Shown piece after piece: positions 1 through 64,000 of a stretch of 64,000 nt of DNA. The DNA is from Guyanagaster necrorhizus (lineage: Eukaryota; Basidiomycota; Agaricomycetes; Agaricales; Physalacriaceae): NCBI RefSeq assembly GCF_019112545.1, contig NW_025064882.1:1502928-1566927 (forward strand). The letters are read 5' to 3'. The notes beneath the pieces are model-generated. The model worked only from the letters and a program-made list of their open reading frames with translations, did no database searches and was not told where the DNA came from. The translations under genes and the position numbers were made by a program. Position 1 is the stretch's first letter. Each line of letters opens with the position of its first letter.

Positions 1-2056
<2,056 letters not shown>

Positions 2057-2604
2057 TTTGTATCGTTTATTTTATTGTAGTGTTTTCCTTGTTCAAAACC
2101 GTCTTATACGCTTAACATGTCTGACGGTATAATCTTGATTTTTACCTCTTTCGGCGAGTCAAAAGTCAAATTGTGTGACTCTACAGTGCACTTCGCTGTT
2201 GTCCGTGTCTGCACTATTGAAGATTGCTCACGAAGTAGTCAACGAATGCTCCCTCTTTCAACAAAACATTGTCTTTACACTCATGCTTAGATACAAACAC
2301 TTCAGTTACAGTATAAGTACGGCGCACTGTACCACCATACCGTTTCCAACCTTACGTAGTGTCGATAGTCACCATCAAAACCTACGCCCTCTCTTGCGCA
2401 GACATATGTCACCTATCCGTCGAATTCAAGGAGAGGAAAATCGAGAGGTAGCTTCGACGCACAACTTTAAACTTTAAATGTAAATTGTGTCCGGGACAGG
2501 AGATAAGAATGACTGCATACTGTACAAAAATGGTAGTGTCGTCAATATTCCGCGGTAGCAACGGAATAATACAAATACCTATTAAACCGACACACTTTCG
2601 CAAG

Positions 2605-2675
2605 GCATTAATGGGGTAGTGGTAACCTGGGTCGTTGCCATCGACCCGCCGGGGGTTCAATTCCCCCTTAATGCA
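2605..2675 (+). tRNA. tRNA-Gly (anticodon GCC)
   Basis: A 71-nt cloverleaf folds with no mismatch in any stem. The acceptor stem is GCATTAA with TTAATGC and discriminator A. The D stem is GGGT/ACCT (one G-U pair), the anticodon stem GGTCG/CGACC around the loop TTGCCAT, and the T arm GGGGG-TTCAATT-CCCCC. The loop places GCC at positions 34-36, so it decodes GGC/GGU glycine codons. No intron is present, and T-rich stretches follow the 3' end, as expected for RNA polymerase III termination. Confidence 0.93.
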
Positions 2676-2880
2676 ATGAATATTTTGTTTATTTGTACAG
2701 CACAACAGAGTAGGGTTGCCCACGAAACTGCAGACTCTTTTTTTGTGTTCGCGTTTTTACATGTTTTCTCTATTTCAGGAGCTGTAAGTTATCAGTAAAT
2801 GTTGGATACCTATGAGTGTACTTTGTAAATAGAATATATATGCAACTGCATGAATTCTTATGCCTAACTAATAGACACAT

Positions 2881-2939
2881 GATAGGTAAGTTACCTCGAC
2901 GAAAATCCCTCCGGCGAGGAGAGGTAACTTACCGGTATC
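2881..2939. repeat. Inverted repeat with palindromic arms
   Basis: Two 13-nt arms, GGTAAGTTACCTC at 2885-2897 and GAGGTAACTTACC at 2921-2933, are perfect reverse complements separated by 23 nt. Each arm also contains an 11-nt odd palindrome (GGTAA-N-TTACC), so the two copies can be read as both direct and inverted. The flanks GATA (2881-2884) and TATC (2936-2939) extend the symmetry after a three-base interruption. It lies in the gene-free region between SEC23 and the Crz1-like gene. It could be a hairpin, a protein-binding site, or the ends of a short non-autonomous element. Confidence 0.7.
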
Positions 2940-3213
2940 GAAACCTAGGCTTCGTGCGCTACCTACAACAGAATTCCCTTTCTCGACTCGGACTCCAGCT
3001 ACTTGGATTTTGATTGGAACACTGAAATGTCGTGGAGCGCTTCGTCAAAGTTTGTAAACTCGTACGTAAGAGATCAGATGTTCAGTTTAATACAAAAAGC
3101 AAAGTTAGACCAGCATGTAATCTACACAGGCGTAAAAAGTCAATAAATAAGTATCAAAAATCCAAAGCAGAGAATGAAAGCGAAAAAGAACCAAGTTTAT
3201 CTGTCTTGTCCTG

Positions 3214-5153
3214 CTATACAGCTAAAGCAAGTCCGGCCCCGCCATCCCAATCAGCCTCGACTTTAAGAGTCTCCTCGCCATTCGTGTTCGTCAGAGGTGG
3301 TGTCGTCCCCGTCCCGTCCTCCACGCCCCGACCTTCTAGGAGTCTGGCACACTCTGCTCCTCCTTCGCTCCTCAAATGCCGGTTGAGGGCGTCCATCCTG
3401 GCAAACATCTTCCCACAAGGCTCACATGAAAATGGCCGGTAGTTGGAATGCAGCTGCTCGTGTCTCTTGCAATCATGTTGTCGTGCAAAGCCTTTACCAC
3501 ATCCGGGCCATGGACAGACAAATGGTTTCTCTTCGTTATGAGAGCGTATGTGGCCTAGACTGAGATGAGCGGGTATTTTGTTCACAACAAGGCAATGACT
3601 CACCTTTGAGATTGAAGCTTCTCGTAAATGTACTTCCACAGCCGGGAACAGGACACATAAATGTCGCATCCTGTTTCCGCCGATTGTGACTAGCCTTGGC
3701 GGTCCGACCAGTTGTTACGTTCTGCTTACTGACCACCAAGGGGAATGTTTGACCGCCTACATTCACCGTAGGTACGCTAGCCATGACACTCGGATCTTGA
3801 AGATCAGTGTAGCGTCCCCGTGGCGACACGTTGGGAGATGGATACGGGCTACCACGGTTTGATGAAGCGGAGGGGCCGTCATAGATGCTAGCGCCTCGTT
3901 CACTGCGTGAGCCGCTCGATGCGCGGCGTACGTGTCGGCCTCGATGAGATTCCATTCCGCCCATGCCCATGCCAGCCATCAGACTTCCGCTGCCCATATT
4001 CATGTTCATACCGGACCCGACGCTCAAATAGTGACCAAATTCTGACCCGGGGGGGGCCAGGAGTCCTCCGCCATGCATATCTTCGCTCCTACTCCCTCTT
4101 ACATGGCCTCTTATAGGCTGATTGCCTATGTCGCTCTTGCTCCGTCTGAGTGACACTACGTTACCATCATCTGACGGGGATAGGAATCCATTGAGGAACT
4201 GAGATGTATCTACCGCATCCTCCTGAGGGTTAGCATATGACGGCACACCCGAGAGACCGAGGCCCATGCCGCCGAGCCCAAGAGTATCCCATGTAGGATG
4301 GACGGGAGAAGAGTCAGATTTGGACCGTGTCCGGCCTGGCGTAGGGTGAAGAAAATGCTGAGGTGATGGTGATGGCCTGGGGGGAAAGGAGTAGGGCTGC
4401 TGGGACGTAGCCTGGGACTGGGACTGGGACTGGGGTAGTAGAGACGGGGAAGGCGGAGGCGGAGGCGGGGTATATGACTGGTTTGGACGTTGAGCATGGC
4501 CTAATAAAGATTAGATAAGAATTATGCCACCGAGTCAAAGTACTGTACTGACCGTAATCGCCCTGTGCTGCATTCCCGCCACTGACCGGCGTCGCAGGAA
4601 CTATTCGCAAATGCGGACCACCTCCCGAGCCATCACCATCTGGCGCATTTATCGTTGGCGGTGGCACGCCAAATGTCTGATCCTCCGGCATGAGCAGCCT
4701 GGGTGGACTTGGAGGCTTCCCGCCACTCCCGCTTTCAGGTAAGGGCGCGTTACCCCACCCGGGGCTGTGGAAGCTCATGTTCTCGAAGCTCTGCGCGACG
4801 TCAAGGTTGGTCGGGGGTAGGTGAGGCGACTGGCTATGGGAATGTTCGGATGGCGTTGGAGCGTCGAAATAGGCTGGGTAGTCGTTGATCATGAGCAAAG
4901 AGCCTGAAGGAGACGGGTCAAAGTCTGCGGGATTATACTCGGTGGGCGGTTCGTCGGAGAGCTCTGAATGAAGCGAAAAGGGAGATCCTTGATACGAAGG
5001 GGTATGAGGAAAAAGGTCACCGCTGAAGTCGATGGTACCAAAGTCGAGGTCAGCGGGCGGTGGCGGCGACGGCGGGATAAAGTCGATGTCGTGGATGTCG
5101 AGCTCGTCGGTGGACAGTCCAGTCAAGTAGGGAGACATTACACGGGGGTCCAT
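3214..5153 (-). CDS. CRZ1: Crz1-like C2H2 zinc-finger transcription factor
   Basis: Predicted calcineurin-responsive regulator of calcium and cell-wall stress genes. Three exons (5153-4553, 4500-3604, 3554-3214) encode about 612 residues. The first ~520 residues are Pro/Ser/Gly-rich and include a Gln/Ser-Pro stretch and a GRTRSKSDSSPVHPTWD segment like the one preceding activation regions in fungal Crz1 proteins. The C-terminus carries three zinc fingers in Crz1 order: CPVPGC...RSFNLKGHIRSH, CPWPGC...RQHDCKRHEQLH and CEPC...RMDALNRHLRS. The second intron cuts the first finger immediately after FNLKG. I chose ATG 5153 (MDPRVMSPYL); an in-frame ATG at 5180 is the alternative. I cannot see an unambiguous calcineurin docking motif, so regulation by calcineurin is inferred from finger similarity only. 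Confidence 0.85.
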
Positions 5154-5440
5154 ATTGAATTTATAATAACAAGTGTTCAAAAGAGATGCGAGTGTCTGTG
5201 TCGGGCTGTGTTTATGCTGTGTCGGAGTTGTCCCGGCATTTCGGCATCCGCCTTGCTTCCGATTTATTTCTGTCCGCTAGAACGTGGCTGCATTGCTTTC
5301 TCTGATTCCCCTCTTCTCTTCCCCGTATTCTTCGTCATCATCCTCCCTTTCTCTGACTCGAATCCCTAGCTAGCACTTGCTCACGTATCACCTCCATCAA
5401 CATCACTTGACTCCCTCTTATCCCCGCAAGTCATAATAAT

Positions 5441-6082
5441 ATGTTCCAGTCATCATCGCTCATCAATTCCTCTGCCAAACTCAACTCCTCCAATTTCCCG
5501 CTCTTCCGATCATGATCGAGCCCGCCGTGTTGTTGCCAAGGAACAGACCCTTGAACAAGTACTGTTCGTTACTCTGGTAGACGACGAATATACCCTCATT
5601 CAGCGTATCAAATAGCTTTGGTCGTACACCATCCGCGATCAATGTATCATCCCAAATCTATCTTTCATCTACGGTATTTGATTGTTTTAAGGTCTCGACC
5701 GGCCCGTGTACAATTTCATCACGGTCACTGTTGCCTCATTCAAGGTCCATACCGCTCTGAACAGTCTGAATGGACAACCCATCGTTTCGGTCTGGTCCAA
5801 TGGGGACTTCCATTACCTTCCGTCATCCCTTTCTTCGAGCACAACAAACATCTCCATGTCAAGCTGACACTGATCATGTTGCGGGATATGCTTGAGCCTT
5901 TTTGTATGCGATTACCCAACCAGCCCACATGCACATGTCGATATGTCCAAATGTCCCTCGCATATTCCGTCAGGGTTATATCAGGGATCTACATTGGACA
6001 TGGCCCTCTCCCCTGTGGTTACCGAGGAACACACGACACTTCTACTCACCGTCCTCCCTGCACCTCCTTCTCATTTAGGTAA
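5441..6082 (+). pseudogene. Possible decayed protein-coding gene, unrecognised
   Basis: Stretches of plausible coding text appear in different frames without joining splice sites. Near 5440-5510 an ATG-led Ser/Asn-rich run ends at a stop. Around 5515-5610 another frame reads ARRVVAKEQTLEQVLFVTLV and ends in a stop at a position with no GT donor. Around 5695-5860 a third frame reads RPVYNFITVTVASFKVHTAL followed by a WSNGDFHYLPSS segment. A Thr/Leu-rich frame continues to about 6080. I do not recognise the family. The pattern fits a frameshifted relic, but noncoding chance or an unusual intron pattern is possible. Confidence 0.3.
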
Positions 6083-6170
6083 TATAACGGTTGCTACAGG
6101 GCATCTCCCCGCCTCGAATAAATCAGATAATGTTCTTCTGCATACGTTCTTGAGGAATAGATAACACTTG

Positions 6171-7367
6171 GATAATAGTACAAAAAAATACGATGCCTTC
6201 CTTCCGATTTTAGCGGTACCAATTGACCAATCAATTTTAGAATTACTTGGTATGTGGTGACATTGTTAAGGATACAAGTGCGCAATACATATGGATCTGA
6301 ACCTTGTGTGTCCCTGCAACCCGTGAAAGCCGACATGCGCATGGTATTTGTTACTCTATGTTCGGAAGAACTGGACTTATGATCCATGAAAACTTTGGGA
6401 TCAAGTTACCGCGCACTCATCCGTCTTCTGGTCACCAAGGTACCATTCTGAAAAGTGCTTACCATAGAAAAGCGCATCCAACACCAATCTTAGCATCTAG
6501 AAAAAAGGCCAAAATGACAGGTACACAAAATACAAACACACTCCTGAAATGGAATGAGCGTCATAAGAAAGAAAAAATGATTCTGTCATTTGCGTTGCTT
6601 GATATTAAGGGTTCTTAACCACCCGAACAATGATAGAGAGGTATCCAAAGGATTCTAAACTGCGATGTAGGTTGTTCCTGAGAAAGCAGAACCAGCGACG
6701 AATAAGGCATCCTCAGGTCGGTCAGTACGCAGACAATTCCTAGATACGAGGCAGACCCTTAAGGTAGAACTTTGTTAAAATTCCAAGACAAGCTCAAGTG
6801 ATTAACTGTACCTCGGGACAAGAAGAGAAAAGACGCGACAAGCTCTTACGCAAAAATCTGACAGGTCAAAATACTATGCTCATATCGGAACCAACGCCCG
6901 TGTGCCTCGACACCATACTAACCTATACTAACTCAGTTCGAAACGCAAATCAGGGTTGAGGTGCCCCTGCGAAGCCATTCAGCCCGATGTTGAGGGAATA
7001 TCTCGATCCTGACAAGCACCACCTGATCCTCACAGACAGCATCATGACTTGAGCTAGTTATCGGCCAATTCGGAGGGGATGGTTAATCGAAGCGCATCTG
7101 AGAAAACTAAGCCCTCAGTTACCGGTTGCTCGAGTCGCCGACAGAACGAGTCCCGGGCATGTGAAGCCAGGAAATCCGGGAATAGGACGTATCCGACCCG
7201 TTTTCTGGGAGGCTAAAGGCGATACGACAGAGAGAATGGCGCTCAGGCTCCTTATACAGGTTAATCATAATGGGTGCAGACCAGGGAATTTCAATATAGA
7301 GAGATATACAATGGAAACTGTTAGTGAATCTACACGGCAGCTAGTGGGGAATGAGAAAAAAATGTTG
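6171..7367. other. Gene-free stretch
   Basis: About 1.2 kb with no open frame that shows splice continuity, domain motifs or codon bias. It ends at the degenerate tRNA-Gly copy. I see no transposase, terminal repeats or RNA gene in it. Confidence 0.55.
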
Positions 7368-7438
7368 TGCATTAAGGGGAAATTGAACCCCCGGCGGGTC
7401 GATGGCAACGACCCAGGTTACCACTACCCCATTAATGT
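7368..7438 (-). pseudogene. Degenerate tRNA-Gly(GCC) copy
   Basis: On the minus strand this 71-nt sequence matches the tRNA-Gly at 2605-2675 except at two positions that both damage the fold. The first base is A rather than G, giving an A-C mismatch at the top of the acceptor stem. The last T-stem pair becomes G-T where G53-C61 is nearly invariant, which also alters the internal B box. The flanks do not resemble those of the intact copy, so the duplication is either old or retroposed. It may still be transcribed, but I call it a probable pseudogene. Confidence 0.65.
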
Positions 7439-7704
7439 ATTTGCTGCTTCGCAATAAGTAACTTATTTCTTGGGAGATTATCCTGATAAGGTCAGGTATC
7501 AGCACAGAAAACGAAAAAAAAAAAACTCCCAAAGTTTTGCAGATGTACTGGCAGGGCTCATCGACAGAAGATCGTATACAAAGGAGGCGGAAGCTATTGT
7601 TGGAGTCGGCCGGCGGATCATATGGTGGATCGTGCCGAAGCCGGTCACCAGACAACGGTCAGCAAAAAAGAGATTCTCACGTTATCTCCCCGCCTCCCTC
7701 CTCC

Positions 7705-8677
7705 ATGACCCGCTTCGGCGACTTTGCTCCTCTGTGCCACCATACCCCTTCTTACCCATGGTGCAACCTTTTTTACCGCTTCCTCCTCGATAATTCTCCG
7801 GATACCCTACAGAACAGAGGCAGCGATGATCCAGTCGGTGTCAATCCAGTTTGCGGTATTCCAAGGGTAGGCACCGATGGCAGCATCAGCAACATTGCAC
7901 AAGTCGTTGTATGTGCGCTCAGCATGGTCTTCGTCGCCTTGCTCATTTTCCTCACCGACCGTCGCAAAGCCGCAGTCGGCCGAGTCGAGCTTCGCTTCCT
8001 GCTCTTTCTCTATTTTCTCACTCTACCCTTCTCAATGTTGACCCAAGGTTCCCTGCTCGAGCAGGGCACGACCGCGCTGGTCGTACTCACAGCCATCCAT
8101 GCAGGGCTTGTCGCTGCCCTATTCGCTGCCCTCCTTGCCAACGCCATCGTCGCAACGCAGGTCGTCGAGGACGGCACCATGGCGTCCATCATGCCCTTCA
8201 CCATCCTCACACTGGCATTTTTCGTAGCTACCCTCTATATATCCCTCGATGTCGCTCTCACCTTCTCCAACGCACTCAAGCCATCCGACCCACCGGCATC
8301 CTTACATTCTATACCTCTATTTGTCTTCACCACCATATGGCCCGGAGTATGTGCTGTTATCTTCTTTGCCTTGATGGCGTACATTGTACTTGCCGTGCTC
8401 AATGAGACACGTCCCATGTGGTTCTACATCCTCGCCGCAGTCCTCTTCGTGCTTTCCCAGCTTGCGTGGTTTTTGTTGGGGAGAGTTATTTGCAGTGGGA
8501 GCAACGCCAAGGTCGACGGCAGCTTCATCGCTACGCTCCTTGAGACCGCTTGTATAGGTGTTCTCTATCTGGCGTGGAGAAGTATAACCGAAGGTGCGTC
8601 CCTCTGGTGCTCTATGTAATTCGCATTCTCATTCCGACCCAGAATCGTGGGACGATGGCACGTATTACCCGTCATGA
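7705..8677 (+). CDS. CHS7: Chitin synthase export chaperone Chs7
   Basis: Chs7 is a multi-pass ER membrane protein required for a class IV chitin synthase to leave the ER. Two exons (7705-8593, 8643-8677) encode 307 residues, close to the family size. The N-terminus MTRFGDFAPLCHHTPSYPWC matches the FG-F---C--T---LCP pattern of the family, and at least six hydrophobic helices follow. The recognisable features are the VGR-E-R-F loop, the Q-VEDGT segment between helices, and the end DGSFIATLLET...YLAWRSITEESWDD. Splicing the 49-nt last intron restores this typical ending; without it the frame runs into an unrelated tail. I chose ATG 7705 because it begins the conserved N-terminus; upstream in-frame sequence is not conserved. 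Confidence 0.92.
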
Positions 8678-9130
8678 TTTTCGGCACCGTCACTTCCCTT
8701 GACTGTATTCCTATCCCATCGTTGCTGTCGATATCACGCTTTTGAAAAGGGCGCGTACCGTCCATGTACAATCGGTTCTGTGCTTGGAAGCATGTACTTA
8801 TTTACATATATGCCCTAGGTGTACTTACATCCGTGCATACGTACTACAAGACACAGTGGCTGCTTTGTATGCACCTTGTACGCACCTACTCGAATCCTTT
8901 GATGTATATAAGTTCCGTAATAACGACTTGCAGACTATTTATACCACTCGTACATGACCCTTCTCGTCGTTTTCCTCCATGTTTCTGTAGCGTTTTCCAT
9001 CTCTCACATCGGATGACAGTTGCCTAGCGCGGGAATATGATGCATATACTAGAAATTCATGAACAGTAGCCGGAAGGACAGACCGTCACGCCAGCGTGGC
9101 CGGCCGCTCACTAACAATGGAACGATATCA
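8678..9130. other. Convergent 3' region
   Basis: Space between the 3' ends of CHS7 (+) and the coiled-coil gene (-). Only short frames are present and nothing is supported as a gene. Confidence 0.55.
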
Positions 9131-10824
9131 TCATGACTCTTTTCGTCTTTTAACAGGATGCTCATGCTTCTCTGAATACTCGGAGATTGTGCGTTTAGTG
9201 CTTGACTTCGCCCGACCCTCCACTCTGGATTTCATGCATCCAGATTCTTTGTCGCCCAATTTTCGACCCATCTGCACGAGCGCATTATAAAGTCCTTCAT
9301 TGAAGCCGACATGTTGCAGACCAACACATTCTACTTTGAGAATGTTGGATTTCCAAAGATCCACAACTGCTTCGAAGCTATCTTGATACAGTTTATATGA
9401 AGCCCCTTGGTCAGAAACTGTGGTGCGGGCGAGTGCCTCCAGATCCTTGAGAAAATTTGCTCAAATGTTAAGATTTTATGATTCGCAAAGCACACACCAG
9501 TCCAGATAGGTCCGAACAGCCGCCGGGAATCATCCCGTGGCTCAGAGGCAAACACTTGTACGTCCCATCGTAATAAGCAGTATCGTGATTGACAACGAAC
9601 AACTCTCTGGTTGCCCCATACATATCCTTCATTGGATGGGCAATCCATTTTGCTTCAATGTCGTTAAGCTGGAGTGTATGACATGGTCCAAACAGCAATG
9701 CATGCCCTCCAGGCTTCCCACACCACAAGAATGGGTCTGAAAATTGAAGGCAGATTGACTCGTCGGTGGAAGCGAAGCTAATGAATGTTGAAGTTAGCTA
9801 CTGGTGCGAGCAGTCTGATGCCCAGATTCTGGAACTGACCTTTGAATCTTGGGATTCTGATGTACAGAAGGCATCAGTTGTCAATGTAACAGATGTGCAA
9901 AGAGAATGACAACATACAGAGCTCAGGAACTTGCGGAAGTTGGCGATGGTAAAGCTATGTCTTGCAATTGGACCTACTTGGAGCTGAGATCTATCGAAGG
10001 GATATTTTTCCATGGCATCCCTCAACATTTTTCGCTCGTCCTAAAATTGAAATGTCAGAGGAGCTCTGGAAGCATATCGACGTATAGGTGCCCTACATGC
10101 AAATGAATAGCCTGAACAGTTGCTTAGTCAATTCACCGTATTGAAAGAAAGCGCCTCACCTTTCTCGATTCGAAATCCTTTTTGATTTTCTCCAATAAAA
10201 TCTCAAGCTCTCTATGCCGTTTCGATAGTGCTGCTCCCTCGCCAGTCACTTCAGCCAATTGCGTCGTCAATGTGTCACATTGCTACGACAGATTTTCAGC
10301 ACTGCTGTAATTGACAGAAAAAGTCACGCACTTGGCGAGCTTGACGTCGCTTTGCCTTTTCCTTCCGGTATTTTTCTTTGATTTGTTCGTATTGACTCGT
10401 CCAGTGAGCCATATGATAGCCTTGTACCTCTTCCGTTTCAACATTGTTTTCAAGTTCGACTTCCTCGCGCTTTGGAATGATTTCCTGTATACATTCAGTA
10501 CTGGCTGTCTGCCAGACAAATGTGTAGCGATCCTTACAGCTGGTTCAACCTTGACGGCGGTCTTACAGTCTCGGACCGCGGCAAGTTCACAATTCAGTTC
10601 TATATTCTCCTTCTTGAGCCTCTCAACGCTCTCCGTCAATATCCTTTTAGATTTCTCCAATTCCTTCACTTTTTTCTACGGTCCTAAGTCAACAAAAGAC
10701 TTGATCAACCAAGGTCGTACCCTACCTCAGACTGCTTTAACTGTTGTTGGGAGTCTTTTAATGACCTTGCCAGTGAATTGACGATTTCTGGCCCGACTTC
10801 GATATCATATGAATGTTTTTCCAT
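9131..10824 (-). CDS. Hypothetical coiled-coil protein, eight or nine exons
   Basis: Eight exons join in phase: 10824-10726, 10675-10538, 10484-10332, 10282-10160, 10040-9918, 9856-9840, 9777-9498 and 9445-9131. A 15-nt micro-exon inside the 10159-10041 gap is also possible. The product is about 410 residues. The first ~170 are a charged coiled coil (SLKDSQQQLKQSE, RLKKENIELNCEL, YEQIKEKYRKEKAKRRQ). The C-terminal ~220 form a globular region with WCGKPGGHALLFGPCH, a Y-DGTYKCLPL segment, and VGLQHVGFNEGLYNAL, ending in a basic tail (KRRKES). I recall similar C-terminal text in predicted agaricomycete proteins of unknown function. No catalytic motif is visible. The phase-perfect joins make the gene itself credible. 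Confidence 0.72.
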
Positions 10825-12250
10825 GGCGAAAGAAAAAATGACAGGTTAACATGGACCCACAAATCTGGAAATGAACTAGCACGTGCCATGCTACGTCTAT
10901 TGGTACTCTCCAGTGGGTGATTGCTTGCATGTTTATTAGCAGTGATTCCAAAGTGGTCATTCTGTTTCTAACTTCTCCGAAAGATGCGCTTGCGACCCAC
11001 AGAAAGTGCTCGAGTTTGGGTACTAAAGCATTGCAACATTTGGAGCGTTGACAATAGAATGCTGAATGTGCATTCGTGTAGACTGCGTTCGAGTCTACAC
11101 ACTTGTTGCGGTAAAAATTAGAAATAATGGAATCTGTGAGACAATTCACCACATGTTGATGCAGCTGGTAACTTGTAGTTGCACTCGATGGACAGAACCA
11201 ATGTACAGGATTGCGGTAACAGGCATTGCAGGGGGTAAGGTATACCCTGGTGGGGCAAGAACAAGGGTGCGCTGAGCGTAAAGTTTTTGTAAAAGTCTGC
11301 GAAGAGATAATCTCCATAATGCAGGAAACGTGACAGAGGTGCTATCTATAATGCAGCGGGAACACTGCCTAACGCCTGCTGGAACACGAGTTCGCTTTGG
11401 CACTCGATATCGATGCGGCACTCGGGATGGCAACACACCTCGAAACCCTTTTCACTATCCAAGGTTCGTATATCCGATGATTTGCCTGGACAAGGTCAGA
11501 AACAGGTTCAGAGTTGTTCGTTTCCGCCAAGCAGGCTCCAACTGGAACACAAATGCTTTAGAACGTTAGAGCAGCGAGAATCTACAAGAACCAAGGTTTT
11601 ATCATTGATCCAGAAGTCCTGCATTTGAGATTAGAAATAGCAGCAGTTCCGCTAGTCCCGCCAAGAAAACTGACGGTCGCGATAGTAGGCCCCCTTCCTA
11701 CCCCCCCTGCAGTGGCTGCCAGAAGAAAAAGGTTACCCCAAGTCTTTTATGTAAGGAAATTCCGAAAAATATAGAGGTGCATAGCAAGCATGTCGACTCG
11801 GAGGAAGACGGCCAAAGTCGTACCAGATAGATCAGTTATGATGCATTGATGGTCGCATAGTGAAGAAAAGAAGAATCCTGCGAAACCAGCAGCAGACGGC
11901 CTTGTTCCATTATCGGTGACTGTCTCCAATATTTGTTGCGTACTGCAACATTAGACTCGGACATTTAGAGCAGTTGAAACGGACAGACGTCATGCGTAGC
12001 ATAGAAAGCGATGATACTTATTGCCACGCTTCTGCATCACCCGTTGCAGTGCAAAAGGATCGCTGTTGCTGCGAAGGGCTATGCAGCGCAGTGTGAACTT
12101 CGGCATGTGTGACACTTGTGACATCGCTGTTTCGCTATCTTCAACGTTCTGAACCAGCGCCACTGTATTCCCTTCTCCAGGCCTCCAATTTTCTTTTCTT
12201 TTTTCCTATACTAGACGTCAAGCATATCTGCCATCTTACATCAACTCCCA
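10825..12250. other. Intergenic, about 1.4 kb, no supported gene
   Basis: Divergent space between the coiled-coil gene (-) and the mucin-like gene (+). The longest frames lack splice sites, domain motifs and a biased composition, so I read it as promoter sequence plus unannotated DNA. T-rich tracts near 12180-12200 probably belong to the downstream promoter. Confidence 0.5.
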
Positions 12251-13542
12251 ATGAAGCCGTCTCACTCGCTTCTGCTTTCCTGTCTCCTGACCATTGCGCT
12301 GGCTCAGGCCTCCAGCGCTTGGGAAAGACCGCATCTGGTTCGTCAGGCAACCACCAGCGGTCAAGGGACAGAAGCAACAACGACAACAGTGGCGACTGGT
12401 ACAACAACGACCGGAGGACAGCAGACCACCACAACGCAACAGCAGCAGACAACAACTTCCCCCACTACCACCACCCAACAGACGACGACACAAGAACAGA
12501 CAACAACGACCCAGCAGACGACGACGTCGACAACCAATCAGCAGCAGACAACGACAACGACGTCGGAAAATACTAGCACCACTGGAACCACTACCGCCCA
12601 AGCGACTACGACCAACCAACAAACCACCACTCAAAACAATGCCCAGTCCACGCAGACTGCCGAGGTTCAGACAACCGAGTCTGTATCCACTAATAATGCT
12701 GGTGAAGCAGTTACAATAACGATTACCAGTACCAACACCAAAGGTAGTCAAAGCGAGACGGCCTCTTCCAGTAGTGCGTCCAGCAGCAGCAGCGGCAGCA
12801 GCAGCAGCACTAGTTCTAGTAGCAGCTCTGGAGTTAGCACTGGGACAATTATTGGTCTGTCTGTTGCGGGTGGGGTGGCGCTCTTGGGCATCATAGGCTT
12901 CATTGCGTGGAAGTTGACGAGAAAACGGTTCTCCGACTTTGACGATAGTACGTCTACCATTTCCTTCATTTGTTCGTTAAACTTATATCTCCTCCAGGCG
13001 AGGCTATCAAATGGCCAGAGCTTAATGCTCACGGCTCCGATGGTGGTGATTCGCATCCTCTCCCTGTTCACAGCACCGGTCGAGCTGGCTTCGACACCGG
13101 TTCTGAAGTTTCCTTGTCTCGTGCCCCTTCCACCTCCACCAATAACTTCTCTACACCAGATCTTACTCACAATGATCCCTATGCCGTACCTCCTCTCCCT
13201 CACTTGAATCCCAATCAACCCATCCCGTACCGTGATGATCCAAATGCCAACGCATACTATGACCCATATCGTGGGCCTGTGCCAAATACATTCAATGATG
13301 CACCCCCTGGGTCTGAATGGTCGCAAGGCGAGGCCATTCCCATGACGCAGATGACCGGTGCTGGCAGAATGAGTCCAGGGCCTGGGTTGGCCTACGCGGA
13401 CACTGGTCGAGCATCTCCTACGCTTGCAGGACGTGCTAGTCCGGGTCCATCGGCAGCGCTGCGCACCAAGTCTCCTGCACCAACGTACGGAAGGGCATCT
13501 CCAGGTCCCCAAGCCGCTTTTGATCCTTATGCTGCCCGGTAG
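12251..13542 (+). CDS. Mucin-like single-pass plasma-membrane protein (Mid2/WSC-type sensor architecture)
   Basis: Two exons (12251-12947, 12998-13542) encode 413 residues. An N-terminal signal peptide (MKPSHSLLLSCLLTIALAQA) is followed by about 120 residues made almost wholly of Thr, Gln, Ser and Asn, then a polyserine run, all likely O-mannosylated and outside the cell. One transmembrane helix (GTIIGLSVAGGVALLGIIGF) is followed by a basic stop-transfer stretch (KLTRKRF). The cytoplasmic tail is Pro/Ser-rich with repeated GRASPGP-like units (five RAS/RMSP repeats) and an IKWPEL motif just after the membrane. This layout is that of fungal cell-wall stress sensors, but no Cys-rich WSC domain is present, so the function is inferred from architecture alone. 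Confidence 0.8.
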
Positions 13543-14307
13543 TGGGCCCTTTTTCATGTTGCGGGAAACGAATGATACGACTATAGATGACTTAATTCCA
13601 GCATAGGATAGGGCGGAATTGAGCTTGGATGAGGCCGACACATTCAGTGGGAGGATTTATTTATGTTCTGCCTTGCTTTGGACTGAGCATTCCATTACAT
13701 AGTGTCTTGTTTTCCCTCACCACTTACCATACCCAAACATCTCCCAGATTGCATTTTTCACGCTTATACACACAATCATCACCTCCCATCGTTTGCATAC
13801 AAAAGGTTGCCGTATACCTATCATATCCTTTTTCAGACCTATTCGTGCTGGTACTGATAGTTCATCTGGACGAAGGTGGTAGAGTTACCCTCTGTTCCTT
13901 TATATCATCTTATCATCTTATCTCGTTTTCCGCGTTTTGCATCTAATATTTCTTGTCTCGATTTCCCGCTTACGCATGTACGAATACGGACCAAATGTGA
14001 CGCAACGACTAGGAAACATTTTGTTTGTCTGCTTCATTTGTTTCCTGTCGACGCTAGCTCGTTGATTCCTCAAGTACCGCGTGGTGCGCCGTCTGTCGTA
14101 CCGAAGCTTCTGTTCTAGTCGAACCAGACTCTTCCACAGCGAATATTATGTTTCCTCTACTCGTCGACTGGTTAAAGGTCTGAGTCAAATTTTTATCTCC
14201 AACTGTCGCGCAAGTAGGATTTATTCACTTGGCCTGGGAATCATAACGTGGTATTGACTTGCTGGCGGGCAGGGTTGCTCCTTGATTCTTACCATCTATC
14301 ATCTAGT
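13543..14307. other. Intergenic, no supported gene
   Basis: About 760 nt of T- and C-rich sequence between two plus-strand genes. It probably holds the 3' UTR of the mucin-like gene and the next promoter. Confidence 0.5.
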
Positions 14308-15282
14308 ATGCCGCGTCTTATACAGATTATTTCTTCAGCTATCCTCCATCTCTATGCCTACATCCGACGATTTTTCTCGTACCTATCTACTGCACTGCAG
14401 TCACCAACGACTCTAGCTCACCCAAATGTCACGTCTTTTCTCTATGGCTCCAGCGTGAGTCTCAACGACCTCAAATGGGGACTTCACAAGACCCTTGGCT
14501 GACTATGTGTTCGCCTGTTTTGATCTCTTTGCAAAGGCGGCTTCTTATTCTGTGCAGATTCACAGCAAGAACGTCACCAAATCGTCATGGACATACCCCC
14601 GCTCCGATTCTGAAGTTGGCAGGGATCTTTGCAATGTATGTCACCCACCTAGCGACACCGAAGACGAAACATACGTGTCTCAGTTCGTCAATCGTGACTC
14701 TCTAGGCAGCTTCAGAAGCAGTAACAACACACTACGACGCAAAAGCTATTCCCTATTCCATGTCTCTCCTCCAGAACCTCGCCTGCATCAAAGGAAACAG
14801 AGTTCTACAGTCTGGTTCAAAAAGCCAGTCATCAGTGCCGATTACAAAAACTTTTCCGACTATGATGATGGTGACGATGCAAACGCGGTAGCACGGGTTC
14901 GCCGGGCTATCGAAGAATGTGCAGAAGAAGATGTGAGAGCTATCTTTGATAGGCGGTCTGCTTGGGATATTATCAAGTCTGTTATCATCGACGAGGATGT
15001 CATCTTGAAGATTCGTTCAGCATGTATTCTAGCTGTATGCCTTCGACACCCTTACCACCACACCGAAGTGAATGTATCGCCCGAGATTCAGGTATCTCAG
15101 AGCTCCCCCACGTCAATCAAGATCATGCCATGGCTTCTTCTGTCAGCACCTTCGTCACTGGATTTCCTACGTACAAGTCTCTCGACAAAGTCTTAGCAGC
15201 ACTGGCTCATTGTCCTGTGGTACTGGATGACGGAAAAGCAATTCCTCACACAAATCTCTCAGGCGACTTAAGAGTCGACTAG
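14308..15282 (+). CDS. Hypothetical protein, exon structure uncertain
   Basis: A three-exon model (14308-14454, 14537-15034, 15103-15282) gives 274 residues. It starts MPRLIQIISSAILHLYAYIR, has a Ser/Asp-rich middle (SDSEVGRDLC, NFSDYDDGDDANAVARVRRA), a helical stretch with EECAEEDVRAIFDRRSAWDI, and ends FPTYKSLDKVLAALAHCPVV plus a short tail. The second intron is inferred because the reading frame changes and its acceptor is weak; without it the frame stops at 15196. I do not recognise a domain. The coding signal in the middle exon is fair, while both ends are uncertain. Confidence 0.5.
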
Positions 15283-15583
15283 AAGTGACATGACCTGGTC
15301 GGATCTCTTGTCACTGGAGGCGTATGATGGATAAGAAGTCGTCTAAGGGTCGTCATCTATTACAACTTTCTGCTATTTATCATATTGATGGAATGTATAT
15401 TGAACTGGAGAGATATTCAATTATAATGCCTAGAAATACAAGTGTTGGACGACTTGACGTATACTAAAGTCCACGACTGCATAACAAAAAACGATAAACA
15501 GCGAACTGATCCCAAAAGCTACAAATAATAACACCTAGTGTACGAACAGTAATAATGATACACCACACCCGAGCTTGTCGAAC
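15283..15583. other. Convergent 3' region
   Basis: About 300 nt of AT-rich sequence between two converging genes. No feature is supported beyond the likely 3' UTRs. Confidence 0.5.
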
Positions 15584-18185
15584 TCATACATGGGCTCTCT
15601 TGGACACGCGGGAGCGATCATCTTCAGGTGACTGTAGCCGCTTATTCCACCCCCACGCGTTGTTGTATCCGCTCATCGAATACTGCGGCTGGATGAAGTA
15701 CACTTCAATATTTGGCTGCCGGTCGTTAGTCGGTGCGTTTGTGCGGAATCTCGGAGGAAGTCGAAGAGGGTCCCTACTCGTCGACGGACTGACTGGATTA
15801 GAATGGACAAGCGACTCAATTGTCATAGCCGAAGACGACCCGTTATTCGATGCCAAGGGTTGAGATTTCTTCTTGTACTAAAGTGTCATGATAAGTGGAT
15901 CAATGCTCCGATTGGCGGAATATATACTCACAGTCTCTAACTCTGGCTTGCCTCTCCATTTGGCGATGGCTTCGCAGAACCTGACCGCTGCACGCTCAAC
16001 TGGTTCCGCAGGATACTGCCATGCAAGATCTTCCATGTGCGTAGACAAATCTGGTGTCGACGCGGGGATATCATAGAACTGGGCGGAAGATGGCATGAGT
16101 GCAGGGTAGATTGTTGTGAATAAAGATCACTTACCCTTCGTAGTCGTTCATCCATTTCCATCTCAAATTCTTGTTCCTCTGCGCCTTTTCTCAGTGGCGC
16201 GCCCTGCCGAAGTCCAGGAAAGAGTACCCGCGCCGCCTCGGACAGGCTCGGCATTTCGTCCGGGTTAAATTCCTGCCATGCTTGATCAGGCTCTGCCTCT
16301 CTGCCAGGCACAGGCTCAATGATACCAAGGCCGACAGTCAACAAACACTCCACGGCATGAGAACCTCTCCACCCAGCCGTCAAGTACCCCTCTAACACCG
16401 CCCTAGTCAGTAAGCCAGCAAGAAGCATGTACCATTGTCTCGACGGGCGAAGGGCCACACCATATAACCGATTTTGGGCGTCAGCAATGGCCCGAGAAGT
16501 CGACGTATGGGCCGGTGATGGCAAGGGAGATAATTCTCCATACATCCTCCCATTTTCATGGCTACGTTCCCCTGCGGACATGTAACCACCCCCATCTCCA
16601 TCCTTTGATCGCGGCGATTCGAAACCAGCCTCTTCTCTCTTCTCTCGTCCCAATTCTGCTGCTGCTAAAGCGGACAGCCTTAAGAACCTGGGAATCAGAT
16701 CAGACAACTTGGTGTTCCCCGACCCTGTACCTATACCTGACCCCATGACTTCGTCAGCCAGGTTGTTTCGCCTCAAAACGCTCCCCCCTGCTGCTGTTCT
16801 CGCGAGCCCAGACCCAATGCCGCTACCGTCTTTCCATCCTGTTATTCCACCTCCATCAGGGCTCATACCTGCTGTCGTGCCTTTCCACGTAGGCGCGGGA
16901 CCCATCCTTGTCGTCCGCTCACCTACACCCGGTACGCCAGTTGAATTTGAACGTCCACGTCCACTGGCTACGCGCATAGAGGATTTGGCTCCAACACATA
17001 TTTCGCAACCTGTATGGAGATGTCTAGGACACCGGAATGCCGGAGGGGAATTGGCAGTACTGGGATCTGCACCTTCTAGGTACAAGGCGTGAATACGGCC
17101 TGTTGGTTTTATAGGGGTTTTGGGCTGGATAAATACAGGTGAGTGATACGCCATATAGGGACGATACCCGGATGACTTACAGGATAATTGCACTGATTGT
17201 ACCCCGGAACGAGTGGCGAGTAGGCAGAGACGGAAGAGACGGTAGTTAGGGCGGGTGGCAGATGGGACGGTGTGGGCAGGTAGGTAGGGTCGACCGACGA
17301 AATATCGGAAGGAGTAAGGCTCACAGCTGGTGAGTTTGGCTGATGGGAGCGCTGATGGCGGAAGGGCGGTGGGGGAGCATGCCGGGCAAAAAGGTCGTTG
17401 ATCATTACGCCAAGAGCCAACCGGAGACGGACACCGTTAGGCAAAGTATGAGGGTGGGAGCCTGTACGTTGATTGGATGGATGGATTTGTGGTGATGTCG
17501 GCGGCGTCAAGATATCTTCATCTGGTATGGGCAGCAGCGGCGGTGGCTGCTCAAGCATGGACAGGACAACCTTCTCAAGGTCTTCTGCTCGCAGGCGGAG
17601 GCTTCGAGCAAGACCTAGATCCTGGGTGCGCAGCTGTTCTTCTTCGACGTCGCTGAGAGGATCATGGTGGCGACCAGCGGCTCTAGTCTTGAGCATAACG
17701 ACATCTTCGCCATCGCTGCCCAGTTCCTCTTCCTCCTCAAAGTTTTCTGGCCGGCGACGATGGATGTAATTCGTGGATCGGGGTCCGCCGGTGCGATCCG
17801 TCATACCTAGTTCTGCTCGAGCCTGAGCAAACCGTGTTCGACCTACATAGAATGTTAATTGGATTCTTTCGAATAATTGGCGTATTGGCGCACCATGAAC
17901 CCATAGCATATGATCAATAATGAGCGTCCGTGTACTCTTTTCCCGAGGCGGTATAGAATGCAGATGATGTGCATGCTTGTGAGCCGGAGCTTTGAATGCA
18001 GTATTGGGGACCGTGTTCACCCGGGCACCGTTAGACACTGGCAGAGACGATGCTTGGAAGTTGTTGGCGGATGATGAAAGCGACGAAACGGCTTGAGCGA
18101 TGCTGTACGAAGCGAGTTGAGGATTGCTGCCATTGGCCGCTGCTAGGATTGCATACGCCGGTCCAGGAACTGGGTGAATTGCCAT
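15584..18185 (-). CDS. Large Pro/Ser-rich hypothetical protein
   Basis: Four exons (18185-17181, 17124-16135, 16078-15932, 15877-15584) join in phase 0 and encode 811 residues. Visible features are a basic segment before a LWVHGAPIRQLFERIQLTFYVG region, a conserved-looking helix TRFAQARAELGMTDR, acidic patches (EEEEELGSDGEDVV), and a long Pro/Ser-rich middle. A hydrophobic region follows (RPSRQWYMLLAGLLTRAVLEGY, here cut into two overlapping motifs QWYMLLAGLL and TRAVLEGYLTAGWRG), then a C-terminal tail with basic ends. I do not recognise the family; the QWYMLLAGLLTRAVLEG segment looks like a folded core. No transmembrane anchor is convincing. The function is unknown. Confidence 0.72.
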
Positions 18186-18610
18186 CGTAGGGTCTTCCTG
18201 GACCAGAATTTTTCACGCTGCCGTTGATGCGAACGACGAATTCGACGTGGTGGCGAGAACGACTGGGTATTGAAGGTATATGGGAGTAGCAAGAATTCAG
18301 ATTCCGAGTTTCCCCTTCTAACGTCAGTTTGTTTGTGGCTCCTTGCCGGATTTGCAGGCAATCGTCACCGGCTGCCTTTTGCGATCTCCACTGCCGCTAC
18401 CACCAACGACGTTTTCAGTCCCTTCTGTTGCTTTTTGCGCCTACAGTCCTCGTCTTATTGCCTCAATACGCAGGACGCCGGTGCAACACGGGAGACGGTA
18501 TAATCCAACCAATTTGTCTGATTGCCAATCCAGCTACATAATTACCTTGACAGGGTTTTCTTTGGATATTCTATACGTCATATACATCTTACAATTGAGC
18601 GGCTACCTAT
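18186..18610. other. Intergenic (promoter of the Pro/Ser-rich gene; 3' side of LRA3)
   Basis: About 425 nt between two minus-strand genes. It should carry the promoter of the large hypothetical gene. I see no clear TATA box or gene. Confidence 0.5.
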
Positions 18611-19972
18611 TCAATTTTCCTTCTCCTTCTCAAGGGTGGCAGTTATCTCTTTACCAGGCGACGGGAACAACACGCTATTCGCTGGCAGCAACCGTGCATT
18701 GGGATTCAATTCCAATCCAAATCCAGGCTTATCCAGTACCGACACATGCAGTTTTCCTCCGTGCGGCACAGGCTCATTCAAGAACAGGTCGCCGAACACT
18801 GGTTGCACTGATTTCCCATCGGGCGAGTTTGCCAGGTACTCTTGGAAGGGGCAGTTCGGTTGCGAAACGACGAAATGGTAGCTGTAGGGGCCGCTGGCGT
18901 GGGGCACAACAGGGATATCGTACGCCGCCGCCTGAGCAGCGATCTTCACTAACTCAGTCATTCCTCCAACCCACATCACGTCAGGTTGGAGAATGTCGAT
19001 GTTACGGCCCTCGATAAGCTTGCGGAACCCGTACTTGGTGTACTCGTGCTAGCATTTCGAGTTCAGCAAGCAGACAATGGCAGCAGAACGGTGCATACCT
19101 CTCCTGTGGTAAACTTAAGTCGCGGCAGCGCAGATTTTAACCTTGCGAAGCCATCAAAGTCATCAGGATGTAAGACCTCTTCCCACCAGTTGATGTTCAG
19201 ATCCAAGCATGCCGTCGCCAGCTCGATGGTGTACTGAACATTCAGCGCCATCCAACAGTCGACCATGATAGGATAGTCAGGCCCGACGCTCTCCCTATGT
19301 TTCCTCAAAAACTCGACGTTTTTCTTCAACCCCGCATGCCCCTCATCAGGACCATACGGCAACGGAACTTTCGAGCCCCAGAATCCCATCGCCTCCGCCG
19401 CAGTCGGCTCCGGGCCAGTGATATAAAATGATATTTCATCTTTGATCGAACCACCAATCATCTTGTACACAGGCTCCCCGCGAATTTTCCCGAGCAAATC
19501 CCATATAGCCAGGTCGATGACGGATATAACAGCAATGGGGAGCCCCTTTCGCCCATAGAACATCGTCGAACGGAACATCTGGTCCCAGAGGCGGTTCGTA
19601 TTTCTTGGGTCTGCCCCGATAAGGAACCGTTCGAGGTGCTGCGAGACAATCCAGCAAGCGGGTGGTCCGCCGAACCCAGTGGCGAACCCGGTTGTGCCGT
19701 CGCTGGCCTCTATTTCGACACAGAACGAGCCGAGGACGTTGATGCCCCAGGTTATACGAGAGCTACGATATTCCTCGTACTTGGACATGGGCGTGGCAAT
19801 CGGATTATCAATAAGCCTGCATTATACAGCTTCGTCAGTTATACTCCCAGGGGAAGGACTTGCCGCACCAATGACCACGGGCAACATTGTGGTAGTCACC
19901 GCCGGAACCTACACCGCCTACGACGAAAGTTCGGACGGCTTTGATTGTGGGGAACGTCTTGACGGATGACAT
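18611..19972 (-). CDS. LRA3: L-rhamnonate dehydratase (enolase superfamily)
   Basis: Predicted to dehydrate L-rhamnonate to 2-keto-3-deoxy-L-rhamnonate in the non-phosphorylative fungal L-rhamnose pathway. Three exons (19972-19869, 19816-19099, 19048-18611) encode 419 residues. Splicing the first intron rebuilds GHWLIDNPIATPMSKYEEY, closely matching bacterial RhmD (HHW-DD-IATPMSKY). The metal ligands of the barrel are visible: D in MVDCWMALN, E in WWEEVLHPDD, and E with the following His in TTGEHEYTKYG. A second catalytic-type His lies in VVPHASGPYSYH. The C-terminus reads FLNEPVPHGGKLHVSVLDKP, also as in RhmD. No other rhamnose-pathway gene is in the window. Membership in this subgroup is strong; substrate is inferred from it. 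Confidence 0.92.
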
Positions 19973-20393
19973 AGTGGAATGTATGCAGGATTTCTACGCA
20001 GTTGGAAACGCAAAGTCTGTCTATCCCTACGCTTTAAAGGCATTCCTGATGAGCAGGTGAGCGATCCGGTCCGGAAAATCGGGCCGGAAACCCGATACTG
20101 CCTAGGATGGGGCGTTTCCGAGGAAGGACCACTAACCGCACCGCTTTCGAATGTCGGCCGTATCCCACAGAAGAGGAATTTAACGCGAGTTGGGTGCTGG
20201 GGTGTTACGTTTTTCTCAAGGTATACTCTCGAAGATGTAGCCATTTGATCCTATCGATTCACAAAACACTGTATTGCGTGAGTAAGAAGAAACCAAATTT
20301 GATGGTATAATTTGTACTGAAAAGATGTGTACTACTATCGTATATATGATTTAAGGTAGATAGATGGGCGCAAAAATATAGAAAAATCGCAAG
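19973..20393. other. Intergenic, LRA3 promoter
   Basis: About 420 nt holding the LRA3 promoter and the 3' side of the next minus-strand gene. Open frames here are short and unspliced; none is supported. Confidence 0.5.
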
Positions 20394-21620
20394 TCACAGG
20401 GATTCTTCCTTGCTTGACCATACGTAATCAGCGCGATGGTGGCGCCGGGTGCAGTCCTTGTGTGAGTTTCTGTGATGGCGGCAGAGAGACACTTCCTGTG
20501 CATAATCCTCACGGCAGCCCGAGTCTCTGTGAGGGCACAATAGTCTCATCCCTCGGTGACCCATCAAATGATCTATGATGGCAGTTTAGATCATAATCGA
20601 TAAAGTGTGAGGAATCAAAACGCACCCTTGAAATTGTGGGAAGCTGTGTAAGTCTTCGTGCATCCGTCAACCTGGCACTTGTACTTTCGTTCGCGTATAC
20701 GTTTAGCCTCACTGCCGTTGGTCGCGTGTTGCCTCTTTGCTGTATCGATCTTCTTTTGATGTTGAGCAACAACGGAGCGCTCGGGGAGATTTCGAAGATT
20801 GCGTTTGGCGTTCGCAGGAAGGGCACAATGTTTCCCAGCTAGAGAATCCAACCTTCCGCCGATGTCTTGTTCCTCGTCGGGAAGACTGGATACGCTAGTG
20901 GTAGGGCTGGGACTGAGTGCCACAGTTTCGGTTGCGGCGGCAGGCGACAACAGGCAAAGATGATCGTAATCCGCTGAAAGGGAGTTCTGAAAGTTGCTGG
21001 CAGTCGGTAGAGAATAGCTATGAGGTGGGATAATGGAAGAGGTCGAAGATGAGGACCGTGGATGGTCCGAGATACGAAGAAACTGGAAAGAATTTCCAAG
21101 CAAAGTACTTTCTTGGAACTGGACCGGCGAATAGTTCGGCAAAGGATATAGCGTATCCTCTGGAGTGAGAAGAGGAATGCTGGGAGATACGGGCGAGAGC
21201 GAATTCGAGGGCGTTAAGTAGGAACCATAAGTATAAGGGCTGGTGCCTGCGTTGGGAAAAATATAACTATGATATTCCATTTAAAAATTGTGCATTCACC
21301 TACCACCATTGAATAACATTCCCTCGTCGCCGGCTGAGCTGGTGAGATACTGGGAAGCATCTGGAAGATATTGTAAGCGACATAACAAGATTCAACGAAA
21401 GCTCACAAACCATGACCAAAATCATAGCCTCTTGTTATTCCTTGGTCCCAAATGTTAGGGGATATTTCAGGAAAACCATGAAGGCTATCGAAATATCAGC
21501 GCTTCGGCGCTAATGATGGCGCGGTCGATATACTCACCTTTCGAGGGGAGACTCGTCGAATGCGCCTTGCTCTTCAGAAGGACTGTAGATATGGATTTCT
21601 GGGAGATAGACGTAGCTCAT
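20394..21620 (-). CDS. C2H2 zinc-finger transcription factor, copy 1 of a three-gene array
   Basis: Five exons (21620-21538, 21484-21411, 21360-21304, 21246-20626, 20572-20394) give 337 residues with all joins in phase. The N-terminal ~240 residues are Ser/Pro/Tyr-rich without a fold I recognise. A basic linker (KRQHATNGSEAKRIRERKYK) precedes finger 1, CQVDGC...SHNFKDHLMGH (C-x4-C-x12-H-x3-H), which is interrupted by an intron right after FK. Finger 2 is unusual: C-x6-C followed by CRHHRNSH, so it may be weakened. Layout, the basic linker and the intron position are shared with the next two genes upstream. Predicted nuclear DNA-binding regulator of unknown targets. Confidence 0.78.
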
Positions 21621-22045
21621 TGTGAGGAATTTGTGAGATGGAGGAGGTCGAATTAAGATTAAAAGGATAAAGGGCACCGGAAGCCGGGTAAGGATGTGAC
21701 TCGAGCAGATTCCGGTTTCCGGAAAGCATCTGATGGATAAGAGCGCCTCGCGTTAATCGCATGCAGGTACATGTACGTGATATGTCGCACTGCTCTAGCG
21801 CTTATTCGATGCAAGAAGGCATGCTCGTTTTGATGAGCCAAATTGAAAGGCAAGGAATTTGCATTTGGGGACTGATCTACCGGACTTGATCGTTCGATTA
21901 GCATGGCTTGGTAAGGAATCTCAGACAGTATTATTCTCCAAGTAAGCCACATTCAGAGTTATATTGAAAGAGGCTAATGTTATGTGTATCGCGCCCTCGG
22001 TTCCGCCTGTCAGTAAGTGTATGAGTTTAAATCTATCCGGTAATG
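21621..22045. other. Intergenic between C2H2 copies 1 and 2
   Basis: About 425 nt holding the promoter of copy 1. No gene is supported. Confidence 0.5.
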
Positions 22046-23060
22046 TCATGTCCCTCCAGCCTTCGTGTCCCGAGGATGAAGAACTGGACAAGTCTTCTTG
22101 GCATGACGATCGTAAGACGTTCTGTGGCTCAGTTCTACATTGCACGCATTACATCGGAATTTGATGCCATCATGCTTTGACTCTTGGTGTCCTATATAGC
22201 ATTAAAAAATCAGTAGGATTATAATCGTCAGGTTGTCAAAGCCGCCCACCTTGAAGCCTATGCTTTGTGGTGAAATCGTCACCACAAACTTTGCATACAT
22301 ATTTTCCTGGGCCTTGCATCTTCCTTCGTTGCCTGCTGGCTTCCATGTCTTTTTTCGAGCGTGATTTACCCATCTGTGGGTGGCTCTTTGATGATGATGT
22401 CCCGTCTACCGGTAGGAGAGGACAGTTCAGAGAGATGGGGGAAGGCGTCGGGGTCAGCCAAAAAGGCAGGCCATCCGTCACCTGCGTCTGTCCTGAAATC
22501 AACGGAGTGGTGTTACCATACGACGAAGGACCATCGGTGAAAATTGGCGACCTAGAATCTGAGCTGCTCCCTTGGATTAGCTCCGGCGTCGCAAAGATAT
22601 TAGTTGTCTCGATTTCTAAAGACATTTTCCTAGCACTGTGTGAGATCTGCTGCTCGTAACGACTGTTGAGCGAGGGGGCAGAGGGGCGTCGCCGAAGATC
22701 ACTTAGGAACTCGACTGAGGAAATCGGGATTCCTGCGGACGAGTCTGACTTTCTCCTGCCAGTGAAAGCACGAGTTGAGGGAAGTTCAAGGAAGTTGCCT
22801 GACTGTGGTGATGAAGTCGACAGTTCACCACAACTGCTATTGGAGTCACAATCGCTGACAGCTGTAACGTTGAAAATCAATGCTCGATCCAGTGCCAGAA
22901 ACTATGTCAGACGTACTCAGGCTGACACTCAGTCCTCCGACTGTAGAGCAAGGAGCGGAGCTGGTAAGGATAACATCATAGTCAAAGGCTAACAAAGGGC
23001 ATCAATAGACCTCAAAACTACCGGGATCTTGAAAAAGGTGACTTACTTTGACCCAGCCAT
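22046..23060 (-). CDS. C2H2 zinc-finger transcription factor, copy 2 of a three-gene array
   Basis: The main exon (to 22250) and last exon (22191-22046) are secure; the 5' end is not. The product has a Ser/Pro-rich region (GELSTSSPQSGNFLEL, LTPTPSPISLNCPLLP), a basic linker (GKSRSKKDMEASRQRRKMQG) and two fingers. Finger 1 is CKVCGDDFTTKHRLQGHQESKH (C-x2-C-x12-H-x4-H), split by an intron after LQ-G. Finger 2, CNACNVELSHRTSYDRHAKKTC, ends in Cys rather than His (C2HC). My start, ATG 23060, needs two introns upstream of the main exon (joining MAGS to a DCDSNSS segment) and is the least certain part. The shared layout with copies 1 and 3 supports paralogy. Confidence 0.68.
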
Positions 23061-24261
23061 GTCTCCTCTGAAGTGTTATGAGTGTCTAGGAACAATGGGT
23101 ATAAGTAAAAAAAAAAATAATTGATTTTATATGAACAACAAACCAGCGATATAAGGGAAATGAACTAGAGAATCGTCGGCGAAGGCTTCCTGAGGTTTAG
23201 CGACGGAAAAAGTATACTCGTCGCGTGGGCCGTCAAGCGGGGTCCTAGAGCGATGCGCTTAATGATTTTCACGCAGTGTCGATGATAGAAGAACCTACAA
23301 ATCCTCAAACGAAGATTGGAGCATGCTCGCGTCGACTCCAAAACGTTGTTCATCCATGAATAATCGGTGCTGGAGGATTGGAAGGAGGGGCGGAAAATAG
23401 TTGGGCTTTGAATTAGTCTCCACTGCTTTATAGGTATTCTGAATGGCCACCCTCGGATAGAATCAACAGCAGGAAGGCAGTGATAATTCCACCAAAGAAG
23501 TTCGTCCAACAGCTGAGCTGGCTGTGACTCTGGGATAGGGCACTTGCTGGTCATGGTGTACATACTATTCCTGTCAAGGCTGTGCTAAGAGTAAACCGTA
23601 TTTAAGGAAGCGCCCATCGATTCCGGCATTGACGCTATTTGGTCAACTACATTCAAGTTGCACAACCCTGACGGACCTTGCATCAGATAAAGACGCCAAA
23701 GCTGTAGAGGGGCTCTGGGAATATTAAACGAAAAGAACAAATCGCTAAGTCAGCGGGGAGAAGGAGGCTCAACTTTTTTTTGAGGCACAGAACGCTTGTG
23801 GCTCGACTCTTTCGCCGCCGCGTCCTCCAGCACCATCCCCCTCTTCTCTGATGCTTATATTTCTTCAGAAACGCCCTCGGCTCATCTCTCGTCCTTAGAA
23901 AGGTTTCTTCATCGCATGATCCTCATGATCTTGTTTTTTTTTCTAACTTTGCAACCCTACCACAGAAGTTTCGAGCCCGCCTAGGTACAAATCTTCTTGA
24001 GGCACGCCTGCATGCACAATGCATTCAAGATTATTCAAATGACAGGTAGCGAGTGAAAACGAAAAAAAAAAAAAACAATAAGTAATACAAAGATCAGCTA
24101 CAAAGATACTTGAGGATTATGATCGTTTAGTATGCGGACGTCACAGCAAGTCTAACAAAGCACATCTAGCAGGGAAAAAGTAGAAATAATACAGGACTGA
24201 TGGTTAAGGACGCGTAAAGGCAAGATGGGGATATCGTCATGAAAGGCTACGGGAAACATCA
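23061..24261. other. Intergenic, about 1.2 kb
   Basis: This holds the promoter of C2H2 copy 2. A 132-codon minus-strand frame at 23165-23563 has no recognisable motif or splice context and I do not annotate it. Poly-A tracts lie near 23110 and 24060. Confidence 0.45.
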
Positions 24262-25639
24262 TCAGTTAGGAAAACACAACTTGGAGAGAAGGTCAGACCG
24301 TCGTTTACACGGTTTACGCCTCTTAGCTTCAATGCTTCCGGAATGACATTTGACCAAATGACGACGTCGAACGTGGCTCGTCCCGAATGCTTTATTGCAA
24401 CCGGGTATAGGACACTGAAAATTCCGGACTCCATAATGAGAATTGAGGTGGTCTATGAATAAGTCAGTCATGGCATCGAATCAAACGTGGAGAGAAACTT
24501 ACTGTGCAAGTTATGCTTGGCCGTAAACGTCTGTTTACACTGTTCACACACATAGTTTGCTGCATTAGTCCGACGGCTCTGACTGGCCCGTGTCACAGCG
24601 TCAGATGCAACCTGTTCTCGATATGACGTTAACGATGCCGATGAAGGGTCTGTTGCAGTGTGACTGGTCTCCTGCTCCGTGCCAAATATCTCTGACGTAG
24701 CGACGAGTGCAGGAGAGACATCGACCGGATTGAGATCAAGCTGCTTCAGCGTCAGAAAATCGATCCCGTTGTCAGAATGGATACTGCGCGCCATGCTTGG
24801 TTCTCTGGATCGGAAGATATCATGGTCCAAGTCGCCCATGTTTGGCATGCTAGCCAAACTTGGGGAACGAGAATTCAGACTAGGAGTAAGGTAAACATCT
24901 GGTCGCCACAACGTACGCCCACGCGAAGAATCCGGATGAAATAGAAGAGAGGATGGGGTTTGATAAACAGTATCGGTCCCATCGCACCCATATGGCGGCG
25001 AAACCACACTCGAATCACTGTAGTCGGACAGAGCAGAACGTTGATTGCGAAATTCTTCGGGTGAGCCAAATGATGACGAAGATGAGCTCGCGGGAGTCAG
25101 CGCTGGGGATGCAGAACACGGAGACAGGATGCAAGTGTCATATGACAAGTCGGTGATCACTTGTAAAGAAGGTTGTGCTTGTCTTTGATAGTCTTGGTGT
25201 GGAGAAAGAAAGTCGTTGCATTGCGCGAGAGATGCACCCTCATTGTTCGCAAACAAGGCTGAAGAGCTAAAAACTCTTCGGTGACCCCCTGTACTGTTAA
25301 TGGATGCGGACCGTTCTCTATGAGCAAAAGGAGGAAGAGCGGCGGTGAGCGCCGTCTCTGAAGATCGTCTTGAACGGAGAAGCCCCTGGGTATAAAGGGC
25401 CAAATCCTCCGCAGAAGGGAATGTGGGGTTCATCAGAGGAGGAAACGAGTCTGAACAGTCGAGAGGGCGATCAATACAGGAATGCACGCAAAAAGAAACA
25501 AAATACCGGAGAATGGGGAGGACAGGCCCAGCTGATTGTGGGTCATTTTCGGCGAGATGGAGTCATCCCCGTCTTCCAGATTGCCAAGGTGGCAGTCTAC
25601 ATCCTGCACGATGATCCTGCAGCCAATATCTCCAACCAT
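24262..25639 (-). CDS. C2H2 zinc-finger transcription factor, copy 3 of a three-gene array
   Basis: The largest exon encodes a Ser/Pro/Thr-rich region (for example FPSAEDLALYTQGLL, SPCSASPALTPASSSSSSFG) followed by finger 1, CEQCKQTFTAKHNLHNHLNSH (C-x2-C-x12-H-x3-H), split by a short intron right after NLH. Finger 2 is CPIPGCNKAFGTSHVRRRHLVKCH (C-x4-C-x12-H-x4-H), followed by a basic tail (KRRKPCKRRS). A first exon beginning at ATG 25639 (MVGDIGCRIIVQDVDCHL) joins in phase through a ~55-nt intron; otherwise translation starts at the internal ATG 25434. This is the copy with the most canonical fingers and the likeliest to bind DNA normally. Confidence 0.76.
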
Positions 25640-26464
25640 GCTTGTGACGGTGATCAAGATAGGATGGAACCGATGACGAAGGGAGACACGGCGAAGGCAG
25701 ATGCTAGGCGATTGGCCAAGGGAAGGGAGATGGGCAGACTAACAAGCAGTGGATGGCCCACTGATATAGATGTAGCAAGCTGTGTTTGCTGTTGAATGAG
25801 AAGGCAGTGCAGGTGCCGGAAAAAATTTCCACCAAAGAAAACAGGCGAGTCCGTGAGACTCCGGGTTCGAAGATGGAGGCGATCTGGCCAAATATGCAAC
25901 TAGTGACTCCTCGCGGCACCGTAGGAGGAGCACGGCCATCCAATCCCTCGTTTTTTCTGTGGCATTTCCCGGATGCTGTGACTGATTGGCGCGCGTCAGT
26001 GTGAATCCATGAAGCTAAAGGCGAGCACCAAAGCACCTTTGAGCTTTTGCTCTACCTGTGAGGACCGTAACGGCACAATCGTTCCCCACAATTATTCTCG
26101 TACTGTTCCGGGCGCTTAGGCGATAAGCTGTTGCATAGCCTTCCACCAAACCTCGTGCAGTAGAGAAAGAGCTGTCGAAAGAGATCCGAGTAAATAACTG
26201 TAGAATGTTACTCTCCCTGCGGGAGAAGTTGAATCTGAGGCTCTGGCGGACATCGTCGTTTGAGTGCAAGAGGTACTTATTATTATGTCACCGCTCCGAG
26301 TCCATTCTCACACTCAAAAAATAAAAGTCTGTTAGATAATTCGTTGTCCGTAAAGTTGGATGCAGTTCGCTATGTATGTTCGTCAAAAAAGGTCCAGAGC
26401 ATGTACCGTAAGATCATAATTATTGAGGAACAAAAGAGAGCGTCTGGCAATGCCGTCAGTAGGA
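25640..26464. other. Intergenic, no supported gene
   Basis: About 825 nt that holds the promoter of C2H2 copy 3. Several overlapping open frames exist on both strands, but none has splice continuity or motifs. Confidence 0.5.
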
Positions 26465-27526
26465 TCACTGATCATCTAGTAGCTGAAAGGCACATACCAC
26501 CCAAGTAACTGTTCCGAACTCTTGCTCACACGCGTTGCGATCACCAGTCCCAAATGCACCTGATCATTGCATGAAATTGACGTCAAGAGATTTTATTTGA
26601 TTATTCACCTTTCTGCGATGTGAGACCAATGAATGCTTCCGCGACGGACCCATCTGTATTAGCCCACTGAACCGTGATGCTTTCATCCGTGGCGCCGTAA
26701 GCAAACTATGTGTTGGGTAGGTCGTCAGCTATGACTTATGCAGTGAATTGAACGAGAAACAACTTACAATCGCAGTCTCGAAGAAGGCGACCGATTGCGA
26801 CGATTGACCGAGGCTTCCTCCAAAGTTGAAATAGCTACAGAAAAGAGGCATGATGGTAAAGAATGCAAAAATTATTACCGCAGCAGACCTGAAACTGCCT
26901 TGGGAAAGGCTGTTGGATGTACTTGTCGATCCTATGATACCGGCGAAATAAGATACGCCTGTACCGCCGTTCTGTCCCTGCTTCTAAGTAGACCGTCTTG
27001 TATCGAATGAGAATATACATACGACAATAGTTATGGTAGTTGGCCCAGACTTTGCTACATCGATTTCAACCAAAAGCTTGTCATTATTGCCAGTAGACAA
27101 CAGAAAGTCGCCATTTTGATTGGTCTGAATGCCAATGAATCCAGCATTCTGATTGTCAGTAGTAGTGAACTGAAGATATCCTCGAGTCCTTCACAGACAG
27201 TTAGAGCGACGCCATCGATCTGCGCCGATCACTCACATGTGCGATCCTGATAGAACGCTGGAGGGGACACCTCTCGCTAGAAATAAATATTTTAGCCAAT
27301 GAGAAAGCACATAGAAACTGGCAATACTGGCGGTATCAGCACGCCTGACTGGGGCCTTCAAGGGATACCCACGCGCCAGGCGAACCGCGTTCGTCAACCC
27401 ACGGGCGGCAGGCGGATCATACGGGAGATCGCTTCTCTTGGCGGAAGTCGGGCTGAACCATAGCGGACCCGGTGAGGCAAATGCAGCAGTGGATAGAGCG
27501 AGGACGTATATCAAGCCCAGCAACAT
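26465..27526 (-). CDS. Small secreted protein, basidiomycete hypothetical family
   Basis: Seven or so short exons join in phase to about 240 residues. It opens with a signal peptide (MLLGLIYVLALSTAAFASPG), then a stretch with ARGYPLKAPVRRAD, a possible Kex2-type basic processing point. The body alternates short beta-like strands: GYLQFTTTDNQNAGFIGIQT, DFLLSTGNNDKLLVEIDVAK, a GGTGVSYFAGIIGSTST stretch, FNFGGSLGQSSQSVAFFETA, and FAYGATDESITVQWANTDGS. The single Cys lies in NACEQEFGTVTW. I recall similar beta-rich secreted hypotheticals in agaricomycetes but know no function. The final exon end is uncertain. Confidence 0.68.
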
Positions 27527-27560
27527 ATTCTTACCTGGAGGTGTAAAAGGAACGGCGAGA

Positions 27561-27568
27561 TTTTTATA
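27561..27568 (-). promoter_or_regulatory. Possible TATA box of the secreted-protein gene
   Basis: On the minus strand TATAAAAA lies 35-42 nt upstream of the start codon at 27526. The spacing is short for a fungal 5' UTR, so the transcript would have a very short leader. Confidence 0.4.
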
Positions 27569-28042
27569 TGCAACTAGCTGAACGAGTATAAATTATTGGA
27601 TGACCGTAAGAAAGGGTCTGAGACATAGCGGGGAGGAGTCACCGCATAAGTATACAAAACACTTACACCAGCTCAGCCTTGCGCTGCCTTCGAGCTAACA
27701 GAACATACATGCAGTAATGTCCTTATCTCTGGCATATTTCGAGCATTAGTGGGAAACAGAGAAACAGAGGCCACCGGCAGTCCCGGTAACCTGTAATTTA
27801 GGGCAGTTAATTCAGATCCACAAAGGAGATAATTGAATGCACAGCATATATATAATCGAATTGGCCAAATATAGTAGCTGAGGGGCTTTCATTAGCGCGC
27901 AGTCGACCGTGACGCCCGAGCCACAACACCAATTCTTAGCCAGAACATAACATCTTGAATAATTATGCCATGTAGATGAATGTCTTCTAGAAACACAGTA
28001 GAAAGATGCCCATACGCGATTCCGAGAAATGCATACTGATTC

Positions 28043-31000
28043 CTAAGTCCGATTAAACCACTGTGCCATCTCTTGGTCAATTGAAGATGAGCTGTTTCCC
28101 TGTTGCTGCTGTGGTATCTCGAAGTGTGCGTCTAGTTAGAACTGTGTTAATGAGACCATTTCAGCACCATGAGATACAACGTACCATATTCTTCCATAAA
28201 ATTGGACAGAAACCCCCCCGATAGACGCCCAGGATGGTTCGCAGCGGCCCACGACATCTCATCCGGGTACCCCTTCGGAAGGAAGGTATCTGCGGGAAAA
28301 TGTTGTTGGAACCATGCCGCATAGGTGCTCCCGTCCACACCATTGCCCAAATAGTCAGTAGGTACGGAAGGTCGTCCTAGTTCATCGGTATACAAAGGAA
28401 GGTTGAAGAATTGCTGTTGGGAATTAACAGCAGCTGTTTCCGGGTCTGATGGAAGGGGTTCCGGAGTAGGATACGCCCACTCTGACACTGGCGGTGTTGA
28501 GAGCAAGGGAGGGGCAGTCAGACCGTCCTCTCCTTCTCGGTTACGCTTCAGTGAAAGGACATGTGTCTCCGGAATAGAGGCCAGGTCCGCAAGCAAGCCA
28601 TGTAACATGTCACTGAGGTAGCATTAGCCCTTGTTGTGGTACGATATGGTTGACCTGCATACTTGTAACGCCCAGAAATTTGCCACCTGAAACAGCTTGG
28701 ATCAGCACATAAAATAATTTTAAGTTTTGGAAAGACAGTTATCACCTTCTCTCGTGGACTCGTAAAATGTTGATACATTTATGTATATTACCAATGTCCT
28801 TATCCGGCGTCGCCGAGCTCCCATATTTGTGTCCTCGCCAAACATTAATCAGGAGTACAATAGCAGAGTAAAAAATGGTTATCTAAAGTTCATCGTGATA
28901 TTACAGTACGCATCGCACAAGACAATCGACACGTACCTGTGTGCCAGCGAGCGGTCGGAAGCCTCTTTGTTGATATGTATCAACGACATGACAACAGGAT
29001 CGCGCCGCATTCGCACATATAGCAAGAGAAGGAAACGATATCGGAGAGGGCTGGCAGACAGTAGATATGAACGGTCTATGCACTTGTATTTGAACCCAAT
29101 AATAGACGGAATACAAGACTGTCGATTGTTTGAAGAATCTCGGATCGGGATTATGAGGATTCCACCTCACTAAGACATCAACGCTCAAAGCTCAGCACAA
29201 GTCGAGAAGAGAAAATTACAACGTACAATGGTCAGGCACTGAATCAACCCACTTGTTCAAGGCGGAATCAATGGTAACAACTACTTTGCTGTCCCACTCA
29301 AGGCCCCGCACATTGCTTGACATCGCCGACCTCTTAACAGCATACTACTGTTGTGTGAGTGTCGTTGCGACGAACATAATGATACGACAAACGCACAATG
29401 GTACGGTGCATAAAAGCAAAAATTTCCAATAACTCTAAATATTTGACCCAGAAGGTGACGGTCGAAAGTTTGCCCGCCGGTTGCTTAAAGGCTCGGCTTG
29501 GATTCGGATGCTCCCAATATTCGTCATCGCATTCTACAGGCATATCAAGGTCATAGCTAAGGGACAACGATTAGCTTACAGTGTTGATGTTTTTGCAACA
29601 TGCTTACTCGTCTGATGTCGTTGCCAGTGGCCTTCCGGTTGTGACGCAGCTGATCACGCCTACACAAAAGATGACCCAAAATGCTCTTTTCAATTCTTCG
29701 TCCTCCACTGTCCACTTTGATTTATCTGGATTGCGGCGATGGGCGGCTACGGATTGGGCCATGCGGATTCCAAAGCCAGGTAGCACCCAGCTTAATTCGG
29801 GGGTGGTAGATGTATTAGCATAGAGGACCATGAGCTATATAGTGTCATCAATGTGTAGGGATGGATACTGCGTTTACTCACTGAATATATTTGCAGGTCG
29901 TATATTGACACCGGTTCGAAAAAAGAGCTTGGTATAGGTCGAACTTGCTGGTACCATTTCCATCCAGCAGAATGCTCTTGGGTTGGATCAAGAAAAACCC
30001 GGGGATCATTAGAATGGGTTGATGCTATGGCACAGACCAGCAAAACCACGCTCCCAAAGCGCCTATCATAGAGATGTAACCCTTGAGCAACATTTTTTTC
30101 AAACTTTGGCCGGTAGATAAGATGCACAAGCATATCACATTCTTCATAATAGATATCGATGAGGTCTTGCAGAAGGTCGTCGTCTGGGAATATGAGGGGC
30201 GGCAGATGTTCATCTTCATGTAAGGATTTTTGCCACTGAAAACAAGCCTTAGAAATAGTCGAAGTGATCACATTAGCCGAAACCTACTGGTTGGTCATTC
30301 CAAAATTCGGGACGCTTGGCTTCAAAAGATAACCCCTCAGAAGTACCAGTGAATTCCTTCTTAATTTCAATTGCCTTTTTCATCAACATTAGGACGCTCG
30401 ATTTGCCATAATGTCGATGACGGCACCGTCTAATGGTCAGCCGCTTCAAAGAGTCGGTCAGGACGACATCTGTTTTATCATCGACCACCGTGCTTGGGTC
30501 CTCATCAGCAACGGCTGAAGCAGGAGCAGGAGACGACACGTTCGAAGCCGAGACAGAAGCGGACACTTCGCGAGCCAGAACTTGCCGGCATACAGCTAGT
30601 TCCGATTCCAATGCATGGACAGAGGTCGCTAAGTCTACCAATAACCGTTTAGCAACAGAGGGGTCCGATGGGGCTACATATGAGTCTGATAGAATGTCAT
30701 TAATCTGCGCCATCGAAACAAAGCCACCAGGGGAGACCTAGAAGGTTATAAGAGTGACCACGGATGACGGTTATGTATACTAACTTGAAGGGCACTAACA
30801 TTAGACCCTTCTCCCGGTTGATCAAATGGCGGACTGGCATAGTTGACAAAACTAGGGGAAGATATTATTAGCATTAGCGCTCTGTTCGGACACGTCCTCG
30901 TCAACGCACTTAAAAGTGCTCGGTTGTTTAATATCCTGTATGTACAGCAAATCAGCCACGAGCTGACTGAATTTTTAATACCTACTTTCTTCATATTCGA

Positions 31001-31282
31001 GGAAACGTGAGTACATTCTTCATTATAGGCAATACAGCTAGAGCAAATATTGCCAGGCATCTTAGCGCTATCACCTAAGATAGAACAGTCGGAAAGTTAG
31101 CAGATGTACGAAGCCCTGGCGTTTCGGAAATCCCACATCGTACTGTAGTATCGGAGATGAGTACATTTTGAAAGGGAGCAAAACGGCATTGAACGCGTAC
31201 TCTTCTTTTGTCTACACAAGTCGCAAGCACCTCGTAGACGTCTCTTCTTGACGGCAGTCGCACCGGGAGCCTGTTCATTCAT
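28043..31282 (-). CDS. Zn2Cys6 transcription factor with fungal-specific TF domain
   Basis: Predicted nuclear regulator. The N-terminus MNEQAPGATAVKKRRLRGAC leads into a binuclear zinc cluster, CDLCRQKKIRC...CSSC...C, assembled from three exons; the middle exon is only about 7 nt (encoding part of IRC) and is supported because it completes the cluster in phase. After a linker and a heptad-like region (MAQINDILSDSY...ALESELAVCRQVL) comes the fungal_trans region: YYEECDMLVHLIYRPKFEK, CAIASTHSNDPRVFLDP, GWKWYQQVRPI, LVLYANTSTTPELSWVLPGF, AFWVIFCVG, and GRPLATTSDEYDLDMPVECD. The C-terminus is Pro/Ser-rich and ends EIPQQQQGNSSSSIDQE. About a dozen introns are needed; the middle 28.6-29.2 kb is the least certain. 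Targets are unknown. Confidence 0.82.
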
Positions 31283-31488
31283 GATACAGCAAGAATAAGA
31301 GGGAAAAGCTATAGATACAGTGGCCGCGGTGAAAGGGGCGAAACTAATAAGGTCACTGGGAGTTAATTGATTGCGAACGGTCAGTTCCGGTGTTCCGAAA
31401 GGGCATAAATTCAACAAAATATCATAATTTATGTGAAAAAGTACAATTGTGCGAAAGTATATTACACAGGTCAGTAACAGAGAGCGAT

Positions 31489-32707
31489 TCATGAAACCTC
31501 TTCCATGTCATCCTCATCGTCCTCGTCTTCGTCTTCGTCATCCTCTTCTTCCATCTTCAAGCCATCTAAAACAGGCATAGGGATGTTCTCAGCCTTGATC
31601 TGTGAATGAAGGTCAATGAAGAGCCGAGTGAGGTTTGAATAAGCACATACCCCTTCCTCCTTGTAGATATCCTTCAGCTCATAATGTCCAGTATACTCTC
31701 CGCTTTTGTGCAGAGAAGCAACCTCGAGCAATGTTTCCTTGAGGAAGGCGGTGGGCTGCTGGGTTTTGGTGCGTAGATCCCTGATGTTCCATCGAGGAGA
31801 ATCTCGGAAGAGTTGAAAGATGAGATCCAGGAGTTGGTTCCTTGGCATACGAGCCATACGCTCTGCACCCTTTCCTTTGCTCTTCGACTTTGTTTTCTGT
31901 AAGAAATGGTCAGTAAATTACAGAACCGACAGAGGAACAAGGTATGTGTCGCACTACAAGGTCAGAGAACGTGGATTGTCCCAAAGTAACACCACTGCTG
32001 AGTCTGTTGATACCACCTTTGGCAAAGTTATCCTCTATCATCTTGATCTGTCTGCGTGGAGTGTTGTACAATTTGTGGCGTTCCCGCATCTGCTTGCGAT
32101 AGCTCTCATTGTATCCAGGACGCAGACTGCATTCGTGTTTGACTCTGCCAGTAAGAATGGTGGTGCGTGCACGAGAGTTAGCCGGGCTTGAGTTGCCCTT
32201 GCCAGATAAATTGAAGGCGGCGTCTTTGGGTCGCTCTGCCACCACCATCTGGTTCTCCACCGAGTCATTAATCATATCTAGCTCATAACACACTGGCTCG
32301 TTTGTCGACGTTTCAGGAGAGTATTTTCTGGCGTCAACATTGGTCGGTTGGGTATCGAAATGTGGGTGTTTAGGGTTGGGCACAGAGCCCGGATGAGGGG
32401 GTAAGAAAAGAACGATACGCGGTGACTTTCCGTTTTGTCCCATTGCCTCGCTGTACACACGAATGGTTGCCAAATGCACATCCTCCTCATTCACAGCTGC
32501 CCAGCGTTCCATGAGATATTTGGGTATCTGTTCCAGTGAGCCGGACGCGAACCAGGACGGATATCAAGGAAAAGGCACCTTAACCAGCCAGACACGACCA
32601 TTTCCTTGGTCCAGCATTAGCTGCTCATCAGGGTCAGGCTGCGAATCGTCCTCTTCAGCATTTTCTGCGTCGAAATGTTTCTTCTCCTCGGTGATGGCTT
32701 CGTCCAT
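31489..32707 (-). CDS. TFG2: Transcription initiation factor TFIIF subunit beta
   Basis: RAP30/Tfg2, the smaller TFIIF subunit that helps RNA polymerase II reach the promoter. The gene opens MDEAITEEKKHFDAENAEED and spliced text includes WLVKIPKYLMERWAA, the dimerisation-domain start typical of the family (LVK-P-YL...W). The middle carries LTGRVKHECSLRP, with the tRxKHE-like pattern. The C-terminal winged helix reads RMARMPRNQLLDLIFQLFRD, SPRWNIRDLRTKTQQPTAFL and KETLLEVASLHKSGEYTGHY, followed by an acidic tail. Introns are short and in phase. It is divergently transcribed from ALG12 across 89 nt. Confidence 0.93.
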
Positions 32708-32796
32708 GATGGTGGTAGAAAGAGAAGACCTTGACTCGACCCAAAACGGAAGCTAACTCTTCTCCTGCTATTGTCTCACATCTGCCACTGGGCTCA
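32708..32796. promoter_or_regulatory. Compact bidirectional promoter, TFG2 / ALG12
   Basis: Only 89 nt separate the two start codons, so both core promoters and 5' UTRs must share or overlap this interval. No TATA box is visible. Confidence 0.6.
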
Positions 32797-34633
32797 ATGA
32801 GTATCGCTCTCGATGCCCTCATTTTCGTCACGGCATGGGCCCATGTTATGCTGTCGCCCTATACAAAAGTCGAAGAAAGCTTCAACCTCCATGCTATTCA
32901 TGATGTGCTCATGTATGGCGTTGGTCGAGCTTCGCTCCCTAAAGTGCGCCAGGAATATTCTTGAACCTTGTGCTTTGCTTAACCGTCCAAGTACGACCAT
33001 TTCGTCTTCCCTGGCGCGGTACCCAGAACGTTCGTCGGTAGTGTGTTGCTGGCGTGGATGTCGAAAGCAGTGATCTATTTTGCTGAACGACTTGGTTTCG
33101 TTTCTTCAAAGTTTGACCTCCAAATAATTGGTGAATGTTTGCCTGTTATGCATTTCTTCTCAAAGCTCAGACTGCCCTAGTTCGACTCGTCCTCGCCAGT
33201 CTCAACAGCGTTGGACTTTGTTGTATTCAACGTGGCGTCTCCCGACGTTTCGGTCGGCTCACAGGACTTTTCTTCACCCTCTTCACGGTGTCACAGTTCC
33301 ACTTACCATTTTGGATGGGACGAACGTTACCGAATATGCTTGCCCTGTTCCCAGGTGCGATGTGATTTCTGTTGACAACGAGCAAATTTGCTGAAATGTG
33401 CAGTGAACCTTGCAACGTATTTGATTGTTGATGGACCTCCCGCCATTCAACCATCTAACTCCAGAGTCACCACCGTTATTGCTCTCCTGACGTTTACAGC
33501 AGTCGTCTTCCGCGCTGAGATTTTTTTGCTACTTGGACCTCTCTCATTGCAATTCCTCTACCTCCGTTACATAACCTTCCCTAGACTTGTCAAAGTTGGC
33601 GTCCTTTCGGCCTTAGTATCAGTGACCTTGACCATCTTGGTGGATTCATATTTCTGGGATACGAAATACTTGTGGCCAGAGTTTTTTGGGATATATTTTA
33701 ATGTTTATCAAGGAAAGAGCGCGGACTGGGGTGTGCGTGTAGGTTCTATTCAATGCTTGAGGCGTCTCATGGTCCTCAGGTCGACCCCCCTCTGACATAC
33801 TTCACGAGACATCTTCCGCGGCTATTGCTCTCCGCCGTACAACTCTCGCTGCTAGGGCTTTATATCGATCATCGCATTCGCTCTCTCTTACTACCTTCCA
33901 TCATATTTGTAGCTCTCATTAGTGGATTAGGCCATAAGGAATGGCGGTTCATCATCTACGTTGTGCCCACTTTCAACGTTGCTGCAGCCAGAGCGGCAAA
34001 GTGGTTGTGAGTTCTTTCTGAGAGTTGCCGTCTTTTTTCTCATCCTTCCCATACAGGGTGGGCCGTGGCAAAAAGGAGCTTTCTGGGAGGTTACTCTACG
34101 CTGGGATCTTCGGGCTCCTTTTTATGAATGTAGTAATCACCTTTGCTCACACATGCGCCTCTATAGCAAATTACCCCGGAGGTGAAGCGCTTTCCTTGTT
34201 CAATCAAAGATACCAGCGCCTTCGTTGTATGTACTTTGAAACCATAGGAAAGATGTAGTGCTCATTTTATGTGACAGCACCCCTTCATGTCCACATATCA
34301 AACCTTGCTGCTCAAACTGGGGCTTCGCTATTCCTGCAAGAACATTCACCGCCATACTTAACACCTGTGAAAGACAGATCTTGGACCTACGATAAAACAG
34401 AAAACTTGACGCTGCAGGATTTGAATGCGTCTCAATCTATCACCCATTTGATAATGGAAGTGACAGAGACAACCCCAGAGCAATGGACAGTAGTGGAAGA
34501 GGTTCAAGGATTCAATCGCTGGCGGGTTGACCATGGCATCCTTTCTGGACGAAAAGAATTGTTGAGATACCCGTGGGACATTGTTATCATGTCGAAAACG
34601 ACGATGTTGTGGATTATGGAGAGAAATGATTAG
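32797..34633 (+). CDS. ALG12: Dol-P-Man:Man7GlcNAc2-PP-Dol alpha-1,6-mannosyltransferase
   Basis: ALG12 adds the eighth mannose to the lipid-linked oligosaccharide in the ER lumen (GT22 family). The start MSIALDALIFVTAWAHVMLS runs into the GT22 motif SPYTKVEESFNLHAIHDVL, which holds the conserved acidic pair. Spliced exons give YDHFVFPGAVPRTFVGSVLL, many hydrophobic helices (LPFWMGRTLPNMLALFPVNL, YLWPEFFGIYFNVYQGKSAD), the luminal PPLTYFTRHLPRLLL segment, and GHKEWRFIIYVVP, a hallmark near the end of GT22 enzymes. Introns are short. The stop lies 5 nt from the stop of the converging YggS gene, so the 3' UTRs overlap. The exact C-terminal exon borders near 34.2 kb are less certain. Confidence 0.92.
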
Positions 34634-34638
34634 TACCA

Positions 34639-35638
34639 TTAAAGGACCTTTACCGGCGCTATGTCAGCTTTGGTCTTTCTCGATCCGAAAATCCCAGTAC
34701 CAACTCTGACAATATCACCTCCAGCCTTTATGGCAGCCTCGAAGTCATTCGACATGCCCATGCTCAAGAGCAATCGTCCATCGCCCGTCTCAGCACCCCA
34801 TTTTCCCTTCCATGTATCCTGAAACTCCATTAACAGAAAACTTTGCAGAATGTTTCGTGTCTCCTTCAGCCTTTCGAAGTCGGCATTATCATCACCAGAA
34901 TTCAAAGACTGCTCCAGTGCACCTATCGTCATTAATCCTTGTAGTCGTAGTCGGGGACATTGGTTGACGATGAACTTGGCGAGCTGTGTGAGGTCTCCCG
35001 AAGGATTATTTTTCGATAAAGGCGCAAGACCAGACTTTGCTTCCTCTCCGGAAGTGTTAACTTGGATAAGAACATTAAGCGGGGCCGTACGATCCAAAGG
35101 TAGCGCCTTGTTTAATGCGCTCGCTGCTTTTTCTGATGTCAGTGTTTGGACCGTGTAGAGATTAGGGATCGCTAGGCACCGCTTCAGCTGAATCAGAGAC
35201 CAAAAAACCTCGAAATCCTACCGGCCAGAGTTTTGGCCTTGTTGCTTTGGAGGGCACCTATAAAATGCCAGCGAATTTCGAGGGGGAGCTTGAAACAATT
35301 CTCGAGTCATGAAAGTTATTACGCCAGTCGTGGGTGCGCCTCACCTCCTTGGCCTTCTCGACCAACTCCTGGACGTAATTTTCCCCAAAGTCTAGTTGTC
35401 CGTCCTCTAAGCATGCTTGAATATCTGATGCTGGTTTGTACTTTGAGACAGCAACGAGTACAACGGGTGTAGTGGGCGAGGCGGAAGCAACGCGAGACCG
35501 AATCTCCGCCAGGGATTCTAATAGCTCTGCCTTCCGTTCTTGAGTTGCAGGCAACATTATACGGACGTTATAACGCGCTAAAAACGACGGTCCTGTTCTG
35601 CGGCTGAAGATGTTGCGCTGGACGGATCGAAGGAGCAT
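34639..35638 (-). CDS. PLP-binding homeostasis protein, YggS/PROSC family
   Basis: A single-domain alanine-racemase-fold protein that binds pyridoxal phosphate and buffers it; eukaryotic members are often partly mitochondrial. Three exons encode about 290 residues. The PLP lysine is in VVLVAVSKYKPASDI, followed by DFGENYVQELVEKAKE, RWHFIGALQSNKAK, LNVLIQVNTSGEEAKSGL, RLQGLMTIGAL, LLSMGMSNDFEAAIKAGGDI and VRVGTGIFGSR, all family hallmarks in order. The first ~26 residues (MLLRSVQRNIFSRRTGPSFL) are basic and lack acids, consistent with a mitochondrial presequence, and place the start at 35638 rather than at the internal MLPATQ. Converges with ALG12, leaving 5 nt between stops. Confidence 0.93.
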
Positions 35639-36030
35639 GAAAACCAGATCCCTGTCGCCGACTGTGAAAACCGGCCCGGATGCGCCGGAGATAGTCGGAC
35701 CACTCTCCTAATAGGCCCGGCTAGCCCTTTGGCTCTATAGTCTACTGCTAGGGCTACAGCAAATTTCAGATATTTGAATAATACAGCCTTTGGTCCACTT
35801 TAAGAAACGTTAGATTCTTGTCCTCTTTATTTTCGCGCTTGCAGGCTACTATGTTCATTGAAGCCACGTATCAGAATGTGATGCATGCTGATTTGATCAT
35901 CAACAATACAGCCAAACACCCACAAATCTACTTTGAACTTTGAAATTAGGTCGGTGGCAGGATTCCCGACTGACCATTTCGACCTCTTCGACGCGACCGT
36001 GACCCCAAATATTCTTTAACCAGAATCATC
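35639..36030. promoter_or_regulatory. Bidirectional promoter region
   Basis: About 390 nt between the divergent start codons of the YggS-type gene and the coiled-coil protein. I see no clear TATA box and no gene. Confidence 0.5.
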
Positions 36031-38952
36031 ATGGTAAGGTCTTTTCCAATTTATCAGACAACCTGCCGATATTCTGATAGGTGTACAACCAACGTCGACC
36101 GTCGCTCCCCGACATTGAAGCGACATTACAAGACATTTTCAACCACCACCCACTCGTCACCTCCACCGATGCTGGTGATTCTGCGATACCTGCAGACGCC
36201 CTTGTTGGCGTTCTCAATTCATTATCGGCTGTTCACAATGGTTTCGAGCTTATGGACAGCACAGAAATAGCCCAGCTCAACGATGTTCTCAAAGACAATC
36301 CTGGCCTGCAAGTAACTCCACCACTTTTAGTGCAGTTCTACGCGGACAAAACCAAGCAGCATGTGTCTTCTCTGTCTTCTTCGACATATGATGCGGCAGA
36401 CTTGTTGGAAGGTCGGGGGCGCGCTCAAGACCGGACAGAAGGCGAAGAATTTTCCCCGTCGTCAAGTAGTGACTCCCAAAGCCGACCTTCATCTCGCGGA
36501 CCACCTCTGACGCCCAAAACACAGTCAGTATTTGACACGCAGCGACGCCAGCGTTCGACTCCACTGGGTAATAATGCCCCATCGAGTTGGACCAAGCGAC
36601 CGCCCGCCCCTCATCGAAGGAAAAGTGACGCTGGTAGTCGTAGCGATTCAGAAGTGAGTCCACACCCAAAGTAACTTACTGTCATTTCATTGATTCTCCT
36701 GTAGAACAGCCCAAATGCCTTTAGGCAGTCATTCTCACGGAACAGGGCCCCGTCGAATCCTACTTCTCCTTCAGCAAGCATGTCTTCAACTCAGAACAAT
36801 TTCCCGCTTGTCGGATCACCTCCCTCTCGGCCCCATTCGCGTGCCCATTCAAACCCACAGTCTTTTACCAGTCCCTATCGAGATGATGATGACAGCATGC
36901 ACGACACTACGTCGATATATGATTATACAGGACAGCGAATGGATGACTCATTCATCACATCCGTATCATCATTGCCTATGCCGCATTCATCGTCAGACTC
37001 TGACGAGGAAGATCATTCTGAATTGGGTTTAGTGATGGAGCGCCAAACTACGAGTTCGACCGCCTCTCTGGAGCCCTTTGAGCGTGTCGATGCCATGCAG
37101 AAGCAGATTTCAGAACTAATGAGGAGGCTAACTGAGACAGACAGGGCTTTACAGAAGAGGATTTCGGAACATGACTCCGAAGTGGAGGAGTTGTCAACAA
37201 GAATAGATGAGTTGCGTAGTGAGCTGAACGCTTCCAAGCGTGACGAGAAGGACCTGAGATCCAAGGAGGTATGTCCTTTCCTGTCATATGCATAGCATCT
37301 TGCATATCTATAACTTTGCAGCGAACATACATGAACCAGATCTCAGCGTTGGAGAACGAAATCGCAAAGCTTTCAAAGTCGCTGGAATCTTCTCGCTCAT
37401 CTTATGCCAACTTACAGAAGCAGTACTCCGAACAATGCAGTGAGTTCTGCAAATTCTTCTCTTCTCCACAGAGCTCCATTGTAGTTTGTCAGGCGCCTCT
37501 GAGAAATACCGTGGTGACTTGCGTCAGCGGGAAGAGACGATCCGAAATCTCAAGGAAACTGGCTCGTTACACGAAATGGAAGCTATGAAGTGGACCAAAG
37601 AGCATGAAGCATACGAAGCTCGAATCTCTAGCCTCGAGAGTGAACTGGAACTGGCACAACAAGTCCAAGCCCAGTTAGATGAACAGAAGCAGGAGAATCT
37701 CTTGCTGAAGGAGACGATTGATCGCATGAGATTTGATATGGACGAGATGAGAAATAATGCTTCCAGCGTTATGGGTGGCTCCAGTGGGAACTCTAGCGCA
37801 GCCAATACCCTGAGCAAGAGCCTGGGTGCCGAGTTGGCAAGTAAGATCAAAGGTAGTTGGGGTCTAGAAGACAAAGAGGATGTAGAAGATGAAGGAGATA
37901 GTGCGGCGACCACCGTTGAACACGATAGCGACGGCGAAGATGTGATCCAAACAATTATAACGAGGAAGAAACGGGTACGTCTTATTGTTGTGTTCTTTCC
38001 TCGTTACATCGTATTGATTTGTCACCTACAGAAGGTCTTAAGTCGCGCGAACATGCTTGGAACAACAACTGTCGAGGAATATAAAGAATATTCTGACACC
38101 TCTGTGCAATACGATGCTACTGCTTTTATATCAACCATCGCGACACAGACAGACCTGGAACCTATCGTCCTCACGGCTTCTTCTAGCATTCAGACTGGCG
38201 AACTTCCTGCGCCACTTTCCAAACTTGAAATTGTACCAAAGGTTATCATGGATAGGGACATACAAACAGATCTCGTGGAGATCGACGGGACCTCGCGATC
38301 CCCTTCACCCGATGAAGCAATGGCTTCTTCCTCATCAACTATTATTCCTTCCACGCCCAAGCCCCTTCGTCGATCCCTTGAAATTCCTTCGGACCAGCCG
38401 CCCGCATACGACCAGCACGCGGAACATGACCGGGGTATCGCTTCTGACACTCTGAAGAAATTACACCCTGGTGCCGAGACGCCTCTGGCAGGGGTACCAG
38501 GTGGTGTTTCAAAAGATGTTGTCGACGCCTGGAACATGGTCAAGGAAGCGGTCGGGTGCAAGTGCTCGGTCATAGACACGGTCATTGAAAACTCAGATAG
38601 GATCAACAGCTCTCAACCACCAAAGGACGCTAAACGCCGGAGAAACCGTTTCTACAACATTATGTATGTGGTCCGCGATGGTTCTCCGCCCCTTCCGAAT
38701 GGTGTGGTCACCCAGGCTGCTATGGTTTTCGGTGCTTCGGCACTAGTCCTCCTTGCTCTCGGCCCGTACATGGTCCCTCCCTATTCAGTTCCTGGCGGTC
38801 CGACCTACTATGACCGTACTGCTTGGAATAGTTTTAACACGATGCAGGCGGCCGGAGAAGGTTTTTCTCCTGATGGCACAGCAGCTGTATGGCACTTCTT
38901 GGGTCGTGTAGGTGGCGGCGCCGCGCGAATGGCAAGAGGCTGGCCGACATGA
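36031..38952 (+). CDS. Large coiled-coil protein with C-terminal hydrophobic segment; ATG-only first exon
   Basis: The first exon is the start codon alone (36031-36033), followed by a GTAAGG donor and an intron ending at 36080. Exon 2 then reads VYNQRRPSLPDIEATLQDIF. Later exons give a Ser/Pro-rich basic region (QRRQRSTPLGNNAPSSW), an acidic stretch (SSSDSDEEDHSELGL), and long heptad coiled coils (MQKQISELMRRLTETDRAL, EVEELSTRIDELRSELNASK, NQISALENEIAKLSKSLESS). A Ser/Pro-rich linker and a C-terminal part follow, with NRFYNIMYVVRDG and a hydrophobic stretch (GVVTQAAMVFGASALVLLAL) near residue ~820 of roughly 880. It may be a membrane-anchored tether. I do not recognise the family. Exon joins are in phase. 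Confidence 0.82.
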
Positions 38953-39432
38953 ATATAATGAACGTAATGGTTTTTTTGTTCGCTTGTATGGTACTAATTG
39001 TTTGTGCATCCTTTTTATGACTGGATTTATGATTCACACACACTCATTTCTATATCTGCTGCTGTCTTAAGATACCACCTCGCTTACTCTATTGCTTTCC
39101 CTTATTGACCCAAAATGCTTAATGTACTGATGCGTTGTAACGGAAGTGTAATGTGATGTACAGTGTGGACACTTACAATGTCGTCTAAGGTTAAGCTATC
39201 ACTGTTCTAATGTCAATAGTCCGAAAGAAGAGTATCAAGAAATGGTGTGTCTACAAAACAAAGCAAATAAATCACGGAGGAGGGAGATAGTTGGCAAAGA
39301 AGTACAGAGGTATCACGAGCAAGGGGCAAGAATGAAGGTCATCAATATTGGATACAGACAAATGCCCATGGACACGACGAAGATCGAAAAGGTGTACAGA
39401 AAGAGAAAGGAGGTCCAAATCTCTAGCAGGTA
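38953..39432. other. Convergent 3' region
   Basis: About 480 nt between the 3' ends of the coiled-coil gene and the kinase gene. No supported feature besides the expected UTRs. Confidence 0.5.
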
Positions 39433-41944
39433 TCAATCTTGATGCGGTGTACGCTTTCTCCCGGGGGAAAATATAATCCCAGCGTCTTCATCCTCTTCTT
39501 CGCCATCCACGTCATGACCGTAAACAGATGAATGGTTTCTGTTGTCTTCAGAAGAGCTCGAATCGTCGTCCCCAAAATCAAATGAAGTGTTTCGCGGTGG
39601 TCTCGAGTCGATCACCCGTGATGTGGGCTGGAACAGATTGGACGGGCCGACTCCGCGATCGTCACTATCCCGAAAGTCAGATGAATTGCAAGTCTGACCG
39701 AATGAAGGAGGATTGGAAGTCGAATCATTTCGATTAGCCTCACTCTCATCGTCATTCCACTCAATATCGAAACTTTCATTCCGAAATTCAATTGGATGAT
39801 CGCCCCAGCTGGAGACGCGCCGATCTGCGGTCAGGATGTCGCTGGCATCTGCAGACGGATGGTGGTACCGTAAGGCTTCTGCACTCGCGCGAGCAGTGCG
39901 TGTAGCGTGGGGCCGAGGAGGACCGAAGAATTTTAGCGAACGAGTCGCATTGTTGTCACTATCATCGGGGGAAAGGGATTTTGGTGTACTGTTTCGGCTA
40001 GACCTTTTTAAAAAAGATGGGAGTGCGAAGGTGAATCTAGATGCACTCGCCGGCGTAATGGTTGTTGAGTCACGCTCGTTTCGAGACCTAATAGAGGAAT
40101 GGCGGCTGATACTGGTGGACCCACGAGCTCGCGGTGCAGACCGATCAGTGGACATCGATCGCGACTTCACTTTTTTGCGGGAAGTGTTCGAAGAAAAGAG
40201 GGTAGACGAAGAACACGTGTCGGTTGCTTTTCCCTTCCCCTTGTCCCGTCCTGAGCCAAAGTGCCTAGTAATGCTGCGGTGTCGTACCATAGAAGTACGG
40301 TCACTATTGTCTCTGCCATGTCTGTCATTATGGCTGGGTGTAAGTGTGCTCGTCAGGTCTGGTGCAGCGCCACGAATACGCTTCGTGATTTTAGTCATCC
40401 CACGTTGGAGTCGTGACCGCCATTTGAAGTGAATCATGGACATCGCCGTGCGCTCCTCTTCCGGAGAAACAATGATTTTTTGCGATGTCTCTTGGAGCCA
40501 TGTGTCTGGATTGGGAAGGTCATGAAGAAACCAGGGACTGCACTGCGTTGATATATGGTTAATGGTGAAGGTATGATGAGAGAAGACGGGACATACTCGA
40601 ACTTCGCTAAGGGTAATCCGTAGCCTCACGTCCTTAGCAAGGAAGTGGTCAAGAAGATGCATAACGATTCCACCTTCCGAATGCTCGTCACTGGGATAGC
40701 GTCCGCCAGTAGGGATGCGATCATAACCCATGTAGTCTTCGGCCTCCCAATCCTCATTGAAGATGCGCCGATACACTTTCCATTCGGTCGTGACGCCGCT
40801 GTCTTTCGAAGCAAAGGGCACTTTGCCAAAGAGCAGGCAGTAGAGGGTGACACCAAGGGCCCAGACGTCAATGGCATTGGTGATAGGCTGGGGAGGGGGA
40901 GGATCGTTCTGATCTATGCAGGCAATGTCGTACACAACCTCGGGCGCCATGAACATAGGCGTCCCAGCTCTTATAGCTAAGTTAGTGTCGTTGAGGAGGA
41001 TGGGATCCTCTGGATCGTCCTGGGCGGAAGGTCCGGCATGGGACAGCCGTAGTGCATAGGAGAACTGAGAGGTCCCAAAATCGGCGATCTTGACATGCTG
41101 ACGGTGCGCGGTCCACAACAAATTAGCTGGCTTTATATCCCGATGGATGATGCCTTGGGCGTGAACTAGAAGACGGAAATTGGCTGACGACGAATTATGT
41201 ACATGGAATCACTCACGGTAGTCCAAGCCAAGTATAGCGTCCCGTATGATGCGACGAGTCTGCTCCACCGTAGAGACGGGGTTGCCTTGATTGGTCCATT
41301 CGACTTCTCCACCTGCGCAGTACTCCATCACTGTCATTAAGGGTTAGATGACAGAATAAAACCATGAGAGCGCATAAACCTCGGTATGGGGCAACGGCAG
41401 CCCCGGGGGACGCCGCATACTACAAAGCAGCCTGCATACGGAGAGGATGGGCGAAAGAGACGTACCCATGAATATCTTGCCAATGACCCGGTCATCCAGC
41501 ACCTCAAAGAGTCTAACGACATGGGGATGGCGAAGTTTCTTCATAATAGCTATTTCTTTGAGGATCTTGCCTTCTGCAGAGTGAATAGCATCACCAAGTG
41601 TGGGATCGGAATGTCGAGGAATATGCGAGCGTCGTAGCTGTTCATATTTCTTGTTCCTCTTGTCTTGAGGAGAAACGCGACGGACGGCCTTGATAGCCTG
41701 TCCAAAGATGGGTGAGAGTGAGAGAGAAAAGCAAAGAGGATGGACGTACCAATATTCTGCTTGGTTCCAAGGAGCTTCGAGCCATATATACGGTTCCATT
41801 CTTTCCCTGACCGACCTTGGCACCTAGGTTGTACTCATTAACCGCGATTTTGCTATACGAGAAGACGTGGTCGGTGGTGATGACTGAGGGAGGGTCGAAT
41901 ACACGGCTATCGACAGGACCACCAGGAAGGGTGCTCTCAACCAT
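39433..41944 (-). CDS. CAMKK-type Ser/Thr protein kinase (Sak1/Ssp1-like)
   Basis: Predicted upstream kinase of the SNF1/AMPK and CaMK cascades. The kinase domain, spread over about five exons, has a Gly loop (VGQGKNGTVYMA), the ATP lysine (AIKAVRR), the helix-C region (KEIAIMKKLRHPHVVRLFEV), VMEYC-GGEV, the catalytic loop (IIHRDIKPANLLW), DFG (VKIADFGTSQF) and the activation segment (AGTPMFMAPEV). The peptide DVWALGVTLYCLLFGKVPF follows. The ~40-residue insertion after ANLLW...LSHAGPS and the HPHVV-L-EV text match the CAMKK group. The C-terminal ~390 residues are Ser/Arg/Asp-rich and low-complexity, with an acidic end. I chose ATG 41944 (MVESTLPGGP); ATG 42013 in the same frame is possible. 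The exact subgroup is inferred. Confidence 0.86.
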
Positions 41945-42179
41945 GATTGTGGTGGGCCAGAGAGCAGCATGAAAGGGAGTAGATGGTGGTTCACGGTCAA
42001 GGAGAAGGTACAAGAAATAACCATATTCATTCCACGGGAACGACCCCGGATACCCCTAATCCAAAATGGATAACTGGAAATCTATTTCGAATTTGAAATC
42101 CAGGAATTGATGCTTTGATTCGAATCTTTCGAGTAATTATTATTTTCCTATCCCGTCACTAAGAATTTCCAGGCAATTT

Positions 42180-42211
42180 CCCCCCCCCCCCCCCCCNNNN
42201 NNNNNNNNNNN
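42180..42211. other. Assembly gap (poly-C run followed by 15 N)
   Basis: A run of 17 C residues (42180-42196) leads directly into 15 undetermined bases (42197-42211). The sequence or its length is not known here. The neighbouring small gene ends only 14 nt beyond the gap. Confidence 0.97.
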
Positions 42212-42225
42212 GCCGCTTCGCCGTG

Positions 42226-42625
42226 CTACGCAGCACCTACCCTCGTACACGTACATTTCTCTTCTTCTTTGACATCTTTCATCACCTGTGAACATGCGAA
42301 TCAGTGGTATAACCCTTGGAATTATTTAATTTGCCAGCAGTCTGATTCCCGCGAGGGACCATGTCATAACGTCCTCTGATCCACCGAGAAAAAAGGGGGC
42401 CTTCATCTACTCACTGATTCGATATGCTGGCCACAACCCTGCAGGTAGGTAACATGTTAGTAACCGCCGGTAAACTTAGGAGGCCTCAAGGCGAAAGACG
42501 TAAAGGAAAAGGCAAAACTGGGATCTCCGATGCAGGAGAGCACTGGAGATACTCACAGCGCACGTAGTCTTACCACTCTTCTCGCATTTGACCAGTCGGC
42601 ATGAGTCTACTAGGACGTATTCCAT
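42226..42625 (-). CDS. Fifty-residue Cys-rich protein (GCGQH family)
   Basis: Three exons (42625-42557, 42438-42415, 42285-42226) join in phase to a 50-residue product. The text is MEYVLVDSCRLVKCEKSGKT, then a TCAGCGQHIES stretch and VMKDVKEEEKCTCTRV. Similar tiny fungal and plant proteins have C-x2-C-GKTTW-GCG-H...C-x-C, so I read this as one of that family, probably binding zinc. Here the second Cys of the first pair is Ser (CEKS) and the usual Trp is Cys, so the metal site may be altered. The first intron is about 118 nt, longer than its neighbours. It is easy to miss because no single exon exceeds 23 codons. The function of the family is unknown to me. Confidence 0.7.
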
Positions 42626-42860
42626 GGTCTGGCGTGTTGCTATATTGATACGGTTTAGCCCATTGTTCGAGGCAGGCAGTGTAGTCACCGCCGCTTACCC
42701 TTGTGATAGCAGTGCTTTTATACGACTTTACATACCGCACGTGATCATGAGCTGCGAGACCGGAGCCGCACATACCAAGGTCCAAGGGTAGCCGTTCAAA
42801 GGATTCACCAAAAGGTTTACCGGAAAAAGCAAACTGCGCTCATGTCGGATGTAATCCTAT

Positions 42861-44828
42861 TCATTCGGTCTTTACGGACTTTACTCTCGCATCTAAGATG
42901 GCATCCCGAAGCCTTTTGACAGCCTCTTCTGCGTCTTCTTCGTCAACTACGCTGAAGGATGCGCGTACGTATGCGGTTTTCCTGCCATTGGGAAGGAACA
43001 CAGTTCCCGGCAGCGCGATGACACCTTTCTCGAATGCATGCGTACGGATTACCCTTTCTGAATCGCCTTCTTCGTGGTCAGACACGCCAAGGCGTAACTT
43101 GAACCTACAAACGCATGAGACCTTCACTTCCAATCCCTTCTATGACAAAACGTACCAAAAGAACAACCCTGCCTCGGGGGAATCCCATTCAGCCAAGTCC
43201 GAGAGATGCATCTTCAGAACTCGCTCAAATACGTCCCTTTTCTTCCGATAGAAAGAAGCAACATTGTTGGTGTGGGCCTTGAAACCACCGTAACCCCAGG
43301 AATCAAGCAGGGCAAAAGCTATGACTTGAGTCAGGGAAGACGCCTGGAGATTTGAAGTTGACGTCTAGAAAAAGAATGATTGACGGGACAATCATCAAGA
43401 GCCAATAAGTTTTAAGTAAATGAAAAAATTTCCGGGATCTAGGCCGGTACAATAAAGACGTACATGTCGATCCATGGCGTCGAGGAGTGGCTCGGGGCCG
43501 GAAGCAAACCCAATGCGGACGCCAGCCGATAGGATCTTGGAAAGACTGTCAAAGCGGAGTACTCTACCGACCTCCGGCTCTTCCAGCTCCAAGGAAAAGT
43601 AGGACGGGTATCTTGGAGCGTCACCAAAATATAGGTAGTAGTAAGGATCGTCTGCGCCGATGTAAGTAACAGGCACGCATATGCGATGCACAGTACTTGC
43701 CTTCTAGAATGATAAAATTGTGCTCTCGAGCAAGCTGTAGAACCTCCTTGCGCCGTTCTAAAGTAGCAGTCATCCCGGTAGGATTGCATCCATACTGTGC
43801 CACCGGAAATTCCATGAACCACTAAATGCTCAGATATAGTACGTGTACGTACAGGAACGGTATACAGGACTCTTGGTTTCGGTTTATTGGCTGGCCAGCT
43901 TTCTAGAATCGTGCGCAAGGAGCTGGCAAGTATACCATGTGAATCTGTCTCCACCTCTAGCGGAAGACAGCAACCATGCGAATCAATGATCTGGGAAGCG
44001 GATACATATTAAAACAATGCTGTGGGCGAACGTACCAATCTGATCACAGTGCAGACTCTGGAACATGGGAATCACACCCCTGCAGTAAGAAACGGAAGAA
44101 ATTAATGAAGAGACTCGGCCAGGTCCATCCACAGGTGACGCACGCATAAACTGGGGACTCGACAAGAATAGGATCTCCAGGATTGATCATTGCCGTGACA
44201 GCCTGTTGGAATGGGTGTAAGCCTATCATGTATCGACATCGATAAAACGAAGCAAGGGGGACTCTTTACTTTGTAGATTAGGTCCTGCGATCCAGAACCT
44301 ACACTGAGACGCCACCCTTCACCTTGTTGCCGACCATGGATGTTCTCTTGCAGGCCGGTAAGCCAGTTGCGCAGCTGCGGTACTCCAGCAGTTTCGCAGT
44401 ATTGCAGGCCCTCGGCAAGCTCATCCTGGCTCAGATCCACCGGGACATCCCGACTGGGGTCGATAGGCGATCTAACTGTGAAACTAAGCGACGTGAAAGG
44501 GAAAGTGGCCGCGTTTGGTTTGCCGGCCAAAAGGGATATAATGCCTGGAGTCGCTTCCAAGGGCAGCAGACTCCGAACTGGACAAAAATGTATCAGTACC
44601 TGGTTGGCCTAGGAATCGTCAAAGACTGATTGACTGACTGGGGCTTGGCTTCCGATCCTTTGCCGCAAGGGAAAGAAAAGGAATATAAAAGTCTGCAGGG
44701 AGAGCCTTTACATGGAAATTATCAGGGTCTGTGGGGATTCGTTTGAGATCAGCCTAACACAAGACGCATCTGATGAACGGCTACTACCCACAAGAAGAAC
44801 TTGTACTTACCACGTTCATCTTGCTCAT
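42861..44828 (-). CDS. Aro8/AADAT-type aminotransferase (PLP fold type I)
   Basis: Predicted aromatic-amino-acid or 2-aminoadipate aminotransferase. The start MSKMNV is spliced to ADLKRIPTDPDNFHVKALPA, then SLLPLEATPGIISLLAGKPN, the usual opening of this family. Further landmarks in order are LQYCETAGVPQLRNWL, SVGSGSQDLIYK, INPGDPILVESPVYA, YGCNPTGMTATLERR (the N-P-T-G motif), EDDPYYYLYF (assembled over an intron) and the PLP-lysine motif FDSLSKILSAGVRIGF. The helical C-terminal domain has SLTQVIAFALLDSWGYGG and ends in a beta-rich tail with FLPNGRKTAYVRASFS. Roughly 480 residues and about eight introns. The first two exon borders (44.6-44.8 kb) are the least certain. Which amino acid it prefers cannot be told from sequence. 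Confidence 0.88.
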
Positions 44829-46006
44829 CACGGCGGATTCGAGGGTGTTACACGACGCCTGTCTCAAATAGTCCCTCATTCCGTAATTTCAATTATTGTG
44901 CCCGTAAAGCGGCCACCCTATCCATGACTCTGATTGGTTCGACGACTAGGAATTTCGGATTCTTTTGTTGCAGTACTTTGTTGAATATTTTTCAGATTCC
45001 CTGAGGTTCGATTGGGGTCGCTGAAGCGCGTTTGACGGCCCCAATTTTCGTCTACATATTCTATTTTACGGCACCGGAGCATTCAGTCCCGGAGCCTTGG
45101 TCGGTGCATACCTCTCCTGCACGTCCAGTGGTAGCAGCTCCACAGCGGTCCAGACTACTCCGCCAGGTCACAGCGGCCGGTGCTTGGGAATCTCTCTCTG
45201 TTGAATCGAGTCAAGACTCGACTTGGCTGCTCGTGTTCCCCGATGCCTCGTTTGGATACGTCCCCCCAGACCATAGTCTAATAGCAAACCCCACATGATG
45301 TCAGGCTAGCCCGTCCTCGACCGCCCTACCCCAGATCCAGCGTCCGCCTCCTCACCACGACCAACTCCACCTCTGTTTCGTATATCTGCATTTCGTTAGG
45401 ACCACGGTGGCCCATCAGAATGACTCAGCTGATGGTCAACGGGTTCCCTCTGAGATCTTGAGGCCCAGATTACTGTGACTGACAGATCTCTCTCTTCAGC
45501 GAGGACCCCGGCATCTCGCCACTTTCTCTTCATGTCTAAACTTGGAATCGCTGCCAGATAAATGCCCTGTTCGAAGGCTTCTTCGGGCGGATTGTCCTGG
45601 TTCTTAATGAATTTTTTATTCAATCCAAGTAGGTGAAGAAGCAACTACCCGCGATGTGCCTCACATGTTTATAAAGTCAAAACTCTGTTCCTAGGACATT
45701 CTGATGCACTGATGATTTGGAATGCAGGTGTTTTTTTTTAATTAATTTTTTCAACACCTCTATAAGGACTATCATGGCCCCGGGAAGAATTTGCGACTAC
45801 TTGAAGTCTTTCTTCTGTCCAAGATGGCATCAAACCTGGTCGCAATATTCCGACCCCGACGCTACAGCGCGAGAAAACAGGGGGTTGAATGTTGAAGTGG
45901 TCCTTTCTCTCCTTCCATTTCGTAATGCCAATACTTCTCAGACCATATCGTTTATGTAGTAGATGAAGATATAATATTTATGTAAACATTATGGCATGGA
46001 TAACAG
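44829..46006. other. Intergenic, about 1.2 kb
   Basis: Space upstream of the aminotransferase and downstream of ADP1. Frames at 45032-45298 (+) and 45396-45644 (-) have no motifs or splice partners. The minus one has a credible-looking composition (YLAAIPSLDMKRKWRDAGVL) and could be an exon fragment or relic, but I do not call it. Confidence 0.45.
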
Positions 46007-49000
46007 TCACCGTTTCTCTTTAACGAAAATATGAAGCGTGATATAACTCGCCACGGTGAAGAAAGCGAAGAAGATACCGAGAAGTGCGATGTTAGGCCAC
46101 CAGAATGCCTGGGCCTTCAGGCCAAAGACGGACAGGATCATTGAAGCAGGAACATCTAATTCCACCCCGTACTGGATAAAAGGCATCAGCATCATATTCT
46201 TGCCACCAGGTATAGAACCTACCTTGACTTCCTTTAATGATAGATAACGCAACTCGTTGACAGCAAGTGCTTCGAAGGCAGCGTGGAAGAATGAAATATA
46301 GTATAAGAATTCCAAAGCCGGGATGATGTGCTCTCTACTGATCAAGAGACCCGCAAACAGTAAGCTATAGAATTAATTCCTCTGAGCATTTTCAGAGTAG
46401 CCACACTTGCAAGCAACGTACTTGAACAACATCACCAATGTGCCAACCAGGCTAGCGACGCTGGTATTTGAATGGGCGATTGAGAGCAATAACACGACGC
46501 TGGCTGTTGTGAGATTGAACAGCACCAAAGTAAGCATGAACTTCCAAAAACCGGCAACAGTCGGGACCAGTCCGGCAAGTCCGTAGACAATCCCACCAAA
46601 CATGAGGGGAGGGACCACACGTAAGGGCAGAATGTCGAATAACACCTGTTCAGTAAACGTTATGTGACGGTTTCCGGTGTTTTACGAACGCCAACGTGCC
46701 TTAGAAGAGAAGTAGGTAAATGTCGAGTAATATCCATTTGACCTGGAGATGTGAGTAAGGCGGTTTTCCAGTTACTCCATAGCGAAGACCAACCTTTCGC
46801 GCATAAACAAAATCCGCTCGTTGGCAAATAATCCCAAACTTGACAGACAGGAGAACCCAAAAAGGGACAGTGTGAAAAAGAACAACCCTATTGCCACGCA
46901 TAAGTATTTGATAACTGTAGAAAAGTGCAGGGTACTGACCCAGTCTATTTTGAAATCCTGCAATATCATTCCTAAAGGAAATGAGTGAAGATGAAACCAC
47001 AAAGATTCATCAACAGACTTACGTGACATTATGGAAGAACAAGCCACAGATCACTGGGATCACATTCAGTCAGAAATTTTTGGGGCGGCGCTATGGTGTT
47101 TTGGTACTCACAAGCTAAGGTAATCGAAGCCAAATAATGGGAAGCCAGAAGAGCAGGATCCCGGTACAGATTTTTAAACGCACGGCCGCTCAAGATCCTA
47201 AACTGAGTCCCCCAACTCGCGCGTTTCCGGCCTCTGAGTAGCGAAGTCTCAAACACGACATCAGGAAGTTCGTCTCCACTGCCGTTCGAGCTATTTCCGT
47301 TCTCTGCGCCCTGATGAACCTGATCAATTTCTGCTTTGATATCGGTGACAATGCTGCTCTGAGCATACGCGTCCACAAGGGCGAGAAGTTTGGGAGCCAA
47401 TGGCTCATTACCAGGTTTAGGAGGTCCAGAGACAGCTTCAAAGAGCTGAGATGTCTTGCGCTTAATGTAAGCACCAGTAGAAGAGCTGATAGAATTTGGG
47501 CGAGTCTGTAACTCAGTCTCATCCCCGGGTGGAGAACTGGTAGAGGACGAGGGTTGAGAGCGGACAGATAACGGCACGGGTTGACGCCCTAGACCACGTT
47601 CCTCATCTCCCAAGTTGCTCGTGTCTTCTATCAAAGGGCTGGGTTCTAATGAAAGCGAGTCGCTTTTTGGACTACTACTCATGCTCGCATGCATGGTCAA
47701 GTCGACTAATGAATCAAAAATCAAGATCATAGTGAGCGGCACAACATAAACACGAACTGAGGAAGTCGGCTATGTTGAAACCAGGTGGACAAGGACGTCC
47801 AATACCGGCGAAGTAATCTTGACATTTGGAGAACTCGCCCGAGTAAACCAGTTTTCCCATAGCAAGAACGACCAGCTGATCGAAAATAGCTACAATGTTG
47901 CTGCGGGGCTGGTGGATCGTAAACACGACAGTGCGGTTATAGTCCTTGGCAAGGGAGACGAGACTCTCTACAACGTTGAAGGCATTGAAGGCATCCAAAC
48001 CTGTAGAGGACCTCGCGTCACAGATTGTAAACACAAGACAGCAACACGTACTGACCACTAGTCGGTTCGTCCAAGAATAGAATCGAAGGGCTCGTAACCA
48101 ATTCACAAGCAATCGAAACCCGCCTTTTCTCGCCTCCAGAGATAGATCGTCGACCTACCAACTAGTTCAATTAATGAAAAACTGAATGAATTCCAATACG
48201 CTTACCACTATCACCGATTCTCATATCTTTTATCTTGAGAATTCCAAGCTCGTTCAAGGTCTCTAGTGTTCTGAACTTCTTGGCCTCGAAACTCATGTCT
48301 CTGGGTAATCGCAACAGTGCGCTGTATAGCACTGTCTCATACACCGTCAGTGTGCTCATGAGCGTGTCTTCTTGGTCCACAAAACCGGTTACACTCTTGA
48401 ATTCGGCATCAGCCACCTTCCTGCCATTCACGAGCGTGACACCCCCCACTGATCCCCGTTTATTCTTTCGGGCAAGAATATCAAGCAAGGTTGATTTTCC
48501 TGCACCAGAAGCGCCCATGATAGCCATGACCTGGCCAGGCCTTACGGAACCGATGATGTTGTCAAGGATGATACGGGATCCGATGCTGTACTGGAGCGAC
48601 GAAAAGTGCAAGGAAGCGGGAACGTGCTCGGCCATCAACTTGGACGCTTCATTGTCTGGAAGACGTATCTGACCAAATTCTCCAGTTCCGGCTCGGCCTG
48701 CGTACCACAGAATTGCAGAGGTTAGCACGACGATCATACCAGCACCCGCAGCGCTGAGAGCAACCCAGCGCGTATTGTCAGGTTTCGAGGGGCGCTAGGA
48801 GTGATTGAATACGTGAAAGGTGGATAGCAGCTGTCGTCACATACAACATAACCAGGCACCTGGGAGTAGTGAAGACATTCACCTCCCTCACACTGAAGTG
48901 TAATATAAGGGTCACCGAACACGCTCAGAATTAGATCATTCATGGCTGGTTCCTCGAATTTACAACCCTCATGCGTTTTGCAGCTGAAGGACGCTGGACC

Positions 49001-50063
49001 CTTGATGGACTCGGTCAAAAAGTCACCGATATCTGGTTGTGGACATTAAACGCAAATGCAAATATTAATGGCACATACACTTACCAATACTTCCATCCTC
49101 TCCGCAAATGAACCGACCAGGAACACAGCTACATTTGATGTTTTCACACGCATATACAGTCGCGTTGACGTCGTAGCCAGGTTGACTTTCAGAGGAACAA
49201 TGGTCCAAAGAACAGTAAAAAGATTCTACTTGGGCCGTCCAAAACTGGAATGAACAGGTTCCTGACGGCCGATCACAACTGAAAGTCACTTGAGGAGGCC
49301 GCCCAGGCAACTGGTCAATGATCTTTCGGTCTGAAAACGTTGTCTGTAAGCAAAGGACTTAAGTACAATTAAGACGTACTGGTCACATCGCACATCTGAT
49401 GGTTGTTGAATACGGTTTCTCCGCCTGTGTAACACGTCATGTTGGTCACTTCTTCATCGAACGCGGTTGATGGTTCCCCAGCAAGAGGAAACCCGACACA
49501 AGCCTGGTCAGTCTTGCAGACTAGAGTAACTGTCAGAGAAGAAGGAATATATGATACTCTCAACGTACCATTACAATTGATTCCTCCCCAACCATCTTTG
49601 CACTCGCATGACTTGCCGTCTTCACGTAGCCTGCGATGCTCGCCGTCGGCCAACGAATCGCATTCTAGCCAATGATCTTCAACAGGAAACGGTTACATGG
49701 CACTGGGTACATACGAGGAATTAGGCAATCAATGCCTCCCCACCCTGCTGGACATTTACATTGCCCGTCATACGGGTCGCAGTTGCCGTATTGACCGCAG
49801 TTGAACGCAGGTAGTAAACAGTTGAAACAGGGCGGACACTTGTCTAACAAGCAGGAAGTTGACAAAATGATACCAAAGGATGCTTAATAGCCTTTACCTG
49901 GCGGACGGACCACTGCAAGAGCCTAACATGAATATCAGTTCCGGTTCTTCTCACAAGGTAGGGAGTGGCATACAGAGAGAGAATGGCTAGAGACTGGTGC
50001 CCATGATGCGTTTTCAGCAGACACCGACAATGCGAGAAGGGAGAGTAGCGCGACTGGCAGCAT
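46007..50063 (-). CDS. ADP1: ABC transporter ADP1 (ABCG half-type with extracellular EGF-like repeats)
   Basis: A large membrane transporter of the Adp1 group. Start ATG 50063 gives a signal peptide ([20 protein letters not shown]). The lumenal region has EGF/laminin-like Cys clusters ([47 protein letters not shown]) and further Cys-rich text, then a transmembrane helix ([20 protein letters not shown]). The ABC domain follows with Walker [10 protein letters not shown], signature [13 protein letters not shown], and Walker [13 protein letters not shown]. After a long low-complexity linker (about 47.2-47.7 kb), six or so membrane helices end the protein ([39 protein letters not shown]) and the last residues are [15 protein letters not shown]. 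Roughly 20 introns; domain order matches yeast Adp1. The substrate is unknown. Confidence 0.92.
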
Positions 50064-50555
50064 CGGACACAGTTGTAGAGGCGTATAATAATGGCTGACA
50101 CCAACAACTGCCGTGTAGAGTCCGTGATAGGAAAGATGCTCTCACGGACGACAGGGACCGACATCGGACCGACATCTCCGAGTCGTTACACGGCTGAAAC
50201 ATGAGGTTACATGAGCTTGGACTGTAGCTCAGCGCCTTTTTGTTGGAAATCCTCGGTGTTGCGTAGGGTAGACTCCAGGCTGGTAAGAATGAACTTTTTA
50301 TTTTACAGCTCCTACAGAACTTGTATTTATACTCTCCAGGCTTATATCTAGAATTTACTACAACTTTCTCTCGCTCATCGACTCTCGGCATGATGCCGGA
50401 TTGCCCTTTCTAGAACTTCCCGGCAAAATCCCAACACTTTTGAACCCAAACTTGTATTTGACATGTGTAAGCTGCCCGTCTATGTTATGTATGACATGCA
50501 TCAAGCATGCGAACTTGTTCTTCCTTTTATTGAGCGTCTGATTCCACCATCGACA
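50064..50555. promoter_or_regulatory. Divergent promoter region, ADP1 / membrane protein
   Basis: About 490 nt between two divergent starts. Nothing else is supported. Confidence 0.5.
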
Positions 50556-51486
50556 ATGACTAGTACTATTACTCAGTCCCTGCCTCGCTCAGAGCCGCCC
50601 TCTCACACATCTGTGACAGCAACAAGCATAGTTGCTTGTATCACAGCTATATTGTTTCTGCTCTATATGTTGTCCTTGATTTGGAGTTTTCATAACTCCC
50701 GGAAATCACCCATACCCACCAACAAGTCTTCCGGTCGAAAGATACAGTCCTTTGCTCCATGTCAGTCAATGTTCTCAATTTTCAATTACTTGGCTTGACA
50801 AAAATCTCTCCAGTTATCTATGCCTTTATGGTCATCACGGCTCTAGCTGAGGTACTTGGTTTCATTTTGACCTAAGTATGGGTTGTGTGAACTTTGCAAG
50901 GCCGCCACGTCGTCTTGGTTATTAGTTCAGTACCTCATACACGGCAATTACCCAAATATTCTCACCCGTACCGGAGCTATCGTTCTATTGTAACCGTTTT
51001 TCCCCATCTTCGATAGTTTCTCGTGCTCATGCAGTCAGATCCACCGCATGCTGGACATGCTTAACTGCAGGGCTGTATACACTTATCTTTTTGCATCCTG
51101 CACACCGATCCCATCCCGTCTCGTCTGTGGGCTCTCAAGGGCTTTGGTTATTGATAACGTGGCTGCTTTGGATTGCCGGCGCTGCGATAGTCAATAGAGC
51201 TCTTCCTTCCTTGATAACCCGAGGCAGTTGCCTTTCGATCGTGTACTGCGGACAGTTGCGAACGCTCTTTGGTAGGTTCTTGCTCTTCAAACGCGGTAAT
51301 ATTCTCACATTATATTCTTAGCTCTTTCCGTGCTCGAAATGTGAGTAACGTTGCTGAACATCTTCCATTTACACCATGTTCATAACATCGATACGAAGCG
51401 TCACCTTCTCCTGCTCCCTTGCTATCTTAATATTCTTGACATGGTCCTCTGCGCGCAGCAGACATCGTATCCACACACATCGATGA
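50556..51486 (+). CDS. Four-helix membrane protein, MARVEL-like
   Basis: Six exons join to about 220 residues with four hydrophobic helices: TSIVACITAILFLLYMLSLI, FIYAFMVITALAEAATSSWL, a Leu/Ile-rich stretch around LWLLITWLLWIAGAAIVNRA, and VTFSCSLAILIFLTW near the end. The connecting loops carry a TACWTCLTAGLYTL segment with Cys pairs. This matches the layout of predicted MARVEL-type membrane proteins in basidiomycetes, which are poorly characterised. The last exon is supported because skipping a GTGAGT donor after LEM would end the protein before the fourth helix. The weakest border is after the ILTRTGAI segment. Confidence 0.66.
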
Positions 51487-51610
51487 AAGACTCTAATTCT
51501 TCTTCAATATACCTCTCTCTTAGTAGTATCATTCACATGTAAATTACATCAAGTAGCAATATACGTATGATATGGACGTTGATTGAATGTGCATACGTTA
51601 ATCGATCATT

Positions 51611-53129
51611 CTAGCCATCGTAAACAACAATGTAAGAAGGCTTGATTGCTTCACCTTTGTAGACGACCAGTTCATCGTGGTTGAGACTTCCTCCTCGCTC
51701 CCCAAGAACCTGAAATGAGGATCTCAGTCACAGTCACTCACAACCACCGAGAAAACATACAGAGTCAAAACCCACAGGTGCCTGCGTAAGGGTGGGGTCA
51801 TCTTGACGCAGCTTGCGTCCCTTTCCCACGACAACATTGTTGAGCAACACGGCACGGAAATCAGAGTGCCCAGTATTTTCAATGTAATCGTTCGCCCTAC
51901 AGAGAAAAGCCGACTTATCAATGTGATAGTAAATGAAACTTGATCCATACGTACTTCGATGATGTGGCCGACGTATAAATTCCCTTTCCGAACCTACATA
52001 GAAATATCAAAGAGATTCAACGCACATCACTTTCTGTGTGAAGTTTACGCACCTCCCCCAACCTGTGTTCTTTCCCCACTGATTGATGTTGAAAGATTCA
52101 CGGATGATGTTGCACAAACTACATGAAGGCGCGTTGCATAACGTGCTACCTTGTTTCGAGTTGGGGTCTCCGAGACTACAGTCCTTCCTGGTGCCATGCC
52201 AACGGCGTTTCTCGTTACCGGCTGTCAAACTGGGATCGTTTTTGAAATTGCCCACTTTTTCGACGTCGTCACTGCGGTGGGATAGAAACTCGTCAGTACG
52301 TGAAACCGAACAATATGTTGAAGGAATATCTTCACCGATATTGCTGGTACTTCTGCGATATGTCTGCTTTCAAAACGATCTTGTATATCTTTCTGACTAT
52401 AGGACAACGGGTGTTATGTCGCCAACCCAGCTGGAATTGATTTTGGACTATTGTAGGTGATCAGCAGCAAGTTGCAAAATGTATGCCGTTTGGCTCACCA
52501 TTCTTGAACATCAAATGGTCGTGAGGGACATCTAATATAGTTGGAGCATTTCGGCCTACTGCATCTTCACATGCTTGGCCACAGAACGGCGAGTCGCTCA
52601 GCTTCGGGGCCTTGCGACACCGAAGACAATCGATCTTGGGCCTGAAAATTATGATTAGAGGAGCGCCTGATCTTCGATTGAAATTCAACATACCTCGAAT
52701 GCGACTGATTGCTAGCATTACTCGTCGACAATGGCGCGGTTGAATTCGACACCCCGCTCAGACTCGCTGCTGCCATGGCAGAATCGGCGCAACTTCTTCC
52801 ACAATACTGGTGCTTCCTGGCTCCTTCGACGAATTTTCGGCGCTTATGACAAAACTGATAATGAGATGATGAGAACATGGTCACCAAATTCAGGAAGGAA
52901 TGCAGCTCTTACCTCGCACAAGTCGCGTACGCCGCAGGTCTTGGAACAATAGTCATAGTTAGCATGCTTGGGTTTCTTATGACACCCCTATAAACATTGT
53001 TAGCACTTCCTAGAGTAGAAGACGAGATCGACATACCTCACACAGCCCTGATGGTGGCGTATGCTGTCCCAAGGGCAGGAAAAGACTGTAAGAGGGGTTG
53101 TAAGGGAGTACTGCTGCTAGCTGAGACAT
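51611..53129 (-). CDS. PARP-like ADP-ribosyltransferase A with three N-terminal Cys zinc ribbons, triad intact
   Basis: Predicted ADP-ribosyltransferase using NAD+. About 380 residues from roughly nine exons. The N-terminus holds three Cys modules of the form C-x2-C-x(13-18)-C-x3-C: CEGCHKKPKHANYDYCSKTC, CEFCHKRRKFVEG...YCGRSC and CLRCRKAPKLSDSPFCGQAC. Next comes a conserved linker (ILDVPHDHLMFKN, QFQLGWRHNTRCPIVRKIYK) and the PARP catalytic core. The NAD-binding histidine is in KRRWHGTRKDCSLG. A Cys pair region (CNAPSCSLCNIIRESFNI) follows, then the tyrosine in GRFGKGIYTSATSSKANDY. The last triad residue is the glutamate in NHDELVVYKGEAIKPSYIVV. All three H-Y-E residues are present, so catalysis is plausible. 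Divergent from ART B across 237 nt. The target is unknown. Confidence 0.86.
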
Positions 53130-53366
53130 TGCGAGGTTGGTGAGCTTCTATGGGAAGATCACCACATATATGCCATCGATATCATGATACCTGTTGGAAG
53201 AGTCGTGGGATACATCTGTCGTTGAGAGAAACGCGGTTGAAACGTGAGTTTCATGAAACGGAACACGCGGTTCCGTTGCGCTTTGGGAGTCCTGGTTAAA
53301 TCCATCCTGCCAGTATATAGTGATAGCCAGGTTCTACCTGCATCTTGTCATAATCTCCCTTCGGCA
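53130..53366. promoter_or_regulatory. Divergent promoter between ART A and ART B
   Basis: A 237-nt interval between two divergent ART genes suggests shared regulation. An in-frame upstream ATG for ART B at 53253 would shorten it to 123 nt. Confidence 0.5.
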
Positions 53367-54591
53367 ATGTATCCCTCGCGAAACCGAAACACTCGCTACC
53401 TCGGACCTTCATTCTCTCTTGCCATGACTCCCCAAACGCCACCTAGGCCACTCTGCAAGGTTCTCAAGATCCGTTATTACTTGATAGGGTCACTTACGTG
53501 CATTCAGAGATGCCAGCAAAGACCTGTCTTCATGGAGAATGGCCATTTGCATGAATACTGCGGTCGTACGTGTGCTGAAGCACAAGAGGGTCGCAGACTG
53601 AACGCATGTCTGTTGGTCGGATGCCAACAAACCGGCCGGGCTGCACATGCTGACTTCTGTTCAAATGAACATGCTATGTAAGTGAGCTAGAGATGTTGTA
53701 GCACAATATTAAGGCGTTGTCACAGGGAGGGTGTTCGGAAGCGCCAGATTGCGTCTTGCGAAGCCTGTCGTACCTACCCCAAGGTGACCATTGATGGGTT
53801 CTGTAATGCTTGCAAGCAACAGATGACATCCCCCACGATTACCATGGCATCTGCTTCATCCCGCTTCAAGGAATTGAGTCTCAGTTCTGGCGAAGCAAGA
53901 GATGGTCAGTATATTGTCCATATCGTTATACAAACGTTGATTTGACCTGTCGTTCAGTCAATAAACATTTCATCAGATATTGGAACTTATCAGGCGCCCA
54001 ATCACCGACTTTACGCAAGATTTACAAAGTCAGATCCACCGTTGAGGAAAACGACCTGTATAAGAATTTCCGGTGAGATAACGTTATCTGTAGGATACGA
54101 ATATACATTGACCCTTAGCCCAGAAAACGCGTCGACAAGCCAAAAGAAGCGCGTACATTTCATAGCGCACAATGCATCTGTGATTTGGGAGAGAAATTGC
54201 CTGAGACTTGTCAATACAAATCGTGTGGTATCTGTAGCATCATCAAGTCATCTTTCAACGCCTTCGAATTCGGCGACCCTGTCAATAGCGGGAGGTGGGA
54301 TTTGGAATAACACATTTCTACAACGACTAAAGCCTTCGAGCAGATTCGGGGAAGGAATATATTCCTACAAGTTTGCAGTACACGCAGATCGTTTTGCGAC
54401 TTCCTGCACGTCGTCCCGATACCGGGTAACGATTTTATGTGACGTAGTCGTGGATTCTAGTACGGAGGTGAGAGGAAGAGACAAGTAATCGTAAATACAC
54501 TGACGGTGCACAGGTTCCCGAGGATGAGTCCTTATTCGTTCCTAACTCCGATGCTATCATTCCCCGATATGTTCTCATGTACGACAAGTAG
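53367..54591 (+). CDS. PARP-like ADP-ribosyltransferase B with zinc ribbons, third triad residue lost
   Basis: Seven exons join in phase to about 330 residues. The N-terminus has two or three zinc modules (LCKRCQQRPVFMENG...YCGRTC, CLLVGCQQTGR...FCSNEH, CEACRTYPKVTIDGFCNAC), the same type as in ART A. The catalytic half shows the His segment FHSAQCICDLGEK, where the usual H-G-T is H-S-A. A Cys cluster (CQYKSCGICSIIKSSF) and the tyrosine segment GRFGEGIYSYKFAVHADRFA follow. At the place of the E-L-V-V-Y motif the text is ESLFVPNSDAIIPRYVLMYD; aligned on the shared ending, a serine replaces the catalytic glutamate. It is therefore a likely inactive or altered ART, perhaps an NAD or ADP-ribose binding module. 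Converges with ART C. Confidence 0.8.
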
Positions 54592-54753
54592 CACCATGGA
54601 ATACTATGGGGAACTTGTACGTAGACGGACTTGGCGCCACAATTGAAAACCATTGTTCATAACATTAACGATCGGTTAAATACTGAGCAGCAGCGAGTTG
54701 GTAGACCCACCCATCAGCACAAGATAGTAACACAAAGGACACACCCTCGATCG

Positions 54754-55808
54754 TCATGCGTCATATAGCGGGGTCCTAAATATCTTCGATATGAAGTTCG
54801 CTGCCTTGCTTTTCTTGAGAGATCCGGTATAAGCATAGACAACCAGATACGCAGGTCTAATCGCTTCGTTTGCATACACTACGGTTTCATCGTAATTTAG
54901 ATCCTCGCCGGGTACTCCAATTAACTAGAGATGATTAGGAGCATATATGAGAAGAGAAGCTGGCCGACGCACGGAATCATAGCTTGCTGGGGACAGCATT
55001 CGGTGACGATTATGATGTACGCGGCGTGGTTTACCGACGACTACATGGTTGACTAAAATCATGCGAAATGGGGAACCCTCGGAAACATCGCGGAAATAAC
55101 TATCGGCCTCTGTGCACGTTTGTGACCAGAAAAACAAAACAAGGGTCATGAACGTACTGGAGGAACATGATGTCGTGTATATGCCTTTGCCAAACCTCTG
55201 AAACGAATGACTGGTCCCTGAAGCGAGCGTGTGAAGAGGGAATTGCGGTGTACCGACAAAAGACGAACCTGACTTGTCAACGTTAAAAGATTCGCGTATG
55301 ATACAACACAGGTAGCATTCAGGTATTGGGCACAATTTGACATTGCTCTTAGTTTCTCCGAGACGACAGCTGCGAGATGTGCCGTGGAAGAGAAGCTCTT
55401 CGACGTTGGCAAGGCCACGTTTCTTCGTCACTTTGAGCCTGTAAAATGATCAGAATATCATCCAATGGAGAAGAGTGACCTAACCTACTTATACGAAGAG
55501 TACTTTTCTAGACTCTGCTCGGGTGAAAGTATTCGAAAAATGGCAGAGACTAAGGGTTTCGGCTTGTCGAGATGCTTCCAAGACTTCAGGAATTGCTGCT
55601 GTACTGAGAACCTGGTCAGATACAACGTAAATTGCCGGAAAAAGGTCTCACTTGGAAGAAAGTCCAAATCTGCGGGTGTTAATGGTAAAATTGGGCTTGA
55701 GTCCTTTCGTTTTGAGTACATCGGGCTATCGAGGCAGTGCCAAGAATCTTTCACAGATAAAGAGTTCACGGGTAGCATAGAGGATGAATAGGAAGCCGTA
55801 CGGTGCAT
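54754..55808 (-). CDS. PARP-like ADP-ribosyltransferase C without zinc ribbons, triad intact
   Basis: About 270 residues. An N-terminal exon (start taken at 55808) leads through VQQQFLKSWKHLDKPKPLVS, the linker seen in ART A (QFQLGWRH...), into the catalytic core. The histidine is in ELLFHGTSRSCRLGETKSN, the Cys region in CPIPECYLCCIIRESFNVD, the tyrosine in RFGKGIYTTSCSSKADSY, and the glutamate in LNYDETVVYANEAIRPAYLV. The H-Y-E triad is intact. The zinc modules seen in A and B are absent, and I found no extra exon upstream that restores them. A basic tail (SLKKSKAANFISKIF) follows the core. Its start codon is separated from the NADAR start by about 480 nt, transcribed away from it. Confidence 0.82.
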
Positions 55809-56289
55809 GAGTGATGCTTGGATCGTTGTCGGTGGCCAGCGAGGCCACTATTTTACCCTCTGCGATGCGGCCAGGGTGTGCATGTTCACCGAACGCCTTG
55901 GAAAAGCTTTGTCACCATATCCGCCACCGCTCAACTGCAGCAAGCTCCCCTCGTGATCAAATGTTCGCTACGTGAACCTGTTGTAAGGATCTATATGAAA
56001 CGGAGAATTTCTTCATGAACAAAAGAAAGGACAAAGCCAGGCAAAGTCTCCCACGCCTGTTGCTTCCCCCTTTGGGCTTGTGCGCCGGGCCGCCGGCTGC
56101 ATAGCTTGTCCAAAACCAGTTATATTTCGTGATTTTGCTGAATTCGTTACATCCAACAGCATGTTTTCGGGCTTAAAAGGCGACGATATGGCGTTGTCCT
56201 CGTGTTTATAGCGTGCTGTTCGACCCTCACCAAACTTTCAGCTCACAAGCCTTTTTCGTTGCAGAATTTCTCTACGCTTATTGCTCATC
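55809..56289. promoter_or_regulatory. Divergent region between ART C and the NADAR gene
   Basis: 481 nt between two divergent starts; the likely shared promoter of a predicted ADP-ribose writer and a predicted eraser. No separate gene is supported. Confidence 0.5.
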
Positions 56290-57163
56290 ATGCCTTATAG
56301 TTCTCAGCGTCATACTGTTATCTATGCGATCACGGATGGACCGCCAGTGGTCCACAGAAGTCCGCCGATGCTTCAGATAACTACTACGCAACCCCCCCCA
56401 CGAAACTCTCAGGCTTACATTCCGACTAGCCAGAGACCTGTATCTTACACTCCAGGATGCAATACACAGGGAAAGACCAATCTCAGTCCGAAAAATGCTC
56501 GGCACAGTGTTCCTGCCAATTCCTTTAGACAGAGTCGTTTCGGAATGACTTCTCCTATTGCCAATCGTATACTTTTCTACGACAAGGACAAGCCTTTTTA
56601 TTTTTTCACCAATTTTTCGGCCCACCCTGTCATTTACAACGGAGAAAGGTACCCAACAAGTGAACATCTTTTCCAATCTTTCAAGGTACGGGAAGTCATT
56701 CTTTCAAGTGCTGCCACAACTCACAGTTCGGTAGTTTGAACATCGTCCCAGCCTCGCAAAACACATCAGGACATGCTCTGAAAGACCGAGCGTGGCGTTT
56801 TCTGAGGCTCGGCGATTCCAACCGGAGGTTCGCACGGACTGGAAGGCAGTGAACATCAGCAAGGTGCGGTCTTCTCTGGCTGTGACAATCCAGCTCATGG
56901 GATCATCAGATGGAAGTTGCTCTTTACCTCAAGTTCACACAGCATAATGATCTGAAGCGCGAAATCCTTGCGACAGGAGATGCAGAGCTTGTCGAGGCAT
57001 GTCTTCCTCGTTTTCTATCATTGTTAACACATGCTAATGGTCCGGTTCACTGAAGGACTCTCCCAAGGATGCCTTTTGGGGTGTGGGGCTTGATGGGCGT
57101 GGTCGAAACGAGCTTGGGAAGGCCCTCATGAGAATTCGAGAGCGTATTCGACAGGACGAATGA
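56290..57163 (+). CDS. NADAR-family protein (predicted N-glycosidase / ADP-ribose-related hydrolase)
   Basis: NADAR (DUF1768, YbiA-like) proteins act on N-glycosidic bonds; members are known in riboflavin-intermediate clean-up and some remove ADP-ribose from guanine bases. Four exons (56290-56685, 56735-56863, 56910-56996, 57056-57163) encode 239 residues, with an N-terminal ~95-residue Ser/Pro-rich extension. The family core is intact: FYDKDKPFYFFTNFSAHPVI, RYPTSEHLFQSFKFEHRPSL, FSEARRFQPEVRTDWKAVNI, MEVALYLKFTQHNDLKREIL, GDAELVEDSPKDAFWGVGLD and GRGRNELGKALMRIRERI. The third intron begins with GC rather than GT (57 kb), the minor GC-AG class; using a nearby GT would create a stop. Position between ART genes suggests an ADP-ribose-linked role. 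Confidence 0.92.
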
Positions 57164-57312
57164 TTTTACAATGGCTCAACAGGATCCGTTTCCGATCGTC
57201 CATCGTGTAAATTACACTGTTTCATGATATGCTCCTCACTGGAAAAACGTGGCTGAAGCTATAAGTACGACGGAATTTTGTCCACGGCCTGTATCCATTT
57301 CTTTCTGTTACT

Positions 57313-58318
57313 ATGGCCTCTGTTCAGCCCACTCCAAACCCTCAACAGCTCTGTTCGGTGAATCTCACTTTACTTCCACGTTGAATCAGTTTTCCGATAT
57401 GATTGTAGTACTGCCACCGTAAACCGAAGTTCAACAACTTTGAATATTGCGGAAAGACTTGTGCCAAAGAAGCAAAGCAGGCCGCCAATTCCAATTTATG
57501 CAACGTACTTGTTCTTCCCTCGATACTCCATATTATCTACTGACTATGGGATATCAGTACTGTCATCAAAAGCCGAAGTTCGCCAATCACGAGTTTTGCG
57601 GAAAGAAATGTGCAACTTCCGCCGCTGTCGCCTCCACGCAGACGACTCCCAAGGCTTGCAATACAACCGGGTCAGGTACTGGGTCTTCGACGAAGGGAAA
57701 TCCAACTCCGCCTATTAAGACAGCACCTATTAGCCTGCCCGTGACATTGCAGAGCGGTCAAGTTATCGATGTGGCAGATCTTGCGCGTAAGTATCATCAC
57801 TTCTTATCATAATCTCGCTCGACAGCGCGGTTTTAGGTACTATAATCCAGCAGATCCCCCAGCTTCAAGCGTTAGTTTCCGGAGGGAATGGCCAGCCCGT
57901 CAACGTTAACCAGATTGCATCTCAACTCGCAAGTATGCTGGCCCCTGGACCACAGACAGGTCCTACCGCCCCGGGCCAGACGAACGGTACTTCGCCGTCG
58001 TCGTCTTTTGTTACAGCTATGTCTCAACTACCACCCAGTCCCATCGTCTTCCCACATGCTGTCGACTATACTTTCCCAGGTCGTGGCCAAGATGAAGACC
58101 CAGAACTCTCATTGAATAGTCCTACCGTGACCGTCGTGTACGTATTTTGACCACAGGATAACTCCACAGCTATAATCTTAATTCCATTCTACAGCGGCAC
58201 GCCCATGTTCTCCCAAGAGTCGCTTTGCATCATGTGCGGGATGGAGCCTCAAACTTATTATTACTACTTTTGTGGTGATGAATGCAGGGATAGCGCTTTG
58301 CATAAATACGGCGAATGA
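57313..58318 (+). CDS. Zinc-ribbon repeat protein lacking an ART domain
   Basis: Five exons give about 260 residues, starting MASVQPTPNPQQLCS. Two Cys modules follow directly: CSYCHRKPKFNNFEYCGKTC and CNYCHQKPKFANHEFCGKKC, both strikingly like the first modules of ART A (CHKKPKHANYDYCSKTC). A Thr/Pro-rich linker, a hydrophilic helix (LARTIIQQIPQLQALVSGG) and a Ser/Pro stretch (GPTAPGQTNGTSPSSS) lead to a last module, CIMCGMEPQTYYYYFCGDEC, at the C-terminus. No catalytic domain is seen. It may be an adaptor that shares partners or nucleic-acid targets with the ARTs. It follows the NADAR gene on the same strand after about 150 nt. Confidence 0.82.
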
Positions 58319-58472
58319 TCGGTATAAATGTTGTACTTTTTGTAACGTTCTACTCATGGGGCGAAGTCCAGTCATACGTTCAGTAGGATAATCGACGTAG
58401 CCTTTATTCCTTATTTCTATATCTCTGGCGAGGTATCGCAAGGTGGTGAAATTCAGCTTACCGTCCAGAGGC

Positions 58473-58939
58473 TTACGAGACTCCAATCTCGTCACGAAGT
58501 CTAGGTGAGACGTCCAGGGGATATCAAAAACACGTCAGTCAACGTATCCGCTTCCGCAAACCTAGCTTCTTTGGCAGTCAAAATTACTGATTGCTGGCTA
58601 TGAGTTCGCTCGAATCGTGGATTATGCTGGAAGTGGCATAACCAGAAGAATCCGTAAGAAGCTTGAACTTTCCTCCCCTCAGTGCAACGATAGCAGGGGC
58701 GAAGACCACCTGGTTTTGACACAAATCCGGAGTCAGCCATTTATATTACCTTATTCGATGCCAGAGCGTCGGAGTGGCTGGTCCATACAACTTGAAAAAA
58801 GTCAGCATCCTAAACGTCTAGTGAAAGCCAGAGGAAACTCCGACTGACGATAAGCGTATATCGCGTTGTCTTCGATGGTGTAAGTAATGTGAACCGGAAG
58901 ACAGCGAATGACTGATGACTCTGTAGTTTCCATGGTCAT
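58473..58939 (-). CDS. Small hypothetical protein, low-confidence model
   Basis: A minus-strand model can be spliced from a start near 58939 or 58933 (METTESSVIRCLPVHITYTI) through a 28-nt exon (SDALASNK) into VVFAPAIVALRGGKFKLLTD, ending SSELIASNQLRDEIGVS with a stop at 58473. The central exons look coding, but the phase of the first splice does not fit cleanly, so the true start is unknown. I do not recognise it. Chance coding potential in the UTR of COQ4 or of the zinc-ribbon gene is the main alternative. Confidence 0.3.
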
Positions 58940-58971
58940 CTTAAAACAAATAATTAGGGGGTTTGACTTGG

Positions 58972-59927
58972 CTACACATCTGAGGAAAGGGATTTCTCAA
59001 CGACCTCTGTCCGTGCTTGCTTTTCACCCGTCCCTTTCAACGGCTTGGGCCACTTCGCCGGAGGGCCATCCCAGATTCCAAACTCTGTTTTCATCTCCTC
59101 AACATTTTGATCCCAGCGCTCCTCCCAGAAAACAGTGATGAGACTCCTCGCGCTACTGCCACACTTCAGGGCCCAAGGGGCGTACTCTGAGAATACCTTG
59201 TGCCGTTTCGCGCTATTCAAGCGCCAAGGGTAGAGAGCCGCAGAAAAACCGGCCATGGGAAGGCCAAGATTTGCTAATTCGAAATACTTGATAGCAAGCT
59301 CAGATTCCACATTGACAGGCATATTGCAGATGCAGTGATAGAAGTCATGACATTCGCGATATCGCTGCATCACATATGCCAATTCAGGATCGTCAATGTA
59401 GTGAACCTGATACATTTTAGTATCACAAACAGGAGCCTACGACAAACCAACGTACTGGAGCCCTTGTATCAGGTGTCACCCGACAACGTTCCAACCAACT
59501 AGTATAAGCACGACCAAAGGTTCCTTCTGGAAGCTGCGCCAGATTGTTCATATCCAAAGTCGTTGTATTGATGCGTGGTCGCTGTTTGAGGATCCTTCTC
59601 CCCTCTGAACTTTCAAGCATGATGTCACGTAGACGACGAAGAGATGGGCCGGCAGACGTTTCTCCGACTACCGCGACCAAGTCTAGTGACAAGGTAACTG
59701 AAAATATAGTCCAAATATCATCCTCAATGCTCACCACCACGACGTGGATCAGCCAGCGTCATGAGCCCAGCACCGACAAGCAAGAAGGTATTTTCGAACC
59801 AAGTGAGGGGAATATGGCTTGGATATGCAGGAGCAGTGGCCAGCAACCTAGAGCTCCCTGGACAAAAAGAAGGGTAAGGTGTCTTTTTGGAGACGGCGCG
59901 TGAGGCAAGCCTGCACAGCGACGACAT
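58972..59927 (-). CDS. COQ4: Ubiquinone biosynthesis protein Coq4 (mitochondrial)
   Basis: Coq4 is a matrix-side inner-membrane protein of the coenzyme Q synthome, recently linked to ring decarboxylation/hydroxylation steps. Three exons give about 285 residues. The N-terminus is a basic mitochondrial presequence (MSSLCRLASRAVSKKTPYPS) that fixes the start at 59927. The family text follows: FLLVGAGLMTLADPRRDLVA, VVGETSAGPSLRRLRDIMLE, a LKQRPRINTTTLDMNNLAQL segment, FGRAYTSWLE, the metal motif HDFYHCICNMPVNVESE (H-D-x2-H-x11-E), and SLITVFWEERWDQNVEEMKT at the C-terminus. All motif residues are intact. Divergent from the next gene across 373 nt. Confidence 0.94.
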
Positions 59928-60300
59928 GATGGTAGCACCACAAGAGATGTGACTTCTACTCGGGTCCGCCGACACGCTCACGTGCCTGATTCAAACCTTG
60001 ACTTGTGCTCACAGCGTGTTCGTTCCAGGTGATCCCCCGTCACATTCGGGTCACAATGGTACTTAGGACACTTTCTTGACTTTGTATGAACCTTCTACAC
60101 ATCGTTTTCACCATCAAACAATGGCGTCGGCCCTTTGACCGATCGGATGAAAAAGTGTGGCCCTGATTCACGAACAATGTGGCCATACGCGTGCTTCTAT
60201 GTACACTTGCACCTACAGAGCTATATAAACTTTGCCGTTTTTATCTATCTTTCTTCAGAGCTGGCGTCTCCCTCCTCCGTCTCTCCGCAAACTTTTTCCG
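59928..60300. promoter_or_regulatory. Divergent promoter region with TATA box
   Basis: 373 nt between COQ4 (-) and the zinc-finger gene (+). TATATAAA at 60222-60229 lies 72-79 nt upstream of ATG 60301 on the plus side, a normal distance for a fungal TATA promoter. Confidence 0.6.
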
Positions 60301-61230
60301 ATGAACTCTCTCTTCGCTGTCGTAGACAGCCTTATGGATCATGCTGGAAACAAGGTCTCCCCGCAGTCTTATGACTCGACGAAGAAACGATATGCCACCT
60401 ACTTTCCTGAATCTTTCCCAAACATCCTGGCCTGTCTGCATGACTCGGATGATGACCAAAGTACATGGAATTTCAAACCTTCTTCATCGCGCCTCATCCT
60501 TCGCACTATCTCTCCTGAAGTTGAGCCTGAGTCTGAAGAGGGGCCCTCCTTCACTCCTGCCCAGGAGATCGCATCATCATACCGCAGGAAGACTCTGTCA
60601 ATTGTCATCCCTCCCCGCGCCAACTGTTCGTTTTTGATTGATAGCTCAGAGGACAATACGTTGGTTGATGCCTCGGAGTACTGTTCTCTTGATAACGCCC
60701 TCCGGGACATTCTGGACACGGATCCAAAAATCAGCTTACGACGTTCAGATTCCCTCACTGACTTCGTAAGTCTTCTTTCTATTCTTTGGCTATCGTAAAA
60801 TACTCAAGGTCAATATAATTACAGAAAGCGGAAGCTTTTGCAGAAATGCTCCGTTGCCAACTCTCCCCGGAAGATCCTCTTATTTGTCCTCGACTTGGCT
60901 GCCGCGACACAGTAACCAATGTCAAAGGCTTAGCGTGCCACCTTCATTTGCATGACATCGTTGATGACCGGTATGTTGAGGTAACTGTTTTCATTCATGC
61001 GTCGTGTTCACACCTCCTTTAGGCATTTTATATGCAACTTCTGCGACGGCCGATATGAAACCAACCACGAGCTCGTCATGCATCCTTGCCCCAGTGGATC
61101 TATGTCAGCACCATGCAGTCCTATCGTCGGTAAGCAACAGCATTTCTAGTTATTCTTGACGCTCATTGTCGACACATTTTTTGCAGCAAGCCTGCGCCGA
61201 GCCTTCTCAAAAATCACTTCGATGTCGTAA
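60301..61230 (+). CDS. Hypothetical protein with C2H2-like zinc-finger pair
   Basis: Four exons join to about 240 residues. The first exon is acidic/Ser-rich (FKPSSSRLILRTISPEVEPE) with a YPESFPNILACLHDSDDDQS-like segment. Downstream, CPRLGCRDTVTNVKGLACHLHLH forms a C-x4-C-x12-H-x3-H-like finger and CNFCDGRYETNHELVMHPC a second one ending in His and Cys. The product ends SLRRAFSKITSMS. The intron after DDR is needed to place HFICNFC in phase. A TATA box precedes it. It could be a transcription factor, but the fingers are short and non-canonical. Whether translation starts at 60301 is likely but not certain. Confidence 0.6.
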
Positions 61231-61972
61231 CGATACCTCTCTTTCGATTTTCAGATGTCGCCTAATATCCCTGCTCATCTCTGTATTCACATCTCATCAA
61301 TGTTGGACATGCCGTTACTCTACTATATCCTTCTTACTTAATCACATTGACATCCTTGAACGCCCCCTTCCTTTGGCTCAAAAGTTAGTCCCACGATGAT
61401 TACTACCCTAAAAGAATAATATAATTCTGCATCGAATCTCACACTCCTGGGACCTCGCAGATACATGAAGCTCAGATCTCCCATGCCTCCCGACGGCATG
61501 AGTTGGACCGTGTACATGTTTCCTCATACCAAAGTGAGAGGCATGCTTTACCATGGCACTGACACTAGCACCAACTCCCTAAAAGGGAACAGTATGCCTC
61601 ACTCTCTAAAGCATGTGAGATAATGATCATACGCCAGGCTTCAATTGCAGTGCTTTGTCTGTTCTTTGTCTAGACTCCAAATAAAGGCGCAAATCCAGTG
61701 CGAGAGAACGTTATTAGATAAAGGACGTGATCCGATAGAGTAAAAGCATGAGCACGCAACCATCACGACCGACTGGGAACTAATGAAGCTGTCTATAGCC
61801 AGCGTTTGATGGAGGATGGTGTAGCATTACGAGTAACTATCATATCTTGAAAACAGCATCAGTTTGATGGAGTGGCCGTACCCAGAGGACCGAAGAGCTA
61901 TGAGGGGCGGAGTATAGGGACGAAATGAGGCAGAAAACCACGAATACAGCTGGCCAGAATATTGTTCTCGAA
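61231..61972. other. Intergenic, about 740 nt
   Basis: 3' flank of the zinc-finger gene and of the poorly resolved gene beyond. No supported feature. Confidence 0.45.
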
Positions 61973-63243
61973 TTACAGCCTGCACTGCACTGCACGTAGA
62001 GGCACTCCGCCCATTAAGGGCGAAAAGAGTCGTGAACTTGTTAGGCTAACGCTGGGAATCATACCCAACACCGCAAAGTACTGCTGATGGGCGCTGAGCG
62101 CTGAGCTAAGCATGTTTACGTTGTCAGTCCTAAAAAGCAGAGACATTCCATGAAGAGCGAGAGCAAGAGCAATGACATGACAAAGTACTTGGACCAAGTT
62201 TTGGAAAGGTTGCCATACGGCCTGTAACCTACCTACTCCATGCATGTACATTGCGAATGCTGGGAGTTGGAACAACACTGAGATACATTTTGGTTAGGGA
62301 TACAAGAGACATGCTAGAAGAAAAGTAGGACAGAACCGAAAGGTTTAAATTTTCGAGCGTAAGGGTCCGATAACACAAAACTAACAGGTGTACAACAGCC
62401 AACACAGCGAAGTATTTTTCCCATGAAAGGGTACACTTCTGGAAGGCAAAGGAAAAAACAAGGGCACCCATTTCCCCGATTCGTCGACATATGACACGCG
62501 GCAGTACCAGCACTGCTATAGAGGTTACACTTGTTACAAGGTGCCGAAATAATGACTGTACTCCGGAAGGTCATGCTACTACTTCCTTCACTGGCAAACG
62601 TCTAAATGAGATTGGTCATAAGAAAGTCGCTCTCAACTTGGCAACCGTTTAGCTACCTTACGCCATGAATAGTCTCGGTTGACAATCGGCTGCTAAACTT
62701 CGGCGGTAAAGGGTCGTCACCTAGAACTGCTTCATCATACGCATTTGACGAAGCGGAGATCACTTGAGGAATATCTTCACGTCCGAGAATGAGGGAAGAA
62801 TCGTTCATCGGATGATAGGTATCCAGTGGGGGAACGTTATCGTTTCGGGCATTGGCGAATATACCAGTGACCTCTTTGCTCTCAGAGGGAAGGTCGACCT
62901 GTTCTCTCAGGGCCGACACGGATGATAGAGATGACAAAGAGGACGAAAGGCTCGATCTTCCGCCGTATAACGCATAAAAAGCACCCGCTTCATCGTCTGA
63001 TTCTGATTCTGGTTCTGATAGACCGTCGCTCTGAGTACTAGAGGCAGATGAGGCAACTCTGTTGACATCAAAAGGTCAGCCGAAATGAAGAGAATAGTAG
63101 ACGGAGTTTGCAGCATACTCGTGCATGTTCTGCTCTTCGTTATCATTTATTCCTGTCTCTTCCTCCTCAATGCTAAAATAAAATGAATCAAGTATCTCAT
63201 CGACGGGGTCGGTTGGATCCTGATAAATCGTATCCGTGGTCAT
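61973..63243 (-). CDS. Hypothetical protein, exon structure only partly resolved
   Basis: The first two exons are credible: MTTDTIYQDPTDPVDEILDS and then FYFSIEEEETGINDNEEQNM are joined to VASSASSTQSDGLSEPESES, an acidic Ser-rich region with SLSSSLSSLSSVSALREQVD and a REDIPQVISASSNAYDEAVL segment ending near 62660. Downstream to about 61973 the frames contain hydrophobic stretches (YFAVLAVVHLLVLCYRTL, LVLCHVIALALALHG-like text) that could be membrane helices, but the splice order is unclear. I do not recognise a family. Only the N-terminal half is supported; the coordinates of the 3' end are a guess. Confidence 0.35.
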
Positions 63244-64000
63244 AAGCGAAGTCTCGAATGTACCCAAGTACAGGACAGATTGGCTTCTGGTGGTGGAAAG
63301 AATGTGCGTCTAGTCGGCTGCCGCTAAAATCAAATCCCCCCACATACCCCGAAACCGCTTTACGCCAACCCTGTGATTATCAAAATGAATCTGGAAGCAG
63401 CCATAGGAACTTCTCATCTGAGTTTGGTAGGTCATGATGAACCATCATAGGCGCTTATCAACAACCTGTGATACTTGGGCCTGTTTTGGAATCAAGAGGC
63501 GCAGTGAAGGCGACAGCCTTATAAAGTTTATACAGTCGATTGTATCGGAGACACGAGTTCAAAGTGTGCCTTGCGAATCTATTCAAAAAGGACTAAAATA
63601 AACAGATCTATGACTGCACCTATAGTATTAAGAACATGATGAGTCCCAGACGCGTGATTAACCTCGCTCCGCCACTTCAGAAAAGGCTGAATGTTCATGC
63701 CACAATGTCGATGGAAGTGAGCAAATTAGGCAGGACTTCTCTGAACTTTAGTGAGTTGGTTCCTGGAATGCAACGTGAATTGAGGTTTGCGTCTACTATA
63801 GACTGAAGCGAGATTCTCACCCTACTGACCCTGCCGGTTTCCCACCATTCCCCAATTGCATGAGAATGAATCCAAGTCGGAGTGTCTCTCCACTTCTACT
63901 GTTCCTTTGTCAGTCCAAGATATTGTGCGAGTGGTTCTGATAATAGAAGAGTATGCTCTCGAGGCATTTTCGATTCTATACTGGGTTTAATCTTTATCAC
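63244..64000. other. Window end, no supported gene
   Basis: About 750 nt holding the upstream region of the preceding minus-strand gene. A neighbouring gene may begin or end just beyond the window, but no coding stretch is visible here. Confidence 0.5.

Follow-up and report, generated by a model that had tools for sequence, protein, structure and literature searches.

Within a 64,000-nucleotide stretch of Guyanagaster necrorhizus DNA (contig NW_025064882.1, positions 1,502,928 to 1,566,927), hereafter the window, gene modelling places five intact, spliced genes side by side between positions 51611 and 58318, the two outer boundaries being the stop codons of the outermost genes. G. necrorhizus is a relative of Armillaria. 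The models confirm the consecutive order given in a preliminary description of this DNA, and their splice sites are GT-AG throughout, with the exception of a single GC-AG intron. The features are as follows:

51611..53129, minus strand: ART A, 9 exons, 358 amino acids
53130..53366: gap of 237 bp separating the divergent starts of ART A and ART B
53367..54591, plus strand: ART B, 7 exons, 297 amino acids
54754..55721, minus strand: ART C, 5 exons, 256 amino acids, start codon uncertain
55722..56289: gap of 568 bp separating the divergent starts of ART C and NADAR
56290..57163, plus strand: NADAR of the YbiA type, 4 exons, third intron GC-AG, 239 amino acids
57313..58318, plus strand: zinc-module protein, 5 exons, 264 amino acids

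The intergenic gaps measure, in order, 237, 162, 568 and 149 bp and are too short to hold a further gene of comparable size between the five. Each of the two gaps that separate divergent starts is possibly a shared promoter; a search for a motif common to the gaps stayed at chance level, since 43 of 300 shuffles contained a shared 10-mer as good as the best one found.

The N-terminal part of ART A carries three zinc modules of the pattern C-x2-C...C-x3-C, and these are followed by a PARP-type catalytic domain with a complete triad (H220-Y274-E339) and, shortly downstream of the catalytic His, a four-cysteine motif (C226/C240/C245/C248). The Pfam PARP profile matches ART A above its cut-off (E=5.6e-11), the catalytic-domain HMM that we built for the family scores it at 283 bits, against 8.2 for the best of 1000 shuffled sequences, and none of the 120 homologues listed departs from H, Y and E at the triad positions. 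The Pfam value, the homologue listing, the triad conservation and the genome query described below were obtained with a 341-residue model of ART A, of which the 358-residue model is the corrected form. Judged by its sequence, ART A is predicted to transfer ADP-ribose in an NAD+-dependent manner. The catalytic domains of tankyrase and PARP4 are flanked by ankyrin/SAM regions and vault regions, respectively, whereas ART A has N-terminal zinc modules; moreover, the four-cysteine motif of ART A sits between the catalytic His and Tyr, unlike the zinc site of tankyrase, which is located after the Tyr. The ART A type is present across Agaricomycetes and, as we read the tree, has been inherited largely along species lines. 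Coprinopsis cinerea, a fungus that can be grown and edited, has an ART A-type protein of its own (P0061).

The preliminary description counted three PARP-like ARTs. As a statement of family membership this stands, all three being matched by the family catalytic HMM, but the likely active enzymes are fewer: the trio consists of one complete ART (A), one without zinc modules (C) and one that is eroded (B). ART B has kept its zinc modules, two of them matched by pattern. In its catalytic domain HSA replaces HGT, Y237 is kept, and alignment to the catalytic HMM extends only over positions 15-137 and 162-179 of 180 (65 bits); the Pfam PARP value of 0.0029 falls below the cut-off. Some 24 catalytic-domain residues are missing, among them the catalytic Glu column, which leaves the H-Y-E triad incomplete and makes ART B probably a dead enzyme. 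We rejected the reading that takes ART B for a normal third ART, since its intron 6 (46 bp) is too short to conceal the missing part. ART C carries the triad H96-Y148-E213 in its catalytic domain, scores 171 bits with the catalytic HMM and matches Pfam PARP above the cut-off (2.1e-12); no zinc module was matched in it by pattern, and in-frame Met codons lie upstream of its modelled start. Profile match and H-Y-E triad together place ART A and ART C among the PARP / ARTD proteins. Both ART B and ART C sit on very long branches, and their placement in the tree is unsure, with bootstrap support that has not settled. Decay, too, fits branches of this length.

The zinc-module protein is built of two zinc modules, a long linker and a third zinc module, and it ends at about the point where an ART domain would start. 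Its first two modules are repeats at the DNA level (57407-57464 and 57556-57613; 74%). No Pfam profile matched it above a cut-off. Against an HMM of the ART N-terminal part it scores 66 bits, and comparison of the profile of its relatives with that of ART N-termini (hhalign 99.8%, E=1.1e-27) upholds the earlier proposal that the ARTs and this protein have an N-terminal module in common; on the same two scores we rejected the view that it is an unrelated adaptor. By these matches the zinc-module protein is an ART-family protein without its enzyme. Homology is what the comparisons establish, and from it we infer that the zinc modules would serve in targeting. The predicted structure of a free zinc protein (P0133) has a mean pLDDT of 66.2 and a pTM of 0.27, and structure matches to an ART A homologue cover residues 142-359 only, with the zinc modules outside. 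In all four species names that could be checked, drawn from 11 named zinc-protein rows, the zinc protein lies on the contig of a listed ART A-type protein, NADAR or both: Mucidula (75,528), Galerina (463,447), D. ectypa and A. mellea.

The NADAR model agrees letter for letter with the annotated 239-residue G. necrorhizus protein (P0142), matches Pfam NADAR PF08719 at 5.1e-37 (128.1 bits, against a curated cut-off of 35.1) and is 41% identical to E. coli YbiA. It shares its domain with E. coli YbiA and with the NADAR of 8bau (structures 2b3w and 8bau), the latter presumably the Phytophthora NADAR, although the record names a NADAR domain protein only; catalytic and ADP-ribose-contacting residues are conserved. 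E125, K132, R158, W168, E204, D209 and W212 are all present, and E125, K132, W168, E204, D209 and W212 are kept in 37 of the 37 linked NADARs described below. Aligned to YbiA and 8bau, the protein has Glu at the subfamily-defining position (E204) together with the conserved E125 and K132, and so belongs to the YbiA type as delimited in PMC11543638 (Glu rather than Asp or His at the catalytic position; conserved Glu and Lys); the ADP-ribose-contacting residues given there align with its conserved positions. Hydrolysis of guanine-linked ADP-ribose by this NADAR is a prediction.

ART A, ART B, ART C and the zinc-module protein form one zinc-module PARP family that was not found elsewhere in the 53.3-Mb genome. 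Five single-protein queries, including the homologue from Coprinopsis, had matches at this locus only, in a search that reads the genome exon by exon and scores the best candidates. The Pfam PARP profile matched one exon, on contig C4, and missed the ARTs of the window, probably owing to their interruption by introns; further ARTs that belong to other types and are likewise split may therefore lie elsewhere in the genome. The PARG profile PF05028 had no match either in this genome or in the control genomes, so that a PARG gene may still be present here. Three NADAR loci were found, one of them inside the island.

The pairing of ART and NADAR extends beyond one genome. Relatives were searched with ART A, the zinc protein and NADAR as queries, the NADAR search being seeded with the type found in the window, so that other types were hardly sampled. 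Among the matches listed, 43 genome labels have both an ART A-type protein and a NADAR, and the two share a contig in 37 and lie on different contigs in six. By chance about 0.9 of the 43 would share a contig, and about 0.11 would do so on contigs shorter than 600 kb, where 20 of the 37 were found; these expectations assume 60-Mb genomes, and part of the excess may reflect general conservation of gene order. The shortest shared contigs are 65-75 kb. In Marasmius oreades (E1B28_010991/010994) and Cerrena zonata (QCA50_014316/014319) the two locus tags differ by three, and in Amanita inopinata by 18; a shared contig does not amount to adjacency there. Every linked NADAR is closer to that of the window than to the two other NADARs of the G. 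necrorhizus genome. Two-domain NADAR relatives lie on a contig other than that of the ART in five of seven testable cases, so linkage is not something that NADAR genes show in general. The pairing is accordingly no accident of one genome, and chance adjacency was rejected on this linkage together with the single-locus occurrence, among the best-scored candidates, in G. necrorhizus. A search of the open-licence literature, with subscription papers outside its scope, returned no paper describing this fungal locus among the matches listed.

Pairs of this kind are known from bacteria, and the likeness to prokaryotic writer/eraser logic that had been suggested for the locus proves apt. Described examples of ART-NADAR toxin-antitoxin pairs are DarT1-NADAR (PMC11543638) and, from myxobacteria, YarT-YbiA (PMC11125620), where the antitoxin to the ART is a NADAR of the YbiA type encoded beside it. 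Linkage of an ART gene to a NADAR gene, as in such pairs, is found in the window and in the 37 genome labels; ART A and ART C, however, lie on the strand opposite NADAR as separate intron-bearing genes, unlike a co-directional operon. YarT-YbiA resembles the mushroom locus in setting an H-Y-[E/D/Q] ART beside a YbiA-type NADAR without other domains. YarT is described as a small toxic bacterial ART encoded in an operon in three species (PMC11125620), whereas the mushroom ART is a eukaryotic PARP with zinc modules, encoded with its partner by separate intron-bearing genes on both strands, with duplicated derivatives and a wide distribution in Agaricomycetes. DarTG1 likewise links an ART gene to a NADAR gene, and its NADAR reverses guanine ADP-ribosylation; DarT is described as a BC4486-like ART and its partner as a BC4488-type NADAR with Asp (PMC11543638), descriptions that set the pair apart from the mushroom ARTs, which match Pfam PARP, and from their YbiA-type partner with Glu204. 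The Phytophthora NADAR is described as unlinked to DarT, and E. coli ybiA as part of a LexA-controlled operon (PMC11543638, PMC11125620). According to PMC11125620, the NADAR subtypes examined there, E. coli YbiA among them, act on guanosine-ADP-ribose in vitro but are inactive on thymidine-ADP-ribose; in cells, neither the toxicity of DarT1 nor that of YarT was relieved by E. coli YbiA, so that cleavage in vitro is no predictor of cellular rescue.

We propose, at about even probability, that the locus is a mushroom writer-eraser island built around a conserved core of two genes: PARP-family ARTs would write an ADP-ribose mark and the YbiA-type NADAR would erase it. The mark would likely be placed on guanine or another N-linked acceptor. 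According to this model, the zinc modules would bring ART A to its target, either nucleic acid or a complex of protein and nucleic acid, where it would move ADP-ribose from NAD+ onto a base amino group, most likely that of guanine because characterised NADARs cleave that linkage; NADAR would then restore the target. In the ancestry of Guyanagaster an original ART seems to have undergone duplication and splitting. ART C presumably retained the enzyme and lost the targeting part, whereas ART B and the zinc-module protein kept the targeting part but no functional enzyme, which may allow them to compete with or regulate ART A. As their genes lie head to head, the putative writer ART C and eraser NADAR could share a promoter.

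Other readings bear on both halves of this model. It is conceivable, though we doubt it somewhat, that the ARTs, like many PARPs, act on proteins, with NADAR removing a protein mark or processing free ADP-ribose derivatives; the preference of tested NADARs for guanosine-ADP-ribose over thymidine-ADP-ribose argues against this (PMC11125620), and protein de-modification by a NADAR is not described in the parts of the literature considered here. Slightly less probable, yet the chief competitor of the proposed model, is a housekeeping N-glycosidase that deals with reactive riboflavin-pathway intermediates or damaged nucleosides, its linkage to the ART being inherited gene order between genes of separate function. 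The YbiA type of the protein and its identity to E. coli YbiA would fit such a role, as would the housekeeping genes Coq4, Sec23 and TFIIF beta in the surroundings of the island; a riboflavin-intermediate role is described for bacterial and plant NADARs (PMC11543638, PMC11125620), and YbiA-like NADARs are positioned close to the plant and fungal NADARs of flavin biosynthesis (PMC11543638). Inherited gene order is harder to reconcile with a linked NADAR type that stays beside the ART on even the shortest shared contigs, when its two-domain relatives mostly lie elsewhere.

We regard as improbable a genome-defence or toxin-antitoxin-like conflict locus, in which ART products would damage infected cells or invading nucleic acids while the host would be shielded by NADAR. 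The bacterial toxin-antitoxin pairs are its precedent, and it would be in keeping with the fast diversification of ART copies, seen in the very long branches of ART B and ART C, and with an ART catalytic domain whose conservation falls short of that of NADAR (56% versus 72% median identity over the 37 linked pairs). However, descent of ART A largely along species lines fits a core cellular function at least equally well. A wider version of the writer-eraser model, unlikely but a little less so than a conflict locus, would have the whole class practise reversible nucleic-acid ADP-ribosylation, with a zinc-guided PARP marking guanines of DNA or RNA, the linked NADAR erasing the marks and the enzyme-less zinc proteins acting as regulators.

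PMC11125620 states that what NADARs do physiologically in the various eukaryotes is still unclear. Next to one insertion site in a Zymoseptoria mutant, a DUF1768/NADAR gene and a RING gene are recorded (PMC5568738). The conserved, genome-linked ART described here offers a concrete candidate partner, and candidate source of substrate, for NADARs in fungi. If the pair does write and erase a guanine mark, reversible nucleic-acid ADP-ribosylation by a linked ART and NADAR would not be confined to bacteria, and were the class-wide version true, it would constitute a eukaryotic counterpart of DarT1-NADAR and supply the missing partner for eukaryotic NADARs. With relatives of ART A and of the NADAR on one contig in dozens of other mushrooms, fungi would likely possess a reversible mark similar to one employed by bacteria in defence against viruses.

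The five genes of the island in Guyanagaster necrorhizus (Physalacriaceae, Agaricales, by taxonomy look-up) are consecutive, and the order and strands proposed in the preliminary description are upheld by gene models in which all five spliced reading frames are intact:

51611-53129, minus strand, ART A
53367-54591, plus strand, ART B
54754-55721, minus strand, ART C
56290-57163, plus strand, NADAR protein
57313-58318, plus strand, zinc protein

ART A and ART B are divergent, 237 bp apart, as are ART C and the NADAR gene, 568 bp apart; ART B and ART C converge with 162 bp between them, and 149 bp separates the NADAR gene from the zinc protein gene. A Coq4 exon (PF05019, E=2.4e-50) at 58975-59436 flanks the island. 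The final ART A model, with a splice site set by comparison with its relative P0001, has 358 aa; the query for the Pfam, homologue and genome searches and for residue conservation was a 341-aa model, 17 residues shorter. The NADAR model is identical to the annotated protein P0142 across 239/239 residues. Its third intron (56997-57055) is GC-AG rather than GT-AG, and the protein product matches the annotated one.

The preliminary description had allowed for chance adjacency. The pairing of an ART A-type gene with a NADAR gene recurs in relatives. Linkage was counted among the best 120 of 343 ART A homologues (E<=0.001) and the best 120 of 613 NADAR homologues, leaving out rows without name or contig data (27 and 32, respectively). 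The two lists have 43 genome labels in common (42 species, Mycena sanguinolenta being present as two assemblies), and in 37 of these (36 species) an ART A-type gene and a NADAR gene share a contig. Twenty of the 37 shared contigs are shorter than 600 kb; with genomes of 60 Mb assumed, chance would give 0.91 shared contigs for the full set of 37 and 0.11 for these 20. Locus tags place the two genes 3 apart in both Marasmius oreades (Agaricales) and Cerrena zonata (Polyporales), and 18 apart in Amanita inopinata. The zinc protein has 16 matches; four of 11 species names are testable, and for all four it lies on the contig of a listed ART A-type and/or NADAR protein. General conservation of gene order in the region is a possible explanation of the linkage, because housekeeping genes, Coq4 among them, lie near the island; the linkage figures cover the island's own genes only.

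The two proteins are on different contigs under six labels: Ephemerocybe angulata, Favolaschia claudopus, Lentinula raphanica, Lyophyllum shimeji, Mycena capillaripes and M. epipterygia. Gene prefixes suggest that in Ephemerocybe and Lentinula the ART and NADAR come from different assemblies, and the NADAR listed for each of the two Mycena species is a relative with two domains. Such proteins, with two NADAR domains, make up 13 of the best 120 of 613 NADAR relatives (P0137-P0141, P0143, P0147-P0150, P0168, P0174 and P0237, from Mycena, Crucibulum and Cyathus). Five of the seven that are testable are on a contig other than that of the ART; one from Crucibulum and one of two from Cyathus are on the ART's contig, the latter being the NADAR that stands for Cyathus in the linkage count.

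The window NADAR has 41% identity with E. coli YbiA and 31% with the NADAR in structure 8bau. Its residues E125, K132, R158, W168, E204, D209 and W212 align with those that contact or cleave ADP-ribose, as assigned in PMC11543638, and all are kept in 37/37 linked NADARs except R158 (36/37). Two further NADAR loci are present in the genome, on contigs C9 and C11. The linked NADARs of other species have a median identity of 72% to the window protein, 39% to C9 and 28% to C11 (a partial sequence), and none is nearer to C9 or C11. In the C9 paralogue (L002; G000:C9 912668-912856 and upstream) both catalytic glutamates are replaced, by M and Y, making it a likely pseudoenzyme. It still has an open reading frame, and its N-terminus is long and rich in proline.

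When the genome was queried with each of the three ARTs, the zinc protein and a Coprinopsis homologue, matches among the best candidates, which were the ones scored, were confined to this locus. A PARP profile found one exon outside the island, on contig C4; it did not pick up the ARTs of the window, probably owing to the introns that cut them. Three PARP-like ARTs had been proposed, and all three match a catalytic-domain profile built from ART A homologues (283 bits for ART A, 171 for ART C and 65 for ART B; 1000 shuffled sequences, <=8.2). ART B keeps its zinc modules and lacks profile positions 138-161, including the column of the triad Glu, and is therefore probably inactive.

The preliminary description proposed a shared targeting module. 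A common N-terminal module is supported, the zinc protein and the ART N-termini being homologous. An N-terminal profile scores ART A at 69, the zinc protein at 66 and ART B at 40 bits (shuffled sequences, <=9.5), and zinc-protein relatives, compared profile to profile with the ART family, match it across the zinc modules with 99.8% probability (E=1.1e-27). On these matches the zinc protein is an ART-family member without the enzyme. Pattern matching found no zinc module (C-x2-C...C-x3-C) in ART C, which by sequence is the converse. Modules 1 and 2 of the zinc protein (57407-57464 and 57556-57613) are 74% identical in DNA, each split by an intron after its first Cys, and read as an internal duplication. 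By eye, the free zinc proteins of Galerina, Hebeloma and Pleurotus show a further module, C-x4-C...C-x3-H, which neither the zinc protein nor ART A of the window has; the pattern occurs in 96/120 ART homologues (best 120 of 343). Between its catalytic His and Tyr, ART A has four cysteines encoded in exon 6 (52053-52271), C226, C240, C245 and C248, each kept in 119 or 120 of the same 120 homologues. These may form a zinc site adjoining the NAD pocket, unlike that of tankyrase.

The ART A type broadly tracks the species tree (bootstrap not settled), across Agaricales, Polyporales, Hymenochaetales and Boletales. In the same unsettled tree the Armillaria-Mucidula branch is long, and ART B and ART C sit on extremely long ones. 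Between Guyanagaster and its 37 linked partners, median identity is 56% for the ART catalytic domain and 72% for the NADAR domain.

PMC11125620 reports that the NADAR subtypes tested, including E. coli YbiA, cleave guanosine-ADP-ribose in vitro, and that in myxobacteria the ART YarT has a neighbouring YbiA as its antitoxin. According to the same paper, YbiA of E. coli rescues neither DarT1 nor YarT toxicity, so that activity in vitro does not by itself establish the cellular role. PMC11543638 reports that a eukaryotic NADAR, from Phytophthora, removes ADP-ribose from guanine, and it places YbiA-like NADARs near the flavin-biosynthetic NADARs of plants and fungi; PMC9503650 discusses the wider writer/eraser logic of conflicts. 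Outside the island, the Guyanagaster genome also encodes one ADP-ribosylglycohydrolase and has macrodomains at two places, so the NADAR is not the sole candidate ADP-ribose hydrolase. On the basis of these NADAR and YbiA findings, we predict that the mushroom ART would attach ADP-ribose through an N-link, with guanine as the most likely acceptor, and that the linked NADAR would erase the mark. In this predicted working the locus resembles the bacterial ART-NADAR pairs; those pairs are operons and the mushroom genes are not organised as one, and partly for that reason we liken the locus to them without classing it as a member.
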